This document shows positions 1-64,000 of a stretch of 64,000 nt of DNA, piece by piece. The notes beneath the pieces were generated by a model. That model was given only the letters and a program-made list of their open reading frames with translations, did not search any database and was not told where the DNA came from. Positions within the stretch are counted from its first letter, which is position 1. Each line of letters starts with the position of its first letter. The translations under genes and the position numbers were made by a program. Origin of the DNA: Magnetococcales bacterium (GTDB taxonomy: Bacteria > Pseudomonadota > Magnetococcia > Magnetococcales > JADFZT01); NCBI GenBank assembly GCA_015232395.1, contig JADFZT010000001.1:87744-151743 (forward strand), given 5' to 3'.

Positions 1-271
1 CCAGATCGAAGCGGGCAAAGTGAAAGATTTTTTCCACCTGGGGGGCCTCCAACACCTCCTGGAGGCGGGGTGCGGTGCGCTCCCCGGGACGAACCAGGGT
101 CACCAGCCCCTCTTCGTTGCACATCTGCACCACGCAGAGGCGGTCTCTGGGAACCTGCAAGCCCAGGGTTTCGGTATCCACAGCCAAAAACCGGCTGGCC
201 AGATAGCGCTGTTGTCTCTCCTCGTCCAGATCATTTTCCAGAACGAGGGGTTTTTGGTTTGCGGTGCTCAT
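1..271 (-). CDS. rnd: Ribonuclease D-like 3'-5' exonuclease (N-terminal part)
   Basis: The minus strand opens with ATG at 271 and runs off the window edge, so only about 90 residues are visible. The translation contains FLAVDTETLGL, which matches the ExoI DxE motif (metal-binding Asp and Glu) of DEDD exonucleases. It is followed by PRDRLCVVQ, the typical next strand of RNase D. RNase D trims tRNA and other structured RNA 3' ends in the cytoplasm. The rest of the catalytic domain and any HRDC domain lie outside, so I cannot tell a full-length RNase D from the short (about 200 aa) alphaproteobacterial type. Confidence 0.8.
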   Translation of the reverse strand, partial: MSTANQKPLVLENDLDEERQQRYLASRFLAVDTETLGLQVPRDRLCVVQMCNEEGLVTLVRPGERTAPRLQEVLEAPQVEKIFHFARFDL

Positions 272-649
272 TAATTTTTCCCTCTGAATCCCTGTAAGCC
301 CTCTGTAAGATCCCCCAGGTTGACTGTCGGTTTCTGACTTTTTTAGCCATCAATCAGTCCAATAATCAACTCACTCCACCCCCTCAAAGATCGATGTTAT
401 CTCTACCGTAGCCAACGCCAGAGTCAGCCATCGCTCATGGTCATCGATGATTGTTTGACACACTGTTGCACTTCACCATGGTCGAAGCCCTCCGGGTTAT
501 GGCATACTGGGTGGTGATTTGGTTCCCCCGACTGTAACAAATCGCTTTTTTTATTCCGGTTTTGGGTATAAATAACATATCCATCCGGATATTGTAAGAA
601 CGCAATCCACCCGCTTCAACCACGCTAAAGTCAGTGACAGGATTTCACC
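272..649. other. Intergenic region, divergent promoters expected
   Basis: No convincing gene lies in these 378 bp between the divergently transcribed RNase D gene and the gene at 650. The stretch becomes AT-rich between about 540 and 600 (includes GGTATAAATAACATA), a plausible promoter region for the downstream gene. A short minus-strand reading frame here has no family resemblance and no ribosome binding site. Confidence 0.5.
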
Positions 650-1864
650 ATGAGTGAACGTGACATCTACTCCTCGGATCAACTCAAAAAAATCCGGGAG
701 ACCCTGCAAAGCTCTCTGGGAACAGGATCCGATTCAGCCCTTAGCACCCTTGATTCCCGTTTTGTAGCCAGCGAAAAGAGCGCCGCCCAAGCTGCGGAAG
801 AAGACAAGAAAGCCGCTCCAGCCGCCCCCGAAGTGGATGTACCGGCCCTCATCCAGGAAGGCAATATTGATGCCATGTTGGAGGCCATGGGGGAGCTGAA
901 AGACAACCCCGGTGGACTTCGACAGCTGACCGGGGCGCTGTTGCAACACAACAAGTCCAAAGCCTTCCACATGGTGGATGCCATGAGCAAGGTGACCGGC
1001 GACAAGGATCTGATCGAGGCTCTGGCCAACGGCGTCGTTGCCAAAAAAGGGATCAACCCCCTGATCGACGCCCTGCGTCACGCCGTCATCAGTCCGGTCG
1101 CCATGAAGGTTCTGGCCGGGGCCATCGCCGAGCAGGGTTCGGTCAACCACATCATCCGCTCTATCGCCACCGCCCCCACCGGCCAGGAAGAGGCGGAAAT
1201 CATCTGGGCCATGGAGCTGATCGGCAAAGCCGGGATCGATTCCATGCTGGAGGCGATCAATCTTCTGGAAAAGGACTCTCCCGGAGTGGTCATCCTCGCC
1301 ACCGGCCTGGTCAACCGCAAGGAGATCACCGCCCAACCCCTCTCCAAAGCCCTGATCCAGTGCATGGATCACCCCAAGCCCGCCATGATTCTGGCAGTGG
1401 AGTTGACGCGCCTGGCCGACCTTCCCTCGTTGGTGATGCTGATGGAAAAAGGGTTGACTGATAAGAGTGAGGCCGCTGAGGTGATCATCGCCAAGATGGT
1501 TTGGCGCTCACTCAACGAAGATACCAAGGTCAAAATGCTCTCCCGGGCTGCCAAGTCGATCAAAAACGACTCCATGGCCGGTAAAATTCTCGCCTGGGGA
1601 TTGGTTCAGCAGGGGGATCCCAAGGAGATGGAGAAGGCCTATCGTCGCCTGCGCGCCAACCCTGATGCCAAAAATATCGTCGGCGTGGGGCTGGTTTCAA
1701 AACTGGGCAAATTCGCTGCGTTGCGGACGTTGGGCAAGGAGGTTTTGGCGTTGGGCAAGGTCCAGGGTGCGGCTGATGCCGCCAGCAGAGAGGCCAAAAA
1801 CCGCTACAACACCATCACCACCCAGATGTTGAGCTTGAGTAACACGACAAAGCCGAAAAAATGA
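650..1864 (+). CDS. Hypothetical helical-repeat (HEAT-like) protein
   Basis: 404 aa, starting at ATG 650 with AGGA seven to eight bases upstream. I do not recognise a named family. Residues 1-65 are polar and Ala/Glu/Lys-rich and probably disordered. From about residue 65 to 380 the protein is a run of amphipathic helices about 35 residues apart with recurring small-hydrophobic patterns (for example ALANGVVAKKGINPLIDAL and LATGLVNRKEITAQPLSKAL), suggesting an alpha-solenoid scaffold. There is no signal peptide or membrane segment, so it is predicted cytoplasmic. It is a single-gene unit closed by a strong terminator at 1929. A role in protein-protein assembly is inference only. Confidence 0.75.
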   Translation: MSERDIYSSDQLKKIRETLQSSLGTGSDSALSTLDSRFVASEKSAAQAAEEDKKAAPAAPEVDVPALIQEGNIDAMLEAMGELKDNPGGLRQLTGALLQHNKSKAFHMVDAMSKVTGDKDLIEALANGVVAKKGINPLIDALRHAVISPVAMKVLAGAIAEQGSVNHIIRSIATAPTGQEEAEIIWAMELIGKAGIDSMLEAINLLEKDSPGVVILATGLVNRKEITAQPLSKALIQCMDHPKPAMILAVELTRLADLPSLVMLMEKGLTDKSEAAEVIIAKMVWRSLNEDTKVKMLSRAAKSIKNDSMAGKILAWGLVQQGDPKEMEKAYRRLRANPDAKNIVGVGLVSKLGKFAALRTLGKEVLALGKVQGAADAASREAKNRYNTITTQMLSLSNTTKPKK

Positions 1865-1928
1865 GCCGGAAGAGGCCCCCAACAAAAAGAAAAAAATAAG
1901 CACAACCGGCCTTCTGCAGAATCAAAAA

Positions 1929-1968
1929 AGCCCCCGCTTTCATTTAAGAGAGCGGGGGCTTTTTATTT
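1929..1968 (+). terminator. Rho-independent terminator
   Basis: A perfect 10-bp stem (AGCCCCCGCT / AGCGGGGGCT) with a 12-base loop is followed by TTTTTATTT. It lies about 65 bp after the stop codon of the helical-repeat gene. Confidence 0.9.
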
Positions 1969-2058
1969 AACCGGATGCAACCCCGTGTATATAGTCATTC
2001 CAATTCAGAAAGGCATACACGCTTTGCCCTGATGTGGCATTTCCAGGAGGAAATTTGC

Positions 2059-2120
2059 GTAGGGTGTGGTGAGCCATGCGAACCGCATCAATTAAGACCG
2101 ATGTGCCATTTTAATCTGGA
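2059..2120 (+). repeat. Family C REP-like repeat, copy 1
   Basis: This is a 60-bp sequence containing GGTGAGCCATGCGAACCGCA. It matches the copy at 16236-16296 over nearly its whole length and is partly repeated in inverse orientation at 2176-2210. The core resembles widespread REP-type sequences of the form GGTGAGCGAAGCGAACC. It is non-coding and lies in the trpA-side intergenic region. Confidence 0.75.
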
Positions 2121-2175
2121 ACGGTTATAAGCCATAAGGACAGAGGCTCTGGTTCAAATATCTGTGAAAGCTCTC

Positions 2176-2210
2176 GAACGATGCGGTTCGCGTGGCTCAC
2201 CGCATCCTAC
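2176..2210 (-). repeat. Family C REP-like repeat, inverted copy
   Basis: The reverse complement contains GTAGGATGCGGTGAGCCACG followed by CGAACCGCATC, the family C core. With copy 1 it forms an inverted pair about 55 bp apart, which could fold into a large cruciform between the helical-repeat gene and trpA. Confidence 0.75.
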
Positions 2211-2277
2211 TTTTTTAGAGTGGGGGGGAGGCATGCAGGATACCCCAAGTCGTGGGAACCACATCGATCAAGGTTAT

Positions 2278-3081
2278 TCAGCCACGCAGCGCCTTAAAAA
2301 ACCGGCCAACCCCTTCAGCCCCCTGCTCCCGGTTGATTTCAATCCCCTTGGTACCCACCACGGCGATATCGGCCAATCCCGACAAAAACTGCACATCTTC
2401 GGGTTTTTTCACCCCAAACCCCAAAGCCAGCGGGGTTCCGGCTGCCTGGCGGCAGCGATCCATGAAAATTTTCAGCTCCTGACCAAAAGCGGTATCCTTG
2501 CCTGTGACCCCCTTGCGCGCCACACAGTAGCAAAATCCCCTGGCCTTGGAGCCGATGGCGGCCAAGCGCTCATCCGGGCAGGTGGGGGTCATCAGCTGGA
2601 TCCAATCCATTCCCGCCTGATGACACAGTTCAATCGCCTCATCCGCCTCTTCCAGGGGCAGATCCGGCACAATCAATCCCCGCACCCCCCGATTTGCCGC
2701 ATCCTGGATAAAGGCCGCCACCCCCCGGGCCAGGAGAATGTTGTAGTAGGTCATGATCAAAAAGGGGATGGCATGGGTCCGGGTCATCTCCGAAATGAAT
2801 GCCAGCCCCTGATCCACCTCAAACCCGCCATCCAGAGCACTCTGATTGGCCCGGGCGATCACCGGACCATCGGCGATGGGCTCGGAAAAGGGGATCTGCA
2901 GCTCCATGATATCCACCCCGTTTGCCACCATCTGCCGGATCACCTCGCGGTTATCCTCCAGAGAAGGGTGGCCCAAAACCAGATGGGACATGAGCAGGAT
3001 GGGATCGGACCCCGGAGGGGTTTGGGTGGCCCGTTCAGCCAGCCGGGAGGTGATATGGGCTTCCAAGGTGTCGGCAGACAT
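2278..3081 (-). CDS. trpA: Tryptophan synthase alpha chain
   Basis: 267 aa. TrpA cleaves indole-3-glycerol phosphate to indole and glyceraldehyde-3-phosphate, and indole is channelled to TrpB. I place the start at ATG 3081, where a GGAT-type site precedes it, rather than the longer open frame that runs into trpB. The catalytic residues are present: Glu60 in MELQIPFSEP and Asp71 in PIADGP. The phosphate-binding GFGV is near residue 230. The sequence is divergent: the usual FSDPLADGP reads FSEPIADGP, and the C-terminal phosphate loop GSAIV reads GTKGIE. It follows trpB by 11 bp and is surely co-transcribed. No other trp genes are nearby. Confidence 0.92.
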   Translation of the reverse strand: MSADTLEAHITSRLAERATQTPPGSDPILLMSHLVLGHPSLEDNREVIRQMVANGVDIMELQIPFSEPIADGPVIARANQSALDGGFEVDQGLAFISEMTRTHAIPFLIMTYYNILLARGVAAFIQDAANRGVRGLIVPDLPLEEADEAIELCHQAGMDWIQLMTPTCPDERLAAIGSKARGFCYCVARKGVTGKDTAFGQELKIFMDRCRQAAGTPLALGFGVKKPEDVQFLSGLADIAVVGTKGIEINREQGAEGVGRFFKALRG

Positions 3082-3092
3082 ACAGGGGATCC

Positions 3093-4337
3093 TCAGCGGT
3101 TTGATTCTGAATCCATGGCGGCATAGTGGGCGGCTTTGTGTTGAATGAACCCCCGCCATTTGGCATCGTCCAGGGCATCGGCGATGGTAAAGATATCCTT
3201 GTCACCCCGGCCTGAGAGGTTGATGATAACCAGGGAATCATCTGCAAGATCAGGGAGTTCCCGCAAGGCTCCGGCCACGGCATGGCTCGACTCCAAAGCG
3301 GCGATAATCCCCTCTTGAGCCATCAGCTCTTTCAGGGCGGCGACCACTTCCCCGTCGGTGGCGGCTTCGAAGCGAACCCGGCCTTCCTGGTGGAGGTGGG
3401 CCAAAATCGGTGAGACCCCGACATAGTCGAGCCCGGCGGCCACCGAGTGGGTATCCCGCATCTGGCCGTCGCTGTTTTGCAAAAAGAAGGTCTTGTAGCC
3501 GTGGGCCACCCCGACTTTTCCCCCCTCGAATGCCAGACGCGCGGCATGCTGTCCCAACTGATTGCCTTTGCCCCCGGCCTCCACCCCGATCAGTTCCACC
3601 CGGGTCTCGGGCAGAAAGGCCTGGAAGATGCCCAGGGCATTGGAGCCGCCCCCCACACAGGCATAGATGTGGGTCGGCAGGCGTCCCTCCAGCTTGAGAA
3701 TCTGCGCCCGGGCCTCCTCACCGATGATGGATTGAAACCAGGCGACCATTTCCGGAAAAGGGTGCGCTCCACAGGCGGTACCCAGCACATAGTGGGTATC
3801 GTCCATGCTCCCCACCCAATCCCGCAGGGCCTCGTTGATGGCATCCTTCAGGGTGCGGGAACCCGCCGTCACCGGCACCACGGTGGCCCCCAGCTGCTCC
3901 ATCCAAAAAACATTGGGGCGCTGGCGATCCACATCTTCAGCCCCCATATAGATGACACACTCCAGTCCCAACCGGGCGGCCATGGTGGCGGTGGCCACAC
4001 CGTGCTGCCCGGCCCCGGTTTCGGCAATCACCCGGCGCTTGCCCATGCGTTTGACCAGGAGCCCCTGACCCATGACATTATTGGCCTTGTGGGCGCCGGT
4101 CTGGTTGAGATCCTCCCGCTTGAGATAGACTCGGGTGTTATATTGTCGGGATAGATTTTCGGCAAATGTCAGAGGCGTCGGCCTACCGGAATAGTTTTCC
4201 ATCAAGCTGAGATATTCCTGCCAAAATTCAGGATCGGCCCGGGCCGCCTCATAGGCTTCGATCAACCGCCTGAAAGTCTCTTGCAGGATTTCAGGGATAA
4301 ACATCCCCCCGAACGAACCGAAATAGCCTTTATTCAT
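3093..4337 (-). CDS. trpB: Tryptophan synthase beta chain
   Basis: 414 aa, PLP-dependent, condensing indole with L-serine. It starts MNKGYFGSFGG, the normal N-terminus. The PLP lysine is Lys84 in QTGAHKANN. AETGAGQHG and CVGGGSNALG (phosphate-binding) follow, and ESSHA lies near the C-terminus. This is the TrpB1 type that works with TrpA. It is the first gene of a two-gene trpBA unit with trpA 11 bp downstream. A few positions normally conserved are altered (for example GTACGAHPFP where GSVxGPHPFP is usual), in parallel with the unusual TrpA. Confidence 0.95.
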   Translation of the reverse strand: MNKGYFGSFGGMFIPEILQETFRRLIEAYEAARADPEFWQEYLSLMENYSGRPTPLTFAENLSRQYNTRVYLKREDLNQTGAHKANNVMGQGLLVKRMGKRRVIAETGAGQHGVATATMAARLGLECVIYMGAEDVDRQRPNVFWMEQLGATVVPVTAGSRTLKDAINEALRDWVGSMDDTHYVLGTACGAHPFPEMVAWFQSIIGEEARAQILKLEGRLPTHIYACVGGGSNALGIFQAFLPETRVELIGVEAGGKGNQLGQHAARLAFEGGKVGVAHGYKTFFLQNSDGQMRDTHSVAAGLDYVGVSPILAHLHQEGRVRFEAATDGEVVAALKELMAQEGIIAALESSHAVAGALRELPDLADDSLVIINLSGRGDKDIFTIADALDDAKWRGFIQHKAAHYAAMDSESNR

Positions 4338-4703
4338 GTTTTCAAGTCTCTATCATCTTCGATTTTCCAGGGGCTTTCACCTGAAAAACCCTTGGAATCC
4401 ACCTGCCGATTTTCCGGGTAACCCGATATTAAGCACGTTTCATCGGGAAATTGTCAAAGGGCGACAAAATACAAAGAGTGCGTCAGGAAACCGGACCAAC
4501 CATCGGCCAACCCCTTGAAACCAGTCAATAGAAGGGTATCCGGCCCCTTCTGGAGGGAGGTCAGTCGCTCCAATTGACACCGACCGGGGAAAAAAATGGA
4601 GTGAATGCTCGGATTTTGGTTGGCGGGTGGTTAAGGCAGGGGTATGATTTGTGTGGAATAATTGGGTATCAGCAGCTCCAACGACTGAAACAGGAGAAAA
4701 AAC
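4338..4703. other. Intergenic region between trpB and cytochrome gene
   Basis: The 366 bp between divergently transcribed trpB and the cytochrome gene contain no supported gene. They must hold both promoters. I see no trp leader peptide or attenuator-like double hairpin on the trpB side. Confidence 0.5.
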
Positions 4704-5114
4704 ATGGCGAGGGAAACTCCGTTTAAATCTATTCTCGTAGGCTTGGCACTCTTGGCTGGCCTGGCAACCGCCAGCACCGGTTTTGCCGAGTCCAGGGGAC
4801 GGGTCAGCTTTGCGGAGGATATCTACCCGATTCTCTCCTTCCGCTGCATGGATTGCCACAAGCCCGGCGGCGACGGCTTTGAAGCCTCAGGCCTGGATCT
4901 GCAAACCTACGAAGGCCTGATGAAGGGAATGAAAGTCCAGGGCTCCGACGAATATGCCCCGGTCATCGTGCCCCGTAGCGCCCTGACCAGCAATCTCAAT
5001 CGCATGGTGGAAGGCAAAACCGCCATCCGCATGCCCCACAACAAACGCCGTTTGACCCGCTGCGAAATTGAGATTCTCAATAATTGGGTCAACCAGGGCG
5101 CCAAAAACAACTAA
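4704..5114 (+). CDS. Periplasmic monohaem c-type cytochrome-like protein
   Basis: 136 aa with an N-terminal signal peptide (hydrophobic residues 9-22, likely cleavage after GFA-E). A single haem-binding motif, CMDCH, lies at residues 48-52 directly after DIYPILSFR. This arrangement resembles the PSCyt1-type cytochrome domain (x-ILxxxCxxCH). Several Met residues downstream could serve as the sixth ligand. GAGAAA precedes the start. It is monocistronic, just ahead of galU. A role in periplasmic electron transfer is inferred; no partner oxidase or peroxidase is adjacent. Confidence 0.85.
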   Translation: MARETPFKSILVGLALLAGLATASTGFAESRGRVSFAEDIYPILSFRCMDCHKPGGDGFEASGLDLQTYEGLMKGMKVQGSDEYAPVIVPRSALTSNLNRMVEGKTAIRMPHNKRRLTRCEIEILNNWVNQGAKNN

Positions 5115-5186
5115 TCCTGTCCATATCCATCAGGACAGCTCAGGCATCCGGTTCCCAAACCGGATCTCTCGGGAGAGGTACGCCAT

Positions 5187-6098
5187 ATGAAAGTGCGTAA
5201 GGCGGTTTTGCCGGTAGCGGGTATGGGAACCCGTTTTTTACCCGCCACCAAGGTAAGCCCCAAAGAGATGCTTACCGTGGTGGACAAACCCCTGGTCCAA
5301 TATGCCATCGAAGAAGCCTTTGCGGCGGGAATCGAGCAGGTCATCCTGGTCAATGGCCGGGGCAAGGGGGTATTGGAAGATCATTTCGACCGGGCACCCG
5401 AGCTGGAAGAGAGCCTGAAATCCCGAGGCAAAGAGGCCCTGCTCGATCTGGTTCACGCCTCCACCCCCCAGCCGGGTCGGGTGGTGTCGGTGCGGCAGAT
5501 GCAGGCTCTGGGATTGGGCCATGCGGTGCTTTGTGCCCGGGAGGCCGTCGGCAACGAACCTTTTGCCATCCTGCTGCCGGATGATCTCATGTGGGGGGAG
5601 CCGCCGGTATTGAAACAGATGACCGAAGCCTTCGAAACCACTCAAAGATCGATGCTGGCGGTGATGGAAGTGCCTTCGGATCAGACCGACAAGTATGGCA
5701 TTCTCGATATCATGGAGGAGGGCACCGGGGGGGGAGATGGTCGTTTGAGCCAAATCCGCGCCATGGTGGAAAAACCGCCACCCGGCAGCGCCCCTTCCAA
5801 CCTGGCCGTAATGGGCCGCTATATCCTCACCCCGGAAATCTTCCCTCTCCTGGCTCGCCAGGGGAGTGGTGCCGGGGGAGAAATTCAACTCACCGATGCC
5901 ATGGCCGCGCTCCTCAGCGAGCAGACCATTCACGGCTTCCGGTTTCAGGGCACCCGCTACGACTGCGGAGACAAGGCAGGCTGGCAGATGGCCAACCTGA
6001 GCCTGGCCCTGGAGAGGGACGACCTGCGCGAGCGGCTGCTCCCCTTCCTTCGGGAAACCCTCGAAGTCTGGCAAAATAATCAATCAAGCAAGGATTGA
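5187..6098 (+). CDS. galU: UTP-glucose-1-phosphate uridylyltransferase
   Basis: 303 aa, the usual GalU length. It makes UDP-glucose from UTP and glucose-1-phosphate. The N-terminal nucleotidyltransferase signature GMGTRFLPAT is followed by SPKEMLTVVDKPLVQYAIEE and later EIQLTDAMAALL. GGGAGAGG precedes the ATG. It is 6 bp from ugd, so UDP-glucose made here feeds directly into UDP-glucuronate. Confidence 0.96.
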   Translation: MKVRKAVLPVAGMGTRFLPATKVSPKEMLTVVDKPLVQYAIEEAFAAGIEQVILVNGRGKGVLEDHFDRAPELEESLKSRGKEALLDLVHASTPQPGRVVSVRQMQALGLGHAVLCAREAVGNEPFAILLPDDLMWGEPPVLKQMTEAFETTQRSMLAVMEVPSDQTDKYGILDIMEEGTGGGDGRLSQIRAMVEKPPPGSAPSNLAVMGRYILTPEIFPLLARQGSGAGGEIQLTDAMAALLSEQTIHGFRFQGTRYDCGDKAGWQMANLSLALERDDLRERLLPFLRETLEVWQNNQSSKD

Positions 6099-6104
6099 AA
6101 GCTG

Positions 6105-7421
6105 ATGCGCGTAACCATGATCGGCGCGGGATATGTGGGACTGGTATCCGGGGCCTGTTTTTCCGAATTTGGTGTGGATGTCACCTGCCTCGATACCGAC
6201 GCTGGCAAGATCGAACGTCTCAACGAAGGCAAAATTCCCATCTACGAACCGGGCCTGGAGGTGTTGGTCAAACGCAATGCCCGGGCGGGACGGCTCCATT
6301 TTACCACCGACAAAGAAACAGCCATTGGCGAAGCAGAGGTGGTCTTCATCGCCGTGGGCACCCCGGAGCGGCGAGGGGATGGGGCGGCGGATCTGTCGTA
6401 CGTCTATGATGTGGCCCGGGATGTGGGAAAACACATTAAAGATTTTACGGTGGTGGTGACCAAATCCACGGTACCGGTGGGAACCGGAACTGAGGTGGCC
6501 CGGATCATTCGGGAGGTCAACCCCGATGCCGATTTTGCCGTGGCCTCCAACCCGGAATTTTTGCGGGAGGGTTCCGCCATTGAGGATTTCATGCGCCCGG
6601 ACCGGGTGGTGATTGGGGCGGAGTCGGAACAAGCCATCGAGATCCTGAAAAATCTCTACCGCCCCCTCTATCTCATCGAAACCCCCATTCTGATCACCAA
6701 CATTCCCACGGCTGAGCTGACCAAATATGCCGCCAACGCCTTTTTGGCCACCAAAATCACCTTTATCAACCAGATCGCCAATCTCTGTGAGGTGGTGGAT
6801 GCGGATGTGCATCAGGTGGCCAAGGGAATTGGTCTTGATCGGCGCATCGGTTCCAAATTTCTCCACCCCGGCCCCGGTTATGGCGGCTCCTGCTTTCCCA
6901 AGGATACCCAGGCCCTGGCCCGCACTGCCGCCGATAATAACGAGCCGGTGACCATCGTCGATGCCGTGATCGAAGCCAACCACAAGCAGAAGGAGCGGAT
7001 GATCGGCAAGGTGGAAGCGGCGATGGATGGGGAGCTGAAGGGGATGACCATTGCGGTGCTGGGGCTCGCTTTCAAACCCAACACCGACGACATGCGCGAC
7101 GCCCCGGCGCTGACCATTCTGCCCGCTCTGGTGAAACAAGGGGCCACCATTCAGGCCTTTGATCCCGAAAGCATGGCAGAGGCCCGCAAATATCTGCCTG
7201 ATATCGGCTATACCGACAACACCATGGAGGCTTGTGATGGGGCGGATGCCCTGGTCATCCTCACCGAGTGGAACCAATTCCGCAGCCTGAACTGGACCCG
7301 GATCAAGGAGCGCATGAAGCCCCGGAAGGATGGCCGTTATGTGCTCTGTGATTTCCGCAATATTTATGACCCCGAGCCCATGGCCAAAGCCGGATTCCGC
7401 TATGTAGCGGTGGGACGCTGA
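6105..7421 (+). CDS. ugd: UDP-glucose 6-dehydrogenase
   Basis: 438 aa. It oxidises UDP-glucose to UDP-glucuronate with NAD+, a precursor for acidic polysaccharides or LPS sugars. The N-terminal Rossmann motif MIGAGYVGLVSG binds NAD. The catalytic Cys is at residue 263 in GGSCFPKDTQAL, with the central dimerisation helix and the C-terminal UDP-binding domain (LAFKPNTDDMRDAP) in the standard order. It is co-transcribed with galU. Its stop codon (7419-7421) touches the left end of a family A repeat, so the 3' UTR of the mRNA would carry that repeat. Confidence 0.96.
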   Translation: MRVTMIGAGYVGLVSGACFSEFGVDVTCLDTDAGKIERLNEGKIPIYEPGLEVLVKRNARAGRLHFTTDKETAIGEAEVVFIAVGTPERRGDGAADLSYVYDVARDVGKHIKDFTVVVTKSTVPVGTGTEVARIIREVNPDADFAVASNPEFLREGSAIEDFMRPDRVVIGAESEQAIEILKNLYRPLYLIETPILITNIPTAELTKYAANAFLATKITFINQIANLCEVVDADVHQVAKGIGLDRRIGSKFLHPGPGYGGSCFPKDTQALARTAADNNEPVTIVDAVIEANHKQKERMIGKVEAAMDGELKGMTIAVLGLAFKPNTDDMRDAPALTILPALVKQGATIQAFDPESMAEARKYLPDIGYTDNTMEACDGADALVILTEWNQFRSLNWTRIKERMKPRKDGRYVLCDFRNIYDPEPMAKAGFRYVAVGR

Positions 7422-7664
7422 TATAGCCATTCGAATCAAGAATTGGACATATGCCGTTGCCCTTTTTTCGTCATTCCCGCGAAGGCGGGAATCCAGGGCA
7501 TCTGGCACGAAACATTCCAAATCTTGCTTCACTTTCAGCAAAACACCGGCCTTGCTGAAGATTTGGTTTTTCCTTAGAGAGCCATAATTATCTCTCTGGA
7601 TCCCCGCCTTCGCGGGGATGACGAATCAGAGAAGAGTGTCCAACTCTGAGGTAGACTTACGGCA
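7422..7664 (+). repeat. Family A MITE-like repeat, copy 1
   Basis: It begins TATAGCCATTC and ends near TGTCCAACTCTGAGG, where the right terminal repeat is more degenerate than in other copies. Inside are the palindromes ATTCCCGCGAAGGCGGGAAT and CCCCGCCTTCGCGGGG. It fills the gap between ugd and the phosphomannomutase gene and ends about 37 bp before that start, so it lies within or just upstream of the promoter region. Confidence 0.85.
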
Positions 7665-7700
7665 TGACTCTCTTTTTTTCTCAGGCAGGATGTGGCAACG

Positions 7701-9095
7701 ATGATCAATCCCTATATTTTCCGTGAATATGACATCCGTGGCGTGGCGGGCAAGGATCTGACCCGTGAGGTGGTGGAAAATCTCGGGACGGTTTTTGCCC
7801 AGCATGTCCGGGAAAACAGCCCCTCCCAGGGCACCATCAGCGTCGCCATGGGACGGGATGGCCGGGCCTCCTCTCCGGAGCTGGCCGAAGCCTTGGGTGC
7901 AGGATTGGCCAAGGGGGGGGCGGAGGTGATCGATGTGGGACTTATTCCCACACCGGGGCTCTACTATGCGACCCATCATTTCAACACCAACGCCGCCATC
8001 ATGCTCACCGGCAGCCACAACCCCCCTGACTATAACGGCCTGAAAATGGTTCGGGAGGGCCGCCCTGTTTATGGCGATGAAATCCAGACCCTGAAAGAGC
8101 GGCTCCTGGATGGACAAGCCCGGCAAGCCCCTGGCGGCTCCATTCGTCAGGAGCCGATTTTACAGAGCTATCTCGACCGACTGGTAGAGGATTTCCAGCC
8201 GGGCCGCCCCCTCAAGGTGATCTTTGACTGCGGCAATGGCGTGGCCGGGGTCGCGGCACCGGGACTGCTGGCCAAGCTTCCCAACGTCACCGGCGAGGTA
8301 CTCTTTGCCGAAGTGGACGGCACCTTCCCCAACCACCATCCCGATCCCACGGTGGAAAAAAATCTGGCCCATCTCAAAGCCCGGGTCGCCGAGACCGGTG
8401 CCGATGTGGGGATCGCCTATGATGGCGATGGCGACCGCATTGGGGCTGTGGATGAGGCTGGGCGGGTGATCTGGGGGGATCGGATGATGATTCTCTTTGC
8501 CCGGGCGATTCTCAAGAAAAAACCGGGGGCGACGGTGATCGGGGATGTCAAATGTTCCCAGCTGCTCTTCGATGCGGTCAACGCCGCTGGGGGCGAGGCG
8601 ATCATGTGGAAGACCGGCCACTCCCTGGTCAAAGCCAAGATGAAGGAGACCGGGGCTGCGGTAGGGGGAGAGATGAGCGGTCATCTCTTTTTTGCCGACC
8701 GCTACTATGGCTTCGATGATGCCCTCTATGCTGCCGTGCGCCTGATTGAGCTTTTAGCCGCCGAAACCTCGCCTCTCTCTGCCCGCCTGACCGATCTGCC
8801 CCAGGTTTATGCCACCCCGGAACTCCGGCTTTTTTGTGAGGATGAGCGCAAGTTTCAGGTGATGGAGCGCATTGCCAGCCAACAAAAAGCCGCTGGTGCG
8901 GATCTTTCCGATGTGGACGGCATTCGGGTGCGCCTGCCCGATGGCTGGTGGCTGCTTCGGGTCTCCAATACCCAGCCCGCCCTGGTGGCCCGGGTGGAAG
9001 CCCAGTCCCGGGAAAAACTCCAGGAAATCGCCAAAACCGTCGAGAAAATATTGGCGGCGGAAGGGGTTGAATTTCCCGAATGGCAGGAAGCCTGA
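7701..9095 (+). CDS. Phosphomannomutase / phosphoglucomutase
   Basis: 464 aa, alpha-D-phosphohexomutase of the AlgC type, interconverting hexose-1- and hexose-6-phosphates. I prefer ATG 7701 (MINPYIFREYDIRG) over the in-frame GTG 7692, because AGGA at 7687 is better spaced. The catalytic phosphoserine is at residue 105 in TGSHNPPDYNG, the Mg loop is DGDGDRIG, the sugar-binding loop is GGEMSGHLFF, and the C-terminal phosphate site is RVSNTQPALVARVE. With galU and ugd it forms a sugar-nucleotide supply block (glucose-1-P or mannose-1-P). Confidence 0.95.
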   Translation: MINPYIFREYDIRGVAGKDLTREVVENLGTVFAQHVRENSPSQGTISVAMGRDGRASSPELAEALGAGLAKGGAEVIDVGLIPTPGLYYATHHFNTNAAIMLTGSHNPPDYNGLKMVREGRPVYGDEIQTLKERLLDGQARQAPGGSIRQEPILQSYLDRLVEDFQPGRPLKVIFDCGNGVAGVAAPGLLAKLPNVTGEVLFAEVDGTFPNHHPDPTVEKNLAHLKARVAETGADVGIAYDGDGDRIGAVDEAGRVIWGDRMMILFARAILKKKPGATVIGDVKCSQLLFDAVNAAGGEAIMWKTGHSLVKAKMKETGAAVGGEMSGHLFFADRYYGFDDALYAAVRLIELLAAETSPLSARLTDLPQVYATPELRLFCEDERKFQVMERIASQQKAAGADLSDVDGIRVRLPDGWWLLRVSNTQPALVARVEAQSREKLQEIAKTVEKILAAEGVEFPEWQEA

Positions 9096-9132
9096 TCACA
9101 TCCACCCCCAACCGAACCCCTCCGGCCCCAAG

Positions 9133-10107
9133 ATGACCGATCCGGCCTCTCCATCGAACACACCTGAAGCCCCATCCACCCAAGTGGATCTACGGGTGGA
9201 TCTGGCGGGCGTCACCCTCAACAACCCGACGGTGCTGCTCTCCGGCTGTGTGGGCTTTGGGGAGGATCTGGCCCGCTTGGAGGGATTTGACTTTAGCTCA
9301 GTGGGGGCGATCTGTCTCAAGGGCACCACCCTCACCCCCCGTCGGGGTAATGCCCCCCACCGCCTGGCGGAAACCCCGGGTGGACTCCTCAACGCCATCG
9401 GCCTGCAAAATCCCGGTGCACGCCATGTGGTGGAGCACATTTTGCCCCGACTGGAAGGCATACCCACCCGGCTGATTGCCAACATTGCCGGCTCCAGCGT
9501 GGCGGAATATGGCGAAGTGGCGCGCATTTTTGACGACAGCCCCGTGGACGCCATCGAGGTGAACATTTCCTGCCCCAACGTCAAAGAAGGGGGGGCGGCC
9601 TTTGGTGCGGATCCCGGGGTTGCAGCCCGGGTGGTGTCAGCCGTCAAAAAAGCCACCGGCAAGCCCATCATCACCAAGCTCTCCCCCAATGTCACCTCCA
9701 TCCAGGAGATCGCCTGGGCGGTGATGGATGCGGGGAGTGATGCCCTTTCAGCCATCAACACCCTGATGGGCATGGCCATCAATATCGACAGCCGCCGACC
9801 GGTGTTGGGCAACAATCAGGGGGGGTTGTCGGGGCCTGCCATCCAACCTGTCGCACTTTTAAAGGTGTGGGAGGTCTATCAGACCGCCGCCACCCGGGGC
9901 GTCCCCATCATCGGCCAGGGGGGCATTGCCTCCAGCCGGGATGCCATCGCCTTTCTCCTGGCGGGCTCCACAGCGGTGGGGGTGGGTACGGCTCTTTTTA
10001 AAAACCCCCATGCAGCAGGGGAGATCGCCCAAGGAATCGCCACCCACCTCTCCCGGGAGGGGCTGACCCGGGTGACGGAGCTGACGGGCCGACTGCAAAC
10101 CTGGTAG
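9133..10107 (+). CDS. pyrD: Dihydroorotate dehydrogenase, class 1B type
   Basis: 324 aa. It oxidises dihydroorotate to orotate in pyrimidine synthesis. ATG 9133 is chosen because it gives a near-standard length with a short Pro/Ser/Thr-rich leader; the open frame upstream overlaps the mutase gene. The class 1 signature NISCPNVKEGG and the FMN-phosphate segments GQGGIASSRDAIAFLLAG and GVGTALF are clear. Class 1B enzymes normally work with the electron-transfer subunit PyrK, which is not adjacent here. It follows the mutase by 37 bp. Confidence 0.93.
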   Translation: MTDPASPSNTPEAPSTQVDLRVDLAGVTLNNPTVLLSGCVGFGEDLARLEGFDFSSVGAICLKGTTLTPRRGNAPHRLAETPGGLLNAIGLQNPGARHVVEHILPRLEGIPTRLIANIAGSSVAEYGEVARIFDDSPVDAIEVNISCPNVKEGGAAFGADPGVAARVVSAVKKATGKPIITKLSPNVTSIQEIAWAVMDAGSDALSAINTLMGMAINIDSRRPVLGNNQGGLSGPAIQPVALLKVWEVYQTAATRGVPIIGQGGIASSRDAIAFLLAGSTAVGVGTALFKNPHAAGEIAQGIATHLSREGLTRVTELTGRLQTW

Positions 10108-10207
10108 TCCACCGCTTCCCCACTTTGAGCCACCACCACGACCGCGACTACTACCACGACCAATCGAACCACGAACCACCCTCACCCAGCCATCAAAAGG
10201 AAACAAC

Positions 10208-11131
10208 ATGCGGGTATTGCTTGCCGAACCCAGGGGTTTTTGTGCCGGTGTGGAGCGGGCCATCGCCATCGTTGAAAAAGCCCTGGAAAAATTTGGCCCC
10301 CCCATTCACGTCCGCCACGAAATCGTCCACAACCGCTGGGTGGTGGAGGATCTCCGGCGTAAGGGCGCGATCTTCGTGCCGGAGCTGGATGCGGTGCCCG
10401 ACGGTGCCACAGTGATTTTTTCCGCCCATGGGGTCTCCAAGGAGGTCCAGTCAGAAGCCGACCGGCGGCCCCTCAGAGTGCTGGACGCCACCTGCCCCCT
10501 GGTCAGCCGGGTCCACCGGGAGGCGGAAAAATTGGATCGCAAGGGAAGCCGGGTCATTCTCATCGGCCACAAGGGACATCCAGAGGTGGAAGGCACCATG
10601 GGGCAGCTTCCCCCGGGACGGATGGAGGTGATCTCCAAGGTGGAAGAGTTGGGGGAACTATCCGAAAAACCCGACTCACCAGCTGCCTACATCACCCAGA
10701 CCACCCTCTCCCGTGATGAAACCGCCGATGTCATCGACGCCCTGAAAGAACGCTTTCCAGACATTCGGGAGCCCGCCCGGGAAGATATCTGCTACGCCAC
10801 CCAAAATCGCCAAAATGCAGTCAAAGCGCTCTCCAAAGAGTGTGATCTGATCCTGGTGCTGGGAGCCCCCAACAGCTCCAACTCCAACCGCCTGCGAGAG
10901 GTGGCCGAACGCGCCGGAACCACAGCCCACCTCATCGAATCAGCGGTGGACATTCAGCCGGAGTGGCTGGAAGGGGTCGATTGCCTGGGGGTGACGGCGG
11001 GAGCGAGTGCGCCGGAAATTTTGGTGGAAGAGTTGCTGGAAACCCTCAAAGTCCGGGATGAAGATGTCTCGTTGCTCTCTGTCAGCCAGGAGGGAATGGT
11101 GTTTCCGTTGCCGAAATCTTTGCAGGATTGA
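10208..11131 (+). CDS. ispH: 4-hydroxy-3-methylbut-2-enyl diphosphate reductase
   Basis: 307 aa, the last enzyme of the MEP isoprenoid pathway, a [4Fe-4S] protein making IPP and DMAPP. The three cluster cysteines are visible: Cys12 in PRGFCAGVERA, one in DATCPLVSRVH near residue 96, and one in ICYATQNRQ near residue 196. The catalytic Glu lies in the TQTTLS/D region and GASAPE is near the C-terminus. AAAAGGAAAC precedes the ATG. The 100-bp gap after pyrD contains a CCACNACNAC-rich stretch and no gene. Confidence 0.97.
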   Translation: MRVLLAEPRGFCAGVERAIAIVEKALEKFGPPIHVRHEIVHNRWVVEDLRRKGAIFVPELDAVPDGATVIFSAHGVSKEVQSEADRRPLRVLDATCPLVSRVHREAEKLDRKGSRVILIGHKGHPEVEGTMGQLPPGRMEVISKVEELGELSEKPDSPAAYITQTTLSRDETADVIDALKERFPDIREPAREDICYATQNRQNAVKALSKECDLILVLGAPNSSNSNRLREVAERAGTTAHLIESAVDIQPEWLEGVDCLGVTAGASAPEILVEELLETLKVRDEDVSLLSVSQEGMVFPLPKSLQD

Positions 11132-11162
11132 ATGTTTTTCTCTTTGGAAAAAGAGAAATCAG

Positions 11163-11231
11163 GAGATCAAGTTCAAAATCAAAATCAAAAGAAAAACCGT
11201 GGGGGCTCGCCCCCACACCCCCAGGGGGTTG
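11163..11231 (+). repeat. Family B hairpin repeat, copy 1, left half
   Basis: An AT-rich AAATCAAAATCAAAAGA tract leads into the hairpin GTGGGGGCTCGCCCCCAC and then CCCCCAGGGGGTT. The other half of the same element resumes at 11474 after an inserted family A repeat. The uninterrupted arrangement can be seen at 46962-47133. Confidence 0.75.
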
Positions 11232-11473
11232 TATAGCAACTCCAATCCAGAATTGGACATATGCCGTTACTCTTTTGCTGTCATTCCCGCGAATGCGGGA
11301 ATCCAGAGTGTCTGGCACGAACCTTTCCAAATCTTGCTTCACTTTCAGAGAAACACTGGCCTTTCTTGAAGATTTGGCTTTTCCTTAAGGGCAATCATCA
11401 CTCCCTGGATCCCCGCCTTCGCGGGGATGACGAGTCAGGGAAGAATGTCCAATTTTGAGATAGAACTGCTATA
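11232..11473 (+). repeat. Family A MITE-like repeat, copy 2 (nested in family B)
   Basis: Left end TATAGCAACTCCAATCCAG, right end reading CTCAAAATTGGACA on the other strand and finishing in GCTATA. It contains ATTCCCGCGAATGCGGGAAT, which matches the ATTCCC-N8-GGGAAT form of the neisserial dRS3 repeat, and CCCCGCCTTCGCGGGG. An inner pair (CCAAATCTTG / GAAGATTTGG) makes the whole element one nested inverted repeat. It interrupts a family B element. Confidence 0.9.
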
Positions 11474-11563
11474 AACCAAAATCAAAAGATTAAGATCAAA
11501 AGACAGACCTTGGGGGGAAAGAATTCCCCCCAAATCCCCCCATCTTTTTTTTTAATAGTAGAA
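11474..11563 (+). repeat. Family B hairpin repeat, copy 1, right half
   Basis: AAAATCAAAAGATTAAGATC precedes the hairpin CCTTGGGGGGAAAG / TTCCCCCC and a tail CCATCTTTTTTTTTAATAGTA. It abuts the 3' end of murJ (minus strand), so a murJ transcript would read straight into this hairpin; it may act as its transcript end. Confidence 0.75.
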
Positions 11564-13168
11564 TCACTTCTTTTTGGATCTCACAGCAGCAATCATGTCC
11601 GTCAGCTCCTTCAGCTTCAACACCCTCGCCACCCCCAGAAAAAGCACCATCCCACCCAGAATCACCGGCATGAGGAAAAGACCCTTCTCCAACGTCGTAA
11701 GCCCCCCCTGCCAATAAACCACCCTCGCCAACTCCAAAAAGGCAAACATCACCCCACTCGCCAAACACGTCTTCCAAAAGGCCGGAATCACCGCACGACT
11801 CAAAGTAAAACCCAACTTACCCCGCAAATGCTTCAAAAGCAGACCAACATTCAGAAAAGAAGCCAAACTCGAAGCCAAAGCCAACCCGGCATGCTGCAAC
11901 GGAAACATCAAAATCACATTCAAAACCATGTTGCTCAATAAACAGATGATCGCAATCCGTACCGGCGTGCGGGTATCCTTCATGGCATAAAAAGCCGGCG
12001 CAATCACCTTCACCCCGGAAAATGCAATCAACCCCACCGAATAGGCCAACAGAGCCTGGGCCGTCAACCGCGTGGTCTCAGGATCAAAAGCCCCCCGCTC
12101 AAACAACAAAGACAAAATAGGCTCCCGCAAGGCAATCAACCCCACCGTTGCAGGAATGTTGATCACCACCACCACCCGCAAAGCAAAATCCAACTCCCGC
12201 TTGAGGCCAGGGATATCCTGGTTGGCAGCTCTCGCCGAAAGCGCGGGCAATATAGCCGTCGCCATGGCAATCCCCACCAAACCCAACGGAAATTCCACCA
12301 ATCGATCAGCATAATAGAGATAAGAGATGGAGCCCGCTGGCAGCAGAGAAGCCAAAAGAATATCGAAGACCAAGTTGATCTGAGCCACCGAAACCCCCAA
12401 AATCGATGGACCCATAAGGGTTAAAATCCGCTTGATGGCAGGATGATTGGGCTCCCAGCGAAACCGAAAGGGCAACCCCAAACGCTTTAAGGCAGGCAGC
12501 TGAATAGCCAACTGCGCCACCCCCCCCAGAAAAACCCCGATGGCCAAACCCATGGCGGGTCGCTCAAAATAGGGGGCGATCACCAAAGCGCCCAAAATCA
12601 AAAAAACATTGAGCAAAATCGGGGTGGCGGCAGGCAATGCAAAACGCCGATGGCTGTTGAGAATCCCCCCGGCCAAGGCCACGAGGGAAATTAAACCGAT
12701 ATAGGGAAAAGTAATCCGTGTCAGATCGATGGTAAGCTGATATTTTTCGGCATCGTCCACAAACCCCGGTGCTGATATCATGATCAACAACGGCATGATC
12801 ACCTGCCCCACCATCACCACGACGGTCAGTGCCAGGGTGAGCAGGGTAAACACCGCTTGGGCTGCCCGACGGGTTTCACGCTCATCCCCCCGGGCCAGAT
12901 AATCACTGAAAACCGGAACAAAAGCAGTGCCAAAGGCTCCCTCAGCGAACAGGCGCCGCAAAAAATTTGGCAGCTTCAAAGCGACAAAAAAAGCGTCTGC
13001 GCCCATGCCTGCACCAAAGCCCCGGGCAATCACCACATCCCGGGCAAAGCCCATAATCCGGGAAAGCAGGGTATAAAAACTGATGGTCCCCACCGCTCGC
13101 AACAGACGACGGCCAGGCCCTTTGGCGGCGGAAATGGGGGAGGAGGGGGCAGATTTTGGGTCGGTCAT
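11564..13168 (-). CDS. murJ: Lipid II flippase MurJ
   Basis: 534 aa integral membrane protein of the MOP/MVF superfamily, with about 14 hydrophobic segments. It flips lipid II across the inner membrane for peptidoglycan synthesis. SFYTLLSRIMGFARDVVIAR is the conserved N-terminal TM1 region with the essential arginines. The start at ATG 13168 has only a weak G-rich upstream site. It is divergent from rpsT, the usual murJ/rpsT arrangement in many proteobacteria. The last roughly 500 bp of the gene have an unusual base composition: the coding strand is G/T-rich and C-poor (see findings). Confidence 0.95.
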   Translation of the reverse strand: MTDPKSAPSSPISAAKGPGRRLLRAVGTISFYTLLSRIMGFARDVVIARGFGAGMGADAFFVALKLPNFLRRLFAEGAFGTAFVPVFSDYLARGDERETRRAAQAVFTLLTLALTVVVMVGQVIMPLLIMISAPGFVDDAEKYQLTIDLTRITFPYIGLISLVALAGGILNSHRRFALPAATPILLNVFLILGALVIAPYFERPAMGLAIGVFLGGVAQLAIQLPALKRLGLPFRFRWEPNHPAIKRILTLMGPSILGVSVAQINLVFDILLASLLPAGSISYLYYADRLVEFPLGLVGIAMATAILPALSARAANQDIPGLKRELDFALRVVVVINIPATVGLIALREPILSLLFERGAFDPETTRLTAQALLAYSVGLIAFSGVKVIAPAFYAMKDTRTPVRIAIICLLSNMVLNVILMFPLQHAGLALASSLASFLNVGLLLKHLRGKLGFTLSRAVIPAFWKTCLASGVMFAFLELARVVYWQGGLTTLEKGLFLMPVILGGMVLFLGVARVLKLKELTDMIAAVRSKKK

Positions 13169-13422
13169 GGGGTGTGGGGTATAAAAAACATTTGACGTGA
13201 GTCCTTCTCTTTCAATAGTCTAAGCCATTTAGATTTTTCATAAGTCGTACCAGTAAAAATTTCCGGCAGGTCAACCCTCCTTCGTGATGGATTCAAACTT
13301 CCTTCAGGATGGATCGGATGATCGGTTTTCTTCAGTGTCACGAAGAGCCAATCTTCCGAAATCAGCTTGCCGATCGGACCCAAAGCCAGAACACAAGGTA
13401 GATCAAAAGGAGCATTCGTCAA

Positions 13423-13704
13423 GTGGCCAACATCAAGTCCGCCATGAAGCGCAACCGTCAGACCATCAAGCGCACCAACCGCAACAAAGACGCTCGGTCC
13501 CGCATGCGTACCTTTCAGAAAAAAGCCGCCGACGCCATCGAAGCAGGTGATCATGGTCAGGCCATGGAAGCCCTCAGGGAGGTCAACTCCGTGCTGGCCA
13601 CCAGCGTGCGCAAGGGGGTCATTCATCGTAATCAGGCAGCCCGTCATATGAAACGGCTGAATCTGAAGGTCAAAGGATTGGCCGCAGCCGGTGCCAGCGC
13701 CTGA
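13423..13704 (+). CDS. rpsT: 30S ribosomal protein S20
   Basis: 93 aa basic protein beginning ANIKSAMKRNRQ, the hallmark of S20, which binds 16S rRNA in the small subunit. The start is GTG 13423 with AAAAGGAG upstream. GTG/TTG starts are common for rpsT and are associated with autoregulation in E. coli. It has its own terminator at 13737. The 254-bp gap to murJ holds the promoters of both genes. Confidence 0.96.
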   Translation: MANIKSAMKRNRQTIKRTNRNKDARSRMRTFQKKAADAIEAGDHGQAMEALREVNSVLATSVRKGVIHRNQAARHMKRLNLKVKGLAAAGASA

Positions 13705-13736
13705 TACGGGTGCGCAAATGTATCAAGCCTCATTCA

Positions 13737-13770
13737 AAACCGGTCGGCGCATGTCGCTGGCCGGTTTTTT
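13737..13770 (+). terminator. Rho-independent terminator after rpsT
   Basis: The inverted repeat AAAACCGGTC / GGCCGGTTTT, with an inner GGCGCATGTCGCT loop region, is followed by TTTTTT. It lies about 32 bp after the rpsT stop. Confidence 0.85.
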
Positions 13771-13922
13771 AATGCCATTTTTCCAGGGGACGTAACCTGC
13801 CAAATTATTTCGCCGAAATGAGCACGACCGCCAGTGGATTCACGTGGATGCGCCCGATTTTCGGCCAGCCGCCCCGTCAAGCCGTTCCTGTCACCCCATC
13901 CAAAGCCTCGGTTCGATAAGCC

Positions 13923-15536
13923 ATGGAATTTTCCGAACTACCCATACCCCCGGCAGTGATGGCCGGGATCGAGGCTGCCGGGTTTTCCACCTGCACCCCG
14001 ATCCAGGAGATGACCCTGCCGCTGACCATGAATGGTCACGATGTGGCGGGTCAGGCCCAGACCGGAACCGGCAAGACCGCCGCCTACCTCATCGCCTGTT
14101 TCAGCCGTATGCTGGAAACCGAGGCCAAGGAAGCCGCCGCTGCCAAGGAGGGAAATGCCAAACCCCCTCCGAAAGCAGCCAACCGCAGCCGCCCCCGCCT
14201 GCTGGTCATCGCCCCCACCCGGGAGCTGGCGGTTCAGATTGAACAGGATGCCCTGCTGTTGGGCAAGGAGACGGGCCTTTTCATCGGTGCGGTCTATGGC
14301 GGCGTGGATTATGAAAAGCAGAAAAACATGCTCACCTCGGGCAAAGTGGATGTGCTGATCGGTACCCCGGGCAGGCTCATCGACTATTTCAAGCAAAAAT
14401 TTTACAGCTGCTCCCAGGTCGAAGCGTTGGTGATTGATGAGGCGGACCGCATGTTTGACATGGGGTTTATCGCTGATCTGCGTTATCTCCTGCGTCGCCT
14501 TCCCCCGCCTGCCCAACGGATCTCCATGCTTTTTTCGGCGACCCTTTCCTATCGGGCCCAGGAGCTTTCCTACGAATACATGAACGACCCGGAGGTGATC
14601 TCCACCCCCATGGAGGCACGCACCGCCGACCAGGTAAACCAGTGTCTCTACCATGTGGAGTCCAAGCGCAAGATCAGCCTGCTGGTGGGTTTGCTGCGAA
14701 GCCATCTGACGGTGGGTGAGGATGGTGTTGTCGGGCGGGTGATGATTTTCATCAACACCAAGCGCATGGGCGAGCGTCTGGAAAACTGGTTGGAGCATAA
14801 CGGCCTTGGCTGCGGCTATCTTTCCGGTGATGTCCCCCAGGCCAAGCGGCTGAAGGTGCTCAAACGATTTCAGAATGGCGAGATGCCTGTTCTGATCGCC
14901 ACCGATGTGGCTGGCCGAGGCCTGCACATCGACGGGGTCACCCTGGTGGTCAACTATGATCTGCCGGAAAATGCCGAGGATTATGTCCATCGCATTGGCC
15001 GCACCGCCCGGGCGGGAGCCAAGGGGGATGCCATCTCTCTGGTGGATGAAGAGGGGGCCTACTGCCTGGAAGCCATTGAGGCCTATGCGGGCATCAAAAT
15101 TCCCATCAGCTGGGCGGAAGACGAAGATTTCATCAAGCTTTCCCATCCACCTCGCCGCGTCAGCTCCTATTCCCGGGATAAACGGGATGGTCGCTCAGGG
15201 GGTCGCGGTGGTCGCCCCTCAAGCGGGGGAGGAAAAGGAGGACGCCACGCCTCTGGTGGGGGTGGCTCCGGTCGCAAACGGCCTCACCACACCTCATCCA
15301 GCACCCCTCAAGAGCCAAAGCCTGCCTCCGAGAGCGCGGCAAAACCGGAATCCCACTCCCAGGGAGCCCCTCCCCCAGCCAAAAAGCAGGGGGAAGCTGC
15401 TGCCAATGCCGCGCCGGGGAGTGATCCCAACGCCGCAAAAAAGAAAAAGAAACGCCGTCGCAGACGCAAAAAACCCCAAGGTGGCGGAGAAGGCTCCGCA
15501 CCCCAAGGCACCAGCCAACCATCAGGAGGAAAGTAA
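13923..15536 (+). CDS. DEAD-box ATP-dependent RNA helicase (RhlB/RhlE type)
   Basis: 537 aa. All core motifs are present in order: Q motif CTPIQEMTLP, Walker A AQTGTGKT, PTREL, TPGRL, DEAD at about residue 172, SAT, FINTK, ATDVAGRGLH and HRIGRTARAG. After about residue 415 there is a long low-complexity tail of Gly/Ser/Arg, then Pro/Ala, ending in a Lys/Arg block (KKKKKRRRRRKK), typical of RNA-binding tails. It probably acts in mRNA decay or ribosome assembly. The start MEFSELPIPP is normal for RhlB-like proteins. secB follows 4 bp later, so they share a transcript. Confidence 0.95.
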   Translation: MEFSELPIPPAVMAGIEAAGFSTCTPIQEMTLPLTMNGHDVAGQAQTGTGKTAAYLIACFSRMLETEAKEAAAAKEGNAKPPPKAANRSRPRLLVIAPTRELAVQIEQDALLLGKETGLFIGAVYGGVDYEKQKNMLTSGKVDVLIGTPGRLIDYFKQKFYSCSQVEALVIDEADRMFDMGFIADLRYLLRRLPPPAQRISMLFSATLSYRAQELSYEYMNDPEVISTPMEARTADQVNQCLYHVESKRKISLLVGLLRSHLTVGEDGVVGRVMIFINTKRMGERLENWLEHNGLGCGYLSGDVPQAKRLKVLKRFQNGEMPVLIATDVAGRGLHIDGVTLVVNYDLPENAEDYVHRIGRTARAGAKGDAISLVDEEGAYCLEAIEAYAGIKIPISWAEDEDFIKLSHPPRRVSSYSRDKRDGRSGGRGGRPSSGGGKGGRHASGGGGSGRKRPHHTSSSTPQEPKPASESAAKPESHSQGAPPPAKKQGEAAANAAPGSDPNAAKKKKKRRRRRKKPQGGGEGSAPQGTSQPSGGK

Positions 15537-15540
15537 AACA

Positions 15541-16053
15541 ATGAGTGAATCCGGGTCCACCCCGACCCCCCCCGGGGGGCAGAGCAGCCAGCCGGTCTTT
15601 CATGTGGAAAAGGTCTATATGAAGGATTTTTCCTTCGAAAGCCCCAACGCCCCCCAGGTGTTTGGCGAGCAATCAGAGCCCAAGGTGGAGTTCAACCTGG
15701 ACACCAAATCCACCAAGATGGGTGAGGATCACTATGAGGTGATGCTCCACGTGGTGCTCAACGTCAAGCATGGTGAGACGGTGATGTTTTTGGTGGATGT
15801 GACCTATGCCGGTCTGTTCCTGCTGAAAAACTTTCCCCCGGAGCATGTCACCACCGCCATCAGCGTGGAGTGCCCCCACATTCTCTTCCCTTACATCCGG
15901 CAGGTGGTTTCCCATGCGGTGGGTGAGGGTGGCTTCAAGCCTCTGGTGCTGGATCCCATCAATTTTGCCGCCGTCTTCCATCAAGCCCAGCAGAAAAAAG
16001 CGGCCCAGGCGCAAAATCAGTCCTACGCCGACAGCAACCCCCTCGCCCAGTAG
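15541..16053 (+). CDS. secB: Protein-export chaperone SecB
   Basis: 170 aa. The start is ATG 15541, directly after an excellent AGGAGGAAAG site; the frame is open upstream but that part is a shadow of the helicase. The SecB core is clear: PVFHVEKVYMKDFSFESPNA, VTYAGLF, and ECPHILFPYIRQVV with the SecA/preprotein-binding region. The C-terminus is polar without the Zn-binding SecA motif. It is a tetrameric cytoplasmic chaperone that keeps preproteins unfolded for SecA. Confidence 0.96.
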   Translation: MSESGSTPTPPGGQSSQPVFHVEKVYMKDFSFESPNAPQVFGEQSEPKVEFNLDTKSTKMGEDHYEVMLHVVLNVKHGETVMFLVDVTYAGLFLLKNFPPEHVTTAISVECPHILFPYIRQVVSHAVGEGGFKPLVLDPINFAAVFHQAQQKKAAQAQNQSYADSNPLAQ

Positions 16054-16235
16054 GCTTCAAAGCGGGAGAGGTTGGTTCCCACGGGTTTGCCACGCTATTT
16101 GGTCGTACGGATAGATGTGGCAAACCCGTTGTGGAATAGCCATAAAATGGAGATATTGGATTTATTTTATATCCTGTCCCTCTTATCTTATAATTGAAAA
16201 TAGCGCACACAACGCCATGTCCCGGGGGAATACCC

Positions 16236-16296
16236 GTAGGATATGGTGAGCGAAGCGAACCGCATCAATCAAGAGTGATGTGTTGTTTTTATTTGG
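16236..16296 (+). repeat. Family C REP-like repeat, copy 3
   Basis: The core GGTGAGCGAAGCGAACCGCA is followed by TCAATCAAGAGTGATGTG and a tail similar to copy 1 at 2059. It occupies the region immediately 5' of the HicB-like gene. Confidence 0.75.
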
Positions 16297-16311
16297 AAAA
16301 AAGGCCAAACC

Positions 16312-16644
16312 ATGACCCCCATGACACACAAAGGGTACGCAGCTGGTGTCGAATACAGCGAAGAGGATGGCTGTTTTATTGGGCGGGTCGCTGGCATCAA
16401 GCCCATCATCACTTTCCATGGTGACTCGGTGGATGAGTTGCGGGAAAGATTTCATGATGCGGTTGATTTTTATCTGGAAACATGCGCCGAACAGGGAGAA
16501 AAACCCGACAAGCCCTTCTCCGGCAATATCATGGCCCGAGTGGGTCCGGATCTTCACGCCCGCGCCAAATCAATGGCCGAAGCCCATGGCCAGAGTCTGA
16601 ACCGATTTGTGACCGATGCCATTGAGCGAGCCGTCAACACCTGA
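16312..16644 (+). CDS. HicB-family antitoxin-like protein (orphan)
   Basis: 110 aa. The N-terminal half (YSEEDGCFIGRVAGI to FHDAVDFYLETC) is the RNase H-like HicB fold. The C-terminal half (SGNIMARVGPDLHARAKS, then GQSLNRFVTDAIERAV) is a ribbon-helix-helix DNA-binding domain. Such proteins normally neutralise the small mRNase HicA and repress their own operon. No HicA frame exists on either side: upstream is a family C repeat, downstream is an unrelated minus-strand gene. ATG 16321 is an alternative start; neither has a strong ribosome site. Confidence 0.8.
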   Translation: MTPMTHKGYAAGVEYSEEDGCFIGRVAGIKPIITFHGDSVDELRERFHDAVDFYLETCAEQGEKPDKPFSGNIMARVGPDLHARAKSMAEAHGQSLNRFVTDAIERAVNT

Positions 16645-16665
16645 ACAGCGGCAAAGCGCCCTCTC

Positions 16666-17466
16666 TCAAGGCTTGTTTCCAGCAGGCCGAAGCACCCTGG
16701 AAACCAAATTGGCCCCCTTCTTCCCCGTTGTGGGACAAACACTTTTTGAGGTGTGTGTTTGAAACTGACGCGCCAAAAAATGCAACGGCTCGGTCATCAC
16801 AACGCTCCTTGCAATCTCCTCACCCGTCTCCTTGTCAACGACGACGGTTTTTGTGCGAACAATCCGATAGTACGGATCGATTTCCTCTCTCTGACGTATA
16901 TATTGATATCTACTTATAAATTGTCCCACCTTTTCACGGATCAAGCACAATGCATCGTCAGTAGAGCCGTCTCTTTTTTTCTTGGGGAAAACCGCGATGG
17001 CCGGATCCATCACCCCATTTCGCCGACCTTGGCACGCCTCTGAAGCCCTTTTTCTGACATAGAGACGATACATTCCGGGTTTTTCCACTGTTTTGGCAGC
17101 CCCTCTCTCCCTATCAGAATTGTGGTTGCCTGCTCCTCCATCTGTTTCTTCCGCCACTTGCACTTCACAATAGGCATATCCGTAGCGGGAAGCATAATCC
17201 CAGCAATAATCAAAATGGGAATCGGTTTCGGTCAGTTGGAACCCTTGGACATCCTTCACCACTCTGGAAACCCGCTCTTCTTCCCCTTGGCTGGCGCAGA
17301 GCTGGTCAAAATATATTTTCAGGGGGATCATGTCCCAGACAGGGGCATAGACAAAAATGATGAAGAGACAGATGCCAACCTGCCAACCATATTTTTTCCA
17401 AACGGCGTCGGTCACTTTATACCCGACAGCGATATAAACAAAAAAACCAAATGCAATCAATTCCAT
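16666..17466 (-). CDS. Hypothetical membrane-anchored protein
   Basis: 266 aa from ATG 17466, preceded by GGGGGG; a longer frame from 17490 lacks a site. It has two N-terminal hydrophobic segments (residues about 1-17 and 28-48), then a long soluble domain with scattered Cys residues, a basic middle and a C-terminal stretch (YYRIVRTKTVVVDKETGEEI) like an extracytoplasmic beta-strand region. I recognise no named family. It is transcribed alone, after the two glycosyltransferase genes on the same strand. Confidence 0.7.
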   Translation of the reverse strand: MELIAFGFFVYIAVGYKVTDAVWKKYGWQVGICLFIIFVYAPVWDMIPLKIYFDQLCASQGEEERVSRVVKDVQGFQLTETDSHFDYCWDYASRYGYAYCEVQVAEETDGGAGNHNSDRERGAAKTVEKPGMYRLYVRKRASEACQGRRNGVMDPAIAVFPKKKRDGSTDDALCLIREKVGQFISRYQYIRQREEIDPYYRIVRTKTVVVDKETGEEIARSVVMTEPLHFLARQFQTHTSKSVCPTTGKKGANLVSRVLRPAGNKP

Positions 17467-17530
17467 ACACCCCCCCCTGGGCCACGACATACCGCCTCAA
17501 TTTTCATTTAATCGAGATGACCTGCCCGGC

Positions 17531-18715
17531 CTACCTGCCGACCCCCACCCCAAAATGATCCAAAATCCCCTCTACCCGGCGCTGCCAGGTGTGACGGGTT
17601 AAAAAATCAGCCAGCGCCCGCGCTTCCAATCGCCGGGCCAAGTCAGGATCATCCCGCAGCCTCTCCAAAGCCCCCACCCAGCTGGAGAGATCATCCGGAA
17701 CGCAAAAGAGACAGTTCTCCCCCCCCCGCAACACCTCATGCAAAACGGGCAAATCCGACACCAGCATCGGTTTCCCCAGGGCCATATATTCAAAAATTTT
17801 CAGGGGCGAGGCATAACCGCTGGTATCGCCACCGCCTCCCGCCACAGCGATTTTGCGTTGATAGGGGGCGAGGGTGATGTCGAATCCCCGGCGCACATTT
17901 TCCGCTTCGGGTGGAGGGAGAAAGCCATGGAAGGTGAGATTATCGTGCTTCTCCAGCTTTTTCTGCCACGCATCCACATCCTGGCTCATCCCTCCCACCA
18001 CATGAAAATCGGCCCAGGGGCAGCTGCCAGCAAGACCCGCGATGATCTCCATTCCCCTGCCTGGATAGAGATGGCCCACATATCCCACCTGCAAGCGCTC
18101 CGGAAGACCCAAGGGGGCAGGGGTCTCCTGCTCGGCCATCTCCGGCAGCGGATCCGCCGCATCCGGAGCCACCATCACCCGCTCTTGGGGGAGGGTAAAA
18201 GCCGAGAGATACATCCGCTTCAGGGGTTGGCTGATCACCACGATCCCGAGGAGGTTGGGGTGGGTGATGAGCTTGGTCAGGAGATGCCGGGCAAAAAGGG
18301 TACTCCCCCACGCTTCGGGGGGTTGGTGGGTTTCAAAAATCACCGGCAAGCCCATCTGTGCCGCAAAACAGCACCCCTCCAAAGAGCGGCCAAAAACCAG
18401 ATCCCGACCCTCCCGAAGGGTCTGCCGGGCTTGGGACCAGCCCCGGTAGAGGGCTTCCAGTTCATTGATTCGAAACTTGTAAAAGTGGCTCCAGGGGTGG
18501 ATGGAGAGGCTGAATGGGGCGGTTGCGCCATAAAAGTCCAGAGGATCCACCTCCCGAGGGGTGTCGGGGCCGGGCTTGGGGGTTAAAGCGTGGAGGTGGA
18601 GGTCCACCCCCAGGCTGGCAAAAGCGTTGCACATTTTCATCACCTGGATGGCGTTGGCCTGCCGGGAGGGGAGAAAGGCGCTGGAGAGGTAGGCCATGGT
18701 GGTCAATCTTTTCAT
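17531..18715 (-). CDS. Glycosyltransferase, GT4-like
   Basis: 394 aa. The start ATG 18715 overlaps the upstream gene's stop as ATGA, which decides it over a TTG six bases earlier. The N-terminal half has the acceptor-domain pattern (AYLSSAFLPSRQANAIQVMK). The C-terminal half has the GT-B nucleotide-sugar domain, with LQVGYVGHLYPGRGMEII and the EX7E-type segment SPLKIFEYMALGKPML. It is a probable retaining glycosyltransferase in surface polysaccharide assembly, co-transcribed with the glycosyltransferase upstream. Confidence 0.9.
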   Translation of the reverse strand: MKRLTTMAYLSSAFLPSRQANAIQVMKMCNAFASLGVDLHLHALTPKPGPDTPREVDPLDFYGATAPFSLSIHPWSHFYKFRINELEALYRGWSQARQTLREGRDLVFGRSLEGCCFAAQMGLPVIFETHQPPEAWGSTLFARHLLTKLITHPNLLGIVVISQPLKRMYLSAFTLPQERVMVAPDAADPLPEMAEQETPAPLGLPERLQVGYVGHLYPGRGMEIIAGLAGSCPWADFHVVGGMSQDVDAWQKKLEKHDNLTFHGFLPPPEAENVRRGFDITLAPYQRKIAVAGGGGDTSGYASPLKIFEYMALGKPMLVSDLPVLHEVLRGGENCLFCVPDDLSSWVGALERLRDDPDLARRLEARALADFLTRHTWQRRVEGILDHFGVGVGR

Positions 18716-19839
18716 GCGCAAAGCCCCACCAGTTCGACTTCACTCCGGGCCACCAGCAGATCGGTGCTGAACTGCTCTGCCATCCGCGCCCGCGCCATTT
18801 CTCCCATCTGCTGTCGTTCCTCCCCGGAGAGCCCCAACACCCTCTCCAGCGCCCCGACCATTGCCTCGGCATCCCGGGGAGGAACGATAATCCCAGCCTC
18901 CCCCACAATCACCCCCGCATCCCCCACATCCGTCACCACACAAGGCAACCCCACCGCCATCCCCTCGCCGATGACATTGGAAAACCCCTCCCCAAACCAG
19001 GAGGCGGAAACCAGCACATCCAGAGCGCTGTAAACCCCCGGTGTATCAGAGCGCCCCCCCGCCCAGGTCAACGCCTCCCCAAGCCCCAACGCCTCCCCTT
19101 GCCGCTGTAGATCTTGCCGATACTCCACCGGCCCATCCCCCACAACCACCAGCTGCACCTGGGGCATCTTTCGGGTCAACATCGCCCCGGCCCGAAGAAA
19201 AGTCGGCAGCCCCTTCATCGGATCCAAACGCCCCACCACCCCAATCAGCGCCACCCCTTCCCCCACTCCCCACGCCCGACGAATCCCCTCTCTGGCCTGG
19301 GGATCGAATTGAAACCGGCGGGTATCGATACCGTTGGGGATCACGCTGAGCCGCGCCCAGGGATAGCCCAGCCGCCGATGATGGTCGGCACCCGCCTGGG
19401 AGTTGGCAATGATCAGGTCGGCCAAACGACAAAACAGGCGATTCAGCTGAATCACCACCCGACTGCGGCGGTCGTGCCAACCGAGATAGCTCAAATCCAG
19501 ATTGGAAGCCCGAACCCCCCAGACAAGCCGCACCCTTGGCGTAAAAAGGGTGGCCAGTGCCGCCACCAGGTTGGCCATGGGCAGATAGCTGTGCAAAACA
19601 TCGGGGGGGGATTGGCGCAGAAGAGTGATCAGGCGAAAAATGTGGCTGACGGGGTTGTTTTTTTGCAGATCGATGAGGGGAATCCCGGCCTCTGCCAGCT
19701 CCGGCTCCAGGGGGCCGCCTGATTTGAAAACAGCCACCTGCACCCCATGGCCCTTGTTTTTCAAGCCCCGAGCCAGCAGCAGCAACTGCCGCTCCGCGCC
19801 ACCCACCGCCAGCTGGTCACAGAGAAAAAGGATATTCAT
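18712..19839 (-). CDS. Glycosyltransferase, GT4 family
   Basis: 375 aa. ATG 19839 (MNILFLCDQLAVGGAERQLL) is the natural GT4 N-terminus; upstream codons in the frame lack family resemblance. The GT-B fold shows LIGVVGRLDPMKGLPTFL and GEGFSNVIGEGMAVGLPCVV, the donor-binding EX7E region. It heads a two-gene unit and is transcribed divergently from asnB 190 bp away, suggesting one surface-polysaccharide locus. The middle of this gene is strongly C-rich on the plus strand. Confidence 0.92.
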   Translation of the reverse strand: MNILFLCDQLAVGGAERQLLLLARGLKNKGHGVQVAVFKSGGPLEPELAEAGIPLIDLQKNNPVSHIFRLITLLRQSPPDVLHSYLPMANLVAALATLFTPRVRLVWGVRASNLDLSYLGWHDRRSRVVIQLNRLFCRLADLIIANSQAGADHHRRLGYPWARLSVIPNGIDTRRFQFDPQAREGIRRAWGVGEGVALIGVVGRLDPMKGLPTFLRAGAMLTRKMPQVQLVVVGDGPVEYRQDLQRQGEALGLGEALTWAGGRSDTPGVYSALDVLVSASWFGEGFSNVIGEGMAVGLPCVVTDVGDAGVIVGEAGIIVPPRDAEAMVGALERVLGLSGEERQQMGEMARARMAEQFSTDLLVARSEVELVGLCA

Positions 19840-20027
19840 GATCCCCAAGCCCCGAGTGGAAGGATTTGCTGGTGGGCAACAGGTGGATCCATGGGATGGT
19901 CGAAAAAAAGGTTTTTCATCCAGGATGGGCCATGGGTTGATTGTTTGTCCCGATACCCCTAGCTTGCGATTGTAACATCGGATTCCCTCCTTGGGCAGGT
20001 GGTGGACCACCTGATAGCGCCTCCAGC

Positions 20028-21911
20028 ATGTGCGGCATCACCGGCATCGTCGATTTTTCCCAAGCGTCCCTCTCCCGGGAGCAGCTCACTGCCATGACCC
20101 GCAGCCTTCGCCATCGGGGGCCGGACGGAGAGGGGGTGTGGCTGGCTGGCCCGGTGGGTCTCGGCCACACCCGCCTGGCTGTCATCGATCTTTCCCCCTC
20201 AGGCCAGCAACCCATGGTGAGTGAAGATGGCCGGGTGGTGCTGGTTTATAACGGTGAACTCTATAACTTTCGCACCTTGCGGGAAGAATTGATCCACCTG
20301 GGAGCCCCTTTCAGAGGCCATTCCGACACCGAAGTGGTGCTCAACGCCTATCTGCAATGGGGAACCGACGCCTTTGCCCGCTTCAACGGCATGTTTGCCC
20401 TGGCCATCTGGGATGGGCATCAGGACCGCCTTCTCCTGGTCCGGGACCCCTACGGCATCAAACCCCTCTACCATCATCGCACCCCCTCTGGCAGGCTCCT
20501 CTTCGGTTCCGAAATCAAGGCGCTCCTGTGTGACCCGAATCTTCCCCGCCGGATGGATCCCGCCGCCCTCCACGAAACCCTCTGGTTTGGCATGTCTTTG
20601 GGGGAGCGCACCTCTTTTGCGGGTATCCATAAACTATTACCGGGCCACCTCCTTTGCCATGACCGATCCGGCAGCCGAATCAGCCGGTTTGCCCCCCCCC
20701 AGCCCGTGCCAGGGGTCAGCGATGATCCCAACCAAGCAGCTCAGGGGGTTCTGGAGCGATTGAGCGGGGCGGTGGAGCGGCATCTGGTGAGTGATGTGCC
20801 GGTGGGAATCTTTTTAAGTGGCGGCATCGACTCTTCCGCCATCACGGCACTTGCTGCCCGCAGCCACGGACCAGGACTCACCACCTTTTGTGTCGGGTTT
20901 GACTTTGCCGGGGAGAGTGAGGAGCGGCCCTTGGCGAAAAAGGTCGCCCGGCAGTTTGGCACCGATCACCACGAGCTGTTTGTGGAAGGGGGGGCCATGC
21001 CGGGGGTGATTGAAAAGCTGGTCCAGTGCCACGACGCCCCCTTTGCCGATCCCGCCAACATTCCCCTCTATCTGCTCTGTGAGGCACTGCCGGATCGGAT
21101 CAAGGTGGTGTTGCAGGGGGATGGGGGGGATGAACTCTTTGGGGGGTATCGCCACCACCGTTTATTGGCCCTGTCGGCTCTGTGGCAGACAATAGCCCGG
21201 GGGATCAACCGTCTGCCGGAGGGGATCAGCGGGGGAGGGCGTTTTTTTCGGCGACTCAAGCGATTCGGCAAGCTCTACGGCGAGAGCGATCCCGGGGTGC
21301 GTTCGGGGCTACTTTTAGCCTCAGCCAAGGTGGATCACACCCCGGCCCGGCTCCTGGAGAGGGGATTGCGGGAGGTGGTGGAACAATCGGACCCCTTCCA
21401 CCGCTTTCGAGAGATACACCCCCCCCTGGCCCACCTTCCACCAGTGGAAAGGCAGCTCTATAGCGACATCGAAACCCTGCTCTGTGACCGTTTTTTGGAG
21501 AAAGTGGACAAAGCCACCATGGCCCACGGCATCGAAGCCCGGGTGCCTTTTTTGGATCAGGAGCTGGGAAAGTATGCCCTGGGGCTGCCGGGTCGATTCA
21601 AGGCCCGCCCCCGTGGGGGCAAGTGGATTTTAAAAAAAGCGCTGCAGGGGATCGTGCCGGATGAAATTCTCCATGGGGCGAAAAAAGGCTTCCACGTACC
21701 CATCTCCAGCTGGCTGGCAGGCCCCCTTTCCGAGTGGCTCACCGACACCCTTCTAACCCACTCAAAACCCGGTGGAATGCTGGATCGGGAAGAGGTGGAG
21801 CGCACCCTTACTGAACACCGAAGCGGCCATCGGGATCATGGTGTGCTACTCTGGAAAGGATTACAGCTGGCTCTCTGGATGGATCACTATCGACCAGTCC
21901 CTCCGGGATGA
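20028..21911 (+). CDS. asnB: Asparagine synthetase (glutamine-hydrolysing)
   Basis: 627 aa. The start ATG 20028 places the catalytic Cys at position 2 (MCGITGIVDF), as class II glutamine amidotransferases require. The N-terminal glutaminase domain has RHRGPDGEG and YNGELYN. The C-terminal synthetase domain has the ATP PP-loop LSGGIDSS near residue 263, and ARVPFLDQELG plus GGKWILKKAL. AsnB paralogues next to glycosyltransferases often amidate sugars or peptides in surface polysaccharide clusters, so asparagine synthesis is not certain as the real role. Confidence 0.93.
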   Translation: MCGITGIVDFSQASLSREQLTAMTRSLRHRGPDGEGVWLAGPVGLGHTRLAVIDLSPSGQQPMVSEDGRVVLVYNGELYNFRTLREELIHLGAPFRGHSDTEVVLNAYLQWGTDAFARFNGMFALAIWDGHQDRLLLVRDPYGIKPLYHHRTPSGRLLFGSEIKALLCDPNLPRRMDPAALHETLWFGMSLGERTSFAGIHKLLPGHLLCHDRSGSRISRFAPPQPVPGVSDDPNQAAQGVLERLSGAVERHLVSDVPVGIFLSGGIDSSAITALAARSHGPGLTTFCVGFDFAGESEERPLAKKVARQFGTDHHELFVEGGAMPGVIEKLVQCHDAPFADPANIPLYLLCEALPDRIKVVLQGDGGDELFGGYRHHRLLALSALWQTIARGINRLPEGISGGGRFFRRLKRFGKLYGESDPGVRSGLLLASAKVDHTPARLLERGLREVVEQSDPFHRFREIHPPLAHLPPVERQLYSDIETLLCDRFLEKVDKATMAHGIEARVPFLDQELGKYALGLPGRFKARPRGGKWILKKALQGIVPDEILHGAKKGFHVPISSWLAGPLSEWLTDTLLTHSKPGGMLDREEVERTLTEHRSGHRDHGVLLWKGLQLALWMDHYRPVPPG

Positions 21912-22113
21912 AACGAGCAAACACGCCTCAAGTCGTGGTAGGATCCACCGATAAGATGAACAGGGGAAATGTCCCTTGAGCCTGAACCGGTTTTTTTACC
22001 CCGACAGCCATTTTTTTCTCAAGTCGGGGATCCAAACGCCGATAAAGTGATCAAGAGGTAATGCCACTTGTGAAGATCATCGACCCACTGGTCGTATTGA
22101 GTTGGAGGTAATT

Positions 22114-22890
22114 ATGGGCAGGCCGACCCAGGAAACCTGGAACCGGATGCTTGGGCGTTTACAGGAAATTTGGACCATGGCGGATCCGGCTCCCTTTGAG
22201 CTGGAACTCAAGCGCATCGAAGTGCTGGCCCGGGATCATCGCAAATATGTCCCGGTGCGGGCCTACTATCTATTGGGGCTGATCGCCGCGTTGAAACACA
22301 ACCCGGAGATGGTCAAAAGCGCCTTCAAAAACGCCTTGGTCCACAGCAGCCAGGATGATGATGTGCAGGGGGGGTATGCCGCTTGTCTGGCGCGCCTGGG
22401 CCACTATTCGGAGTCCCGATTGATCTATAAGTCGCTCTTCAAGAATAACCCCAAGGATCTGGACTATCTGGCGCAACTGATCACCACTACGCTAGCCTCG
22501 GGACGCATTCAGGAGGCGATGACGTGGATCGAATATTGGAGCCGCTTAAGCCCTCGCAAGCCCTTTGATGCGGCGGCCAAGGTGGCCAAAAAGTGCCAAT
22601 TTTTGCAAAAAAACGGTATCTCCGATGATGCTGTGGAAGCCCTGCGCCAGCACGCCTGCCAAATTTTGGAGCGGGAGGGCAAATCCATCAAAGTGATTCA
22701 ATATCTGGGTCACCCGGAACACGATCCCACCTACATCAGCGCTGATCTGGTTTTGGATGAACCCGAAGAGGTGGTGGAGGTGTTGAACAACAAGCTCAAA
22801 GGCTCCCTGGCCAAAGCCCCCACTCCCCCCAAGATAGGGGAGTTGATCGTCTTTGGCTTTACAACCGACAAGCAGGCCCACCAATCCTGA
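22114..22890 (+). CDS. TPR-like hypothetical protein
   Basis: 258 aa from ATG 22114, with GGAGGT five bases upstream. Residues about 10-170 form helical pairs with TPR-like spacing (RAYYLLGLIAALKHNPEMVK, AACLARLGHYSESRLIYKSL, LITTTLASGRIQEAMTWIEY). The C-terminal 90 residues differ and are acidic. There is no signal peptide. I recognise no specific family; a scaffold or adaptor role is possible. It ends in a good terminator at 22974. Confidence 0.8.
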   Translation: MGRPTQETWNRMLGRLQEIWTMADPAPFELELKRIEVLARDHRKYVPVRAYYLLGLIAALKHNPEMVKSAFKNALVHSSQDDDVQGGYAACLARLGHYSESRLIYKSLFKNNPKDLDYLAQLITTTLASGRIQEAMTWIEYWSRLSPRKPFDAAAKVAKKCQFLQKNGISDDAVEALRQHACQILEREGKSIKVIQYLGHPEHDPTYISADLVLDEPEEVVEVLNNKLKGSLAKAPTPPKIGELIVFGFTTDKQAHQS

Positions 22891-22973
22891 CCGGGCAGGC
22901 CCCATGGACCCAACTGGCAGTACCTTGTCAGACCTGGAGGGAACGCACTTCCAACCTGACAAACCTTTTTTTC

Positions 22974-22999
22974 AAGCCTCCTGATGGAGGCTTTTTTTT
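22974..22999 (+). terminator. Rho-independent terminator
   Basis: Stem AAGCCTCC / GGAGGCTT with loop TGAT, followed by eight T. It ends the TPR-like gene transcript. Confidence 0.9.
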
Positions 23000-23241
23000 G
23001 CCCGGCCATCCCAGTTCACCAGGTGCAACCCCGGTATGGATCACACATTCCTAAAAAAATGGCTTCTGGTGATTTTTTCCTCAAGCTCTTTGTTTCCCTG
23101 CCGATAAGCAGAGAAAGGACTCGTTCCCTCCTGACCCGATGGTACTTCCTCCTTCCAGCCAACAGGCTGGTTGCACCCGGGTCGGGGAGTCCTGGACTTG
23201 GATTTTGAACGATGCGCCCTCCCTGGTGGAGGGCGTTTTTC
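23000..23241 (+). ncRNA. Possible small RNA ending at a terminator
   Basis: A second strong terminator 215 bp after the first has no gene to serve. The interval contains GGTGCAACC (23022-23030), an exact reverse complement of GGTTGCACC (23169-23177), so about 155 nt could be closed by a 9-bp long-range stem. A perfect hairpin CCAGCC-AACA-GGCTGG lies at 23155-23170. It does not match SRP RNA, tmRNA, RNase P RNA or 6S RNA by eye. The 5' end is unknown and the call is tentative. Confidence 0.3.
23215..23241 (+). terminator. Rho-independent terminator without an obvious gene
   Basis: An 8-bp perfect stem CGCCCTCC / GGAGGGCG with loop CTGGT, then TTTTT. It lies about 350 bp after the nearest upstream coding sequence, which already has its own terminator. 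Confidence 0.85.
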
Positions 23242-23277
23242 ATTTCAAAATAGATTCCATAAAAACGGTGCCTTTGC

Positions 23278-23403
23278 TCTTATACTATTAAAAAAAAAGA
23301 GGTGGGGAATTGGGGAGGATTCTTCCTCCCCAAGGTCTTATCTTTTGATTTTGACCTTGCTTTACAACCCCCTAGGGGGTGTGGGAGCGAAGCCCCCACG
23401 GTC
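23278..23403 (-). repeat. Family B hairpin repeat, copy 2
   Basis: Read on the minus strand: a hairpin of GTGGGGGCTTCG / CCCCCAC type, CCCCCTAGGGGGTTG, an AT-rich AAAATCAAAAG tract, the hairpin CCTTGGGGAGGAAG / CTTCCTCCCC, then CCACCTC and a T-run ending AATAGTA. It has the same order as copies 3 and 4. Confidence 0.75.
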
Positions 23404-23900
23404 TTGACTTTGTTTTCCATGATTTTCCAGCCTTTTCCCTCTTACTTATAGTAGGCCCACCTCTAGTAAAGGGCTCCTGCCAAACGCCCAAAATTGTAAT
23501 GCACATTATAGACGACGCGTTTTTTTGATCAGCACCCAGAGACTGGAAAAAGGTCCTCTAGCCCCATCAGGTCGTCATCTTCTGTCGGTTTCTCTTGAGG
23601 TTTGGGCGCGTCTTGAAGGGTTGGCATATTGATCTTAAAGGCGTTTCGCATCGCTTAGTTTCCTTTTCAGGCTGAGGGATCGGGAGTGGATCTTGAGTAG
23701 GTGACATGCTAGGAGCATGCCATGACACAAGAAGATTCTGCAAAATATGCAATGCGGTTTCTTGTTTAAGGTCTGCGCGCGCCTTTGTCTTGCTTTTATA
23801 TAAAGTTTTTTTTCATTTTACCTAATTTTACTCACTTGCAGACCTGTCACGTTAAATGCTACAAAATCATCTTCAGAAAAATTTATGGGAAGTGGATATT

Positions 23901-24440
23901 ATGAAAAAAAGGGAAGCAGGAGAAATTGACGATCTAGACCGTAAAATTTTGGCGATCCTGCAAGAGGATGGTCGGATAGCTAACGCTGATCTGGCAAAAA
24001 AGGTTAAGCTCTCACCGCCGGCCTGTCATGCCCGCTTAAAAAAATTACGGGAAACCACTGTGATCCAAAAAACAGTTGCCCTGCTAGATCAAGAGGTTAT
24101 CGGATGCTCCCTAACGGTCTTTGTGGAAGTCTCCTTGCAGAGCCAACAGGCAGAAGCTCTTCATAAGTTTGAAAAAGCTGTCAGAAACTCTCCGGTAATT
24201 CAGGAATGCTATCTGATGTCCGGAAAAACTGATTACCTCTTAAGGATCGCCACATGGGACATGGCCGATTTCGAAGAGATCCACCGAGAAATTTTGTCCA
24301 AATTGCCCGGAGTGTCAGATCTGCGCTCCGGTTTTACCATCAGGACCATTTCAAAAAAAACTTCCCTTCCGCTGAAACGGCGTAAGTTCAAGCCCTCTGC
24401 GCAAACGACATACTACGCTGAGCTAGGCCCCTGGCAATAA
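23901..24440 (+). CDS. Lrp/AsnC-family transcriptional regulator
   Basis: 179 aa from ATG 23901; a start 15 codons earlier is possible but gives a non-family leader. The N-terminal winged HTH is clear: DDLDRKILAILQEDGRIANA, then LAKKVKLSPPACHARLKKLR. The C-terminal ligand-sensing RAM domain follows (EVIGCSLTVFVEV, ECYLMSGKTDYLLRI). About 20 basic residues extend past the usual end. It is typically an amino-acid-responsive regulator. It stands alone in a region of lower GC than its neighbours, so the target is unknown and acquisition by transfer is possible. Confidence 0.9.
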   Translation: MKKREAGEIDDLDRKILAILQEDGRIANADLAKKVKLSPPACHARLKKLRETTVIQKTVALLDQEVIGCSLTVFVEVSLQSQQAEALHKFEKAVRNSPVIQECYLMSGKTDYLLRIATWDMADFEEIHREILSKLPGVSDLRSGFTIRTISKKTSLPLKRRKFKPSAQTTYYAELGPWQ

Positions 24441-24677
24441 ATCATTTGGCAATTTTGAGACAGAAACGTATCAGAAAGCGGCCATTGTGATGGCTAGGTA
24501 GACGAGGAACTGGATGAGGTTTGGAACACTAGCTACCCGACCGTTCCACCCGACCACAAAGCTGGGCGGAAGAGGGTGAAGTATTGCGGTTTTTTTTGCT
24601 ATTGATAAGTTGTTCTGCCAGCTTGGCTAGCTGGCAATTCACTCTAAACAATTCTCTGTTTTTTTTGAGAGGTTATA

Positions 24678-25079
24678 ATGGACGAGAGAGGCTTTCAAAT
24701 AATCAAGTCATACATAGATAGCACCAAGACTTTCAATAACTTATGCGGAGCGGGGTTGGCACTTCCATTAATTTTCAATGAAAAACTACACCGACTTTTT
24801 GAAAGCGCTGCAAAAATTGATGGGACAGGGTTTAAATTTGTTATATCATCGTGGGTGTTTTTTCTTACAGCAATCTTGGCAGGTGTCTTTTATCAGTATG
24901 TCGCAATTAAGTATGCCGAATATAAAATGTTTAAAAAGGCTACCTATGTAAACAGGCCGTTGAAATATTTTGTTGAAGGTAAAGGGCCTGGGCCGATTTA
25001 TGGGGTGATGGTTATTTCGTTTTTCTTTGGTGCAGTATCCGTCGCGGGCTATTCGTATGCTGCGATGTTCAATCATTAG
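24678..25079 (+). CDS. Hypothetical small membrane protein
   Basis: 133 aa with a good GAGAGG site upstream. Hydrophobic segments lie near residues 20-32 (weak), 54-76 (ISSWVFFLTAILAGVFYQYV) and 108-130 (GVMVISFFFGAVSVAGYSYA), with a Lys/Tyr-rich loop between the last two. I recognise no family. Base composition is AT-rich compared with the surrounding core genes and the codon use is different (AAA, ATT, TTT), fitting an acquired gene next to IS debris. Confidence 0.65.
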   Translation: MDERGFQIIKSYIDSTKTFNNLCGAGLALPLIFNEKLHRLFESAAKIDGTGFKFVISSWVFFLTAILAGVFYQYVAIKYAEYKMFKKATYVNRPLKYFVEGKGPGPIYGVMVISFFFGAVSVAGYSYAAMFNH

Positions 25080-25088
25080 GGCGTGCCC

Positions 25089-25178
25089 TCATTTAAAGTG
25101 GCCCACATACACGCCGCCCAAGAAGGCCATTGCTCGCTCGTCATAGCGTGTTGCAATAGCTCGAGACTGTTTTATAGA
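25089..25178 (-). pseudogene. IS5-family transposase C-terminal remnant
   Basis: The minus strand encodes IKQSRAIATRYDERAMAFLG and ends at TGA 25089-25091. This matches the typical C-terminus of IS5-family (IS427-like) transposases, (L/I)KQFRAIATRYDKxARNFLA. Everything upstream of about residue -28 is missing and an in-frame stop lies just before. It is a decayed insertion at the edge of the AT-richer patch. Confidence 0.6.
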
Positions 25179-25435
25179 CATGCCAAACCAAAATCAGATA
25201 CATGACAAAATCACAACGTGATTTTGTCTGGATTCCAAAGGGTCTGGACCCTTTGGCGGGTTTGGGCAGAGCCCAAGGTTTTAGGCCGCTGACCTTGTCT
25301 TTCCCCCCCCGGGGAGTTTGAGGGCGGAGATATCGGCGTAGCATTGCTCCCATAGATGACAATGGCTTGAGGGCGCTTTCACCTCCCCATATTCAGCCTC
25401 AGGCTTCGGTTTGGCTCCCCCCCTTTGGAACAATC
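25179..25435. other. Non-coding remainder between IS relic and AsmA-like gene
   Basis: No supported gene. It contains an imperfect palindrome AAAATCACAACGTGATTTTG near 25207 and a TTTGG/CCAAAG hairpin-rich stretch, which look like debris of the same mobile element or of another repeat. Confidence 0.4.
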
Positions 25436-26026
25436 ATGCAGAATTTTTTCAAACAACTGGGCATCGGCGTTGGGCTCTTTTTGGCCTTCATGCTCTTCAC
25501 CAAGGTCATGCTCGCTCAGGTAGTACGCCCCAATGATTTCAAGGAGGAGATCAATCTGCTGCTGAGTGATAGCCTGGGACGGGATTTTCAAGTATTGGGG
25601 GAGGTCACCCTGGCGCTCATTCCCTGGCCTGAAGTCACCCTGGAGCAGGTCACCCTGGCCAACCCTCCCTCTCCCCCCTTCACCCCCAAACCCATGGCCA
25701 CAATCAAACGCTTGGAGATGCGCGCTGGATTTTGGCGCTTTTTTTTAGATGACAAAATCTCTATCGGTCGCGTACGCCTGACGGAACTCCGGCTGAATCT
25801 CGCCTGGGATGAACAGGGGCACAACAACTGGCAGGATCTGCTGGGGGAGGGATTACTCCAGAGCCCGGAGGGATTTCAAGCAGCAGCAGGACAACTCGCA
25901 GACCCGGAAGGGATAGCTCTGGAGCTGGAGGGGGTGCACTACGACCTGAAAGAGCAAGAACATCAGGCCACCGTCACCATCCGCCAAGCGCTGTTCGATG
26001 CGACAGCGCTGAAGTTGGAATCTTGA
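25436..26026 (+). CDS. AsmA-like protein, short or truncated
   Basis: 196 aa from ATG 25436. An N-terminal membrane anchor (residues 9-30) is followed by the AsmA N-terminal signature: LGRDFQVLGEVTLALIPWPE, then VTLEQVTLANPP and MRAGFWRFFLDDKISIGRV. AsmA proteins are bridge-like periplasmic lipid-transfer or outer-membrane-biogenesis proteins and usually exceed 600 residues. This one stops after the first repeats. Whether it is a naturally short form or a gene cut by rearrangement (IS debris lies just upstream) cannot be decided from sequence alone. Confidence 0.75.
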   Translation: MQNFFKQLGIGVGLFLAFMLFTKVMLAQVVRPNDFKEEINLLLSDSLGRDFQVLGEVTLALIPWPEVTLEQVTLANPPSPPFTPKPMATIKRLEMRAGFWRFFLDDKISIGRVRLTELRLNLAWDEQGHNNWQDLLGEGLLQSPEGFQAAAGQLADPEGIALELEGVHYDLKEQEHQATVTIRQALFDATALKLES

Positions 26027-26032
26027 AAGGAT

Positions 26033-26578
26033 CTATATTTCTGACGGCATCCTCAAAGCTGAAGCCATGGGGCTCTCGACACCATTCTTTCGCTTGGCCA
26101 CCACATCGAGTATCGACTGCATGGTCTCTGCATCGCCGGGGCGGATTTTCAGGGCGGCCAGCCACGCTTCCACCGCCTTTTCCGACTCTTCCAAACCGGC
26201 ATAGGCCGTCCCCAGTTGACCATGGAGATGGAAACGACGGCTGGAGCCATTGACCTTCAGCAGGGGATCAAGCACCTCAACAGCGTTGCGGTAGTGACCC
26301 ACCGTGTTATAAGCCCGGGCCAGGAGAATCATGAGCGCGACATTATCGGGATGGGTCTCGGCAAACCGCTCCAGCCGCAGAATGCTCAGTTCCGGCTGAT
26401 CGAGCTTGTAGAGGCAAAACCAAAGATAAACCGCACTCTTGCAGTCGTTGGGGTTAAGCTGCAAAGCCGACTCCAGATAGCCCGCCGCCTTTTGAAAGCG
26501 CCCCCAACGCACCCAGCGCAACCCCTTGGCGCGGTAGGATTCAGAGTCCCGTTTGTTTTGGTAATAGTGTGGATCCAT
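26033..26578 (-). CDS. TPR-repeat protein
   Basis: 181 aa from ATG 26578 (a GTG four codons earlier overlaps the AGGAAGG site, so the ATG is preferred). It has at least four TPR units: RWGRFQKAAGYLESALQLNP, YKLDQPELSILRLERFAETH, YNTVGHYRNAVEVLDPLLK and GLEESEKAVEAWLAALKIRP. There is no signal peptide. It is a generic protein-interaction scaffold. Its promoter region contains a Fur-box-like site 107 bp upstream, suggesting iron-dependent control. The 3' end is 6 bp from the convergent AsmA-like gene. Confidence 0.85.
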   Translation of the reverse strand: MDPHYYQNKRDSESYRAKGLRWVRWGRFQKAAGYLESALQLNPNDCKSAVYLWFCLYKLDQPELSILRLERFAETHPDNVALMILLARAYNTVGHYRNAVEVLDPLLKVNGSSRRFHLHGQLGTAYAGLEESEKAVEAWLAALKIRPGDAETMQSILDVVAKRKNGVESPMASALRMPSEI

Positions 26579-26684
26579 GCTGTCGAACACCTTCCTGGAA
26601 TGATGATTTAGCCCCCATAATCCCTACCGCTCCATGGCTTCCAGGCGGAGAGAGGCATCGATTATAGGCATTGAGCGATAAATT

Positions 26685-26703
26685 GCAAATGAAAATCATT
26701 CTT
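26685..26703 (-). promoter_or_regulatory. Fur-box-like operator
   Basis: GCAAATGAAAATCATTCTT matches 14 of 19 positions of the E. coli-type Fur consensus GATAATGATAATCATTATC, including the central AATCATT. It lies between the JAMM gene end and the TPR gene start (both minus strand), so it would act on the TPR gene. Confidence 0.5.
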
Positions 26704-26823
26704 GTTTGACTCAAAAGAGAGGAGATACCCTGGATTTCAAAGCCTGGGGAAACAAAGGGGGGAAAATCGCTTGAGGGGAGATTAAGTCGGTCCATTCCCG
26801 GGGAGAGGGCTCCCCAACAATGA

Positions 26824-27225
26824 TCAATCGCTGATGGTGAGTTCCTGGAGTTGGGCTTTGCCGTCCTGGAGTAGATAACCGTTCATATCCAATCGGCCAT
26901 CCACCCCGAGGGCGACGATCAGGTAGAGAGCCTCCCCATAGTGGGCCTGTTCCAGATCAGCCGTGGATGGGGCCGCCGAACCGGTGGGGTGGCTGTGATA
27001 GATCGCCCGCACCTCTTGCCCGTTTTCACGCAACTCCTTGAAAAGACGGATCTGCTCGGTAGGATCCGCCAAAAAACGACGGGTCTCCTGGAGGGCGTTG
27101 GTCAAGGGATGCCAACCGGTAATCCGATCACCCTGACCGGAGAGGAGTCCCACGCACTCCTGGGGGGCTGTGCGTTGGGCGTGGCCCAGAATTTTATTGA
27201 CGATGATCCGGGGAATGACCCACAT
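26824..27225 (-). CDS. JAMM/Mov34-type metallopeptidase
   Basis: 133 aa from ATG 27225. The full JAMM zinc motif is present: Glu23 in QECVGLLSG, then His77-x-His79-x7-Ser87-x2-Asp90 in YHSHPTGSAAPSTAD. Bacterial members of this M67 group cleave peptides or isopeptide-like bonds, and some act with sulfur-carrier proteins in cysteine or cofactor synthesis. No ThiS/ThiF-like partner is adjacent. It is transcribed divergently from the WGR gene. Confidence 0.9.
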   Translation of the reverse strand: MWVIPRIIVNKILGHAQRTAPQECVGLLSGQGDRITGWHPLTNALQETRRFLADPTEQIRLFKELRENGQEVRAIYHSHPTGSAAPSTADLEQAHYGEALYLIVALGVDGRLDMNGYLLQDGKAQLQELTISD

Positions 27226-27341
27226 ACCTGGAAACCTTGCTTTTAAGTTGATGTCAAAAACGGTTAAACCTTTACCCCGGCTTGAGGGAGCCATCATACT
27301 ATACGCTGGATTCTCCGGTCTCACGGAAAATTCCGACTGCC

Positions 27342-27635
27342 ATGAAAGCCTATCTACAACGTCTCAATCCCGCAACCGGCATGGTCTGGTATTACTCCCT
27401 CCAGATCCAAAGGGACCTCCTTGGCCGCTGGCAGGTGATACGGGAATGGGGTCGCTCCGGCTCCCCGGGAACATTGCGACAAGTCCCCTACGATACCCAC
27501 GAGCAAGCCGTTGCCGCCCTGCTCTCCCTGCGTGACCAACTGACCGGCAAAGGCTATCAGGTGGTGATGCAGGAAGGATTGCGCCAGGATATGGCAGGCT
27601 ATCTCAAGGAGATGAAGAATGAACCTGATTCATAA
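27342..27635 (+). CDS. WGR-domain protein
   Basis: 97 aa consisting almost entirely of one WGR domain: [34 protein letters not shown] and a closing helix ([15 protein letters not shown]). WGR domains bind nucleic acids in PARPs and bacterial regulators. It starts at ATG 27342 and its last 17 bp overlap the next gene, so translation is coupled. The real role is unknown. Confidence 0.85.
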
Positions 27636-28254
27636 AGTCGTCGAAACCGGACCGTTACAGGTCAACTGCCAGATTTTGGGCAACGCCACCGATGGCACCT
27701 GCCTGCTCATCGATCCCGGTGGAGATGCGGGCAATCTCCTGCGCACCCTCACCCAGATGGGATTGAAGCCCACCCACATCATCAATACCCACGGCCATTT
27801 TGATCATCTGGGGGGCGTTGAAGAGCTGCAACGGGCGGCGGGGTGTCAGTTTTGGATCCACGAGGCCGACCGTGCCATGGTGGCCGATGCCCCGGATCAC
27901 GCTGCCCGCTGGGGCCTGCCCTTCGGCCCCGCACCCAAAGTGAACAAAACCTTCCTGGATGGGGAAATTCTGGAGGTCGCCGGCATCCGCCTGGAAGTGC
28001 TCCACACCCCGGGCCACACCCCTGGGGGAGTCTGCCTCGCTTGGGAAGCGGGGGTGGCGGTGGGGGATACCCTGTTTGCCGGTTCCGTGGGCCGCACCGA
28101 TCTTCCTGGAGGCGACACCGATCAGCTCCTGACATCGATCCAAAATCGCCTGCTAACGCTGCCTGACGAGACCATCTGCTATCCCGGTCACGGCCCAGCC
28201 ACCACCATCGGTGATGAGCGTGCCCACAACCCCTTCCTCAATCAAGCCTGGTAG
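27619..28254 (+). CDS. MBL-fold metallohydrolase, glyoxalase II-like
   Basis: 211 aa. The metallo-beta-lactamase motif is THGHFDH (residues about 54-60), with later ligands in [23 protein letters not shown] and [14 protein letters not shown]. The length and the [12 protein letters not shown] signature match YcbL-type single-domain glyoxalase II (hydrolysis of S-lactoylglutathione or related thioesters). It is translationally coupled to the upstream WGR gene. Confidence 0.92.
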
Positions 28255-28271
28255 GGGAAAAAAACAGAAAA

Positions 28272-28961
28272 TCAGTCAGCGGTGTCCGGTTCACTCTCCC
28301 GGGCCGGTTCCACATCTGCCCCCCCCTCCACCTCGGGCAGTGGCTTGGGCAGGGGGATGGGATAGCGGGGAGTCAGGTGGGTGGAACGATAGACCACATC
28401 CCCCACCCGCACCGCACAGAGCACCACCAGGTTTTCCGCCTGCTGAGTGGCCCGCAGGTTGGGAATCTCCAGGTAGAGGGCTTGGTTGGAGCGCTTGAGG
28501 CTCTGTTTTTTGACGGCGATCCGTGCCCCGATCCGGTCAGGGGTCTCTCCCACCGGCACCGGAGTGGGCATTAAATGCAACCAACACTCCGCCTCTACCG
28601 ATCCCCCCTGCCAATGGACCCCCTGATCCCAGGCGGTCTGGATGTAGGCAAAAGCCACCTTGAGCATGTCGTCGCTGGCCAAGGTGACGGTAGCCTGCAC
28701 CAGATCGATCTCCTGGCCTTTTTTCAAACGCGGCCCATCCCCCTTGCCCCCACCAAAGCCGGGACCACTCTCTTGATAGCGCCACCCCTTGATCGGCGGC
28801 AAAGTGGTGCAGGGGGACTGCTGGAGCACGCCGTTGCCCTGGGCATCCAGACATTGATAGAGACTGCGGCTTTGGACTTCAGCCAGCGGCAACAGAGAGA
28901 AGGAAAGAGTCGAGAAGAACAGGAAACAAAAAATCGATGGCATCTGCCGCAGGAAACCCAT
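28272..28961 (-). CDS. Hypothetical secreted protein with DUF4124-like N-terminus
   Basis: 229 aa from ATG 28961 (AAAGG five bases upstream; a TTG five codons earlier is less likely). The signal peptide spans residues 1-30. The mature N-terminus SRSLYQCLDAQGNGVLQQSPC resembles the DUF4124 pattern (YxCxDAxGxxxxxxxPC). The remainder predicts mostly beta strands and ends in an acidic, Pro-rich tail. It is likely periplasmic; the function is unknown. Confidence 0.75.
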   Translation of the reverse strand: MGFLRQMPSIFCFLFFSTLSFSLLPLAEVQSRSLYQCLDAQGNGVLQQSPCTTLPPIKGWRYQESGPGFGGGKGDGPRLKKGQEIDLVQATVTLASDDMLKVAFAYIQTAWDQGVHWQGGSVEAECWLHLMPTPVPVGETPDRIGARIAVKKQSLKRSNQALYLEIPNLRATQQAENLVVLCAVRVGDVVYRSTHLTPRYPIPLPKPLPEVEGGADVEPARESEPDTAD

Positions 28962-29064
28962 GGGAACCTTTATCAATCAACAGGGAAGAGATAAGGGCAT
29001 CATCCGGAGAAACAAGGCAAAAATCAAGCGTCAGGAAAGGCACTGAGAGAGGCATCGGGAGAGG

Positions 29065-29351
29065 TATAGCCATTCAAATCAAGAATTGGACATATGCCGT
29101 TGCATTTTTGCCGTCATTCTCGCGAATGCGGGAATCCAGGGAGTCTGGCGCAAACCTTTCCAAATCTTGCATCACTTTCAGCAAAATACCGGCCTTTTTT
29201 CAGCAAAATACCGGCCTTTTTTCAGCAAAATACCGGCCTTTCTTAAAAATTTGGTTTTTCCTTGAGGGCAATCATCAGCTCCCTGGATCCCCGCCTTCGC
29301 GGGGATGACGCGTCAGGGAAGAGTGTCCAATTTTGAGATAGAACTGCTATA
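29065..29351 (+). repeat. Family A MITE-like repeat, copy 3
   Basis: TATAGCCATTCAAATCAAG opens the element and AGATAGAACTGCTATA closes it; both palindromes are present. Its centre carries three tandem copies of a 22-bp unit (TTCAGCAAAATACCGGCCTT plus two T), which enlarges it by 44 bp compared with copy 2. Confidence 0.9.
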
Positions 29352-29377
29352 TCAGGCAAGGGAGGAGCGCCCCCGCA

Positions 29378-30658
29378 TCAAAAAACACGCCCCTGCCGAT
29401 CCAGCTGACGATAACACTCCAGCCACTCGATGCTCTCCCGGGAGATCACAGCCTCTTGGGGTTCCAGCCACTGCCAGAGGGTGGCGGCGCCCTCACTCAC
29501 CGGCACAGCACCATAAGCTTCGGTCACAAAGCGGATCCACTTGAAGATCCAAAAAGCGTTACACCACTGAAAAAAGCGCTTGCGAAAAGTCCCTTCCGAA
29601 GAGGTCGCTCCCTGCATCTCCTTGAGATTTCCCCCAAAGTCCACCCCGTCCAGATAGTCCTGCAAGGTGGGGGATATCCACGTCGGGTCGATCATTTCCC
29701 GCCCTTGAAACACCTCTTCCATCCCCTGAAAAAAATCCCGCAGTGCCAAAAAGCCCCGGGGATCGTTCACCGGCCAAAAGCCAACCCCATCCCGCCAGTC
29801 GGACATCGCCCGCCCAGTGCCGAAAGGTACCCGGTGGGAGCGGCGGGGAGAGGGATAAACGCACCCCGCTCGTAGATCGGTAAAGCCCCCCAAGGGAATG
29901 ATCTTTTGCAAAAAATAAAAATCCTCCCCCCCTTGCCGCCGATTCATCCCCCCCTGCTTGGCATAGGCCCAGGCCCGCACCGCCATGGAAGAACCGACGC
30001 TGTGGTGGGCGTGGGGAAACCCGGCAAAACGCAACCCCCAGACATAATATCGCAGATAAAGCTCATACTGGATGATCCCTTCCCGCTCATGGCCGGAAAT
30101 CTCCTCCAGGGGGTGTTCAAAGTGGATGGCGCAGCCGGGAGAAAGCGCATGCTGGTGAAAATGGTCGTGGAGGGAAACGAGATAATTATCTGAAACTGTA
30201 CAGTCGGCATCCAGGCAGACCATCACCCCCTGGGGATTGCCCACCTGGTGAAACCGAACCACCGCTTCATCCAGGCCGATCTTACGAGCAAACCCCACTC
30301 CGGCGTGTTTTTTGGGAAGATCGGGATAGTGGAGCAGATGAAACCCCAGTCCCCGCTCCCGATGGTTTTCAATCCAGGCCCGAGCCTCCTCCAAGGTCTC
30401 TTGATTCAACCCACGCACCCCTTCGTCATCCGCCTCGGAGCCGTTCACCACCACCAGCACCTCCACCGGAGAGGGTGGGCGATGGCAGCGCCAGAGTGAG
30501 GCCAGGGTGGTTATCAACCCCCTCTCCTCCCGGCAGGGAATCACCACAATCAGCCCCAAACCGGGCTCAGGGGGGAGGGATAGGGCGGGTGGAAAAAGCG
30601 CCCGTTTTTGCAGATAGCTCTGGAGCTGTTGCATCTCCCCGGGAGAAACCTCAATCAC
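29378..30658 (-). CDS. Glycosyltransferase family 2 protein
   Basis: 426 aa. The GTG start at 30658 overlaps the preceding stop as GTGA. The GT-A fold is visible: GLGLIVVIPCREERGLITTL at the start of the domain and the DxD metal/nucleotide motif in MVCLDADCTVS near residue 150. YVWGLRFAGFPHAHHSVGSS and GGEDFYFLQ supply the ED acceptor region. There is no obvious membrane segment. It probably transfers a sugar in glycan or glycoprotein synthesis. It was originally downstream of the TPR gene now split by an IS, so its expression may be affected. Confidence 0.88.
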   Translation of the reverse strand: MIEVSPGEMQQLQSYLQKRALFPPALSLPPEPGLGLIVVIPCREERGLITTLASLWRCHRPPSPVEVLVVVNGSEADDEGVRGLNQETLEEARAWIENHRERGLGFHLLHYPDLPKKHAGVGFARKIGLDEAVVRFHQVGNPQGVMVCLDADCTVSDNYLVSLHDHFHQHALSPGCAIHFEHPLEEISGHEREGIIQYELYLRYYVWGLRFAGFPHAHHSVGSSMAVRAWAYAKQGGMNRRQGGEDFYFLQKIIPLGGFTDLRAGCVYPSPRRSHRVPFGTGRAMSDWRDGVGFWPVNDPRGFLALRDFFQGMEEVFQGREMIDPTWISPTLQDYLDGVDFGGNLKEMQGATSSEGTFRKRFFQWCNAFWIFKWIRFVTEAYGAVPVSEGAATLWQWLEPQEAVISRESIEWLECYRQLDRQGRVF

Positions 30659-31363
30659 AGCGCCACGCCATTGCCAGAGGCCCTTTGCTGGCTCTCCCCC
30701 TGGGAAAAAAGAAAATCCAACCTTTCCGGCATCTCCGGCTGGGTCGCCTCCTGGCTCAACTCAAAATTGTTGTGGGCCATCAGTTTGAGCGGGGTCTCGC
30801 TCTGAAAACCGCCCGACTCAAGCCACAATCGGTATCGCCGGATGTTTTCCCCAATGGCGGAGTGGTTGAAGGAGAGCCCGGCACGGCGGAGATTTTCTTC
30901 AAAAGCGGTCTGATCCTGACGGAAAGCGGCGATGATGGCCAGATAGTTGTATCCAACCCCCGGATGGGGATAGCCCCCCTCAAGGGCGGCATTCACATGG
31001 ACTTCGGCCTGCTCTGGAGAACCCGCCCGCAGCCAAGCCCCAGCCAGATCCATGTGGGCCGCCGGCAATCCCGCCAAACGATCCAAAATGTCCTGATATT
31101 CCGCCACATCGGGATAAAATTGACCGGCATACTCCACAAAACTTTTCATCCACAGTTCAACAATTTTCCACATTCTGCCAGTCACATGATCGACAAACCC
31201 ATAGTCTGACCCGACAAAATCATGGGCAAAGAAGAGATTGCCATCGAGATTTTTTTCCTGTTTGAAAAGGTCAAACTCTTCGGCTCCCGGATAATATTGT
31301 AGCTGGGAAAAGAGAAACTGCGCGGGTTGGGTATCGTGGATCAACTGGATACTCTCCTGGAAG
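30655..31363 (-). pseudogene. 3' part of an IS-interrupted gene
   Basis: About 235 residues remain after the IS boundary (SFQESIQLIHDTQPAQFLFS onward). They include a region with TPR-like helices (AGAWLRAGSPEQAEVHVNAA) and a segment resembling proteins of glycan clusters. The reading frame stays open into the IS but the first 28 residues there are IS sequence. Removing the IS and one CTAG copy joins it to the 5' part at 32165, but in a different frame, so a deletion or indel has also occurred. It may still be translated from an internal start. Confidence 0.6.
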
Positions 31364-32168
31364 CTAGGATGTGTTAATACTATTTGGCGAGTCGAAGACC
31401 AGAGCGAAATGGATGAAGAAAGAGTAAACCACGTCGAGCCTGTCAAAGCGTGAAAAGATTCTTCGGAACCCTTTCAATCGTCGAAACAGTCTCTCCATCT
31501 CATTGCTTTTCTTCTACATTTCTCGGTCATATCCCCATGGATTCAGCTGGTTGCTTTTTGGGGGAACCACAGGTTCTAACCCCAGGTCCAATACCAACTG
31601 GCGCATTTCATTTCCTTCATATGCGCGATCCATAACAACGTATTTTGCTGTCAGAGACGTTGTTTTCAGCAATTCCCGACCTTCCGGTGTATCGTGAGCA
31701 TTTCCTGGTGACAGAAAAAAGCTCACTGCTGTTCGAGCATCTGCGGCAACCAAATGAATCTTGGTGGCCCAGCCACCTCTGGATTTTCCGATGGCTTGGG
31801 GGCCGTTTTTTTTAACGCTCCAGTTCCGTCAGGGTGAACCTTTACAATCGTGCTGTCCAACGACACGGACTCAACCCGAACTCGAATGATTTGTTGGCAC
31901 TGAAGCTCAGCAAAAACACGCTCTAAAACACCGCTTTTAGCCCACCTGTTCATTCGTGTATAGATGGTGTGCCAATTACCGAATCTTTCCGGCAATCCAC
32001 GCCATTTGCAGCCATGCTCAGCGACATACAAAATGGCATTGATGATCTGTAGGTTGGTCAGTGAAACATTGCCCCTCTGACGCGGGAAAAGGGACTCGAT
32101 TTTTTTGAACTGCGCTTCGGGAATGTCCATGTGCACAGTATCTCATGTTTTGTGTTAACAAGCCCTAG
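31364..32168 (-). mobile_element. IS5-group insertion sequence with CTAG target duplication
   Basis: A 797-bp element (31368-32164) is flanked by CTAG at 31364-31367 and 32165-32168. The terminal inverted repeats are GATGTGTTAATAC and GGCTTGTTAACAC (9 of 13 match). A 4-bp CTAG duplication is typical of the IS5 group. It carries one transposase gene in two overlapping frames on the minus strand. It interrupts a TPR gene. Confidence 0.9.
31514..32130 (-). pseudogene. IS5-family transposase, frameshift-type with premature stop
   Basis: Frame 1 starts at ATG 32130 (MDIPEAQFKKIESLFPRQRG) and holds the first catalytic Asp (SLDSTIVKVH). An A8 run at 31806-31813 provides an A-AAA-AAA slippery site, after which the -1 frame continues QAIGKSRGGWATKIHLVAAD with the second Asp (VMDRAYEGNEMR). 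That frame then hits TAG at 31514-31516, where relatives have Tyr (YDREx-Y-KKxNExERLF). The third catalytic Glu and the rest (ERLFRRLKGFRRIFSRFDRL) follow untranslated. The copy should be inactive without suppression. Confidence 0.85.
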
Positions 32169-32669
32169 ATCCATCAACACAAAACCCAGATGTCGCAAGA
32201 CTCCAGGGTCGTCGGGTTTGATGGAGAGGGCTTTTTGCAGCATGCCAGCAGCTTGATCGGGTTGGCTCTCTTTTCTGAGGGCGATCCCGAGCTTTTTTAG
32301 GGCGGCTGGATGGTCTGGTTTCAGGTTTAAGGCTTGGCGATAGGCGGCAAGAGCCCCTGGTATATTATTTTTTTGGCTCAGGGCATTGCCCAGGCTCATG
32401 TGGCCCTGAAAATAGCCCGGCTGGCTGGCAACCGCCTTTTGGAAACAGACAATGGCCTGATCCAGCTGGCCTCCCTGCTGATAAATCCCCCCCGCGTTGC
32501 AGAGGGCCACCCCATGACCCGGTTCGATTTTCAGAACCTTTTGATACCACTGCAACGCCTCTTGCAGCTGACCTGCCTGGTGGAGGGCGATCCCTTTTTG
32601 CAAGGCGGCACGCGCCTGGGGGTCGATCTGGTTAACTGCAGATTTTGAATCGTCAGCCTGTTGAGACAT
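32165..32669 (-). pseudogene. 5' part of an IS-interrupted TPR gene
   Basis: About 168 residues from ATG 32669 (AGGTAAC upstream). Clean TPR units follow a polar leader: GIALHQAGQLQEALQWYQKV, GGIYQQGGQLDQAIVCFQKA, ALSQKNNIPGALAAYRQALN and KESQPDQAAGMLQKALSIKP. The frame enters the IS after LMDLG. Such TPR arrays often precede a glycosyltransferase or sulfotransferase domain. The C-terminal remnant at 30655-31363 does not restore frame. Confidence 0.75.
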
Positions 32670-33095
32670 GTCGTTACCTGTTTCCGACCCGAATTCCTTG
32701 AGGCTGGGTATATTCATCCCAAACCTGGATCGGACAGTTGAGCAAGACCCCACAAACCGTATGGGCCATACGAAAATCCGGTAGAACCAAGGAATCCAAG
32801 CATATGGATTTTGGTGGGAAATGAAAACGAAACCCAATCACATTGAGACCGCAACAGGTCATTTTTACACAAACCTGCTACAAAAGAAGAAAGCCTTGGG
32901 AGGTTTGGCTGCAAGCAAAAAAATCTCGCATTTCATCTCCTTTCGAACTTAATATGGTGGAAATGAAGCTCTTTTTTTTCAGGGATTTTGGGGTAGGAGA
33001 GTTCCCGATTCGGACCTTTTCCCAAGCCATCCCGAAGCGGATTGAAGCAGGCACTCCGATTTACCTTCACCATCTGGCTGTCAGCGGGGAAAGAG
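32670..33095. other. Intergenic region upstream of the ATPase/PIN module
   Basis: No supported gene in 426 bp. It holds the divergent control regions of the broken TPR gene and the AAA ATPase. An AT-rich stretch around 32930-32985 (includes TTAATATGG) is the most promoter-like part. Confidence 0.4.
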
Positions 33096-34388
33096 ATGCA
33101 CCGTTTCATTGATTTCAAGGGATTTGCCGATGCCCAATTGGATCTATCCAATCCCGTCACCCTCCTGATCGGCAAAAATGGCTCCGGCAAGAGCAATGTG
33201 ATCGAAGGGGTAGAACTATTCGCCAATTTGGCCCACGGGCTGCCCCTGCATGACATCACCGATCTTGGGCGGGGCGGACCTCAAACATTTCAAATCCGAG
33301 GAGGGTTGCCGGGATGTCCTCGCCTAGAAAAAAAAGCCTTTGAACTGCAGTATTCTAGCTGGACTTACTTTGACGGAGATGCAGAAGGAATCATTTACTC
33401 AATAAAATTTCAAAGAAATAACAATCCAAAAATTTCAGAAGAAATCCTAAAGATAGGAAGTCGGACCCTTTTTTCTGCTCAATCAAAAAAAGGACAGCCC
33501 GACGTCCTATCTGTCCAGTATGACAATTTTGCCCGTGGCGGCAACAAACCATCAGCTTTACTGCCGGCTGATCGCGCCATTTTATCCCGTTATTCTGAAT
33601 TAACTGCACATCTTGACCAAAGAAGCGAAAGACATCAAGACGCACGGAGAGCTGTTATTGACATCCAGAAATATTTGCGTGCTTCCTTTGTCTTTGATCC
33701 AAACCCCCGAGCCATGCGTGAATATGAGCGTCAGGGCCAAAAAATACTGGCGAGGGACGGCTCCAACCTTTCCTCGGTGCTCTACAGCCTCTCCCAGGGT
33801 AACGGAAATGAAAAGAAAACAATTTCCCGTATCTTGGATCAAATCCAGCAGTTGCCAGAAGAACCCTTCGAAGAGATCCGCTTCGTCACCACAGCCCAAC
33901 ACGATGTCCTTTTTGGCTTGGGGGATAAAGGTGAAGGTCCGTTCATGGATGCCCGGGTTCTCTCCGATGGAACCTTGCGCTGCCTTGCTGTATTGACGGC
34001 TCTGGAGACAGTCAAGGAGAGCTCTCGGATCGTGGTAGAAGAGTTCGACAACGGGCTCCACCCTTCTCGGGTAGGCGTCCTCACCGATGCCATTTGGGAG
34101 ACCTGCAAGCGGCGCAATCTCAACATTCTGGTCACCACCCACAACCCCGCCACCCTGGACGCCTTGAACGATGAACAGCTCAAGGGTGTAGTGCTCTGCT
34201 ATCACGATCAAAAGCAAAAAGCCTCCAAGCTTCTTCCTCTCCATAAGCTACCCCTATCCGATGTCTGGCTGGAAGAGGGGCAGCTGGGTAATCTGGTCAC
34301 CCAACGCCTCATCGAAAAATATCTGGATCCGGATTATGAGGAAAAGCGGCAAAAAATCGCCACAGAATGGCTCGCAGATCTGGCATGA
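33096..34388 (+). CDS. AAA family ATPase (AAA_21/OLD-like ABC-type)
   Basis: 430 aa from ATG 33096 (MHRFIDFKGF). The start fits the family, in which a DF-x-NF-like strand precedes Walker A, here GKNGSGKSN at residues 26-34. A signature-like LSDGTLRCLAVLTAL lies near residue 290, an extended Walker B VVEEFDNGLHPSR near 314, and the H-switch TTHNPATLDAL near 350. This single-polypeptide, SMC/ABC-like architecture is shared by OLD nucleases and by ATPase subunits of several phage-defence systems (Septu, PARIS, RloA). It lacks a fused nuclease. Its stop overlaps the PIN gene by 4 bp, so the two proteins are surely made together. Confidence 0.9.
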   Translation: MHRFIDFKGFADAQLDLSNPVTLLIGKNGSGKSNVIEGVELFANLAHGLPLHDITDLGRGGPQTFQIRGGLPGCPRLEKKAFELQYSSWTYFDGDAEGIIYSIKFQRNNNPKISEEILKIGSRTLFSAQSKKGQPDVLSVQYDNFARGGNKPSALLPADRAILSRYSELTAHLDQRSERHQDARRAVIDIQKYLRASFVFDPNPRAMREYERQGQKILARDGSNLSSVLYSLSQGNGNEKKTISRILDQIQQLPEEPFEEIRFVTTAQHDVLFGLGDKGEGPFMDARVLSDGTLRCLAVLTALETVKESSRIVVEEFDNGLHPSRVGVLTDAIWETCKRRNLNILVTTHNPATLDALNDEQLKGVVLCYHDQKQKASKLLPLHKLPLSDVWLEEGQLGNLVTQRLIEKYLDPDYEEKRQKIATEWLADLA

Positions 34389-34906
34389 AGGGGCCTCTCT
34401 ACATCGTCGATACCGGCTATCTGCTGGAAGAGTATCGGATTCCGGGCCATTTTAATGATACCGCCCATGGGAAAATCAACCGACGTTTTGCCGACGCCAT
34501 CCAAACCCATCTGCGCCTCTATGTGCCTTTTCCGGTCCTGTTCGAACTGGCCAACCATATTGCTGGCATCCAGAATGGCGATGTGCGGAGAAAACAGGCC
34601 AAAAAGCTGGCCAAAGCGGTGGAAACCAGCATCGTCGATGCCTCCCCCTGGATCATCACCCCTCTGAAAGATCGAAATATTCTGCTCGCGTTTGAAAAAT
34701 ATCTCCAGGACATATCCCATGGCTTCGCAACAGAATTTGCAATCCAGGGAATCGGCTGGGTGGATATCTCCGTCATCTCCGAAGCCAAACGATTAAAGGC
34801 CAAATCCAACAACCTTCACACCATTCACATCTGGACCACCGACGATCAGGTAAAAAGCCGCGAGCCAGACCCGGAGCCCAATCCTTATCTGGGAGAGCGG
34901 AAATAA
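34385..34906 (+). CDS. PIN-like nuclease candidate partnered with AAA ATPase
   Basis: 173 aa, start ATG 34385 within an ATGA overlap. The acidic pattern of PIN domains is present: Asp9 (YIVDTGYLLEEY), Glu54 (PFPVLFELANHI), Asp127 (GWVDISVISEAKRL) and Asp153/154 (IWTTDDQ). This matches metal-dependent RNases such as VapC. The tight coupling to the ATPase suggests the ATPase senses or powers and the PIN protein cuts. A short Pro/Glu-rich tail follows. No antitoxin-like gene precedes it. Function as a defence effector is inference. Confidence 0.75.
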   Translation: MKGPLYIVDTGYLLEEYRIPGHFNDTAHGKINRRFADAIQTHLRLYVPFPVLFELANHIAGIQNGDVRRKQAKKLAKAVETSIVDASPWIITPLKDRNILLAFEKYLQDISHGFATEFAIQGIGWVDISVISEAKRLKAKSNNLHTIHIWTTDDQVKSREPDPEPNPYLGERK

Positions 34907-34942
34907 AAAAACGTGGTGTTGGGAGCAAAAACCAAAACCGCT

Positions 34943-35431
34943 TTATTGAAGGGAAAGCTCCAAACGCCTGCTCTCAAGCTGATGGTTCAGCCGCCAAGCC
35001 GATTTGGCTGTTTCGACGATATTTGGGGCAAAGGGTTTTTTCCTCTTTTTGGTCTCGTACCATCTGATTACCTGATAGAGATGCCAATAAGGTTTTGCCC
35101 CGGTGATGATGGGTGGGGGGAATCCAGCCAGTTTTCGGAGGTTTTGCCTGGATTGGCCAACGAGCTTGGCAATGTCGGCGATGGATACCAGATCCGGCCT
35201 GACTTCAATCAATTCAGCATCCGGAAACGCCTTAAAAAAATCGTTGATGGCCGAGTTGATCGCTTCCTCGGCGGAAATGGACTCCCTGAAAAGATCCAGC
35301 CCAACGATACCCTTGATACCGGTCAAAACCAGGGCATCATCCAGCCCGGCATCAAAAAGCCTGTTGGAAATTTCGTCAACATCCTGTTTTTGATCCTGGA
35401 TTGAAAAGACGACGGTAAATTCAAAGATCAT
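34943..35431 (-). CDS. HTH-containing protein, probable partner of the HicA-like gene
   Basis: 162 aa, overlapping the upstream small gene by 4 bp (ATGA). The N-terminal 75 residues resemble a compact alpha/beta fold (MIFEFTVVFSI, DEISNRLFDAGLDDALVL, RESISAEEAINSAINDFFKA). Residues 82-102 are a clear helix-turn-helix (VSIADIAKLVGQSRQNLRKL), followed by a wing-like FPPPIITGAKPYWHLYQVI. The same architecture recurs next to small HicA-like proteins in many bacteria in my recollection. I infer an antitoxin/autoregulator. Confidence 0.75.
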   Translation of the reverse strand: MIFEFTVVFSIQDQKQDVDEISNRLFDAGLDDALVLTGIKGIVGLDLFRESISAEEAINSAINDFFKAFPDAELIEVRPDLVSIADIAKLVGQSRQNLRKLAGFPPPIITGAKPYWHLYQVIRWYETKKRKKPFAPNIVETAKSAWRLNHQLESRRLELSLQ

Positions 35432-35679
35432 CGCTCATCCTCCGGTCCACGACAGCCATCAACGATCTGCCTGATTCTTTTGGCGTGGGCTTCTGGATTT
35501 CTGGGTGTTGAATAGACCCCTATCTGACAATAGAGCCCCCCTCGGCACCCCCCAGTGGTCGGAAAGGACAATCTCCCATAAGAGTGGCCTTTCCTCACCT
35601 TCCTGAACCCCCAGCCGTTGTCGACAGCGTATTGGATCTCTGCATCGATTTCCTTGTGGGGATGGGACTTTCTACCCAT
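35428..35679 (-). CDS. Small HicA-like protein, putative toxin
   Basis: 83 aa. It begins MGRKSHPHKEIDAEIQYAVD and continues NGWGFRKVRKGHSYGRLSF, a beta-hairpin with a conserved His as in HicA-type dsRNA-binding-fold mRNases. It ends YSTPRNPEAHAKRIRQIVDG, a helix rich in basic residues. Two Cys flank a Gly-rich loop (GGCRGGLYC), unlike classic HicA. It is the first gene of a two-gene unit with the HTH protein. Toxin activity is inferred from fold resemblance and context only. Confidence 0.65.
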   Translation of the reverse strand: MGRKSHPHKEIDAEIQYAVDNGWGFRKVRKGHSYGRLSFPTTGGCRGGLYCQIGVYSTPRNPEAHAKRIRQIVDGCRGPEDER

Positions 35680-35689
35680 GGGATAAGCC

Positions 35690-35994
35690 TATAGCAATTC
35701 AAATCAAAAATTGGACATATGCCGCTGTACTTTTTCTGTCATTCCCGCGAATGCGGGAATCCAGGGGGGGTGGTGCAAACCTTTCCTAAATCTTGCCTCA
35801 CTTTCAGCAAAACACTGGATTTTCTTGAAGATTTGGTTTTTCCTTGAGGGCAATCGTCAGCTCCCTGGATCCCCGCCTTCGCGGGGATGACGGCCGTAGC
35901 TGTCCCACCCCGCCCCGATCCCAGCCTGGATCCCCGCCTTCGCGGGGATGACGAGTCAGGGAAGAGTGTTCAATTTTGAGATAGAACTGCTATA
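35690..35994 (+). repeat. Family A MITE-like repeat, copy 4
   Basis: From TATAGCAATTCAAATC to AGATAGAACTGCTATA. It has a second copy of the right palindrome (CTGGATCCCCGCCTTCGCGG at 35865 and again at 35936, 71 bp apart) with a different spacer, making it longer than copy 2. It starts 10 bp upstream of the HicA-like gene, so that gene's promoter must lie inside or beyond the repeat. Confidence 0.9.
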
Positions 35995-36169
35995 CTAAAA
36001 TCAAAAATGGTTGTCAATATGCAACCATTCCAAAACTACAAGCCAAACCAGGAACCAAATCCCTCTCCGGAAAACAGAAATAAAAAGGGCCTCCCAAAGG
36101 AAGCCCTTTTAATCAACTCAAGCTGATCAACTCAAACCTGATCAACTCAATCTGGATAGCAGCGGTCCA
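35995..36169. other. Short spacer with direct repeats and serA terminator
   Basis: Non-coding. It contains three near-identical TGATCAACTCAA units (36113-36152) beside the serA terminator. The repeated unit has no obvious function. Confidence 0.4.
36083..36110 (-). terminator. Rho-independent terminator of serA
   Basis: Stem AAAAGGGC / GCCCTTTT, loop of 12 bases, followed on the minus strand by TTTTTATTT. It lies about 60 bp after the serA stop. Confidence 0.8.
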
Positions 36170-37756
36170 TCAATACCGAACCAGCTTCACCTCCAGCACG
36201 TTGTCCAGCTGCTTCAAGGCAGTCATCACCTTTTCGGGCACATCCTGGTCGATGTTGATGAAAGCGATGGCGCGTCCCCCTGCTTTTTGGCGGCCCAGGT
36301 GGAAGTTGGCGATGTTGATATCATTTTCACCCAGAATCGTCCCCACCTTACCGATCAAGCCAGGCGTATCCTGATTGGCGATAAACAGGAGGTTCCCCTC
36401 GGGGGTGGCTTCGATGGGGACCTCGTTCATGGCCACCACCCGGGGCTCACCATCGTGGAACACCGCGCCGGAGATACACCGCTCCCGCTTTTCGGTGGTG
36501 ATGGTGACGTTGATCTGAGCGGTGAAGCCCCGTTTGGAGCGGCTTTTGGTGGTTTCCACCACTTCAATCCCCCGCTCCTCGGCAATGACGGGGGCGTTGA
36601 CCATGTTGACCCCGGTCTCCAGCATGGGTGCCAGCAGGCTGTTGAGGATGGTGTTGGTGATGGGCTTGCGATTGAGCTGGGTCACTTCTCCTTCATAGGA
36701 GACCACGACGCGTTTGACGCCGGATTCGGTCAGCTGCCCCAGAGTCGTCCCGAGCTTGTCCCCCAGGTTCAGATAGGGACGCATGGCGGGAAGCTCCTCT
36801 TCGGAGACCGAAGGGATGTTGAGGGCGTTTTGTACGCTGCCCTTGAGCAGATAATCAGAAATCTGCTCGGCGATCTGTACCGCCACATTCACCTGGGCCT
36901 CTTTGGTGCTGGCTCCCAGGTGGGGGGTGAAAACCACATTGTCGAACTCAAAAAGAGGATTATCCTTGGCAGGCTCTTTTTCATACACATCAAGCCCGGC
37001 TGCAAACACCTTGCCCGACTTCAGAGCGTCGTAGAGGGCTTTTTCGTCCACCACCCCCCCTCGGGCGCAGTTGATCACAATCACCCCTTCCTTCATCTGC
37101 TCAAAAGCCGACGCATTGACCACATGACGGGTGTTGGGGGTCAAGGGGGTGTGTATCGTCAGGACATCCACCCGGGGCCAAAACTCTTCCAGGGTGGGGG
37201 CCAGCTCAATCCCCATATCCTCGGCCCGCTCCTTGGAGATAAAAGGATCGTAAGCCAGCACCCGCATTTTCAAGGCCTGAAACCGCTCCACCACCAGAGC
37301 GCCAATGTTGCCGGTACCGATGATCCCCAAGGTCTTGCGATAAAGCTCCCGCCCCATAAAGCGACTCTTTTCCCACTTGTTGGCCCGGGTGGAAGCGGTG
37401 GCCTGGGGGATGTGGCGGGCGGCGGCCAGGGCGAGAGAGATGGTGTGTTCGGCGGTGGTGATGGTGTTGCCGAAGGGGGCGTTCATGACGATAATCCCCT
37501 TCTTGGTGGCGGTGGGGATGTTCACGTTATCCACCCCGATACCGGCCCGGCCCACCACTTTCAACTTTTCACCCGCCTCCAAAATTTCCGGGGTCAGCTT
37601 GGTGGCGGAACGAATGGCGATGCCGTCGTAAGCGCCGATAATCCCTTTGAGCTCTTCAGGGGTAAGCCCGGGCTTGTAGTCCACTTCCACTCCCCGGGCC
37701 AAAAAAACCTCTTCGGCCTTGGGAGACATCTTGTCGGAAATCAGCACTTTTGGCAT
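36170..37756 (-). CDS. serA: D-3-phosphoglycerate dehydrogenase
   Basis: 528 aa, the long form with a substrate domain, NAD domain, intervening domain and C-terminal ACT domain. It starts serine synthesis by oxidising 3-phosphoglycerate. The NAD motif is LGIIGTGNIGALV, the catalytic Arg/Glu/His region includes INCARGGVVDE and FTPHLGASTKEAQ, and the ACT domain starts at LLFIANQDTPGLIGKVGTIL. It is monocistronic, divergent from thiD. Confidence 0.97.
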   Translation of the reverse strand: MPKVLISDKMSPKAEEVFLARGVEVDYKPGLTPEELKGIIGAYDGIAIRSATKLTPEILEAGEKLKVVGRAGIGVDNVNIPTATKKGIIVMNAPFGNTITTAEHTISLALAAARHIPQATASTRANKWEKSRFMGRELYRKTLGIIGTGNIGALVVERFQALKMRVLAYDPFISKERAEDMGIELAPTLEEFWPRVDVLTIHTPLTPNTRHVVNASAFEQMKEGVIVINCARGGVVDEKALYDALKSGKVFAAGLDVYEKEPAKDNPLFEFDNVVFTPHLGASTKEAQVNVAVQIAEQISDYLLKGSVQNALNIPSVSEEELPAMRPYLNLGDKLGTTLGQLTESGVKRVVVSYEGEVTQLNRKPITNTILNSLLAPMLETGVNMVNAPVIAEERGIEVVETTKSRSKRGFTAQINVTITTEKRERCISGAVFHDGEPRVVAMNEVPIEATPEGNLLFIANQDTPGLIGKVGTILGENDINIANFHLGRQKAGGRAIAFINIDQDVPEKVMTALKQLDNVLEVKLVRY

Positions 37757-37897
37757 TTTGGCTTTTCCTTGTTTCCTTGTTTCCTTGAATCCGGATGGTT
37801 ACACCCCGATCACGATGGCGTTCGCTCCGGGGGGGTGTTGCGCCTGTTAAAATGATCATCGCTACAAACTACACACTGAAAGCGGGGGAAGACAACC

Positions 37898-38704
37898 ATG
37901 ACTGGTAGGGAAGCGCAAAAAGTGGGGCGTATTTTGGTCGTAGCCGGTTCTGATCCCACCTCCGGGGCTGGATTGCAGGCGGATCTGAAAACCATCACCG
38001 CCTTGGGCGGCTATGCCCTCACAGCCGTCACCGCCGTGACTGTTCAGGATAGCGCCAAGGTCCATCGGGTGGTGCCCCTGAATCCGGAATTGGTCCAGGC
38101 CCAAATCGAAGCGGTTTTGGGGGATATCGGCGCGGATGTGATCAAAATCGGCATGCTGGCCACCCCGGGGATTGTCGAAATGGTGGCTGATCTCCTGGAC
38201 CGCCATGCCGATCTGCCCGTGATCGCCGATCCGGTTCTGGCCGGTACCGGTGGTGGCACCCTGCTGGATGGCCCGGGGCTTGATCTCTTCCGGGAAAAAC
38301 TATTACCTCGCCTCACCCTGATAACCCCCAATCTTTCCGAAGCGGCACGCCTCACCGGTCTGCCGGTTGATCATCTGGCCCAGATGAAACCAGCCGCACA
38401 AAAGCTGGCGACCTACGGCTGTAGTGTGCTGATCACCGGGGGACATCTGCCGGGGGAGGAGGTGGTCGATCTGCTTCAACGGGGTACTCGCAGCCACTCT
38501 TTTTCCGCCCCCCGCCTGCCCGGAGCAGGGTTTCACGGCACCGGCTGCGTGCTCACATCCGCAATTGCTGCGGGGATGGCTGGGGGGCTTTCCCTGGAGG
38601 CGGCGGTTGAGCTGGGTCGAAAAGTGGTTCGAAATGCCATTATCCAAAGCCTCCCTTTGGGCGGTGGGCAGCGTTTATTGAATGTCGAAGACCTTCAGGA
38701 TTGA
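37898..38704 (+). CDS. thiD: Hydroxymethylpyrimidine/phosphomethylpyrimidine kinase
   Basis: 268 aa ribokinase-fold enzyme that phosphorylates HMP and HMP-P for thiamin synthesis. Signatures: AGSDPTSGAGLQADLKT near the N-terminus, VIADPVLAGTGGG, ITPNLSEAARL, and the anion-hole motif GTGCVLTSAIAAGMAGG with the catalytic Cys/Asp region. No TPP riboswitch-like element is evident in the 141-bp region shared with serA. Confidence 0.95.
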   Translation: MTGREAQKVGRILVVAGSDPTSGAGLQADLKTITALGGYALTAVTAVTVQDSAKVHRVVPLNPELVQAQIEAVLGDIGADVIKIGMLATPGIVEMVADLLDRHADLPVIADPVLAGTGGGTLLDGPGLDLFREKLLPRLTLITPNLSEAARLTGLPVDHLAQMKPAAQKLATYGCSVLITGGHLPGEEVVDLLQRGTRSHSFSAPRLPGAGFHGTGCVLTSAIAAGMAGGLSLEAAVELGRKVVRNAIIQSLPLGGGQRLLNVEDLQD

Positions 38705-39052
38705 TCCAAACAAGCCCGGCATAATGGATCAAATGAAATTGGGAAAGGGGCTGAACGGATAGCCGGGAGGGGGGTTAAAGCCATTCAATATTTTTAACCG
38801 AGTGGTCATATAAATCATTTTGAATAGGTGACCAACTGGGGGGATTGACGATATACTGACGCCATTTGGATCCGCAAAGATGGGATTCCACCATGAATGG
38901 CGGTGACGCTGAGGGTGGAAGAGGTGATTTTCAGTCACCCCCCGCCCACCCTGCCCAGGCTTAAAACGCCTGGAGAAGGGAAGACCGATATCAGTGGCAG
39001 GTATTGGGGCCATCGATCTTCAGTGTTCACACGGCAAAAAGGCTTTTTCAGC
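38705..39052. other. Intergenic region upstream of the MatP-like gene
   Basis: No supported gene in 348 bp. An AT-rich segment near 38785-38830 is the likely promoter region. The frame of the next gene is open back to 38897, but that extension is Pro-rich and has no ribosome site. Confidence 0.4.
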
Positions 39053-39646
39053 ATGGCTACGCTCAACCAACAAGAGGTTACAGAGGTCACCGCTGAAAAT
39101 TTTCAGTTCATACTGGAATATGCCAACCAAAAGATGGGCACCGAGTGGCACTTTTCCCCGACGCCGGTAGAGCGATTTCAGGCCATACCCGACCAGATCG
39201 ACCCTGAAGGAGCGGCGATCACGGCCCTTTCAGCCTGGATCCGGCGCCACCTGAAAAAATCCACCCGGGAGCGGATGTTCCAGGAACTCCGGATTCAGGA
39301 GTTCGAGCGGGCCAAAGGCTCCACCCAGGTGGCTCTTTCCAAAGAGACACGTCTGATCCTGAAGGCCTATCGGGACCAACTTTTCGGGGAAGGCAAGGGT
39401 TCCACGGAAACCGCCGTACGCAAGCTGCTGGAAAGCGCCCACCGCACCCTCTCCCCCCAAGCGTATCAAAAATTGGAGGCGTTCCGCCAAGAGCAGGGCC
39501 TCGACACCCTGGATCAGGCGGTGGATCGACTCACTTCCCGGGTTGAACCCGACCCCACCAATCCACCCCTCAAAGAGGCCCTGGAAGCGTTGCTCAATCA
39601 GCTGAAAAGCACCACCACCACCGAACTGGAACCCTATGGTCAATAA
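39053..39646 (+). CDS. Hypothetical protein, MatP-like helical/RHH architecture
   Basis: 197 aa from ATG 39053. No family is certain. Residues about 55-90 (ALSAWIRRHLKKSTRERMFQ) and the following QELRIQEFERAKGSTQVALS resemble in order and spacing the helical-bundle Trp/Arg region and basic linker of the E. coli Ter-macrodomain protein MatP. They are followed by a ribbon-helix-helix-like segment, VALSKETRLILKAYRDQLF and STETAVRKLLESAH. The last 60 residues differ. If correct it would bind DNA as a dimer. It overlaps recX by 11 bp, so it is made with a recombination regulator. Confidence 0.55.
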   Translation: MATLNQQEVTEVTAENFQFILEYANQKMGTEWHFSPTPVERFQAIPDQIDPEGAAITALSAWIRRHLKKSTRERMFQELRIQEFERAKGSTQVALSKETRLILKAYRDQLFGEGKGSTETAVRKLLESAHRTLSPQAYQKLEAFRQEQGLDTLDQAVDRLTSRVEPDPTNPPLKEALEALLNQLKSTTTTELEPYGQ

Positions 39647-40382
39647 GGGAGATCGAAGGGGTGGCCCCAGCAAAAAAAGCCTCTCTGAACGATCTGGCGC
39701 CAAACCCCGGTTGCCTCTCTCCCAAAGCGATGATCAGCCCGAATGGACTTCCACGCCCCTGGATCAGCCGGATTCAAACTTTGACCCAACCGATGCCCCT
39801 GATTCAAAATCCATTGAGCCCGATTACCGCCCCGTTTACGATCAGGCGGTTCGACTGCTCAGTCGCAGGCCCCACGGTGAGGCGGAGCTTAGGCAAAAAC
39901 TCCTGCGTTCCCAAAGGGATCCCCAAGCCATTCAGCTGGCGATCCACCGCTGTCGGGAGCTGGGCTATCTGGATGACCGGGCCTATGCCCAATCCCTGGT
40001 TCGCAATCGTCTGGGGATGAAAGGGTGGGGGCCGCAAAAAATCCGTGCCGAGCTACGACACAAGGGAGTAGAAGAAAATCTCTCCAGGGAGGTCGTGGCC
40101 GATCTTCTGGGTGAGGCCGACTTGGTGGAACTCGCCAGAAAAGCGCTGATCAAACGGTTTGGATCAGGCCCGAAGCTTGCACACCAGGGGGATTGGAGCC
40201 AACCTGAAGAGACAGTGGCTGGTTTTGATGGGGAAGAGGCCAAAGAGTGGCAAGAGGAGGGTGTTGGGATGGACGACCCTCGAAAGAGCTATGCCGCCAA
40301 AGCCAGGCAGCGTAAAAAACGGTATGATTTTCTGGCCCGTCGGGGTTTTGATCCCGAAACGATTCGGCGGGCTTTGGAGTGA
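39636..40382 (+). CDS. recX: Regulatory protein RecX
   Basis: 248 aa. The RecX three-helix repeats occupy residues about 65-155: AVRLLSRRPHGEAELRQKLL, RELGYLDDRAYAQSLVRNRL and GWGPQKIRAELRHKGV. The C-terminal KKRYDFLARRGFDPETIRRA is the last repeat. An unusual 65-residue polar leader and an acidic insert (residues 180-215) enlarge it beyond the typical 150 aa. RecX modulates RecA filaments. recA itself is not upstream, but alaS follows as in the common recA-recX-alaS order. Confidence 0.9.
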   Translation: MVNKGDRRGGPSKKSLSERSGAKPRLPLSQSDDQPEWTSTPLDQPDSNFDPTDAPDSKSIEPDYRPVYDQAVRLLSRRPHGEAELRQKLLRSQRDPQAIQLAIHRCRELGYLDDRAYAQSLVRNRLGMKGWGPQKIRAELRHKGVEENLSREVVADLLGEADLVELARKALIKRFGSGPKLAHQGDWSQPEETVAGFDGEEAKEWQEEGVGMDDPRKSYAAKARQRKKRYDFLARRGFDPETIRRALE

Positions 40383-40426
40383 TCTTCCGGCCGTCGGGAG
40401 AGCTTCCATATTGAGGTAGACAAGGC

Positions 40427-43054
40427 ATGACCGGAGACGACATCCGCAAGCGGTTTATCACCTTTTTCCAGGGGCACGACCACACTCAGGTGGCTTCTTC
40501 CAGCCTGATTCCCCACAACGATCCCACCCTGCTTTTTACCAATGCCGGGATGAATCAATTCAAGGGGGTTTTTTTGGGGGAGGAGCGCCGCTCCTATAAA
40601 CGGGCGGTCACCTCACAAAAGTGCGTCCGGGCGGGGGGGAAGCACAACGACCTGGAAAATGTCGGTCGCACGGCGCGCCACCACACCTTTTTTGAAATGC
40701 TCGGCAACTTTTCCTTTGGGGATTATTTCAAGGAAGCCGCCATCCCCCTGGCCTGGGAGTTTGTCACCGAAAATCTAAAGCTTCCGGTGGATCGGCTGTT
40801 GGTGACGGTGTATGCCCAGGATGACGAGGCCTATACCATCTGGCGGGAAAAAGTCGGCTTGCCGGAAGATAAAGTGGTGCGCATCCCCACCAGCGACAAT
40901 TTTTGGTCCATGGGGGAGACCGGTCCCTGCGGCCCCTGTTCGGAAATTTTTTATGATAACGGCCCCGACATTCCCGGTGGCCCGCCTGGCTCTGCTGATG
41001 AAGATGGCGACCGCTTTGTGGAGATCTGGAATCTGGTCTTCATGCAGTATGACCGGGATAGCGAAGGAAACCTCAATCCCCTGCCCAACCCCTGCATCGA
41101 TACCGGTGCCGGGTTGGAGCGGATAACGGCCATTCTTCAGGGCAAGACCAACAACTATGATTCCGATCTTTTCCAGCCCCTGATTCAGGCAGCCGCTGAA
41201 GTGGCCGGTATCGCCTATGGTCAAGCACCGGAGTCCGATGTCTCTCTGCGGGTGATTGCCGATCACATTCGCGCCGCCTGTTTTCTCATCGCCGACGGGG
41301 TGTTGCCTTCCAACGAAGGGCGGGGCTATGTGCTGCGTCGTATCATGCGCCGGGCCATGCGCCATGGGCAGATGCTGGGGTTGAAAAAACCCTTCATGCA
41401 CAATCTGGTCTCGGTCTTTGTGGCGTTGATGGGTGGGGCCTATCCCGAGCTTGCCAGCCAGAGCGGCATTCTGGCAATGGTGATTGAAAACGAGGAAAAA
41501 CGGTTTGCCCTGACCTTGGGCACGGGTCTTAAAATTCTCGAAGAGGCCCTTTCCGGACTCAAGCCAGGGGATGAACTGGACGGGCAGACCGCCTTCACCC
41601 TTTACGACACCTACGGCTTTCCGGTGGATCTCACCGCTGACATCGCCAGGGATCGGGGGGTGGGGCTCGATATGGCGGGTTTCGAGTCCCATATGGCGGA
41701 GCAAAAAAAGCGCGCCCGTGCGGCTTGGTCCGGCGCGGGGGGCGAAAAGGTCGCTGCTCTCTATCACGAACTGCGGGAAGCCACCGGGCCTTCGGAATTT
41801 CTCGGTTATGTGGCCGAATCCGCTGCGGGGGTCATTCAGGGATTGGTATTGGAGGGAGCCCGCGTTGATCGGCTGGAAAAGGGTCAAAAGGGGGCCATCC
41901 TCACCAATCAGACCCCTTTTTATGGGGAGTCGGGGGGGCAAGTTGGGGATCAGGGGGTCATCACCACCGATACCGCCCACTTTGTGGTCACCAACACCCA
42001 AAAGCCCCTGGGGGATCTGACGGTCCATCAAGGCTTTCTCAAGTCCGGGGAGCTGACGGTGGGGGATGCTGTCACCCTGGAGGTGGATCAAGAGCGGCGG
42101 AGCAACATTCGCCTGCACCACTCCGCTACCCATTTTCTCCATCATGCCCTGACCGAAACCTTGGGCAGCCACGTCAAGCAGGCGGGTTCCCTGGTGGCCC
42201 ATGATCGACTACGGTTTGATTTTTCCCATTTTCAGGGCCTCACCCCTGAGGAGATCGAAACCCTGGAAGAGCGGGTGAATGCGGGCATTCTCGCCAACAC
42301 CCCTCAGGAGACCACGGTGATGACCCCGGAAGAGGCGGTCGCAGCGGGGGCTCGGGCGCTCTTTGGGGAAAAATATGGCGAAGAGGTGCGGGTGGTGCGC
42401 ATTGGGGAGACCATGGAGTTGTGTGGTGGCACCCATGTCCAGCGCTCCGGAGATATTGGGCTGTTTCGGATTCTCTCTGAAAGTGCGGTGGCGGCGGGGG
42501 TGCGACGAATTGAGGGTGTGTGTGGTCATGTCGCTCGTCGGGGGTTACGGGGGGAGGTCCAGCTTTTGAACCAGGCGGCGGAACTGATGAAGCTGCCGGG
42601 TGGTCAACTGGTAGAGGGGATCCAAAAACTGCTGGCTCGGCAAAAGGAGCTGGAGCGGGCGTTGGATAAGGCCAAATCCGATCTTTCCGGCAATCTGGTG
42701 GGGGATCTGGCGGCTCAAGTGAAGGATATCAAAGGCATTCCGGTGCTGGTGGCCAAGGTGGAGGGTGTGGAGGCCAAGGGGTTGCGGGATCTTTTGGATA
42801 AAATAAAAGATCAGCTGGGCTCCGGCGTGGTACTGTTAGGGGTTCCGGCTCCTGGCAAGGTGAGTTTGATTGCCGGGGTCACCAAGGATCTGACTGGTCG
42901 CATCAAGGCGGGGGATCTGATTCGATTCATCGCCCCCCAGCTGGGTGGCAAGGGGGGAGGGCGTCCGGATATGGCCCAGGGTGGGGGCACGCGGCCTGAA
43001 CAGCTGACCGAAGCGTTTGCGGCGGTTCCGGCTTGGATAGAAGAGCGCACCTGA
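40427..43054 (+). CDS. alaS: Alanine-tRNA ligase
   Basis: 875 aa, full length. The class II catalytic core has FTNAGMNQFKGVFLG and RYGQM-like segments (RAMRHGQMLG). The editing domain has the zinc ligands HHSATHFLHHAL (HxxxH) and CGGTHVQRSGDIG (CxxxH). The C-terminal C-Ala domain ends GKGGGRPDMAQGGG. It charges tRNA-Ala and hydrolyses mischarged Ser/Gly. It follows recX by 44 bp. Confidence 0.98.
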   Translation: MTGDDIRKRFITFFQGHDHTQVASSSLIPHNDPTLLFTNAGMNQFKGVFLGEERRSYKRAVTSQKCVRAGGKHNDLENVGRTARHHTFFEMLGNFSFGDYFKEAAIPLAWEFVTENLKLPVDRLLVTVYAQDDEAYTIWREKVGLPEDKVVRIPTSDNFWSMGETGPCGPCSEIFYDNGPDIPGGPPGSADEDGDRFVEIWNLVFMQYDRDSEGNLNPLPNPCIDTGAGLERITAILQGKTNNYDSDLFQPLIQAAAEVAGIAYGQAPESDVSLRVIADHIRAACFLIADGVLPSNEGRGYVLRRIMRRAMRHGQMLGLKKPFMHNLVSVFVALMGGAYPELASQSGILAMVIENEEKRFALTLGTGLKILEEALSGLKPGDELDGQTAFTLYDTYGFPVDLTADIARDRGVGLDMAGFESHMAEQKKRARAAWSGAGGEKVAALYHELREATGPSEFLGYVAESAAGVIQGLVLEGARVDRLEKGQKGAILTNQTPFYGESGGQVGDQGVITTDTAHFVVTNTQKPLGDLTVHQGFLKSGELTVGDAVTLEVDQERRSNIRLHHSATHFLHHALTETLGSHVKQAGSLVAHDRLRFDFSHFQGLTPEEIETLEERVNAGILANTPQETTVMTPEEAVAAGARALFGEKYGEEVRVVRIGETMELCGGTHVQRSGDIGLFRILSESAVAAGVRRIEGVCGHVARRGLRGEVQLLNQAAELMKLPGGQLVEGIQKLLARQKELERALDKAKSDLSGNLVGDLAAQVKDIKGIPVLVAKVEGVEAKGLRDLLDKIKDQLGSGVVLLGVPAPGKVSLIAGVTKDLTGRIKAGDLIRFIAPQLGGKGGGRPDMAQGGGTRPEQLTEAFAAVPAWIEERT

Positions 43055-43146
43055 TCATCGACTTAAACACGACTTGAACGTTGGAAGAGCGGCTTACTGA
43101 TAAGCTGCTCCTCCCGTTGCTACTCTTTAAGGAAGGTTCTGGCATC

Positions 43147-43434
43147 ATGCATAAGGTAGAAAAAAAGGATTGTATCCATTGCGGCCAACCCATGCCGCTT
43201 TGGGCGGTCTCCTCCCACGACTATTCCGATGGCCTGGGTTTTGGCACCCCGGTGATGCGGGTCTGTTTTAACGACGAGTGTCCTTTTCACGTCAAGGGTT
43301 GGAACACCATGCATGACAGCTATGGCCGGATTGGCAGCGTACGTTTTTTCTTCAACCCCTTCGACGGCGACAACGGCGCCCTTCCGGTGGCGCACAAGGA
43401 TGCCATGCGGGGGGATATCATTGAGGAGGAGTGA
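43147..43434 (+). CDS. Small zinc-ribbon protein (Ogr/Delta-like spacing)
   Basis: 95 aa from ATG 43147 (AAGGAAGG upstream). Four cysteines form a likely zinc site: Cys9-x2-Cys12 (DCIHCGQP) and Cys40-x4-Cys45 (RVCFNDECPFH). The spacing resembles Ogr/Delta zinc fingers but the rest is not phage-like, with an aromatic-rich middle (GSVRFFFNPF) and an acidic end. It probably shares a transcript with alaS. Function is unknown. Confidence 0.75.
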   Translation: MHKVEKKDCIHCGQPMPLWAVSSHDYSDGLGFGTPVMRVCFNDECPFHVKGWNTMHDSYGRIGSVRFFFNPFDGDNGALPVAHKDAMRGDIIEEE

Positions 43435-43668
43435 GAACGATACGCCCAGGATGTCGTTTCAGTTTGGATAAACGCCCAAAAGGTATTATGATCATATACT
43501 AAAGGGGGCATGCCCTACTTCTTCAGCCAAGCCTGAAAAGTTTAGGCGTGTCTCCGGTAGAGTTTGGTCTTTCATTTGCTTCCATAAGGATTCGTTTGGC
43601 TGATCCATATCATCCATCCCGGATGAGGGCTCTGGAAAAACAGACTTGACTGTCTGGAGAGACGACTC

Positions 43669-44430
43669 ATGAAAAACAGCCACGAATACCGCTTCATCAT
43701 CGACGGCTTTACCCCCGAAACCATCCCCATGGCCCGTCTTGCCGAGTATATGGCTGACTTGGCAACGATTTTTGGTGAGCGTGAATCCGTCCATTTTGGA
43801 GGAGTGGAGTCCGGCAGTGCGAAACTTATCCCATGGGTCGAACCAGAAGCGGCACCCAAGGTTAAGTTCAACATCGAACAAGCCAAGGCTGGCCTCGCTC
43901 CCAAAGCCGCACAGGACGCCATCCACAACATTGACAAACTCCTCCGCGAAGACAATACGACTGGACGCCTTACCAATAATGAGGGGGCGGAAATCATTCC
44001 ATTCCCTGGACGAGAAGCCCCTACCCCCACGACTTACGGTCCTTTCAATCAGGAAGGTAGTCTGGACGGAACTGTTTTCAAGCTGGGGGGCCAAAAGCTG
44101 GGTGGCCAAAACGACCTTTATCCTGTAGGATTGCAGTCTGAAAATATTGTTTATAACTGTGTAGCCAGTTTATCTCTGGTTAAATGCCTTAGTAAATTTA
44201 TTATGGGGCCGGAACTGCGTGTCTGGGGGAAAGGTCGGTGGTTCCGGAGTGAAGAGGGCCAGTGGGAGTTAAGAAAATTCAGGATCAATAGCTTCGACCC
44301 GCTTGAGGAAAAGAAACTCACAGAAGTGGTGAAAGAACTCAGAGCCATTCCTGGCAGTGGATGGAATGAGATAGAAGATCCTTTTGCAGAGTTACATCGA
44401 ATTCGACACGGTGATGATGGAGTGAGTTGA
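43669..44430 (+). CDS. Uncharacterised partner of a PIN protein
   Basis: 253 aa. It begins MKNSHEYRFIIDGFTPETIP, then MARLAEYMADLATIFGERES, followed by beta-rich VHFGGVESGSAKLIPWVEPE and a helical INKLLREDN-like segment (IHNIDKLLREDNTTGRL) ending in a conserved-looking AEIIPFPGREAP. I recall this N-terminal architecture as a widespread uncharacterised family but know no function. The stop and the next start share one base (TGATG), so it is translated with the PIN protein and may be its antitoxin or sensor. Confidence 0.75.
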   Translation: MKNSHEYRFIIDGFTPETIPMARLAEYMADLATIFGERESVHFGGVESGSAKLIPWVEPEAAPKVKFNIEQAKAGLAPKAAQDAIHNIDKLLREDNTTGRLTNNEGAEIIPFPGREAPTPTTYGPFNQEGSLDGTVFKLGGQKLGGQNDLYPVGLQSENIVYNCVASLSLVKCLSKFIMGPELRVWGKGRWFRSEEGQWELRKFRINSFDPLEEKKLTEVVKELRAIPGSGWNEIEDPFAELHRIRHGDDGVS

Positions 44431-44966
44431 TGGTTGTTTTTGATTCCACCTTACTGCTTGTTTTCCTCAATGAAAACACCAATATACCGAATGACCCGAC
44501 AACAGGCCTTCCGGTCGAAAAAGCACGTGAACGAATCGATCACCTAATTGAAACCTTAGATAAAAACAAAGTCAAAATTATCATACCAACACCAGCTCTA
44601 AGTGAAGTTCTGGTTAGAGCTAAAGCTGCTGGCAATGAATATCTTCTACGTCTAGAAAAATATTCGTCTTTTCAAATCACTCCATTTGAAAAGATGGCCG
44701 CTATAGAACTGGCTGAAATGACAAAAAAGGCCATCAAAAAAGGTGATAAAAAGGGAGGAAGCAGCGAAACGTGGGCAAAAGTCAAATTTGATCGACAAAT
44801 TTTGGCCATTGGCAGAGTTGCCGGAGCTTCTACGATCTATTCGGATGACAACGGCTTAAAAGAAACGGGACGTATGTTAGGGTTCAAGATTCTATCACTG
44901 GCCGATCTGGATGTACCGCACAAGCAGCTTTCCTTTTCAAAAGAAGAACTCTCTCATTCAGATTGA
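44430..44966 (+). CDS. PIN-domain nuclease candidate
   Basis: 178 aa, start ATG 44430. The PIN acidic set is complete: Asp5 (VVFDSTLLLVFL), Glu59 (TPALSEVLVR), Asp121 (VKFDRQILAIG) and Asp139/140 (IYSDDNGLKE). Compared with VapC (about 130 aa) it has an extra loop at residues 14-30 and a helical insertion around 95-115 (TKKAIKKGDKKGG). It is AT-richer than its neighbours. It is coupled to the preceding 253-aa gene and was probably acquired with it. RNase activity is inferred. Confidence 0.8.
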   Translation: MVVFDSTLLLVFLNENTNIPNDPTTGLPVEKARERIDHLIETLDKNKVKIIIPTPALSEVLVRAKAAGNEYLLRLEKYSSFQITPFEKMAAIELAEMTKKAIKKGDKKGGSSETWAKVKFDRQILAIGRVAGASTIYSDDNGLKETGRMLGFKILSLADLDVPHKQLSFSKEELSHSD

Positions 44967-44998
44967 TCCAATCTGATAAGTCATATTCCATCCCCCTA

Positions 44999-45787
44999 TC
45001 AAACCACGCTGCCTGCCTTTTTCACATCCTGCTCTGTCCACCTCAGTTTGAGATAAGCCAGCCCGATAAAACCGTTGACCAGTGGGGTACGCAAAAAATG
45101 GAAGGCGTCATAGAAGGGATTGAAGGAGTAGCTATTCCATTCCGGTGGCGTCCAAAAAAAACGGAGAGCCAATGCATCCATCAGAATAAAGAAACAATGG
45201 ATCACCACCATCCCTAGCACCAGTCGGGAGGCATTGCCACGGGACAAGCGCCAGGAGTCGATAAATTGAACCCCCTGGCCGAGGGCGATTTTGGGAAACA
45301 TCAGAAAAAAACGAAATATCGGCAGGATAAAAATGACGCTGGCTGCGGTCGCAAAGATAATGTGTGCATCCGGGATAAAGGGGATGGGGGGCAATTTGGG
45401 CCAGACAAAAAGTGAGAAAATCGCAAATACAAAGAGGACGATCATCACCAATACCAAAGGAAATAACACCACCAACACCAGATATTGAGTCTCCCTCTTT
45501 CCAAAGCGAAGATGGAACCATCCACCAGGGGTGGGGGTAGTCTTTAACACCACATGATACCAAGGGATGGCAAAGGCGACATAAAGATATCCGCTGAGAA
45601 CCACACCTATGATTTCAATGGCGAAAGGAGGGCCTGCTGGTGAGGCATATTGATCCAAGACCAAATGGATAGCCAAACCACCCAGAAAAGGTATGGTAGC
45701 CAGACGGAGGAAAATGCGGAAATGGCTGACCAATAATTGCAAAGATTCGGACAGTGTCTGAAAAACATAAATTTGGACTGGCATCAT
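44999..45787 (-). CDS. Hypothetical polytopic membrane protein
   Basis: 262 aa with about six hydrophobic segments (near residues 27-45, 60-80, 103-130, 143-165, 190-212 and a weak one near 240). Charged loops are short. The start is MMPVQIYVF with GGGAA upstream; either Met may be used. I recognise no named family. It is transcribed ahead of nothing obvious and follows hemW on the same strand by 8 bp, suggesting the order hemW then this gene in one transcript. Confidence 0.75.
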   Translation of the reverse strand: MMPVQIYVFQTLSESLQLLVSHFRIFLRLATIPFLGGLAIHLVLDQYASPAGPPFAIEIIGVVLSGYLYVAFAIPWYHVVLKTTPTPGGWFHLRFGKRETQYLVLVVLFPLVLVMIVLFVFAIFSLFVWPKLPPIPFIPDAHIIFATAASVIFILPIFRFFLMFPKIALGQGVQFIDSWRLSRGNASRLVLGMVVIHCFFILMDALALRFFWTPPEWNSYSFNPFYDAFHFLRTPLVNGFIGLAYLKLRWTEQDVKKAGSVV

Positions 45788-45795
45788 TTCCCTTT

Positions 45796-46974
45796 CTAAA
45801 CCAACGCCACCATCACCCCATCCCCCAGCAGAAGCCCCTTATCCGTCAGCCATACCCGCTCCGGCGTCACCCTCACAAGCCCCTCCTCAACAAATCGTTC
45901 CACCTCCCGAGGCTTCCTCTCCAGCAAATCCGCCCCAGCGATCTCTCTGTAAAGGGCGCGTGCCATCCCCTCCTTGCGTCTCAAACCCATCAGCAAACAC
46001 TCTGAGGCGGCCTCTTCCGGGGAAACAGGGGTCATGGGGGGGATGGCGGGGGGATCGGCTTCCATGGATTCCATGTAGCTCTCCGGGCTAACGGAATGGA
46101 CTGAACGATGGGTGGCGCCATCCTCGCCAGTCCACTTGCCGTGAGCCGAAGCCCCCAGCCCCAGATAATCCCCAAACAACCAGTAGTGATCGTTGTGGCG
46201 GCAGGGATAGCCCGGTTTGGCAAAGTTGGATATTTCGTAAGGCAGGTAGCCATGATGAGAGAGAATCGAGCGGGTTTCCTGGAAAAGCTCCAGCTGGATC
46301 TCCTCTTCCGGCAGCCTTCGATCCATCTTGCGGACATGAAAGGGGGTGCCAGGCTCAACCGTCAGCTGATAGCAGGAAAGATGCTCCGGTGAAAATTCAA
46401 GCGCCCGGAAAAGCTCCCCCTGCCACTGCTCCAAAGTATGACCCGGCGTGCCGAAGATAAGGTCCAGATTGAGATTATCCACCCCCGCCTCCCTGGCAGC
46501 AACAATCGCTGCTTGCGCCTTGGCCAAGCGATGGGGGCGCTCCAGCTGCTTCAGGCGATCATCAGAAAAAGCCTGAATCCCCAAGCTAAAGCGATTGATC
46601 CCCGCTTCCAGATAACCCGACAGACGTTCCACGGTGACCGATTCGGGATTCGCCTCCAGAGTGATCTCACAGGTAGGAAAAAGATCGAATTGGTCGGAAA
46701 TGACCTCCAGGATAGTGGCGATTGAGGCGGGTTGAAAAAGGGAAGGGGTGCCACCGCCGATAAAAATTGAGGCCAAGGGACGATCATCTGTGGCCAGCCA
46801 CTGCCGCCAAGCGCGAATTTCTTTTAGAAGAGAGTGAGTATAGCGTTCTTCCGGAAGGGTATTTTCTACTTGGGAGGCAAAATCGCAGTATGGACACTTA
46901 TGGGCGCAGAAGGGGAGGTGAAGGTAGAGGGATAGGGGGCGGTTTTTGGGGAGGGGAAAGGTTTTTAAATACAA
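45796..46974 (-). CDS. hemW: Radical SAM protein HemW (haem chaperone)
   Basis: About 392 aa. The radical-SAM cluster motif Cys-x3-Cys-x2-Cys appears in LPFCAHKCPYCDFASQ near residue 25. GGGTPSLF, the SAM-binding strand and the C-terminal HemN-type domain follow. HemW is a haem-binding insertion chaperone, often mis-annotated as coproporphyrinogen oxidase. There is no ATG before the Cys motif. TTG 46974, eight bases after AAGG, is the best start, with TTG 46980 as an alternative. Both the site and the start lie at the edge of a family B repeat. Confidence 0.88.
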   Translation of the reverse strand: MYLKTFPLPKNRPLSLYLHLPFCAHKCPYCDFASQVENTLPEERYTHSLLKEIRAWRQWLATDDRPLASIFIGGGTPSLFQPASIATILEVISDQFDLFPTCEITLEANPESVTVERLSGYLEAGINRFSLGIQAFSDDRLKQLERPHRLAKAQAAIVAAREAGVDNLNLDLIFGTPGHTLEQWQGELFRALEFSPEHLSCYQLTVEPGTPFHVRKMDRRLPEEEIQLELFQETRSILSHHGYLPYEISNFAKPGYPCRHNDHYWLFGDYLGLGASAHGKWTGEDGATHRSVHSVSPESYMESMEADPPAIPPMTPVSPEEAASECLLMGLRRKEGMARALYREIAGADLLERKPREVERFVEEGLVRVTPERVWLTDKGLLLGDGVMVALV

Positions 46975-47133
46975 GATCAAGACCTTGGGGGCTTCGCCCC
47001 CAATCCCCCGGGGGGTTGGAAAATCAAGATCAAAGGATGAAAATCAAGATCAAAAGATTAGAAGCAAAATCTAGATCAAAATCCAAACCTTGGGGGAGGG
47101 AACTCCCCCAAACCCCTACCTTTTTTTAATAGT
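46962..47133 (+). repeat. Family B hairpin repeat, copy 3 (complete)
   Basis: Order: CCTTGGGGGCTTCGCCCCCA hairpin, CCCCCGGGGGG palindrome, AT-rich tract with repeated AATCAAGATCAAA, second hairpin CCTTGGGGGAGGGAACTCCC, then CCCCTACC and a T-run ending AATAGTAT. It fills the gap between hemW (start side) and rph (stop side) and serves as reference for the interrupted copy 1. Confidence 0.8.
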
Positions 47134-47142
47134 ATAAAACCA

Positions 47143-47865
47143 TTATTTCGTCAGCAACGCCTTCTTTTGGGCAGCAACCAGCTCCTGAATCCCCTTCTCA
47201 GCCAAATCCGTCAAATCATTCAAATCCTTCCGACTAAAAGGAACCCCCTCAGCCGTCCCCTGAATCTCAACAATCCCACCATTCGCCGTCATCACAAAAT
47301 TCATGTCCGTATCACACGTCGAATCCTCTTCATAATTCAAATCCAAAAGAGGTACCCCACCCAACATGCCACAACTCACCGCACCTAAAAAATCAGTGAT
47401 CGGCAACTCACCAATCCGACCCTGATCCTGCAACCAACGACAACAATCCATCAACGCCACAAAAGCACCCGTAATCGAAGCCGTCCTGGTCCCCCCATCC
47501 GCCTGCAACACATCACAATCAATCCAAATCGTCCGCTTGCCCAACTTCGGCAAATCCGTCACCGAACGCAAAGAACGTCCAATCAAACGCTGAATCTCCA
47601 ACGTCCGACCACCCTGCTTGCCCCTGGTCGCCTCACGAGATGAACGATCATGGGTCGAACGCGGCAACATGCCATACTCCCCCGTCACCCAACCCCGATC
47701 CTGATTACGCATCCAACGGGGCTGACGCTCCTCCACACTCGCCGTACACAACACCCGGGTCCGACCACAGGAAATCAAACACGAACCTTCCGCATGCTCG
47801 CTAAAACCACGGGTGATGGTCACCGGGCGCAGTTGATCCGGTGAACGACCGTCAGGTCTCGACAT
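47143..47865 (-). CDS. rph: Ribonuclease PH
   Basis: 240 aa phosphorolytic 3'-5' exoribonuclease maturing tRNA 3' ends. Signatures: [19 protein letters not shown] at the N-terminus, [29 protein letters not shown], and the RNase PH core [17 protein letters not shown] with [18 protein letters not shown] precedes ATG 47865. The gene has an unusual composition: the coding strand is G/T-rich and C-poor, with many TTG, GTT and GAT codons, unlike hemW or dsrK beside it. Confidence 0.96.
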
Positions 47866-47976
47866 ACTGATTTACTCCAGAAAGAAAAAGATAAAAAGAG
47901 ACGAAAGGAGAAAAAAGGCAGGCAGCTCTGCCGGGTCCAAGAGGAACCCCGGACCCGGCAGAGTGAATTTCAAAAG

Positions 47977-49476
47977 CTAGACGATACCCTTTTTGGCACC
48001 CAGCTGAATGGCATTACTCACCAACTGATGCACACCACCCACGGTATCCATGGGGATGCCGTACATGGGAAGGATCTTGGTAAACTGCGCCTTACAAATC
48101 GCACAGATCAGACCCAAAAAGTTGACCCCATTCTTATCCATCACCCGCTTCAAGGCCGTCACCCGAGGCAAAGCCCCCTTGATGCGAATGTCCATCAATT
48201 CGTCGGTCAAAATACCGCCACCGCCACCGCAGCAGAAGGTCTTCTCACCGATGGTATCCTCATCCATCTCGACAAATCGATTGGCCGTGGCTTTGATCAA
48301 CTCCCGGGGAATCATCATCTGGCCACCCGCATGGGGCCCCATCCGGGTCGCCCGGGCCACGTTACAGGAGTCGTGGAAGGTAATGACGTGCTCGTCGTTG
48401 GCCTCCTTGTCGAAGACCAAAGCACCCTGTTTGTAAAGATCGTGGGTAAACTCACAGATGTGCTGGGGCACCGGATAGTTGGGATCCAGAAAGTCGAACG
48501 GTCCCATCAGGGTGTTCCAAAAGCTGTAAGCCGCACGCCAAGCGTGACCACACTCACCCACCACGATCCGTTTGACCTTCAACTCCCGGGCCTGCTCGGC
48601 AATCCGGGAAGCAATGCGACGCTTGTTCTCATAAGAACCGATAAACATGCCAAAGTTGGCAGCTTCAGCGGCATAGGAGCTGATGGTGAAGGAGATGCCG
48701 GCTTGATGAAACACCTTGGCATAACCCATCAAAGACATGATGTGGGGCTCAGAGAAAAAGTCCGCCGAAGGAGGCACCAACAAAACATCCGCCCCCTCCT
48801 GATCCAGAGGCAAGCGCACTTCGTGGCCGCAATTGTCCAGCATGTCCTCTTCCAGGAACTCCAGGGTTCCCTTCAGAGCAGGCTTGGGAATGCCCAGGTT
48901 GTTGCCGATTTCGTGGACCTTGGCGACAATTTCGGTGGTATATTTATGACCCACACCGATGGCATCCATAATCTCCCGAGCCGCCATGGTGACCTCAGCG
49001 GTGTCGATGCCGTAAGGACAAAAGACCGAGCAACGCCGACACTGGGAGCATTGGTGGAAATAGGTGAACCACTTGTGCAGGGTCTCTTCGTCAAACTCGG
49101 CAGCCCCCACCACACCCGGCAACAGCTTACCAGCCGGGGTAAAGTAGCGCCGATAGACATCCCGCATCAGCTCGGCACGCTGCACCGGCATGTTGTTGGG
49201 ATCCTGGGTGCCCAGAAAATAGTGGCACTTGTCGGCACAGGCGCCGCATTTGACGCAGATGTCCATGAACACCTGGAGGGACCGATACTTTTTCAGCATC
49301 TCCCCCATCTTTTCGATGCCCTTTTCCTGCCAGTTTTCCACACGCTCCCCGGGGAATCCCAGGGGGGCCATGTGCTTGTCTACGGCAGGATAGGGTTTCA
49401 GGTGCCCCGTGGTCCCCTCTTTCAGGGGAGGCGTCTCGATGTCTTCCGGTATTTCCGGAACCTCGTAATCAGCCAC
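47977..49476 (-). CDS. dsrK: DsrK-type Fe-S heterodisulfide reductase-like subunit
   Basis: 499 aa. GTG 49476 is the start with GAGGAG eight bases upstream. The N-terminal half holds two ferredoxin-type clusters (CVKCGACADKCHYF and CSQCRRCSVFCPYG). The C-terminal half holds CCG-type sequences (ECGHAW, HDSCNVAR, CCGGGGGILTDEL, CAICKAQF), as in HdrD/DsrK. In sulfur bacteria DsrK is the cytoplasmic catalytic subunit of the DsrMKJOP or DsrMK membrane complex that handles the DsrC trisulfide/disulfide. It is 93 bp after dsrM. Confidence 0.93.
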   Translation of the reverse strand: MADYEVPEIPEDIETPPLKEGTTGHLKPYPAVDKHMAPLGFPGERVENWQEKGIEKMGEMLKKYRSLQVFMDICVKCGACADKCHYFLGTQDPNNMPVQRAELMRDVYRRYFTPAGKLLPGVVGAAEFDEETLHKWFTYFHQCSQCRRCSVFCPYGIDTAEVTMAAREIMDAIGVGHKYTTEIVAKVHEIGNNLGIPKPALKGTLEFLEEDMLDNCGHEVRLPLDQEGADVLLVPPSADFFSEPHIMSLMGYAKVFHQAGISFTISSYAAEAANFGMFIGSYENKRRIASRIAEQARELKVKRIVVGECGHAWRAAYSFWNTLMGPFDFLDPNYPVPQHICEFTHDLYKQGALVFDKEANDEHVITFHDSCNVARATRMGPHAGGQMMIPRELIKATANRFVEMDEDTIGEKTFCCGGGGGILTDELMDIRIKGALPRVTALKRVMDKNGVNFLGLICAICKAQFTKILPMYGIPMDTVGGVHQLVSNAIQLGAKKGIV

Positions 49477-49569
49477 GTACCGACTCCTCGTTTCAGATCA
49501 GTGAAATCCCGGGGGAAGCCGGTAAGGCTCAACCCGAGTGGATCAATCAGGAAAAACTCACGCTGCTCT

Positions 49570-50280
49570 TTACTTGTCAGCCCAGGGATTGACGTGCCGC
49601 TTTTCCCGGGGATTGTCCACCTGATAGCGGGTGGGGGCAAAAAAGATCCCACCAAGATGCATCAGCTTGCTAAAAGGAAAGAGCAGGATCAGCGCAAAAG
49701 CCATCAGCAGATGCAGGATGAAAATCCAGTCGCCAGCCATCTGGGGGGAAAAGCTCTGGAAAGGCACCAGAAGATCCACCATGGAGGCCTTCACCGCGAC
49801 GATGTCCGGGCGGATAAAAAATTTCATCACCAGACCGGTAAAGCCGATGCCCAAAAGCAGCAGCAACCAGCCATAGTCAGCCTTGGAAGAGATGTAGCGC
49901 ACCCGGTCGATAAAGATCCGGCGCAGCAACAGCACCCCCAGACCACCCATCATGGCCAAACCCGCCAACACCCCCAAAATCTGGATGTGGGCAAACAGAG
50001 GGGGGAGGGGATCCACAAAGTAGCGCAGATGGCGGATCGCCACCAAAACCAAGGCCCCGTGGAAGGCTATGGAACCCGCCCAGGCCAGTTTGTCCCCCTT
50101 GAAGAGGCTGTTGAAAAGGACCACTTCCAGAAAAAGCCTTCGAATCACCCCAAATCGACTGGTGGGGGCTGGGGTCGTGGCTATCTTGAGGGGTGCGGTG
50201 GATCGCAGGTAGGTCGAAATCCGCCACACGAAGCCGATGACAAAAATACCAAGGACGAGGTATGCGAGGACCGTAAGCAT
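49570..50280 (-). CDS. dsrM: DsrM-type membrane cytochrome b subunit
   Basis: 236 aa with five to six transmembrane helices. It belongs to the nitrate reductase gamma (NarI)-like family: conserved His residues sit in helices (AFHGALVLVAIRHLRYF, FILHLLMAFALILLFPFSKL-HL) and would ligate haem b. The C-terminus HVNPWADK is typical of DsrM. It passes electrons between quinone and DsrK. It is preceded by dsrC 258 bp upstream with two hairpins between. Confidence 0.93.
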   Translation of the reverse strand: MLTVLAYLVLGIFVIGFVWRISTYLRSTAPLKIATTPAPTSRFGVIRRLFLEVVLFNSLFKGDKLAWAGSIAFHGALVLVAIRHLRYFVDPLPPLFAHIQILGVLAGLAMMGGLGVLLLRRIFIDRVRYISSKADYGWLLLLLGIGFTGLVMKFFIRPDIVAVKASMVDLLVPFQSFSPQMAGDWIFILHLLMAFALILLFPFSKLMHLGGIFFAPTRYQVDNPREKRHVNPWADK

Positions 50281-50538
50281 GCGGTTTTCCCGTCAGGGCG
50301 CGAGTTATCGTTAACGGCGGCGGGAGGTAAGCCCTAACCCGATTGCAGGTGTACAGGACTTCCTTTCTGTTCTGTACAGAAACAGAAAACCGCCTTCACA
50401 TAGGACGAAAACCGGTTCCTCCCAGGATAGGCAGACTGCATGCCTCCCCTGGGAAAAACCGGTTTCGAATACATCAGACCAGTCTGGCTTCCGGCTCTTC
50501 CCAGGCGTGTTGCCTTGGGAAAAAACCGGAAAAAAAAA
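50281..50538 (-). other. dsrC-dsrM spacer with tandem hairpins
   Basis: Two hairpins share the same outer sequence. The first (50412-50462) pairs CCGGTT/AACCGG, CCCAGG/CCTGGG and GGCA/TGCC. The second (50491-50529) pairs CCGG/CCGG and CTTCCCAGG with CCTTGGGAA. A further near-palindrome TTTCTGTTCTGTACAG with AACAGAAA lies at 50364-50388. No U-run follows on the minus strand, so these look like processing or stability elements rather than terminators, able to give more dsrC than dsrMK message. Confidence 0.55.
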
Positions 50539-50874
50539 TCAGACGCAGCCAGTCGGCTTGGGGAGGCCAGCAATCTTACAGGCTTGCTTGGCCGGACCGC
50601 CGGGATACAGATCGTAGAGATATTTGGTGTTGCCCTTGTCCTTACCAAGCTTTTTACCAATCGCTTTGGTGAGGATGCGGATCATGGGAGCAATTTTGTA
50701 CTCTTCATAATATTCCCGCAGAAAGTTGACCACTTCCCAGTGGGAAGGAGACATGTCGACATTCTCGGCTTCAGCGAGGTACTCAGCCACTTCCTGGCTC
50801 CAGTCACCAAGATTCACAAGATAGCCATCTTCGTCAGTTTCGTAGGTTTGTCCACTCAGTTCAAAACTCGGCAT
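50539..50874 (-). CDS. dsrC: DsrC sulfur-carrier protein
   Basis: 111 aa. True DsrC is identified by two conserved C-terminal cysteines, here Cys99 and the penultimate Cys110 in ACKIAGLPKPTGCV, on the flexible arm that carries a trisulfide to or from sulfite reductase. TusE and other homologues lack one of them. The strong AGGAG site and a TATATA-type -10 region upstream fit high expression. dsrAB and dsrEFH are not in the window. Confidence 0.96.
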   Translation of the reverse strand: MPSFELSGQTYETDEDGYLVNLGDWSQEVAEYLAEAENVDMSPSHWEVVNFLREYYEEYKIAPMIRILTKAIGKKLGKDKGNTKYLYDLYPGGPAKQACKIAGLPKPTGCV

Positions 50875-51386
50875 GATTTCGTTCTCCTCTACTTTCCTAA
50901 ACTAGGTTATATATCCCCGTTCCATCCAGACATATTTGATTGGGCCTGCCCGGGAGCCAAATGAAAAACCCGGACTTGCCACCCGGGAGCTTTGTTATTT
51001 TTTGCAAGGCCGGAGCAGGAAAAAAAACCCGAATCCAGAGGCCATGCCAGACCAGACTAACCCCGCACCCCGAAGCGAACATTAGATTATCATGATTTTC
51101 GAATAAGGCAACCCTTCTGTCACACCCGATTTGGATTTTCACAGGGCCAAAAACGGGGGGGGTGCCTCACCTTAAAACGCGAAATCGTCACCCAGCCAAA
51201 ACCGGGGAGAGCACCTGACTGATATTTATATCTCCATGTTGACTTGATTGCAAAGGGCACCCAGAATTGATCGCATAATTTTCTGATGGATCCATTCTGA
51301 AGATACCGGTCAGGGCCTCGTCAGCCATGCCCCAAACTCAGGATGACCTTTAGGAAGGAAACGACAAAATCAGGGAAGGAGTAAAG
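50875..51386. other. Divergent regulatory region, dsrC / ferredoxin
   Basis: 512 bp without a supported gene, between two genes pointing outward. It contains the dsrC promoter region (AT-rich around 50905-50920), a hairpin-forming CCCGGGAG / CCCGGG segment near 50949-50990 and a G-run near 51156. Nothing else is recognisable. Confidence 0.5.
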
Positions 51387-51701
51387 ATGATCAACAAACC
51401 CAAACACCACGTATTCGTCTGCATGAACACCCGGCCTGAAGGCCACCCCAGGGGCTCCTGTGGCGCAGTGGGGGCCGGTTCCATTCGGGACGCCTTTGCC
51501 AATGAAATGGAAAAACGCGCCCTCTTCGAGCAGATCTACCTCACCGGCACCTCCTGCATGGGGCCTTGCGACCAAGGTCCTACCGTCGTGGTCTATCCCG
51601 AAGGGGTCTGGTATGGCCGGGTCAAGCCGACGGATATCACTGAAATCGTGGAGCAGCATCTACTGGGTGGAGAACCGGTCGCGCGACTGCGCATCGGCTG
51701 A
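51387..51701 (+). CDS. Thioredoxin-like [2Fe-2S] ferredoxin
   Basis: 104 aa. It begins HHVFVCMNTRPEGHPRGSCG. Four cysteines at 12, 25, 57 and 61 (C-x12-C and C-x3-C in GTSCMGPCDQGP) match the thioredoxin-fold ferredoxins. AGGAG is eight bases upstream. VVYPEGVWYGRVKPTDITEI is the family's C-terminal part. It is a soluble cytoplasmic electron carrier. Its position opposite dsrC suggests, but does not prove, a link to sulfur metabolism. Confidence 0.92.
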   Translation: MINKPKHHVFVCMNTRPEGHPRGSCGAVGAGSIRDAFANEMEKRALFEQIYLTGTSCMGPCDQGPTVVVYPEGVWYGRVKPTDITEIVEQHLLGGEPVARLRIG

Positions 51702-51728
51702 GTTGGCGTGAGCAAACCCGGTTTGGGA

Positions 51729-52865
51729 TCAGGCGGGAAACAGGCGGGCCAGCAGCGATTGGTAAATTTTGGCCAGCCCCCGCAGATCCACAACCGGGCA
51801 GCGCTCATTCACCTGATGGATGCCCAAGGCGACCAAACCAAACTCCAGGGTCTCCGGGCAATATTGCGAGATAAAACGCGCATCCGATGTCCCGCCACCC
51901 GTGGAAAGCGCCGGTGGATGGCCGGTCGCCTCGGCAATCGCCCCCTGCAACGCTGGCAGCAAACTCTCCCCCCGGGTGCGAAACGGCAATCCCGAAAGGG
52001 TGGTGTTCAACTCATAATCCACCCCGGAGCGATCCAAAACCCCACGAATGATCGTCTCCAACCCTTCCGGCGTCTGTTCGGTGTTAAACCGCACATTGAA
52101 GGTGGCACGTATCTGCCCCGGAATCACATTGCTCAGCCCCCCCGAGGTCAAGCCCGTAAACTGAAAGCTCGACGGCTGAAAATCGGCATTCCCTGCATCC
52201 AAAACAGTCTCAGCCAGCTGCCCCAGGGGTCCAAAAGCGCGATGAATGGGATTATCCGCCAGGTGGGGATAGGCTACATGGCCCTGCACTCCCCGGATCA
52301 CGATCTCGCCGTTCAATGAGCCCCGGCGGCCATTTTTGATCACATCTCCCAGACGCTGGCTACAGGTAGGCTCCCCCACCAGACAGTAGTCCAGCCGCTC
52401 CCCCTTCTCCTTCAGCCAATCGAGAACCCGCCGGGTGCCATCAACGGCATCCCCCTCCTCATCGCCAGTGATCAAAAAAGAGAGGCTCCCCCGCTGGGTA
52501 AAATCGGGCTGCCGGGCGAGAAACCCTTCCACACCGGCCACCATGGCGGCCAGCCCCCCCTTCATATCGCTGATACCCCGGGCGATAATCTCCCCCTCCC
52601 GAATCTCACCACCGAAGGGATCCACCTGCCAAGCGTCCAAATCCCCGGAAGGCACCACATCGGTGTGACCCGCGAAGCAGAGGTTGGGACCGACATCCCC
52701 CAGGCGGGCATAAAAATTATCCACCTCGCCAAAGCGCAAGGGGTGCACCTTAAATCCCAACGCCTGAAGACGTGCCACCACGATCCCCTGGCAGCCGTGA
52801 TCAGCCGGGGTGACAGAAGCCACCCGGACCAACTCCAGGGCCAAATCCAGGGGATCGTGGGCCAT
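51729..52865 (-). CDS. dapE: Succinyl-diaminopimelate desuccinylase
   Basis: 378 aa M20-family zinc hydrolase releasing LL-DAP from N-succinyl-LL-DAP. Zinc ligands lie in FAGHTDVVPSGD and TGDEEGDAVDG (catalytic Glu); GRRGSLNGEIVIRGVQGHVAYPH is the dimerisation/substrate region; STGGGTSDARFI is near the end. Its ATG follows the dapD stop with no gap (TAGATG), so translation is coupled. Confidence 0.96.
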   Translation of the reverse strand: MAHDPLDLALELVRVASVTPADHGCQGIVVARLQALGFKVHPLRFGEVDNFYARLGDVGPNLCFAGHTDVVPSGDLDAWQVDPFGGEIREGEIIARGISDMKGGLAAMVAGVEGFLARQPDFTQRGSLSFLITGDEEGDAVDGTRRVLDWLKEKGERLDYCLVGEPTCSQRLGDVIKNGRRGSLNGEIVIRGVQGHVAYPHLADNPIHRAFGPLGQLAETVLDAGNADFQPSSFQFTGLTSGGLSNVIPGQIRATFNVRFNTEQTPEGLETIIRGVLDRSGVDYELNTTLSGLPFRTRGESLLPALQGAIAEATGHPPALSTGGGTSDARFISQYCPETLEFGLVALGIHQVNERCPVVDLRGLAKIYQSLLARLFPA

Positions 52866-53717
52866 CTAAAATTCCCGCAGCAGTTCGTTGATGGCGGTTT
52901 TGGAGCGGGTACGGGCGTCCACGGTCTTCACGATCACGGCACAGTAGAGATTGGGACCGGGAGAGCCGTCGGGGAGGGGTTTGCCGGGCAGGGTTCCGGG
53001 CACCACCACCGAATAGGGAGGCACATATCCCCGATGAATCAAGCCCGTTGTGCGATCAACGATGGGGGTGGAGGCCCCGAGATAAACCCCCATGGAGAGC
53101 ACCGAACCCTCACCGACGATCACCCCTTCGGCCACCTCGGAGCGGGCGCCGATGAAGCAGTTGTCTTCGATAATCACCGGATTGGCTTGCAGTGGCTCCA
53201 GCACCCCGCCAATACCTGCGCCGCCGGAGATGTGGTTGTTTTTACCGATCTGGGCACAGGAGCCCACCGTGGCCCAGGTGTCGATCATGGAACCGGAATC
53301 CACATAAGCGCCGATGTTGGCATAGGAGGGCATGAGCACCACACCCGGGGCGATATAGACCCCCTTGCGCACGGTGGCGGTAGGCACCACCCGAAAGCCC
53401 CCCTGGCGAAAGCGGGCTTCGTCCCAGCCGCTGAATTTCAGGGGCACCTTGTCAAAATGGGGGGCTCCGCCACCGGGAATCACGACATTGTCGTGGAGCT
53501 TGAAAAAGAGCAAAACCGCTTTTTTAACCCACTGGTTCACCACCCAGCCGTGGGTAGCATCGGCGTGGTCGGGATTTTTTTCCGCCACCCGCAGTGCACC
53601 GGAATCCATCCCTTCGATGGCTTCCAGCACGGCATCCCGCACAGCGCCTTGGGTCTGGGGGTTGTAGTCGGCCCGGTTTTCCCAGGCTTGTTCGATGGTG
53701 GTTTGCAGTTCAGACAT
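52866..53717 (-). CDS. dapD: Tetrahydrodipicolinate N-succinyltransferase
   Basis: 283 aa trimeric left-handed beta-helix enzyme using succinyl-CoA. Hexapeptide repeats occupy the middle ([60 protein letters not shown]). The N-terminal helical domain ends with the conserved [17 protein letters not shown]. It directly precedes dapE. Together with dapC upstream it gives the succinylase branch of lysine and meso-DAP synthesis. Confidence 0.97.
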
Positions 53718-53920
53718 CCGTTTTCCTTAAACTCCCTGTAATACGTGTCTCTTCATCCGGCAGCGCTCTGTCCATTACAGGGAGCCCTGACTTGGTTAAA
53801 GAGGGTTCGAAGCCAGTTTTTTTTAAGAGGACTGGCCTATTGAAAAAAATGTTTAAATCCAACGATCGAAGAACAATTTCCAGCACCAAACTCCGTCATA
53901 ACGCCTGGAATGCTCTCCTC

Positions 53921-55153
53921 TCAGCCGCTCATCTCCCGGGCCAGGCGGGCAATGCGCTCCATCGCCTGACGGTTTTCATCGAGAGTCGCCACCAACGCCA
54001 CCCGGATGAAGGGATCTCCGGGATTTTCCCCGGGGGCACATCCGGGGCAGCCCTTGACCGCCGGGCGGCCCAGATAACCACCGGGCAGCACCCGCACACG
54101 GTATTGCTCGAACAACTGCCGGGCAAAAGCCTCTCCCCCCCCCGGCACTTTAAGCCAGAGATAAAAACCGGCATCGGGACGCATCACCGGCAATACCGGA
54201 GAGAGAATTTCCAGAGCTGTTGCCAATTTTTCCCGGTAGAGCGCCCGGTTTTGTTCCACATGGCTCTCATCGGCCCAGGCGGCGACGGCGGCCTGCTGTA
54301 TGAAGGGAGGGGTGGCGCAGCCGGTATAGGTGCGCAAACGAAAATAATCGGCCAGCACCCCGGCATCCCCCGCCACAAAACCGCTGCGAGCCCCCGGCAT
54401 GTTGGAGCGTTTGGAGAGGGAGTTGAAGGCCAGGCAGCGGCTGAAATCAACCCGCCCCAAACCATAAGCGGCTTCCAGAATGCCTGGCGGGGGTTGCTCA
54501 TCCCAAATTTCGGAATAGCACTCATCCGAGGCGAGAATAAAATCGTGCCGCTCGGCCAGGGCAATCAACCTTTGCAGCTGCTCCAGGGAGTAGACTGAGC
54601 CCGTGGGGTTGGAAGGGGTGCACAGATAGGCGATCCGGGTGCGACCAAGCAGCTCCTCCGGGAGGGATTCATAGTCGGGGAGGAAGTGGTTTTCAGCGGT
54701 GGCCTCTACCAGTACCGGTTCGGCCCCGGCCATGTGGGCCGCCCCTTCATAGATCTGATAAAAAGGATTGGGCATCAGCACGACAGGGGGGGGGGCCTCA
54801 TTCCCCTCCCTTCCCACCACCGCCTGGGTAATGGAAAAAAGCGCCTCTCGGGTACCGTTGACCGGCAACAGATGCCGCTCCACATCCAGATGGCCTTCCG
54901 GCAGTTGATAGCGCCTCTCGATCCATGCCGCCACCCCCTGCCGCAGGGGCAACCCCCCCCGGGTGGAGGGATAGTGGGCGAGACCGTCCAGGGCCTGGGT
55001 CAGCGCTTCCCGGATAAAGGGGGCCACCGGGTGACGGGGTTCACCGATGGCGATATCGATGGGACCATATTCACCACGGGGCTCAACACCTTTGAGGAGT
55101 TTGCCCAATTTTTCGAAAGGGTAGGGGTGCAAACGCTTCAGACGTGGGTTCAT
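53921..55153 (-). CDS. dapC: Succinyldiaminopimelate aminotransferase
   Basis: 410 aa class I/II PLP aminotransferase of the DapC subgroup. The N-terminal NPRLKRLHPYPFEKL is characteristic. The PLP lysine is in FNSLSKRSNMPGARSGFVAG, with NPTGSVY and SDECYSEIW as cofactor-binding segments. It overlaps the upstream M14 peptidase gene by 4 bp (ATGA). A 203-bp gap without a gene separates it from dapD. It supplies N-succinyl-LL-2,6-diaminopimelate for DapE. Confidence 0.94.
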   Translation of the reverse strand: MNPRLKRLHPYPFEKLGKLLKGVEPRGEYGPIDIAIGEPRHPVAPFIREALTQALDGLAHYPSTRGGLPLRQGVAAWIERRYQLPEGHLDVERHLLPVNGTREALFSITQAVVGREGNEAPPPVVLMPNPFYQIYEGAAHMAGAEPVLVEATAENHFLPDYESLPEELLGRTRIAYLCTPSNPTGSVYSLEQLQRLIALAERHDFILASDECYSEIWDEQPPPGILEAAYGLGRVDFSRCLAFNSLSKRSNMPGARSGFVAGDAGVLADYFRLRTYTGCATPPFIQQAAVAAWADESHVEQNRALYREKLATALEILSPVLPVMRPDAGFYLWLKVPGGGEAFARQLFEQYRVRVLPGGYLGRPAVKGCPGCAPGENPGDPFIRVALVATLDENRQAMERIARLAREMSG

Positions 55154-56301
55154 GGTGTTTTTGAGCCGACAGTCACATCCCCACCCTTCTGGGCCACATC
55201 GATTCCCTCGTTGGCAGCCTTGAAGGTTCTGTCGTGGGCTTGATTGGGGTCAAAAATATTGCCTCTGAGCCACCCCACCAGATCCCGCCAGATCCGTCGC
55301 TGCTCCCCTCTGGATGGCATAATTCCTGCGTAGCTCAGTTCAATGGTGATAATGGGAATTTGTTCCTGAACACCCGCAAAACGCCCCAGGGAACCGGGGT
55401 AGGTGCCCATCAGATCCAGATGCAAATGGCCCAGTTTTTTCGGTGGTTTGGGCCGATGGCCGTCAAAGTCCAGGAGCCCCAGGGGAGCATGTATCGAGAT
55501 GATGACATGGGGCTTGAAGCGCACGATCTCTTCAGCCAGCCATCGGGACTCAGGCTCACTCAAAGGGGCTTGACCGGGATAGCGGCGGGGATCTCGGCCC
55601 GTACGGCGGACCCAATAGTCCCGGGACTCTTCCAACCAGTTGAAGGTGGGAAAGTTGCGGTTGAGATCCACCCCGTTGGCATTCATGCGTTGGGATCTTT
55701 TTTGCAACAGGCCGTCGGGATTGACCAGGGGTAAAACCCGCCAATGAAACAGACCGGAATGATAACGGTCCAATGTTTGCATCCATTTAAAGGCAATACT
55801 GACCGAGGAGTATTCATCACCGTGGATTCCCCCCAATACCATCACCCGGGCCTGGGGTTCACGGTTGGAAAGCGGCGGATACTCTTTCAGGGCCAGCGCC
55901 AGACCATTGACGGATTGATAACCGGTCGGGCGCAGATCGGCAGCATGACAGCTCTCGGGAGAGACACTTCCCAGCTTACGACCGATCTTTTGGCAGAGTG
56001 CCTGAACCGACCCCTCTCCCGTAACCGGGGAAATGGGAAGGGTCACGCTCCTGCCGGAAAATTTTTGGCCGGAATCGGTTTTTTTGACGGTTTGGGGACT
56101 GGCATTGGCCAGAGTCGCCTTTTCCACCATATCCCGAACCCCCTCCGTGGTGATGACGGAGGTATCGTGAACAGAACGGGAGGGACCAGCCCAGGAGGCA
56201 TCCGTCCCAACAAATACGCTAACTGCAAGCAGCGTAAGGAAAATATAACGCTTGATGGAAAGGGTCTTACTGAAAAACCCTTCCGGGTGGGATCGGTTCA
56301 T
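55150..56301 (-). CDS. M14-family zinc carboxypeptidase (MpaA-like murein peptide amidase)
   Basis: 383 aa from ATG 56301, chosen because GGGAG lies five bases upstream; ATG 56334 has none. There is a hydrophobic signal segment at residues about 17-38. Zinc motif GGIHGDEYSSV (HxxE), then VNPDGL, VDLNRNFPTFNW, HAPLGLLDFDG and the catalytic Glu in TIELSYAG. MpaA cleaves gamma-D-Glu-DAP bonds of murein peptides. The signal implies a periplasmic location, unlike cytoplasmic E. coli MpaA. Overlap with dapC ties peptide cleavage to DAP supply. Confidence 0.88.
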   Translation of the reverse strand: MNRSHPEGFFSKTLSIKRYIFLTLLAVSVFVGTDASWAGPSRSVHDTSVITTEGVRDMVEKATLANASPQTVKKTDSGQKFSGRSVTLPISPVTGEGSVQALCQKIGRKLGSVSPESCHAADLRPTGYQSVNGLALALKEYPPLSNREPQARVMVLGGIHGDEYSSVSIAFKWMQTLDRYHSGLFHWRVLPLVNPDGLLQKRSQRMNANGVDLNRNFPTFNWLEESRDYWVRRTGRDPRRYPGQAPLSEPESRWLAEEIVRFKPHVIISIHAPLGLLDFDGHRPKPPKKLGHLHLDLMGTYPGSLGRFAGVQEQIPIITIELSYAGIMPSRGEQRRIWRDLVGWLRGNIFDPNQAHDRTFKAANEGIDVAQKGGDVTVGSKTP

Positions 56302-56602
56302 GTGGCTCCCGCCTCTGGGTGAAAAGGGATTCATTTTTGGGATCAGTGTGATATGATCGCCCTTTCTACGGCACTCGGGAAAAACAAGTCAAACAGATAA
56401 CTGCGTCACCCCCCCCTGCGGGAACAGAATCCTCTACGTGAAGGACGGTGTTGTGCAGGGTTTGGAAATTCGAGATGGAATGACTTTTTTGGGGAACCTT
56501 CCCCAACGCCACCCGCTCCAAACCCGGGTGACACAAAACAACGCCGATTTGACACAGTCGGCCCCGGATTCGTCAAGTGGTGACTCTACGGGCGCAAAAA
56601 AA
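56302..56602. other. Divergent intergenic region
   Basis: 301 bp between the M14 and M15 peptidase genes, transcribed apart. It contains AT-rich GATCAGTGTGATATGATCGC near 56340, a plausible promoter. The reading frame of the M15 gene is open upstream to 56438 but without a signal-peptide-compatible start. Confidence 0.4.
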
Positions 56603-57448
56603 ATGAAAAGACGAGACTTCATAAAAGCAATCGGATTGGGGGTGGCAGGAAATTGCCTCACCACTCCGGCCTTTGCAGGATACTCCAGGCGGCCTCCGGT
56701 CATCGCACCCAAGCCCCGGAACGAACAGGTATCCACATACTTGCGTAAAATGCGGGAATTCGACCGGGATCACTCCACCGACGTTTTTCTCAGTCAGAAA
56801 AAATTCCGCATTCTTACCTCCACCAAACGGCGGCTGGAAAAAATCCAGTCTACCATCGGTCACGCCAATTTTCATCTCCTCGATTTTGACGATGCCCTGA
56901 AGGCAGCCAACCGCTTTTCCGATGTCGGCTCCTTTCTGCCGGAAGAGTTGGATCTCCTGGAGATGGTTTTTTACGAATCAGCCACTGAATATGGCTTCTA
57001 TGGCGAAAAACCGATCAAAAATCTAACCGACCGAATCCCCAAGCGGGAAGTGGTCAAAATCCCCGGATCAGGCAATTTTCTCTACAAAGGGCTGCCTTTA
57101 CGCACCTATTATTCCGTCAAAAAAGAGCTGGGTGACAAGATCGTTCTCACCTCCGGTGTACGGGGAGTCTCCAAGCAGTTCATGCTCTTTTTGCGAAAAA
57201 CCTACGAAAGCGGCGGCAATCTCTCCCGCGCCTCCCGCTCTCTGGCTCCCCCAGGCTATTCGTTCCACGGCATCAGCGACTTTGACGTGGGCCAAAAGGG
57301 CTTTGGGGCTGCCAACTTTACCTCACGCTTTATCACCACAGACGTCTATAAGCGCTTGGTGGAGCTGGGCTATCTGCAACTACGCTATCCCCGGGACAAC
57401 CTCCTTGGGGTCCGCTTTGAGCCCTGGCATATCAAGGTCAACACCTAA
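56603..57448 (+). CDS. D-alanyl-D-alanine carboxypeptidase, M15B (VanY-like)
   Basis: 281 aa from ATG 56603. A Tat-type signal opens it (MKRRDFIKAIGLGVAGNCLT) with cleavage after AFA. The C-terminal M15 domain has the metal motif GYSFHGISDFDVG (SxHxxGxAxD-like, with Ser in place of Ala) near residue 220 and EPWHIKV near 273, the VanY/DacB zinc-binding His. It trims terminal D-Ala from periplasmic peptidoglycan peptides. Its position opposite the M14 peptidase and dap genes fits a cell-wall turnover role. Confidence 0.87.
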   Translation: MKRRDFIKAIGLGVAGNCLTTPAFAGYSRRPPVIAPKPRNEQVSTYLRKMREFDRDHSTDVFLSQKKFRILTSTKRRLEKIQSTIGHANFHLLDFDDALKAANRFSDVGSFLPEELDLLEMVFYESATEYGFYGEKPIKNLTDRIPKREVVKIPGSGNFLYKGLPLRTYYSVKKELGDKIVLTSGVRGVSKQFMLFLRKTYESGGNLSRASRSLAPPGYSFHGISDFDVGQKGFGAANFTSRFITTDVYKRLVELGYLQLRYPRDNLLGVRFEPWHIKVNT

Positions 57449-57468
57449 GCTTCGTTCAATTCGAAATC

Positions 57469-57506
57469 CACTCCCGGCGCCAGCCTTACCCAAAGCGCCG
57501 GGAGTG
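57469..57506. terminator. Perfect 12-bp inverted repeat after the M15 gene
   Basis: CACTCCCGGCGC and GCGCCGGGAGTG are separated by 14 bases, 21 bp after the stop. There is no T-run, so it may be a Rho-assisted end or an RNA-stability hairpin. Confidence 0.5.
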
Positions 57507-57689
57507 ATTTCAGTTGAGCGGCCCGCCCCTCTGACACTCTACTAAAGCACCCCTCTACCCCACCTTCCCAGCCATAACCGATTCCACTGATCTGCCCCAA
57601 GTTAACCCCACCCCAATGGCTTGTCTTGCCATCGTCCGTGTCTAGAATATAGTCGTTCCTTTTGGGAATGTTTTGGGGATGGCACATCG

Positions 57690-58056
57690 TATAGCAGTTC
57701 TATCTCAAAATTGGACACTCTTCCCTGACTCGTCATCCCCGCGAAGGCGGGGATCCAGGGGACGATCCGCTCAAGCCGGGAAAGGGCAAGCCCGTCATCC
57801 CCGCGAAGGCGGGGATCCAGGGGACGATCCGCTCAAACCGGGAAAGGGCAAGCCCGTCATCCCCGCGAAGGCGGGGATCCAGGGAGTTGATGGTTGCCCT
57901 CAAGGAAAAACCAAATCTTCAAGAAAGGCCGGTATTTTGCTGAAAGTGATGCAAGATTTGGAAAGGTTTGCGCCAAACTCCCTGGATTCCCGCATTCGCG
58001 AGAATGACGACAAAAATGCAATGGCATATGTCCAATTCTTGATTTGAATGGCTATA
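57690..58056 (-). repeat. Family A MITE-like repeat, copy 5, expanded
   Basis: Reversed relative to the others: TATAGCAGTTCTATCTC at the left and TGAATGGCTATA at the right. The right-end palindrome (CGTCATCCCCGCGAAGGCGG) occurs three times at 57731, 57793 and 57855, an exact 62-bp period with nearly identical 32-bp spacers. This makes it the longest copy (367 bp). Confidence 0.9.
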
Positions 58057-58074
58057 GTCTCTTTGACAATAAAA

Positions 58075-58214
58075 CCAAGACCTTGGGGCTGCGCCCCAAA
58101 CCCGCTGGAGTTGGTAAGGCAAAATCAAAAGATAAGATCAAAAGATAAACCGTGGGCTCTGCCCACACCCGGTAGGGGGATAATCCCCCTACACCCCTAA
58201 TAGTAAAATCAAAA
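58075..58214 (+). repeat. Family B hairpin repeat, copy 4
   Basis: CCTTGGGGCTGCGCCCCAA hairpin, AT-rich AAAATCAAAAGATAAGATC tract, hairpins GTGGGCTCTGCCCAC and GGGGGATAATCCCCC, then CACCCCTAATAGTA. It has the same order as copy 3 and lies 12 bp from family A copy 5 and about 55 bp before folK. Confidence 0.75.
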
Positions 58215-58267
58215 GCAAAAGATGCATATATCTGATCCACGCATTTTCCAACCCAAAAGCCATCCCT

Positions 58268-58789
58268 GTGAATAGCATCACTGCCTGGATCGGCCTGGGA
58301 GCTAACCTGGGAAAACCCCAAAAAACCCTCACCAACGCTCTCAAAGCCCTCAACAACACCCCCAACATTCAACTCCGCCAATACTCCAACCTCTATCGCA
58401 GCGAACCCGTGGGAAGCCCCAAGGGAGTACCCTGGTATCTCAACGGCGTCTGCCAGATCGAAACCACCATCGATCCCCACGATCTACTGAATATATTGCA
58501 AAAAATCGAAGCCAGCCAAGGACGTGACCGCACCAGGGAAACGCGCTGGGGAGCCCGCACCCTGGATCTGGATCTGCTGCTCTATGGCAACCACATCATT
58601 GATACACCCACCCTCATCATACCCCACCCCCGATGGCACCTGCGCCGCTTCGTACTCCACCCCCTGGCAGAGCTGGCCCCTGAGCTGATTCACCCCCTGC
58701 TGGGTAAAAGTGTTGACACCCTTTGCGCAAGTGTCGATGATCCCTCCCGGGTAATCCGGCTGCCGAAGTGGAATCCGACCCTGTTTTAA
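58268..58789 (+). CDS. folK: 2-amino-4-hydroxy-6-hydroxymethyldihydropteridine pyrophosphokinase
   Basis: 173 aa, GTG start at 58268. It transfers pyrophosphate from ATP to the pterin in folate synthesis. Signatures: WIGLGANLGKPQKTL, YRSEPVGSPKG, FLNxxx-like YLNGVCQIET and the HPPK motif RWGARTLDLDLLLYG with the Mg-binding Asp pair, then PHPRWHLRRFVLHPLAEL. It heads the folK-panB-panC-panD run. The first 250 bp are notably A/C-rich on the coding strand. Confidence 0.95.
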   Translation: MNSITAWIGLGANLGKPQKTLTNALKALNNTPNIQLRQYSNLYRSEPVGSPKGVPWYLNGVCQIETTIDPHDLLNILQKIEASQGRDRTRETRWGARTLDLDLLLYGNHIIDTPTLIIPHPRWHLRRFVLHPLAELAPELIHPLLGKSVDTLCASVDDPSRVIRLPKWNPTLF

Positions 58790-58984
58790 AAGGGCGGATA
58801 TCTGAATCCTTCCAGGCCATAGCTTGCCCAACACAATCACCCTTTTGCCTGGATCGACCCCAATGCTGGTGGGCCGGGACAATCCCATAACCCTGACGGG
58901 AAACCTCTCCCCGATGGATTCTGCCGGAATCGATTTTTGGTTCCCGGGAAGCCCTGCGCCCGCCAAAACCGAAGGAAATCCGAC

Positions 58985-59782
58985 ATGACCCGGCGGGTCA
59001 CCCTACCTGATTTGATCGCCATGAAGGGGGAACGGAAGATTGTTTCCGTGACCGCTTACGACTTTTCCTTTGCCCGTCTTTTGGACCGGGCCAATATAGA
59101 TATATTGCTGGTGGGAGACTCCCTGGGCATGGTCATTCAGGGCCACGACACCACCTTGCCGGTCACCCTGGATGAGATGATCTATCACACCCGTGCAGTG
59201 GCTCGAGGGGCAGAGCGGGCGTTGGTGGTGTGCGACCTGCCCTTTGGTGATTATCAATCCAGCCCTGAAGCCGCCATGGCCAGTTCAGCCCGGGCGATGA
59301 AGGAGGGGGCTTGTCACGCCGTCAAGCTCGAAGGGGGAGAGCACATGGCGGAAACCATTCGCTTTCTCACCACCCGGGGAATACCCGTCATGGGCCATGT
59401 AGGCCTCACCCCCCAATCAGTCCACGCCTTTGGAGGATTTCGAATGCAGGGGCGGGGAGAGGCTGGGGAGCAGGTGATGGCCGATGCTTTGGCTGTGGCC
59501 GAAGCGGGAGCGGGGCTGCTGATTCTGGAGGGCATTCCAGCCCCCCTCGCGACTCATATCACCCAAAGAGTCCACATCCCCACCATCGGCATCGGCGCTG
59601 GTCCCGATTGTGATGGCCAGGTCTTGGTCCTCTACGATCTCCTGGGCCTTTTTGAGGGAGTCGCGCCCAAATTTGTCAAGCATTACCTGGAGGGAGGCAG
59701 CCTGGTGGGGGAGGCGGTCAATCGCTTTGCCGAAGAGGTGAGGGAGGGGCGGTTTCCTGGTCCGGAGCACACATCCTCCTGA
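58985..59782 (+). CDS. panB: 3-methyl-2-oxobutanoate hydroxymethyltransferase
   Basis: 265 aa from ATG 58985 (AAGGAA upstream). It makes ketopantoate from alpha-ketoisovalerate and methylene-THF. TIM-barrel signatures: SVTAYDFSFARLLD, VGDSLGMVIQGHDTTLPVTL (Mg-binding Asp), VKLEGGEHMAETI, GHVGLTPQSVHAFGGFRMQG, ILEGIPAPLA (catalytic Glu) and GIGAGPDCDGQVLV. It follows folK by about 195 bp and precedes panC. Confidence 0.97.
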   Translation: MTRRVTLPDLIAMKGERKIVSVTAYDFSFARLLDRANIDILLVGDSLGMVIQGHDTTLPVTLDEMIYHTRAVARGAERALVVCDLPFGDYQSSPEAAMASSARAMKEGACHAVKLEGGEHMAETIRFLTTRGIPVMGHVGLTPQSVHAFGGFRMQGRGEAGEQVMADALAVAEAGAGLLILEGIPAPLATHITQRVHIPTIGIGAGPDCDGQVLVLYDLLGLFEGVAPKFVKHYLEGGSLVGEAVNRFAEEVREGRFPGPEHTSS

Positions 59783-59879
59783 TGAAGAAACGTCTATGGG
59801 GGACGTGAAAAAGGCTGACCGGCAGGACTGGAAAGAGTCTGCCAACGATCCGATCTGGATGCACCAGGATGGAATCGAT

Positions 59880-60725
59880 ATGAAATTTTTTGAAAAACAG
59901 CACGACCTCTCCCTCTGGGTGGATCGCTGCCGGGGTGCTTCTGAGAGTGTCGGTTTTGTCCCCACCATGGGAGGGCTCCATGAAGGACACCTGAGCCTGA
60001 TCCGGGCGGCCAAAGAAAAGTGTGACCGGGTGGTGGCGTCGATCTTCGTCAACCCCACCCAGTTTGGTCCGGGGGAAGATTTCGAACGCTATCCCAGGGA
60101 GTTGCAGCAAGATCGGGAATTGCTTGCCGGGGCTGGATGTGATGGACTCTTCTATCCCACGGTGGAAGAAATCTATCCCCAGGGGCATCAAACCCGGGTA
60201 TCGGTGGAGCCTTTGGGGTCTCAGTTGTGCGGCGCTTTTCGACCCGGCCATTTTGAAGGTGTGGCGACGGTGGTGACTGTTTTGTTGAATCTTGTGCGTC
60301 CCCATCGTATCTTTCTTGGCCTGAAGGACTACCAGCAATTTATCCTGCTACGCCAGATGGTCGGGGATTTGGGGCTGGGAGTGGTGGTGGAAGGGGTGTC
60401 GACGGTGCGGGAAGCCGACGGTTTGGCCCTCTCCAGTCGCAACCGCTATCTCGATCGGGAAGGTCGGGAACGGGCCTTGGGGCTTTATCGGGCCATGGAG
60501 GCTGTCAGTGAAGCCTGGCAGGGGGGAGAACGCAATCCTGAGGCCCTGGAAGGGGTTGGTCGTCAGGTTTTGGTTGCATCGGGAATTGATCGCATTGATT
60601 ATGTAGCGGTGCGAGACTCCCGGACGCTGGGGCCCTGGAATCTGGACAGCACATCACCACAGCTACTGATCGCAGCCTTTGTGGATGGCGTACGCCTCAT
60701 CGACAACCGGCTGTTAACTTCGTGA
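59880..60725 (+). CDS. panC: Pantothenate synthetase
   Basis: 281 aa from ATG 59880, with AGGATGG upstream; open codons back to 59796 do not fit the family. It ligates pantoate and beta-alanine via a pantoyl-adenylate. HIGH-type motif PTMGGLHEGHLSLI, FVNPTQFGPGEDFERYPR, FLGLKDYQQFILLRQMV and LALSSRNRYL (KMSKS-like SSR). The usual MGALH is MGGLH here. It is 97 bp after panB and 24 bp before panD. Confidence 0.96.
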   Translation: MKFFEKQHDLSLWVDRCRGASESVGFVPTMGGLHEGHLSLIRAAKEKCDRVVASIFVNPTQFGPGEDFERYPRELQQDRELLAGAGCDGLFYPTVEEIYPQGHQTRVSVEPLGSQLCGAFRPGHFEGVATVVTVLLNLVRPHRIFLGLKDYQQFILLRQMVGDLGLGVVVEGVSTVREADGLALSSRNRYLDREGRERALGLYRAMEAVSEAWQGGERNPEALEGVGRQVLVASGIDRIDYVAVRDSRTLGPWNLDSTSPQLLIAAFVDGVRLIDNRLLTS

Positions 60726-60749
60726 AGTGAATGGAGAAAAATTGGGCAG

Positions 60750-61130
60750 ATGGACCTCAATCTGTTAAAATGCAAAATTCATCGAGCGACAGTCTCCGAA
60801 GTCCAACTGGACTACGAGGGATCCTGCGCCATCGATGAGGCTTTGATGGAAGCAGCTGGACTCCACGAATATGAACAGGTGCATCTCTGGAACATCAACA
60901 ACGGAGAGCGATTCACCACCTACGTCATTCGCGGAGAGCGCGACAGTGGCATGATCTCCGTCAATGGAGCTGCCGCTCACAAAGCCAACCAGGGGGATCT
61001 GTTGATCATCGCCGCCTTTGCCCGCATGAGTGAGGCCGAGGCCGAGGTATTCGCCCCAAAACTGGTATATGTGGATGGGGCCAACCGGATTGTCCGGATC
61101 GGCCACGCCATTCCGGCACAAGCAGCCTGA
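60750..61130 (+). CDS. panD: Aspartate 1-decarboxylase proenzyme
   Basis: 126 aa. It makes beta-alanine for PanC. The self-cleavage site Gly24-Ser25 (YEGSCAID) generates the pyruvoyl group. It has the conserved N-terminal [29 protein letters not shown]-like [14 protein letters not shown], and [19 protein letters not shown]. It completes the pan set, so the window supplies three of the four enzymes of pantothenate synthesis (panE is absent). Confidence 0.97.
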
Positions 61131-61149
61131 CCCGAACACCGTTGGGACC

Positions 61150-61395
61150 ATGAGCGCTCGCCGCTTTCGACCGTCATCCAATCTGGATTTTTCCGACCGT
61201 TCCGGTGGTCGCTTTATGCGCTCCCGGTGGAAATTTCTGCCTGTCATTCTGGTTCTGCTGGCGCTGGTCACAGTTGGGGTCAGAGGATGTGGTGGCGATG
61301 ATGAAGAGGCCATGGAAACGATCACCCCTGGTGAAAGTGACACAGCCGCAAAGCCGACCCTGCGTTACGAGCGCCTGATTCCACCCAAACAGTGA
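61150..61395 (+). CDS. Small hypothetical membrane protein
   Basis: 81 aa from ATG 61150, 20 bp after panD. One transmembrane segment (KFLPVILVLLALVTVGVRG, residues about 28-46) has a basic N-terminal side and is followed by CGGDDEEAMETI, so the acidic C-terminus would be periplasmic. There is no lipobox in a cleavable context. Its stop overlaps the GTG start of the next gene (GTGA), tying it to the TPR protein. Function is unknown. Confidence 0.65.
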   Translation: MSARRFRPSSNLDFSDRSGGRFMRSRWKFLPVILVLLALVTVGVRGCGGDDEEAMETITPGESDTAAKPTLRYERLIPPKQ

Positions 61396-63851
61396 AGCTC
61401 CCAATCCACTCCCGGGCCGCTCCACGCCATTTGATCTCCAACGGCCCAACCCGGCCCACACCCGTGGTTTCACACCCAGGTGTGCCAAGGGTAAAGAATC
61501 GTGGCCCTTCAAAGGCAGGCGATCCATCCCCCCTGCCAGCCGCCACCCCCTCCTTGCCGCCTGATTTGACGGCCCAAAGAGATAAAGGGCGGCCAGATAA
61601 CCCTGGACCTTCCCTATCTCTCCTGGCTTTGTCGGCTTGCCTGCTGCTCGCGGTCCTGACCCCCCCTTCGGCCCGTGCCGGGGCGGACTTCCCGACAGCG
61701 AATCCCATCTTTACCAGCCAGCAAGCTGATCACCCGGCGATGGCGATGGGGGCCCCCCATCTCCACGAACCGCTTCCCCTGCTGGCTTTTGCCCAATCCA
61801 CTCCCAGCACCAACAGCGGCCCGCGACGCACTCCCCCGGAGACTCTTACCGGTGAGCTGAAGATCGACCGCCAGATTTCCACCCTACCCATCGACCCAAA
61901 AACCGATCTTTCCAAGGCACCCGACGAGGTGGATTTTTTTCCAGATCTGAAGGATCCAGCCTTCGATCCGGCCCTCAAATCCCCCCCCACCACCCCTCTG
62001 AAAAGAGCAACCCCCTCCGGACCACGGCAAAAGGGGCTCCCTACCGCCACTTCTGATTCAGCCAAACCTTCCCTGGAGAGCCCGGCCACCCCGGAGCCCA
62101 GGAAGTTTGATCAGCTGTTTCCCCGGGACAAAAATGCCAACGCACCTCCCAATGACTCGATGCTGCCCCATCGCCAGGAAAAGGGAGAGCCAGCCGGAGC
62201 CAGCCAGCCGGAGATGAAACCGGAGAGCGCCTCTCCAGAGGTTGAACAAGCCGCCAACGCCCCCCACGAACCCCTGCCCGCCACCCTTCAGGATGCCACC
62301 ATTGAAGAGGAGTCCCTGTCTGGACGCCAGGAGGGAAGAGGGGAGGGGAGAGATTGGAGACACCTGACCCCGGAGGCGGTCTCCGTCATCTTGAAAACAG
62401 GCTCTCCCGGATTGGCCCAACACCTGGCAGAACGCGCTCTGGCGATTGGTGGCGCCCCATTGACCGCAGCCAGATGGTTGCAGATCCAAGCGGAAGCCCA
62501 TCTCCAGTTGGGGGAGTTTGAGGCGGCGCAAAAAATTATCGCCGGCCTGCTGGATGGGGAGGTGAGCGACCCTTACCCGTTGATATTGCTTCTGGCGGAT
62601 GCCCGAATGGGGGTGGGACGTTATGCCCAGGCCCGGAGCCACTATTCGGAATTTCTCATGGGTCGCCCCCACCATCCCCACCGCTTCCGCGCCCAACGGG
62701 GAGTCGGCCTGGCTGCGCTGAAGCTCGGTCGCCTGCGGGAGGCGGAGCTGCATTTAAACCTCTACGCCGAGGAGGAAAACCGCCCCTCTCCCGATCCCCT
62801 GCTGATTTTGGGACAGGCCGAGCTGGCCCGGGCCAAGGGGCTCCCTGATGAGGCTCAGGCCTATTGGGAAGCGCTCCTGGGGCTGGCTGAGGCGCCTGCA
62901 ACGGGTTTGGGCATACCGGAAACCACCCTGGCACCTCTGGTGGAGTGGCTCCTCGCAGAAAAGCGCTGGGGGAGGGGGGTGATGTTGGTGGAGCGGGCCA
63001 TTCGCCAGTGGGGAAGCTCCCCGCAACGACTGACCCGACATGCCGATCTCCACCAGCCCAATCGTCTGGTAACAGCCCCGGCAGGGGGATGCGAAACAGG
63101 GACGGAGGCGGTGTGGCAGCGCCGCCAAGCCATCGCCACACTGCTGGATCAGTGGAAAGAACCCCTGGAGCGGGATGCCCAGCTGGAGCAACTCCTCCAT
63201 CAGGAACTGGCCAACCCCTTGGGATTGCTACTGGAAGGGGGGCTGCTCAACCCGGACATTTTGGGTCTGCCGGAACCATTGCCCCCCAGCGTGCGCCTGC
63301 TCTACGCCAAAGCCTGGCACCAGATCGGACGGCTCCCCCAAATGCGGGAGATGCTCTGGGGGTTGAGCGGAGCCCAGGCCCAGGGGCTACGGTTGATACT
63401 CCTGGGAGAAGGCTCAGGGGGGCCCGGGGAGAGCCTGGAAGGGGTGCTGGGGGAGCTCTCCCGGTGGTTTCCCAAAGAGGTGGATGGGGCTTGGCAGGAA
63501 GAGCTGACCGAGATGGCCATGACCGCCCTCATGCGCTTTTTTGATCGCCGCGATGAAGCCTCTGTCCAGACTCTACGGCGCTTTTTAACGGAAAGGGATC
63601 CCCCACTGGCGGTGCTGCGGGCCTTCGCCTGGCTCGACGCCAGCTCTCTGGAACGCAAAAAAAATCTGCATGGGGCGCTGGCGGGCTATCTCTCCCTCGC
63701 CTATGAGCCGATGCCGAAGGAAATGACCGAAATGGATCGCTACCTGCCCATGGATCCCCGATTGGCAGCGGCACGGGTTTTGGTGGCGTTGGGGCTGGTG
63801 CGGGAGGCGGAGATTTTACGCTTGGAGGTTGGGGGAGAGCCGCCCCTTTAA
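61392..63851 (+). CDS. Large Pro-rich protein with C-terminal TPR-like region
   Basis: 819 aa with a GTG start at 61392. Residues 1-75 are polar; 76-96 (LLALSACLLLAVLTPPSARA) look like a signal or anchor, so a later start may be used. Residues 100-310 are low-complexity Pro/Ser/Glu-rich and probably disordered. From about 330 on, helical TPR-like pairs follow: LAQHLAERALAIGGAPLTAA, LQLGEFEAAQKIIAGLL, MGVGRYAQARSHYSEFLMG and LKLGRLREAELHLNLYAEE. It is probably a periplasmic or envelope scaffold working with the 81-aa membrane protein. No named family is recognised. Confidence 0.75.
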   Translation: MKLPIHSRAAPRHLISNGPTRPTPVVSHPGVPRVKNRGPSKAGDPSPLPAATPSLPPDLTAQRDKGRPDNPGPSLSLLALSACLLLAVLTPPSARAGADFPTANPIFTSQQADHPAMAMGAPHLHEPLPLLAFAQSTPSTNSGPRRTPPETLTGELKIDRQISTLPIDPKTDLSKAPDEVDFFPDLKDPAFDPALKSPPTTPLKRATPSGPRQKGLPTATSDSAKPSLESPATPEPRKFDQLFPRDKNANAPPNDSMLPHRQEKGEPAGASQPEMKPESASPEVEQAANAPHEPLPATLQDATIEEESLSGRQEGRGEGRDWRHLTPEAVSVILKTGSPGLAQHLAERALAIGGAPLTAARWLQIQAEAHLQLGEFEAAQKIIAGLLDGEVSDPYPLILLLADARMGVGRYAQARSHYSEFLMGRPHHPHRFRAQRGVGLAALKLGRLREAELHLNLYAEEENRPSPDPLLILGQAELARAKGLPDEAQAYWEALLGLAEAPATGLGIPETTLAPLVEWLLAEKRWGRGVMLVERAIRQWGSSPQRLTRHADLHQPNRLVTAPAGGCETGTEAVWQRRQAIATLLDQWKEPLERDAQLEQLLHQELANPLGLLLEGGLLNPDILGLPEPLPPSVRLLYAKAWHQIGRLPQMREMLWGLSGAQAQGLRLILLGEGSGGPGESLEGVLGELSRWFPKEVDGAWQEELTEMAMTALMRFFDRRDEASVQTLRRFLTERDPPLAVLRAFAWLDASSLERKKNLHGALAGYLSLAYEPMPKEMTEMDRYLPMDPRLAAARVLVALGLVREAEILRLEVGGEPPL

Positions 63852-63975
63852 GTTGGAGCCAATCATACCAAGCCTGGTTCAGCTAGGTGAATTAATCAAA
63901 AAAACCTTTTTGCCACAGAGGAAAAAGAGGACACAGAGAAAACAAAAAAACGATCGAAGTGCAAAACCTGCTTTT
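63852..63975. other. Terminal intergenic region
   Basis: Contains GCCACAGAGG and GACACAGAGAAAAC, a short sequence of a type often seen as a dispersed repeat in proteobacteria. No gene and no clear terminator. Confidence 0.35.
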
Positions 63976-64000
63976 TATAGCCATTCAAATCAAGAATTGG
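63976..64000 (+). repeat. Family A MITE-like repeat, copy 6, cut by window end
   Basis: TATAGCCATTCAAATCAAG is followed by AATTGG, the first 25 bases of family A, identical to the left end of copy 3. Confidence 0.8.

Follow-up and report, generated by a model that had tools for sequence, protein, structure and literature searches.

In a 2026 survey of BREX systems (PMC12839542), OLD-ABC ATPases are described as paired with HNH, PD-(D/E)XK and PIN nucleases, and the OLD-ABC/PIN-endoRNase pairs of BREX-type systems are proposed to be backup suicidal effectors; for pairs of ABC-ATPases and nucleases in R-M-like systems the same survey cites Krishnan et al. 2020. PIN is also listed, in a 2024 paper on phosphorothioate systems, among the endoRNases found in ABC-ATPase-DndE neighbourhoods (PMC10853773), and in DS-3 and DS-5, two unrelated systems, PIN RNases have been shown to be essential for phage defence (PMC13092281). 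In PARIS, AriA senses Ocr and activates the tRNA-cutting AriB (PMC12409363 and PMC12839542). PADLOC-DB contains a two-protein phage defence candidate, PDC-M07 (PDC-M07A/PDC-M07B); no paper naming or testing it, nor its original description, was found in the literature searched.

The window analyzed here is a stretch of 64,000 nucleotides from a Magnetococcales bacterium, and the locus under study is a member of this catalogued candidate family, for which a conceptual description has been published; it is not a new kind of system. A sequence-only reading of the same DNA had proposed a possible new defence system, as it could name no PIN partner for this ATPase class. Novelty was rejected on the matches of both proteins to PDC-M07A/B in PADLOC-DB and on the OLD-ABC/PIN pairs described in the BREX survey (PMC12839542), and the remark on the partner is outdated, since PIN partners appear in PMC10853773 as well as in PMC12839542. 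The features of the locus, and of the candidate pair adjoining it, are the following.

33096..34388, plus strand: PDC-M07A, OLD-type ABC ATPase of 430 aa, predicted sensor/switch subunit (AAA_21, PADLOC, AF2, Foldseek)
33171..33194, plus strand: Walker A of the ATPase, residues 26-33, GKNGSGKS (G26, G31, K32 and N34 invariant in 51 homologues)
33960..33974, plus strand: ABC signature of the ATPase, residues 289-293, LSDGT (S290, D291, G292 and T293 invariant in 51 homologues)
34029..34043, plus strand: Walker B of the ATPase, residues 312-316, ending in E315/E316 (E315 in 51/51, E316 in 50/51)
34385..34906, plus strand: PDC-M07B, PIN-fold nuclease of 173 aa, predicted RNase effector (PADLOC, AF2, Foldseek)
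34409..34411, plus strand: codon of the predicted catalytic Asp9 of the PIN gene (D in 61/61 homologues)
34544..34546, plus strand: codon of the predicted catalytic Glu54 of the PIN gene (E in 60/61)
34763..34765, plus strand: codon of the predicted catalytic Asp127 of the PIN gene (D in 60/61)
34841..34843, plus strand: codon of the predicted catalytic Asp153 of the PIN gene (D in 60/61)
34943..35431, minus strand: PDC-M06B, partner in the adjoining two-gene candidate, context only (PADLOC PDC-M06B, 5.9e-47)
35428..35679, minus strand: PDC-M06A, small protein of the adjoining candidate, context only (PADLOC PDC-M06A, 1.2e-24)

Motifs, conservation, pairing, co-divergence and embedding were established by computation, the folds being predictions. 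The ATPase ORF has its ATG at 33096 and its stop at 34388, and the PIN ORF its ATG at 34385 and its stop at 34906, so that the two overlap by 4 bp (ATGA). The ATPase is matched by Pfam AAA_21 (E=7.1e-23), and neither a Toprim nor any other nuclease domain was found in it by the Pfam search. In addition to the P-loop, the LSDGT signature and the Walker B motif listed above, an H-loop is present at H349; across 51 homologues the four motifs show little or no variation. The AF2 model of the ATPase, folded as a single chain, has a pLDDT of 91.2, and PtuA (from Septu and retrons), Rad50 and SMC heads are the closest folds reported by Foldseek. Among the PADLOC profiles, PDC-M07A, which covers residues 5-429 of 430, is far stronger (E=2.6e-102) than HEC-01A (2e-38) and AriA (4.9e-26). 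The NCBIfam PtuA model scores 30.6 bits, the cut-off being 500.

The second protein matches PDC-M07B over residues 6-169 of 173 (E=4.9e-53). As a single sequence it gives a Pfam PIN match that is suggestive at most (E=0.14), and 14 of the 61 homologues reach E<=0.01. Nothing useful was obtained by searching the single sequence against PDB sequences and NCBIfam, or its profile against PDB sequences; the PIN identity was settled by fold comparison only. The AF2 model, computed on an alignment of 61 sequences for the chain alone, has a pLDDT of 92.5 and a pTM of 0.87. In the Foldseek comparison with PDB, PIN proteins fill the top ranks: the best match is PAE0151 (E=3.5e-4), the only one below 0.001, and it is accompanied by Mycobacterium VapBC, VapC20, FitB and RNA-free RNase P, with a probability of 0.99-1.00 across the top ten, all of one fold. 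The acidic residues Asp9, Glu54, Asp127 and Asp153 are present all together in 59 of the 61 homologues. According to its model, PDC-M07B is thus a PIN-fold protein with a conserved four-acid site, and an RNase role is predicted for it. One full-length PIN homologue from Magnetococcales (L061:7900-8379) carries E54V and D127S in the alignment, and may possibly be inactive or repurposed.

Much of this had been anticipated by the sequence-only reading: the coordinates 33096-34906 and the 4-bp overlap are correct, the ATPase is of the OLD/AAA_21 type with no nuclease family matched, and the four acids that it had picked as a complete PIN-type set are those conserved among the homologues. It had named a structure prediction lacking the PIN fold as a reason to abandon the idea; a PIN fold was obtained instead. 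The profile searches that it had proposed gave AAA_21 for the ATPase and PADLOC matches for both proteins; the single-sequence PIN match was weak.

Homologues were collected in 92 loci (L002-L093) from the window's order, plasmids, 80 genome loci and 3 viral contigs, mostly found through the ATPase. In 87 of them, a search with a profile of the PIN protein found its gene beside that of the ATPase; in the reverse count, an ATPase gene adjoined in 13 of 14 loci found through the PIN protein. The adjacency of the two genes is not due to chance. Five loci had no PIN profile match: L027 lies near a contig edge, L069 has hsdR directly after the ATPase gene, and L040, L065 and L078 each have an intact ATPase gene followed directly by the beginning of a PIN gene that then breaks off (L040:2482-2560, L065:11290-11400, L078:11299-11380). 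Short or frameshifted PIN genes were also found in L034, L038, L041, L056 and L079. That several loci have lost the PIN gene and kept an intact ATPase gene fits a role of the former as a costly effector; as the broken-PIN loci were collected through the ATPase, the opposite case, a broken ATPase gene, would be under-represented. Of 87 pairs measured, 73 have overlapping genes, and in 69 the overlap is exactly 1, 4 or 8 nt, with starts estimated by script. Pairwise distances of the two proteins correlate with r=0.84 (80 pairs); none of 2000 permutations exceeded 0.23, and r=0.74 is obtained when close pairs are left out. Since shared descent contributes to this correlation, it backs a stable pair and is not proof of contact.

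The genomic surroundings of the homologues were analyzed on 76 loci, obtained by removing near-identical ATPases, and the neighbour families PglX, BrxC, BrxA, type IIG and type I REase were confirmed by PADLOC profiles. In the stretches examined, type I R-M genes were found in 13 of the 76 loci, BREX genes in 4 and a type IIG gene in 1. When the count is limited to the loci flanked by 5 kb or more on each side, 41 in number, the figures are 10, 2 and 1 respectively, about one third together. Embedded pairs occupy the gap from hsdS to hsdR or that from brxC to pglX, on the same strand as their neighbours; the resulting gene orders can be summarized as hsdS–A–B–hsdR for type I R-M and brxC–A–B–pglX for BREX, where brxA and brxC are upstream and pglX is downstream wherever the flank is long enough. 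Homologues of the pair also sit on conjugative and mobilizable plasmids, and the order on the Photobacterium plasmid pAQU1 is hsdM-hsdS-A-B-hsdR. Type I R-M genes are present in 24% of the well-flanked loci, compared with roughly 1-2% of random 21-kb stretches, a rough background estimated from 173 HsdS-domain matches in 61 relatives with usually two domains per HsdS. As the gap between hsdS and hsdR is a general recombination and insertion hotspot for unrelated modules (PMC12255303), embedding indicates an association with defence, not a specific link to restriction or a need for it. In the type I R-M cluster of one pair, a protein of 881 aa (L063:4915-7560) matches Ppl, PDC-M49A and mad3; proteins of this group occur at five loci.

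No housekeeping neighbour recurs across lineages among the homologue loci. Among 399 genomes of the phylum the pair was found in 12, of which 11 belong to the window's own order. No PDC-M07B was found in phage records, and only 3 viral contigs contain relatives of PDC-M07A. A constant housekeeping setting, which the sequence-only reading had regarded as fatal to its proposal, was not seen, the neighbours being type I R-M, BREX and type IIG genes; the count of co-occurrence with defence genes that it had called for gave R-M, BREX or type IIG genes near about one third of the well-flanked, de-replicated loci. Its proposal of a two-gene ATPase/PIN defence module is well supported by the homologue context. 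As far as sequences can tell, the analysis adds evidence that the PIN version forms a stable, co-diverging pair, occurring on its own as well as inside restriction or BREX operons.

The window copy is one of those standing alone. Its ATPase is 42-52% identical to those of its nearest relatives (42-51% for L011-L018) and 28-35% identical to the rest. No R-M or BREX genes were found near these eight nearest relatives in the stretches examined, some of which are short; L011 has the Menshen-like genes NsnA and NsnC a few genes off, and immediately upstream L017 carries a defence-associated PD-DExK gene and L013 a PDC-S12 match. The window pair itself is neither inside nor beside a BREX or R-M operon: only the PADLOC candidate PDC-M06A/B (34943-35679) adjoins it, downstream on the opposite strand, and neither of its two proteins has a Pfam match. 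Because no match to type I HsdS or to N6_Mtase was found in the window's genome, this copy cannot serve to back up type I restriction, and dependence on a resident type I R-M system was rejected for this genome. The GC content around the pair is 0.48-0.53, compared with mostly 0.55-0.60 outside. A degraded IS4/5-type transposase, split into a DUF4096 part and a DDE part, lies at 31514-32136 and runs into a TPR-repeat gene (32058-32837), and the ordinary chromosomal genes flanking the pair include a serA-like and a thiD-like one, as identified by eye from the translations. A MITE-like element with terminal inverted repeats of about 28 bp (TATAGC...TTGGACA) is found at the following positions.

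29065-29351 and 35690-35994, direct orientation: MITE copies bounding the islet with the ATPase-PIN pair
near 7422, 11232-11473 and 57690-58056: further MITE copies or ends

The degraded IS, the adjoining pair and the MITE, all taken by the sequence-only reading as the setting of an accessory defence locus, are thus real, but the MITE beside the pair says little, since about 40 copies are present genome-wide. A composite element bounded by the two direct copies (29352-35689) was considered and found unremarkable for the same reason.

Another contig of the same genome (G000:C121:1-9309, locus L114) carries a BREX-type locus with PglXI, cut at the contig end, a BrxHI helicase and PglZ, within which a pair of OLD-ABC ATPase and DUF4276 protein (HEC-01A/B) is found. 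One genome therefore holds a PIN version standing alone and a DUF4276 version embedded in a BREX-type locus.

A defence role of the window pair is likely; since its relatives are often found within anti-phage gene clusters, the pair probably acts as a switch for self-shutdown upon phage attack. The reading preferred here, with a probability of about 0.6, is that of a guard module with two components, acting by abortive infection and belonging to the PDC-M07 candidate family, in which the ATPase would release a PIN RNase upon a phage trigger. It draws on the PIN site, the intact ATP motifs, the ATPase head fold, the gene overlap, the pairing, the co-divergence, the embedding, the patchy presence, the carriage on plasmids, the broken PIN genes and the precedents of PARIS and of the PIN RNases in DS-3 and DS-5. 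Weighing against it are the ability of PIN-like folds to cut DNA, the lack of R-M and BREX genes in the stretches examined around L011-L018, the absence of type I HsdS and N6_Mtase matches from the window's genome, and the hotspot nature of the hsdS-hsdR gap. The OLD-type ABC ATPase would form nucleotide-dependent head-to-head dimers or higher assemblies, and these would hold the PIN nuclease, translated together with the ATPase, in an inactive state. The ATPase would be altered by a trigger from the phage, for which an anti-restriction protein, a DNA mimic or an abnormal state of DNA or nucleotides is most plausible. The ATPase may sense infection or failing restriction. The altered ATPase would free or activate the PIN nuclease, which would cut host tRNA or rRNA, and translation would stop. 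Embedded copies might in this way serve as a reserve behind type I R-M, BREX or type IIG restriction, and free-standing ones, such as that of the window, might act alone. We infer from PARIS and from the PIN fold that the two proteins form a complex, that RNA is cut, what kind of trigger acts and that growth stops. A narrower version, possible but doubtful, would make the pair a PIN-based counterpart of PARIS, with an ATPase that senses phage anti-restriction or DNA-mimic proteins directly and releases a PIN RNase aimed at a particular tRNA or rRNA, and a window subgroup that has become autonomous in cells without type I restriction.

Other explanations account for part of these observations. 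It is unlikely that the pair is a toxin-antitoxin or addiction module, with a VapC-like PIN toxin, the ATPase as an unusual antitoxin or regulator, and maintenance as its main role. The VapC-type fold, the overlapping gene order, the plasmid carriage and the second small two-gene candidate (PDC-M06) next to the pair would suit such a module; yet a small VapB-like partner is missing from the pair, the ATPase is large and has a fully conserved ATP site, insertion within restriction or BREX operons is atypical for modules of this sort, and an ATPase remaining intact after breakage of the PIN gene (L040, L065, L078) does not sit well with a pure antitoxin. A direct anti-phage DNase, in which the ATPase would recognize phage DNA structures (ends, replication forks), in the manner of Rad50/SMC-type heads, and deliver a DNA-cutting PIN protein, is quite unlikely, even if the ATPase model resembles Rad50, SMC and PtuA heads and homologues are associated with DNA-modifying restriction systems. 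In Septu, the partner of PtuA is an HNH DNase, and PIN-like folds can also cut DNA, the RNA substrate being read here from the fold alone. The best PDB matches of PDC-M07B, however, are small PIN RNases (VapC, including the rRNA-cutting VapC20), and PIN defence proteins have so far been treated as RNases (PMC13092281, PMC12839542).

The retention of the catalytic residues in 59 of 61 homologues across phyla, together with the co-divergence of the two genes, shows selection on the pair, and makes it very improbable that this is a selfish passenger of the hsdS-hsdR hotspot and of MITE-rich sites, with no functional link to its neighbours and little benefit to the host, as the use of that gap by unrelated modules (PMC12255303) and the about 40 MITE copies of the window's genome might suggest. 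A housekeeping or repair role, with a RecF/OLD-like repair factor and an RNA-processing partner outside defence, would agree with the ordinary chromosomal flanks (serA-like and thiD-like, by eye) and with a genome without type I R-M, but is hardly probable at all given the patchy presence of the pair, its location on plasmids and within defence operons, the lack of a housekeeping neighbour recurring across lineages, and the broken PIN copies (L040, L065, L078), which show that it is dispensable.

The pair supports a recurring immune design, in which an OLD-type ABC sensor is combined with an interchangeable nuclease (Toprim, HNH, DUF4276 or PIN), and is compact and directly testable. Among known systems, nothing separates the window copy from PDC-M07: both proteins match full length, adjacent, on the same strand and in the same order, and the copy falls in a subgroup that is free-standing in the stretches examined. 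The OLD-ABC/PIN pairs of the BREX survey (PMC12839542) show the same pairing and may be of the same sequence families; unlike those, the window copy is outside a BREX operon. VapBC shares with the window PIN protein the effector fold with its four-acid site, but has a small DNA-binding VapB, whereas the window PIN gene adjoins the gene of a 430-aa ABC ATPase, PDC-M06 being downstream on the other strand. In the PtuA-PtuB pair of Septu and retrons, an ATPase is likewise joined to a separate nuclease and PtuA is the closest solved ATPase fold, but PtuB is an HNH protein and the NCBIfam PtuA score (30.6 bits) is far from the cut-off of 500. HEC-01, matched by the window ATPase (HEC-01A, 2e-38) and present in the BREX-type locus of the same genome, has DUF4276 in place of PIN as partner and is a separate system. 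PARIS is also a two-gene system of OLD-ABC ATPase and nuclease, and the window ATPase matches its AriA profile (4.9e-26), but PDC-M07A far better (2.6e-102); its AriB is a Toprim protein, whereas the window partner is a PIN protein with no AriB match.
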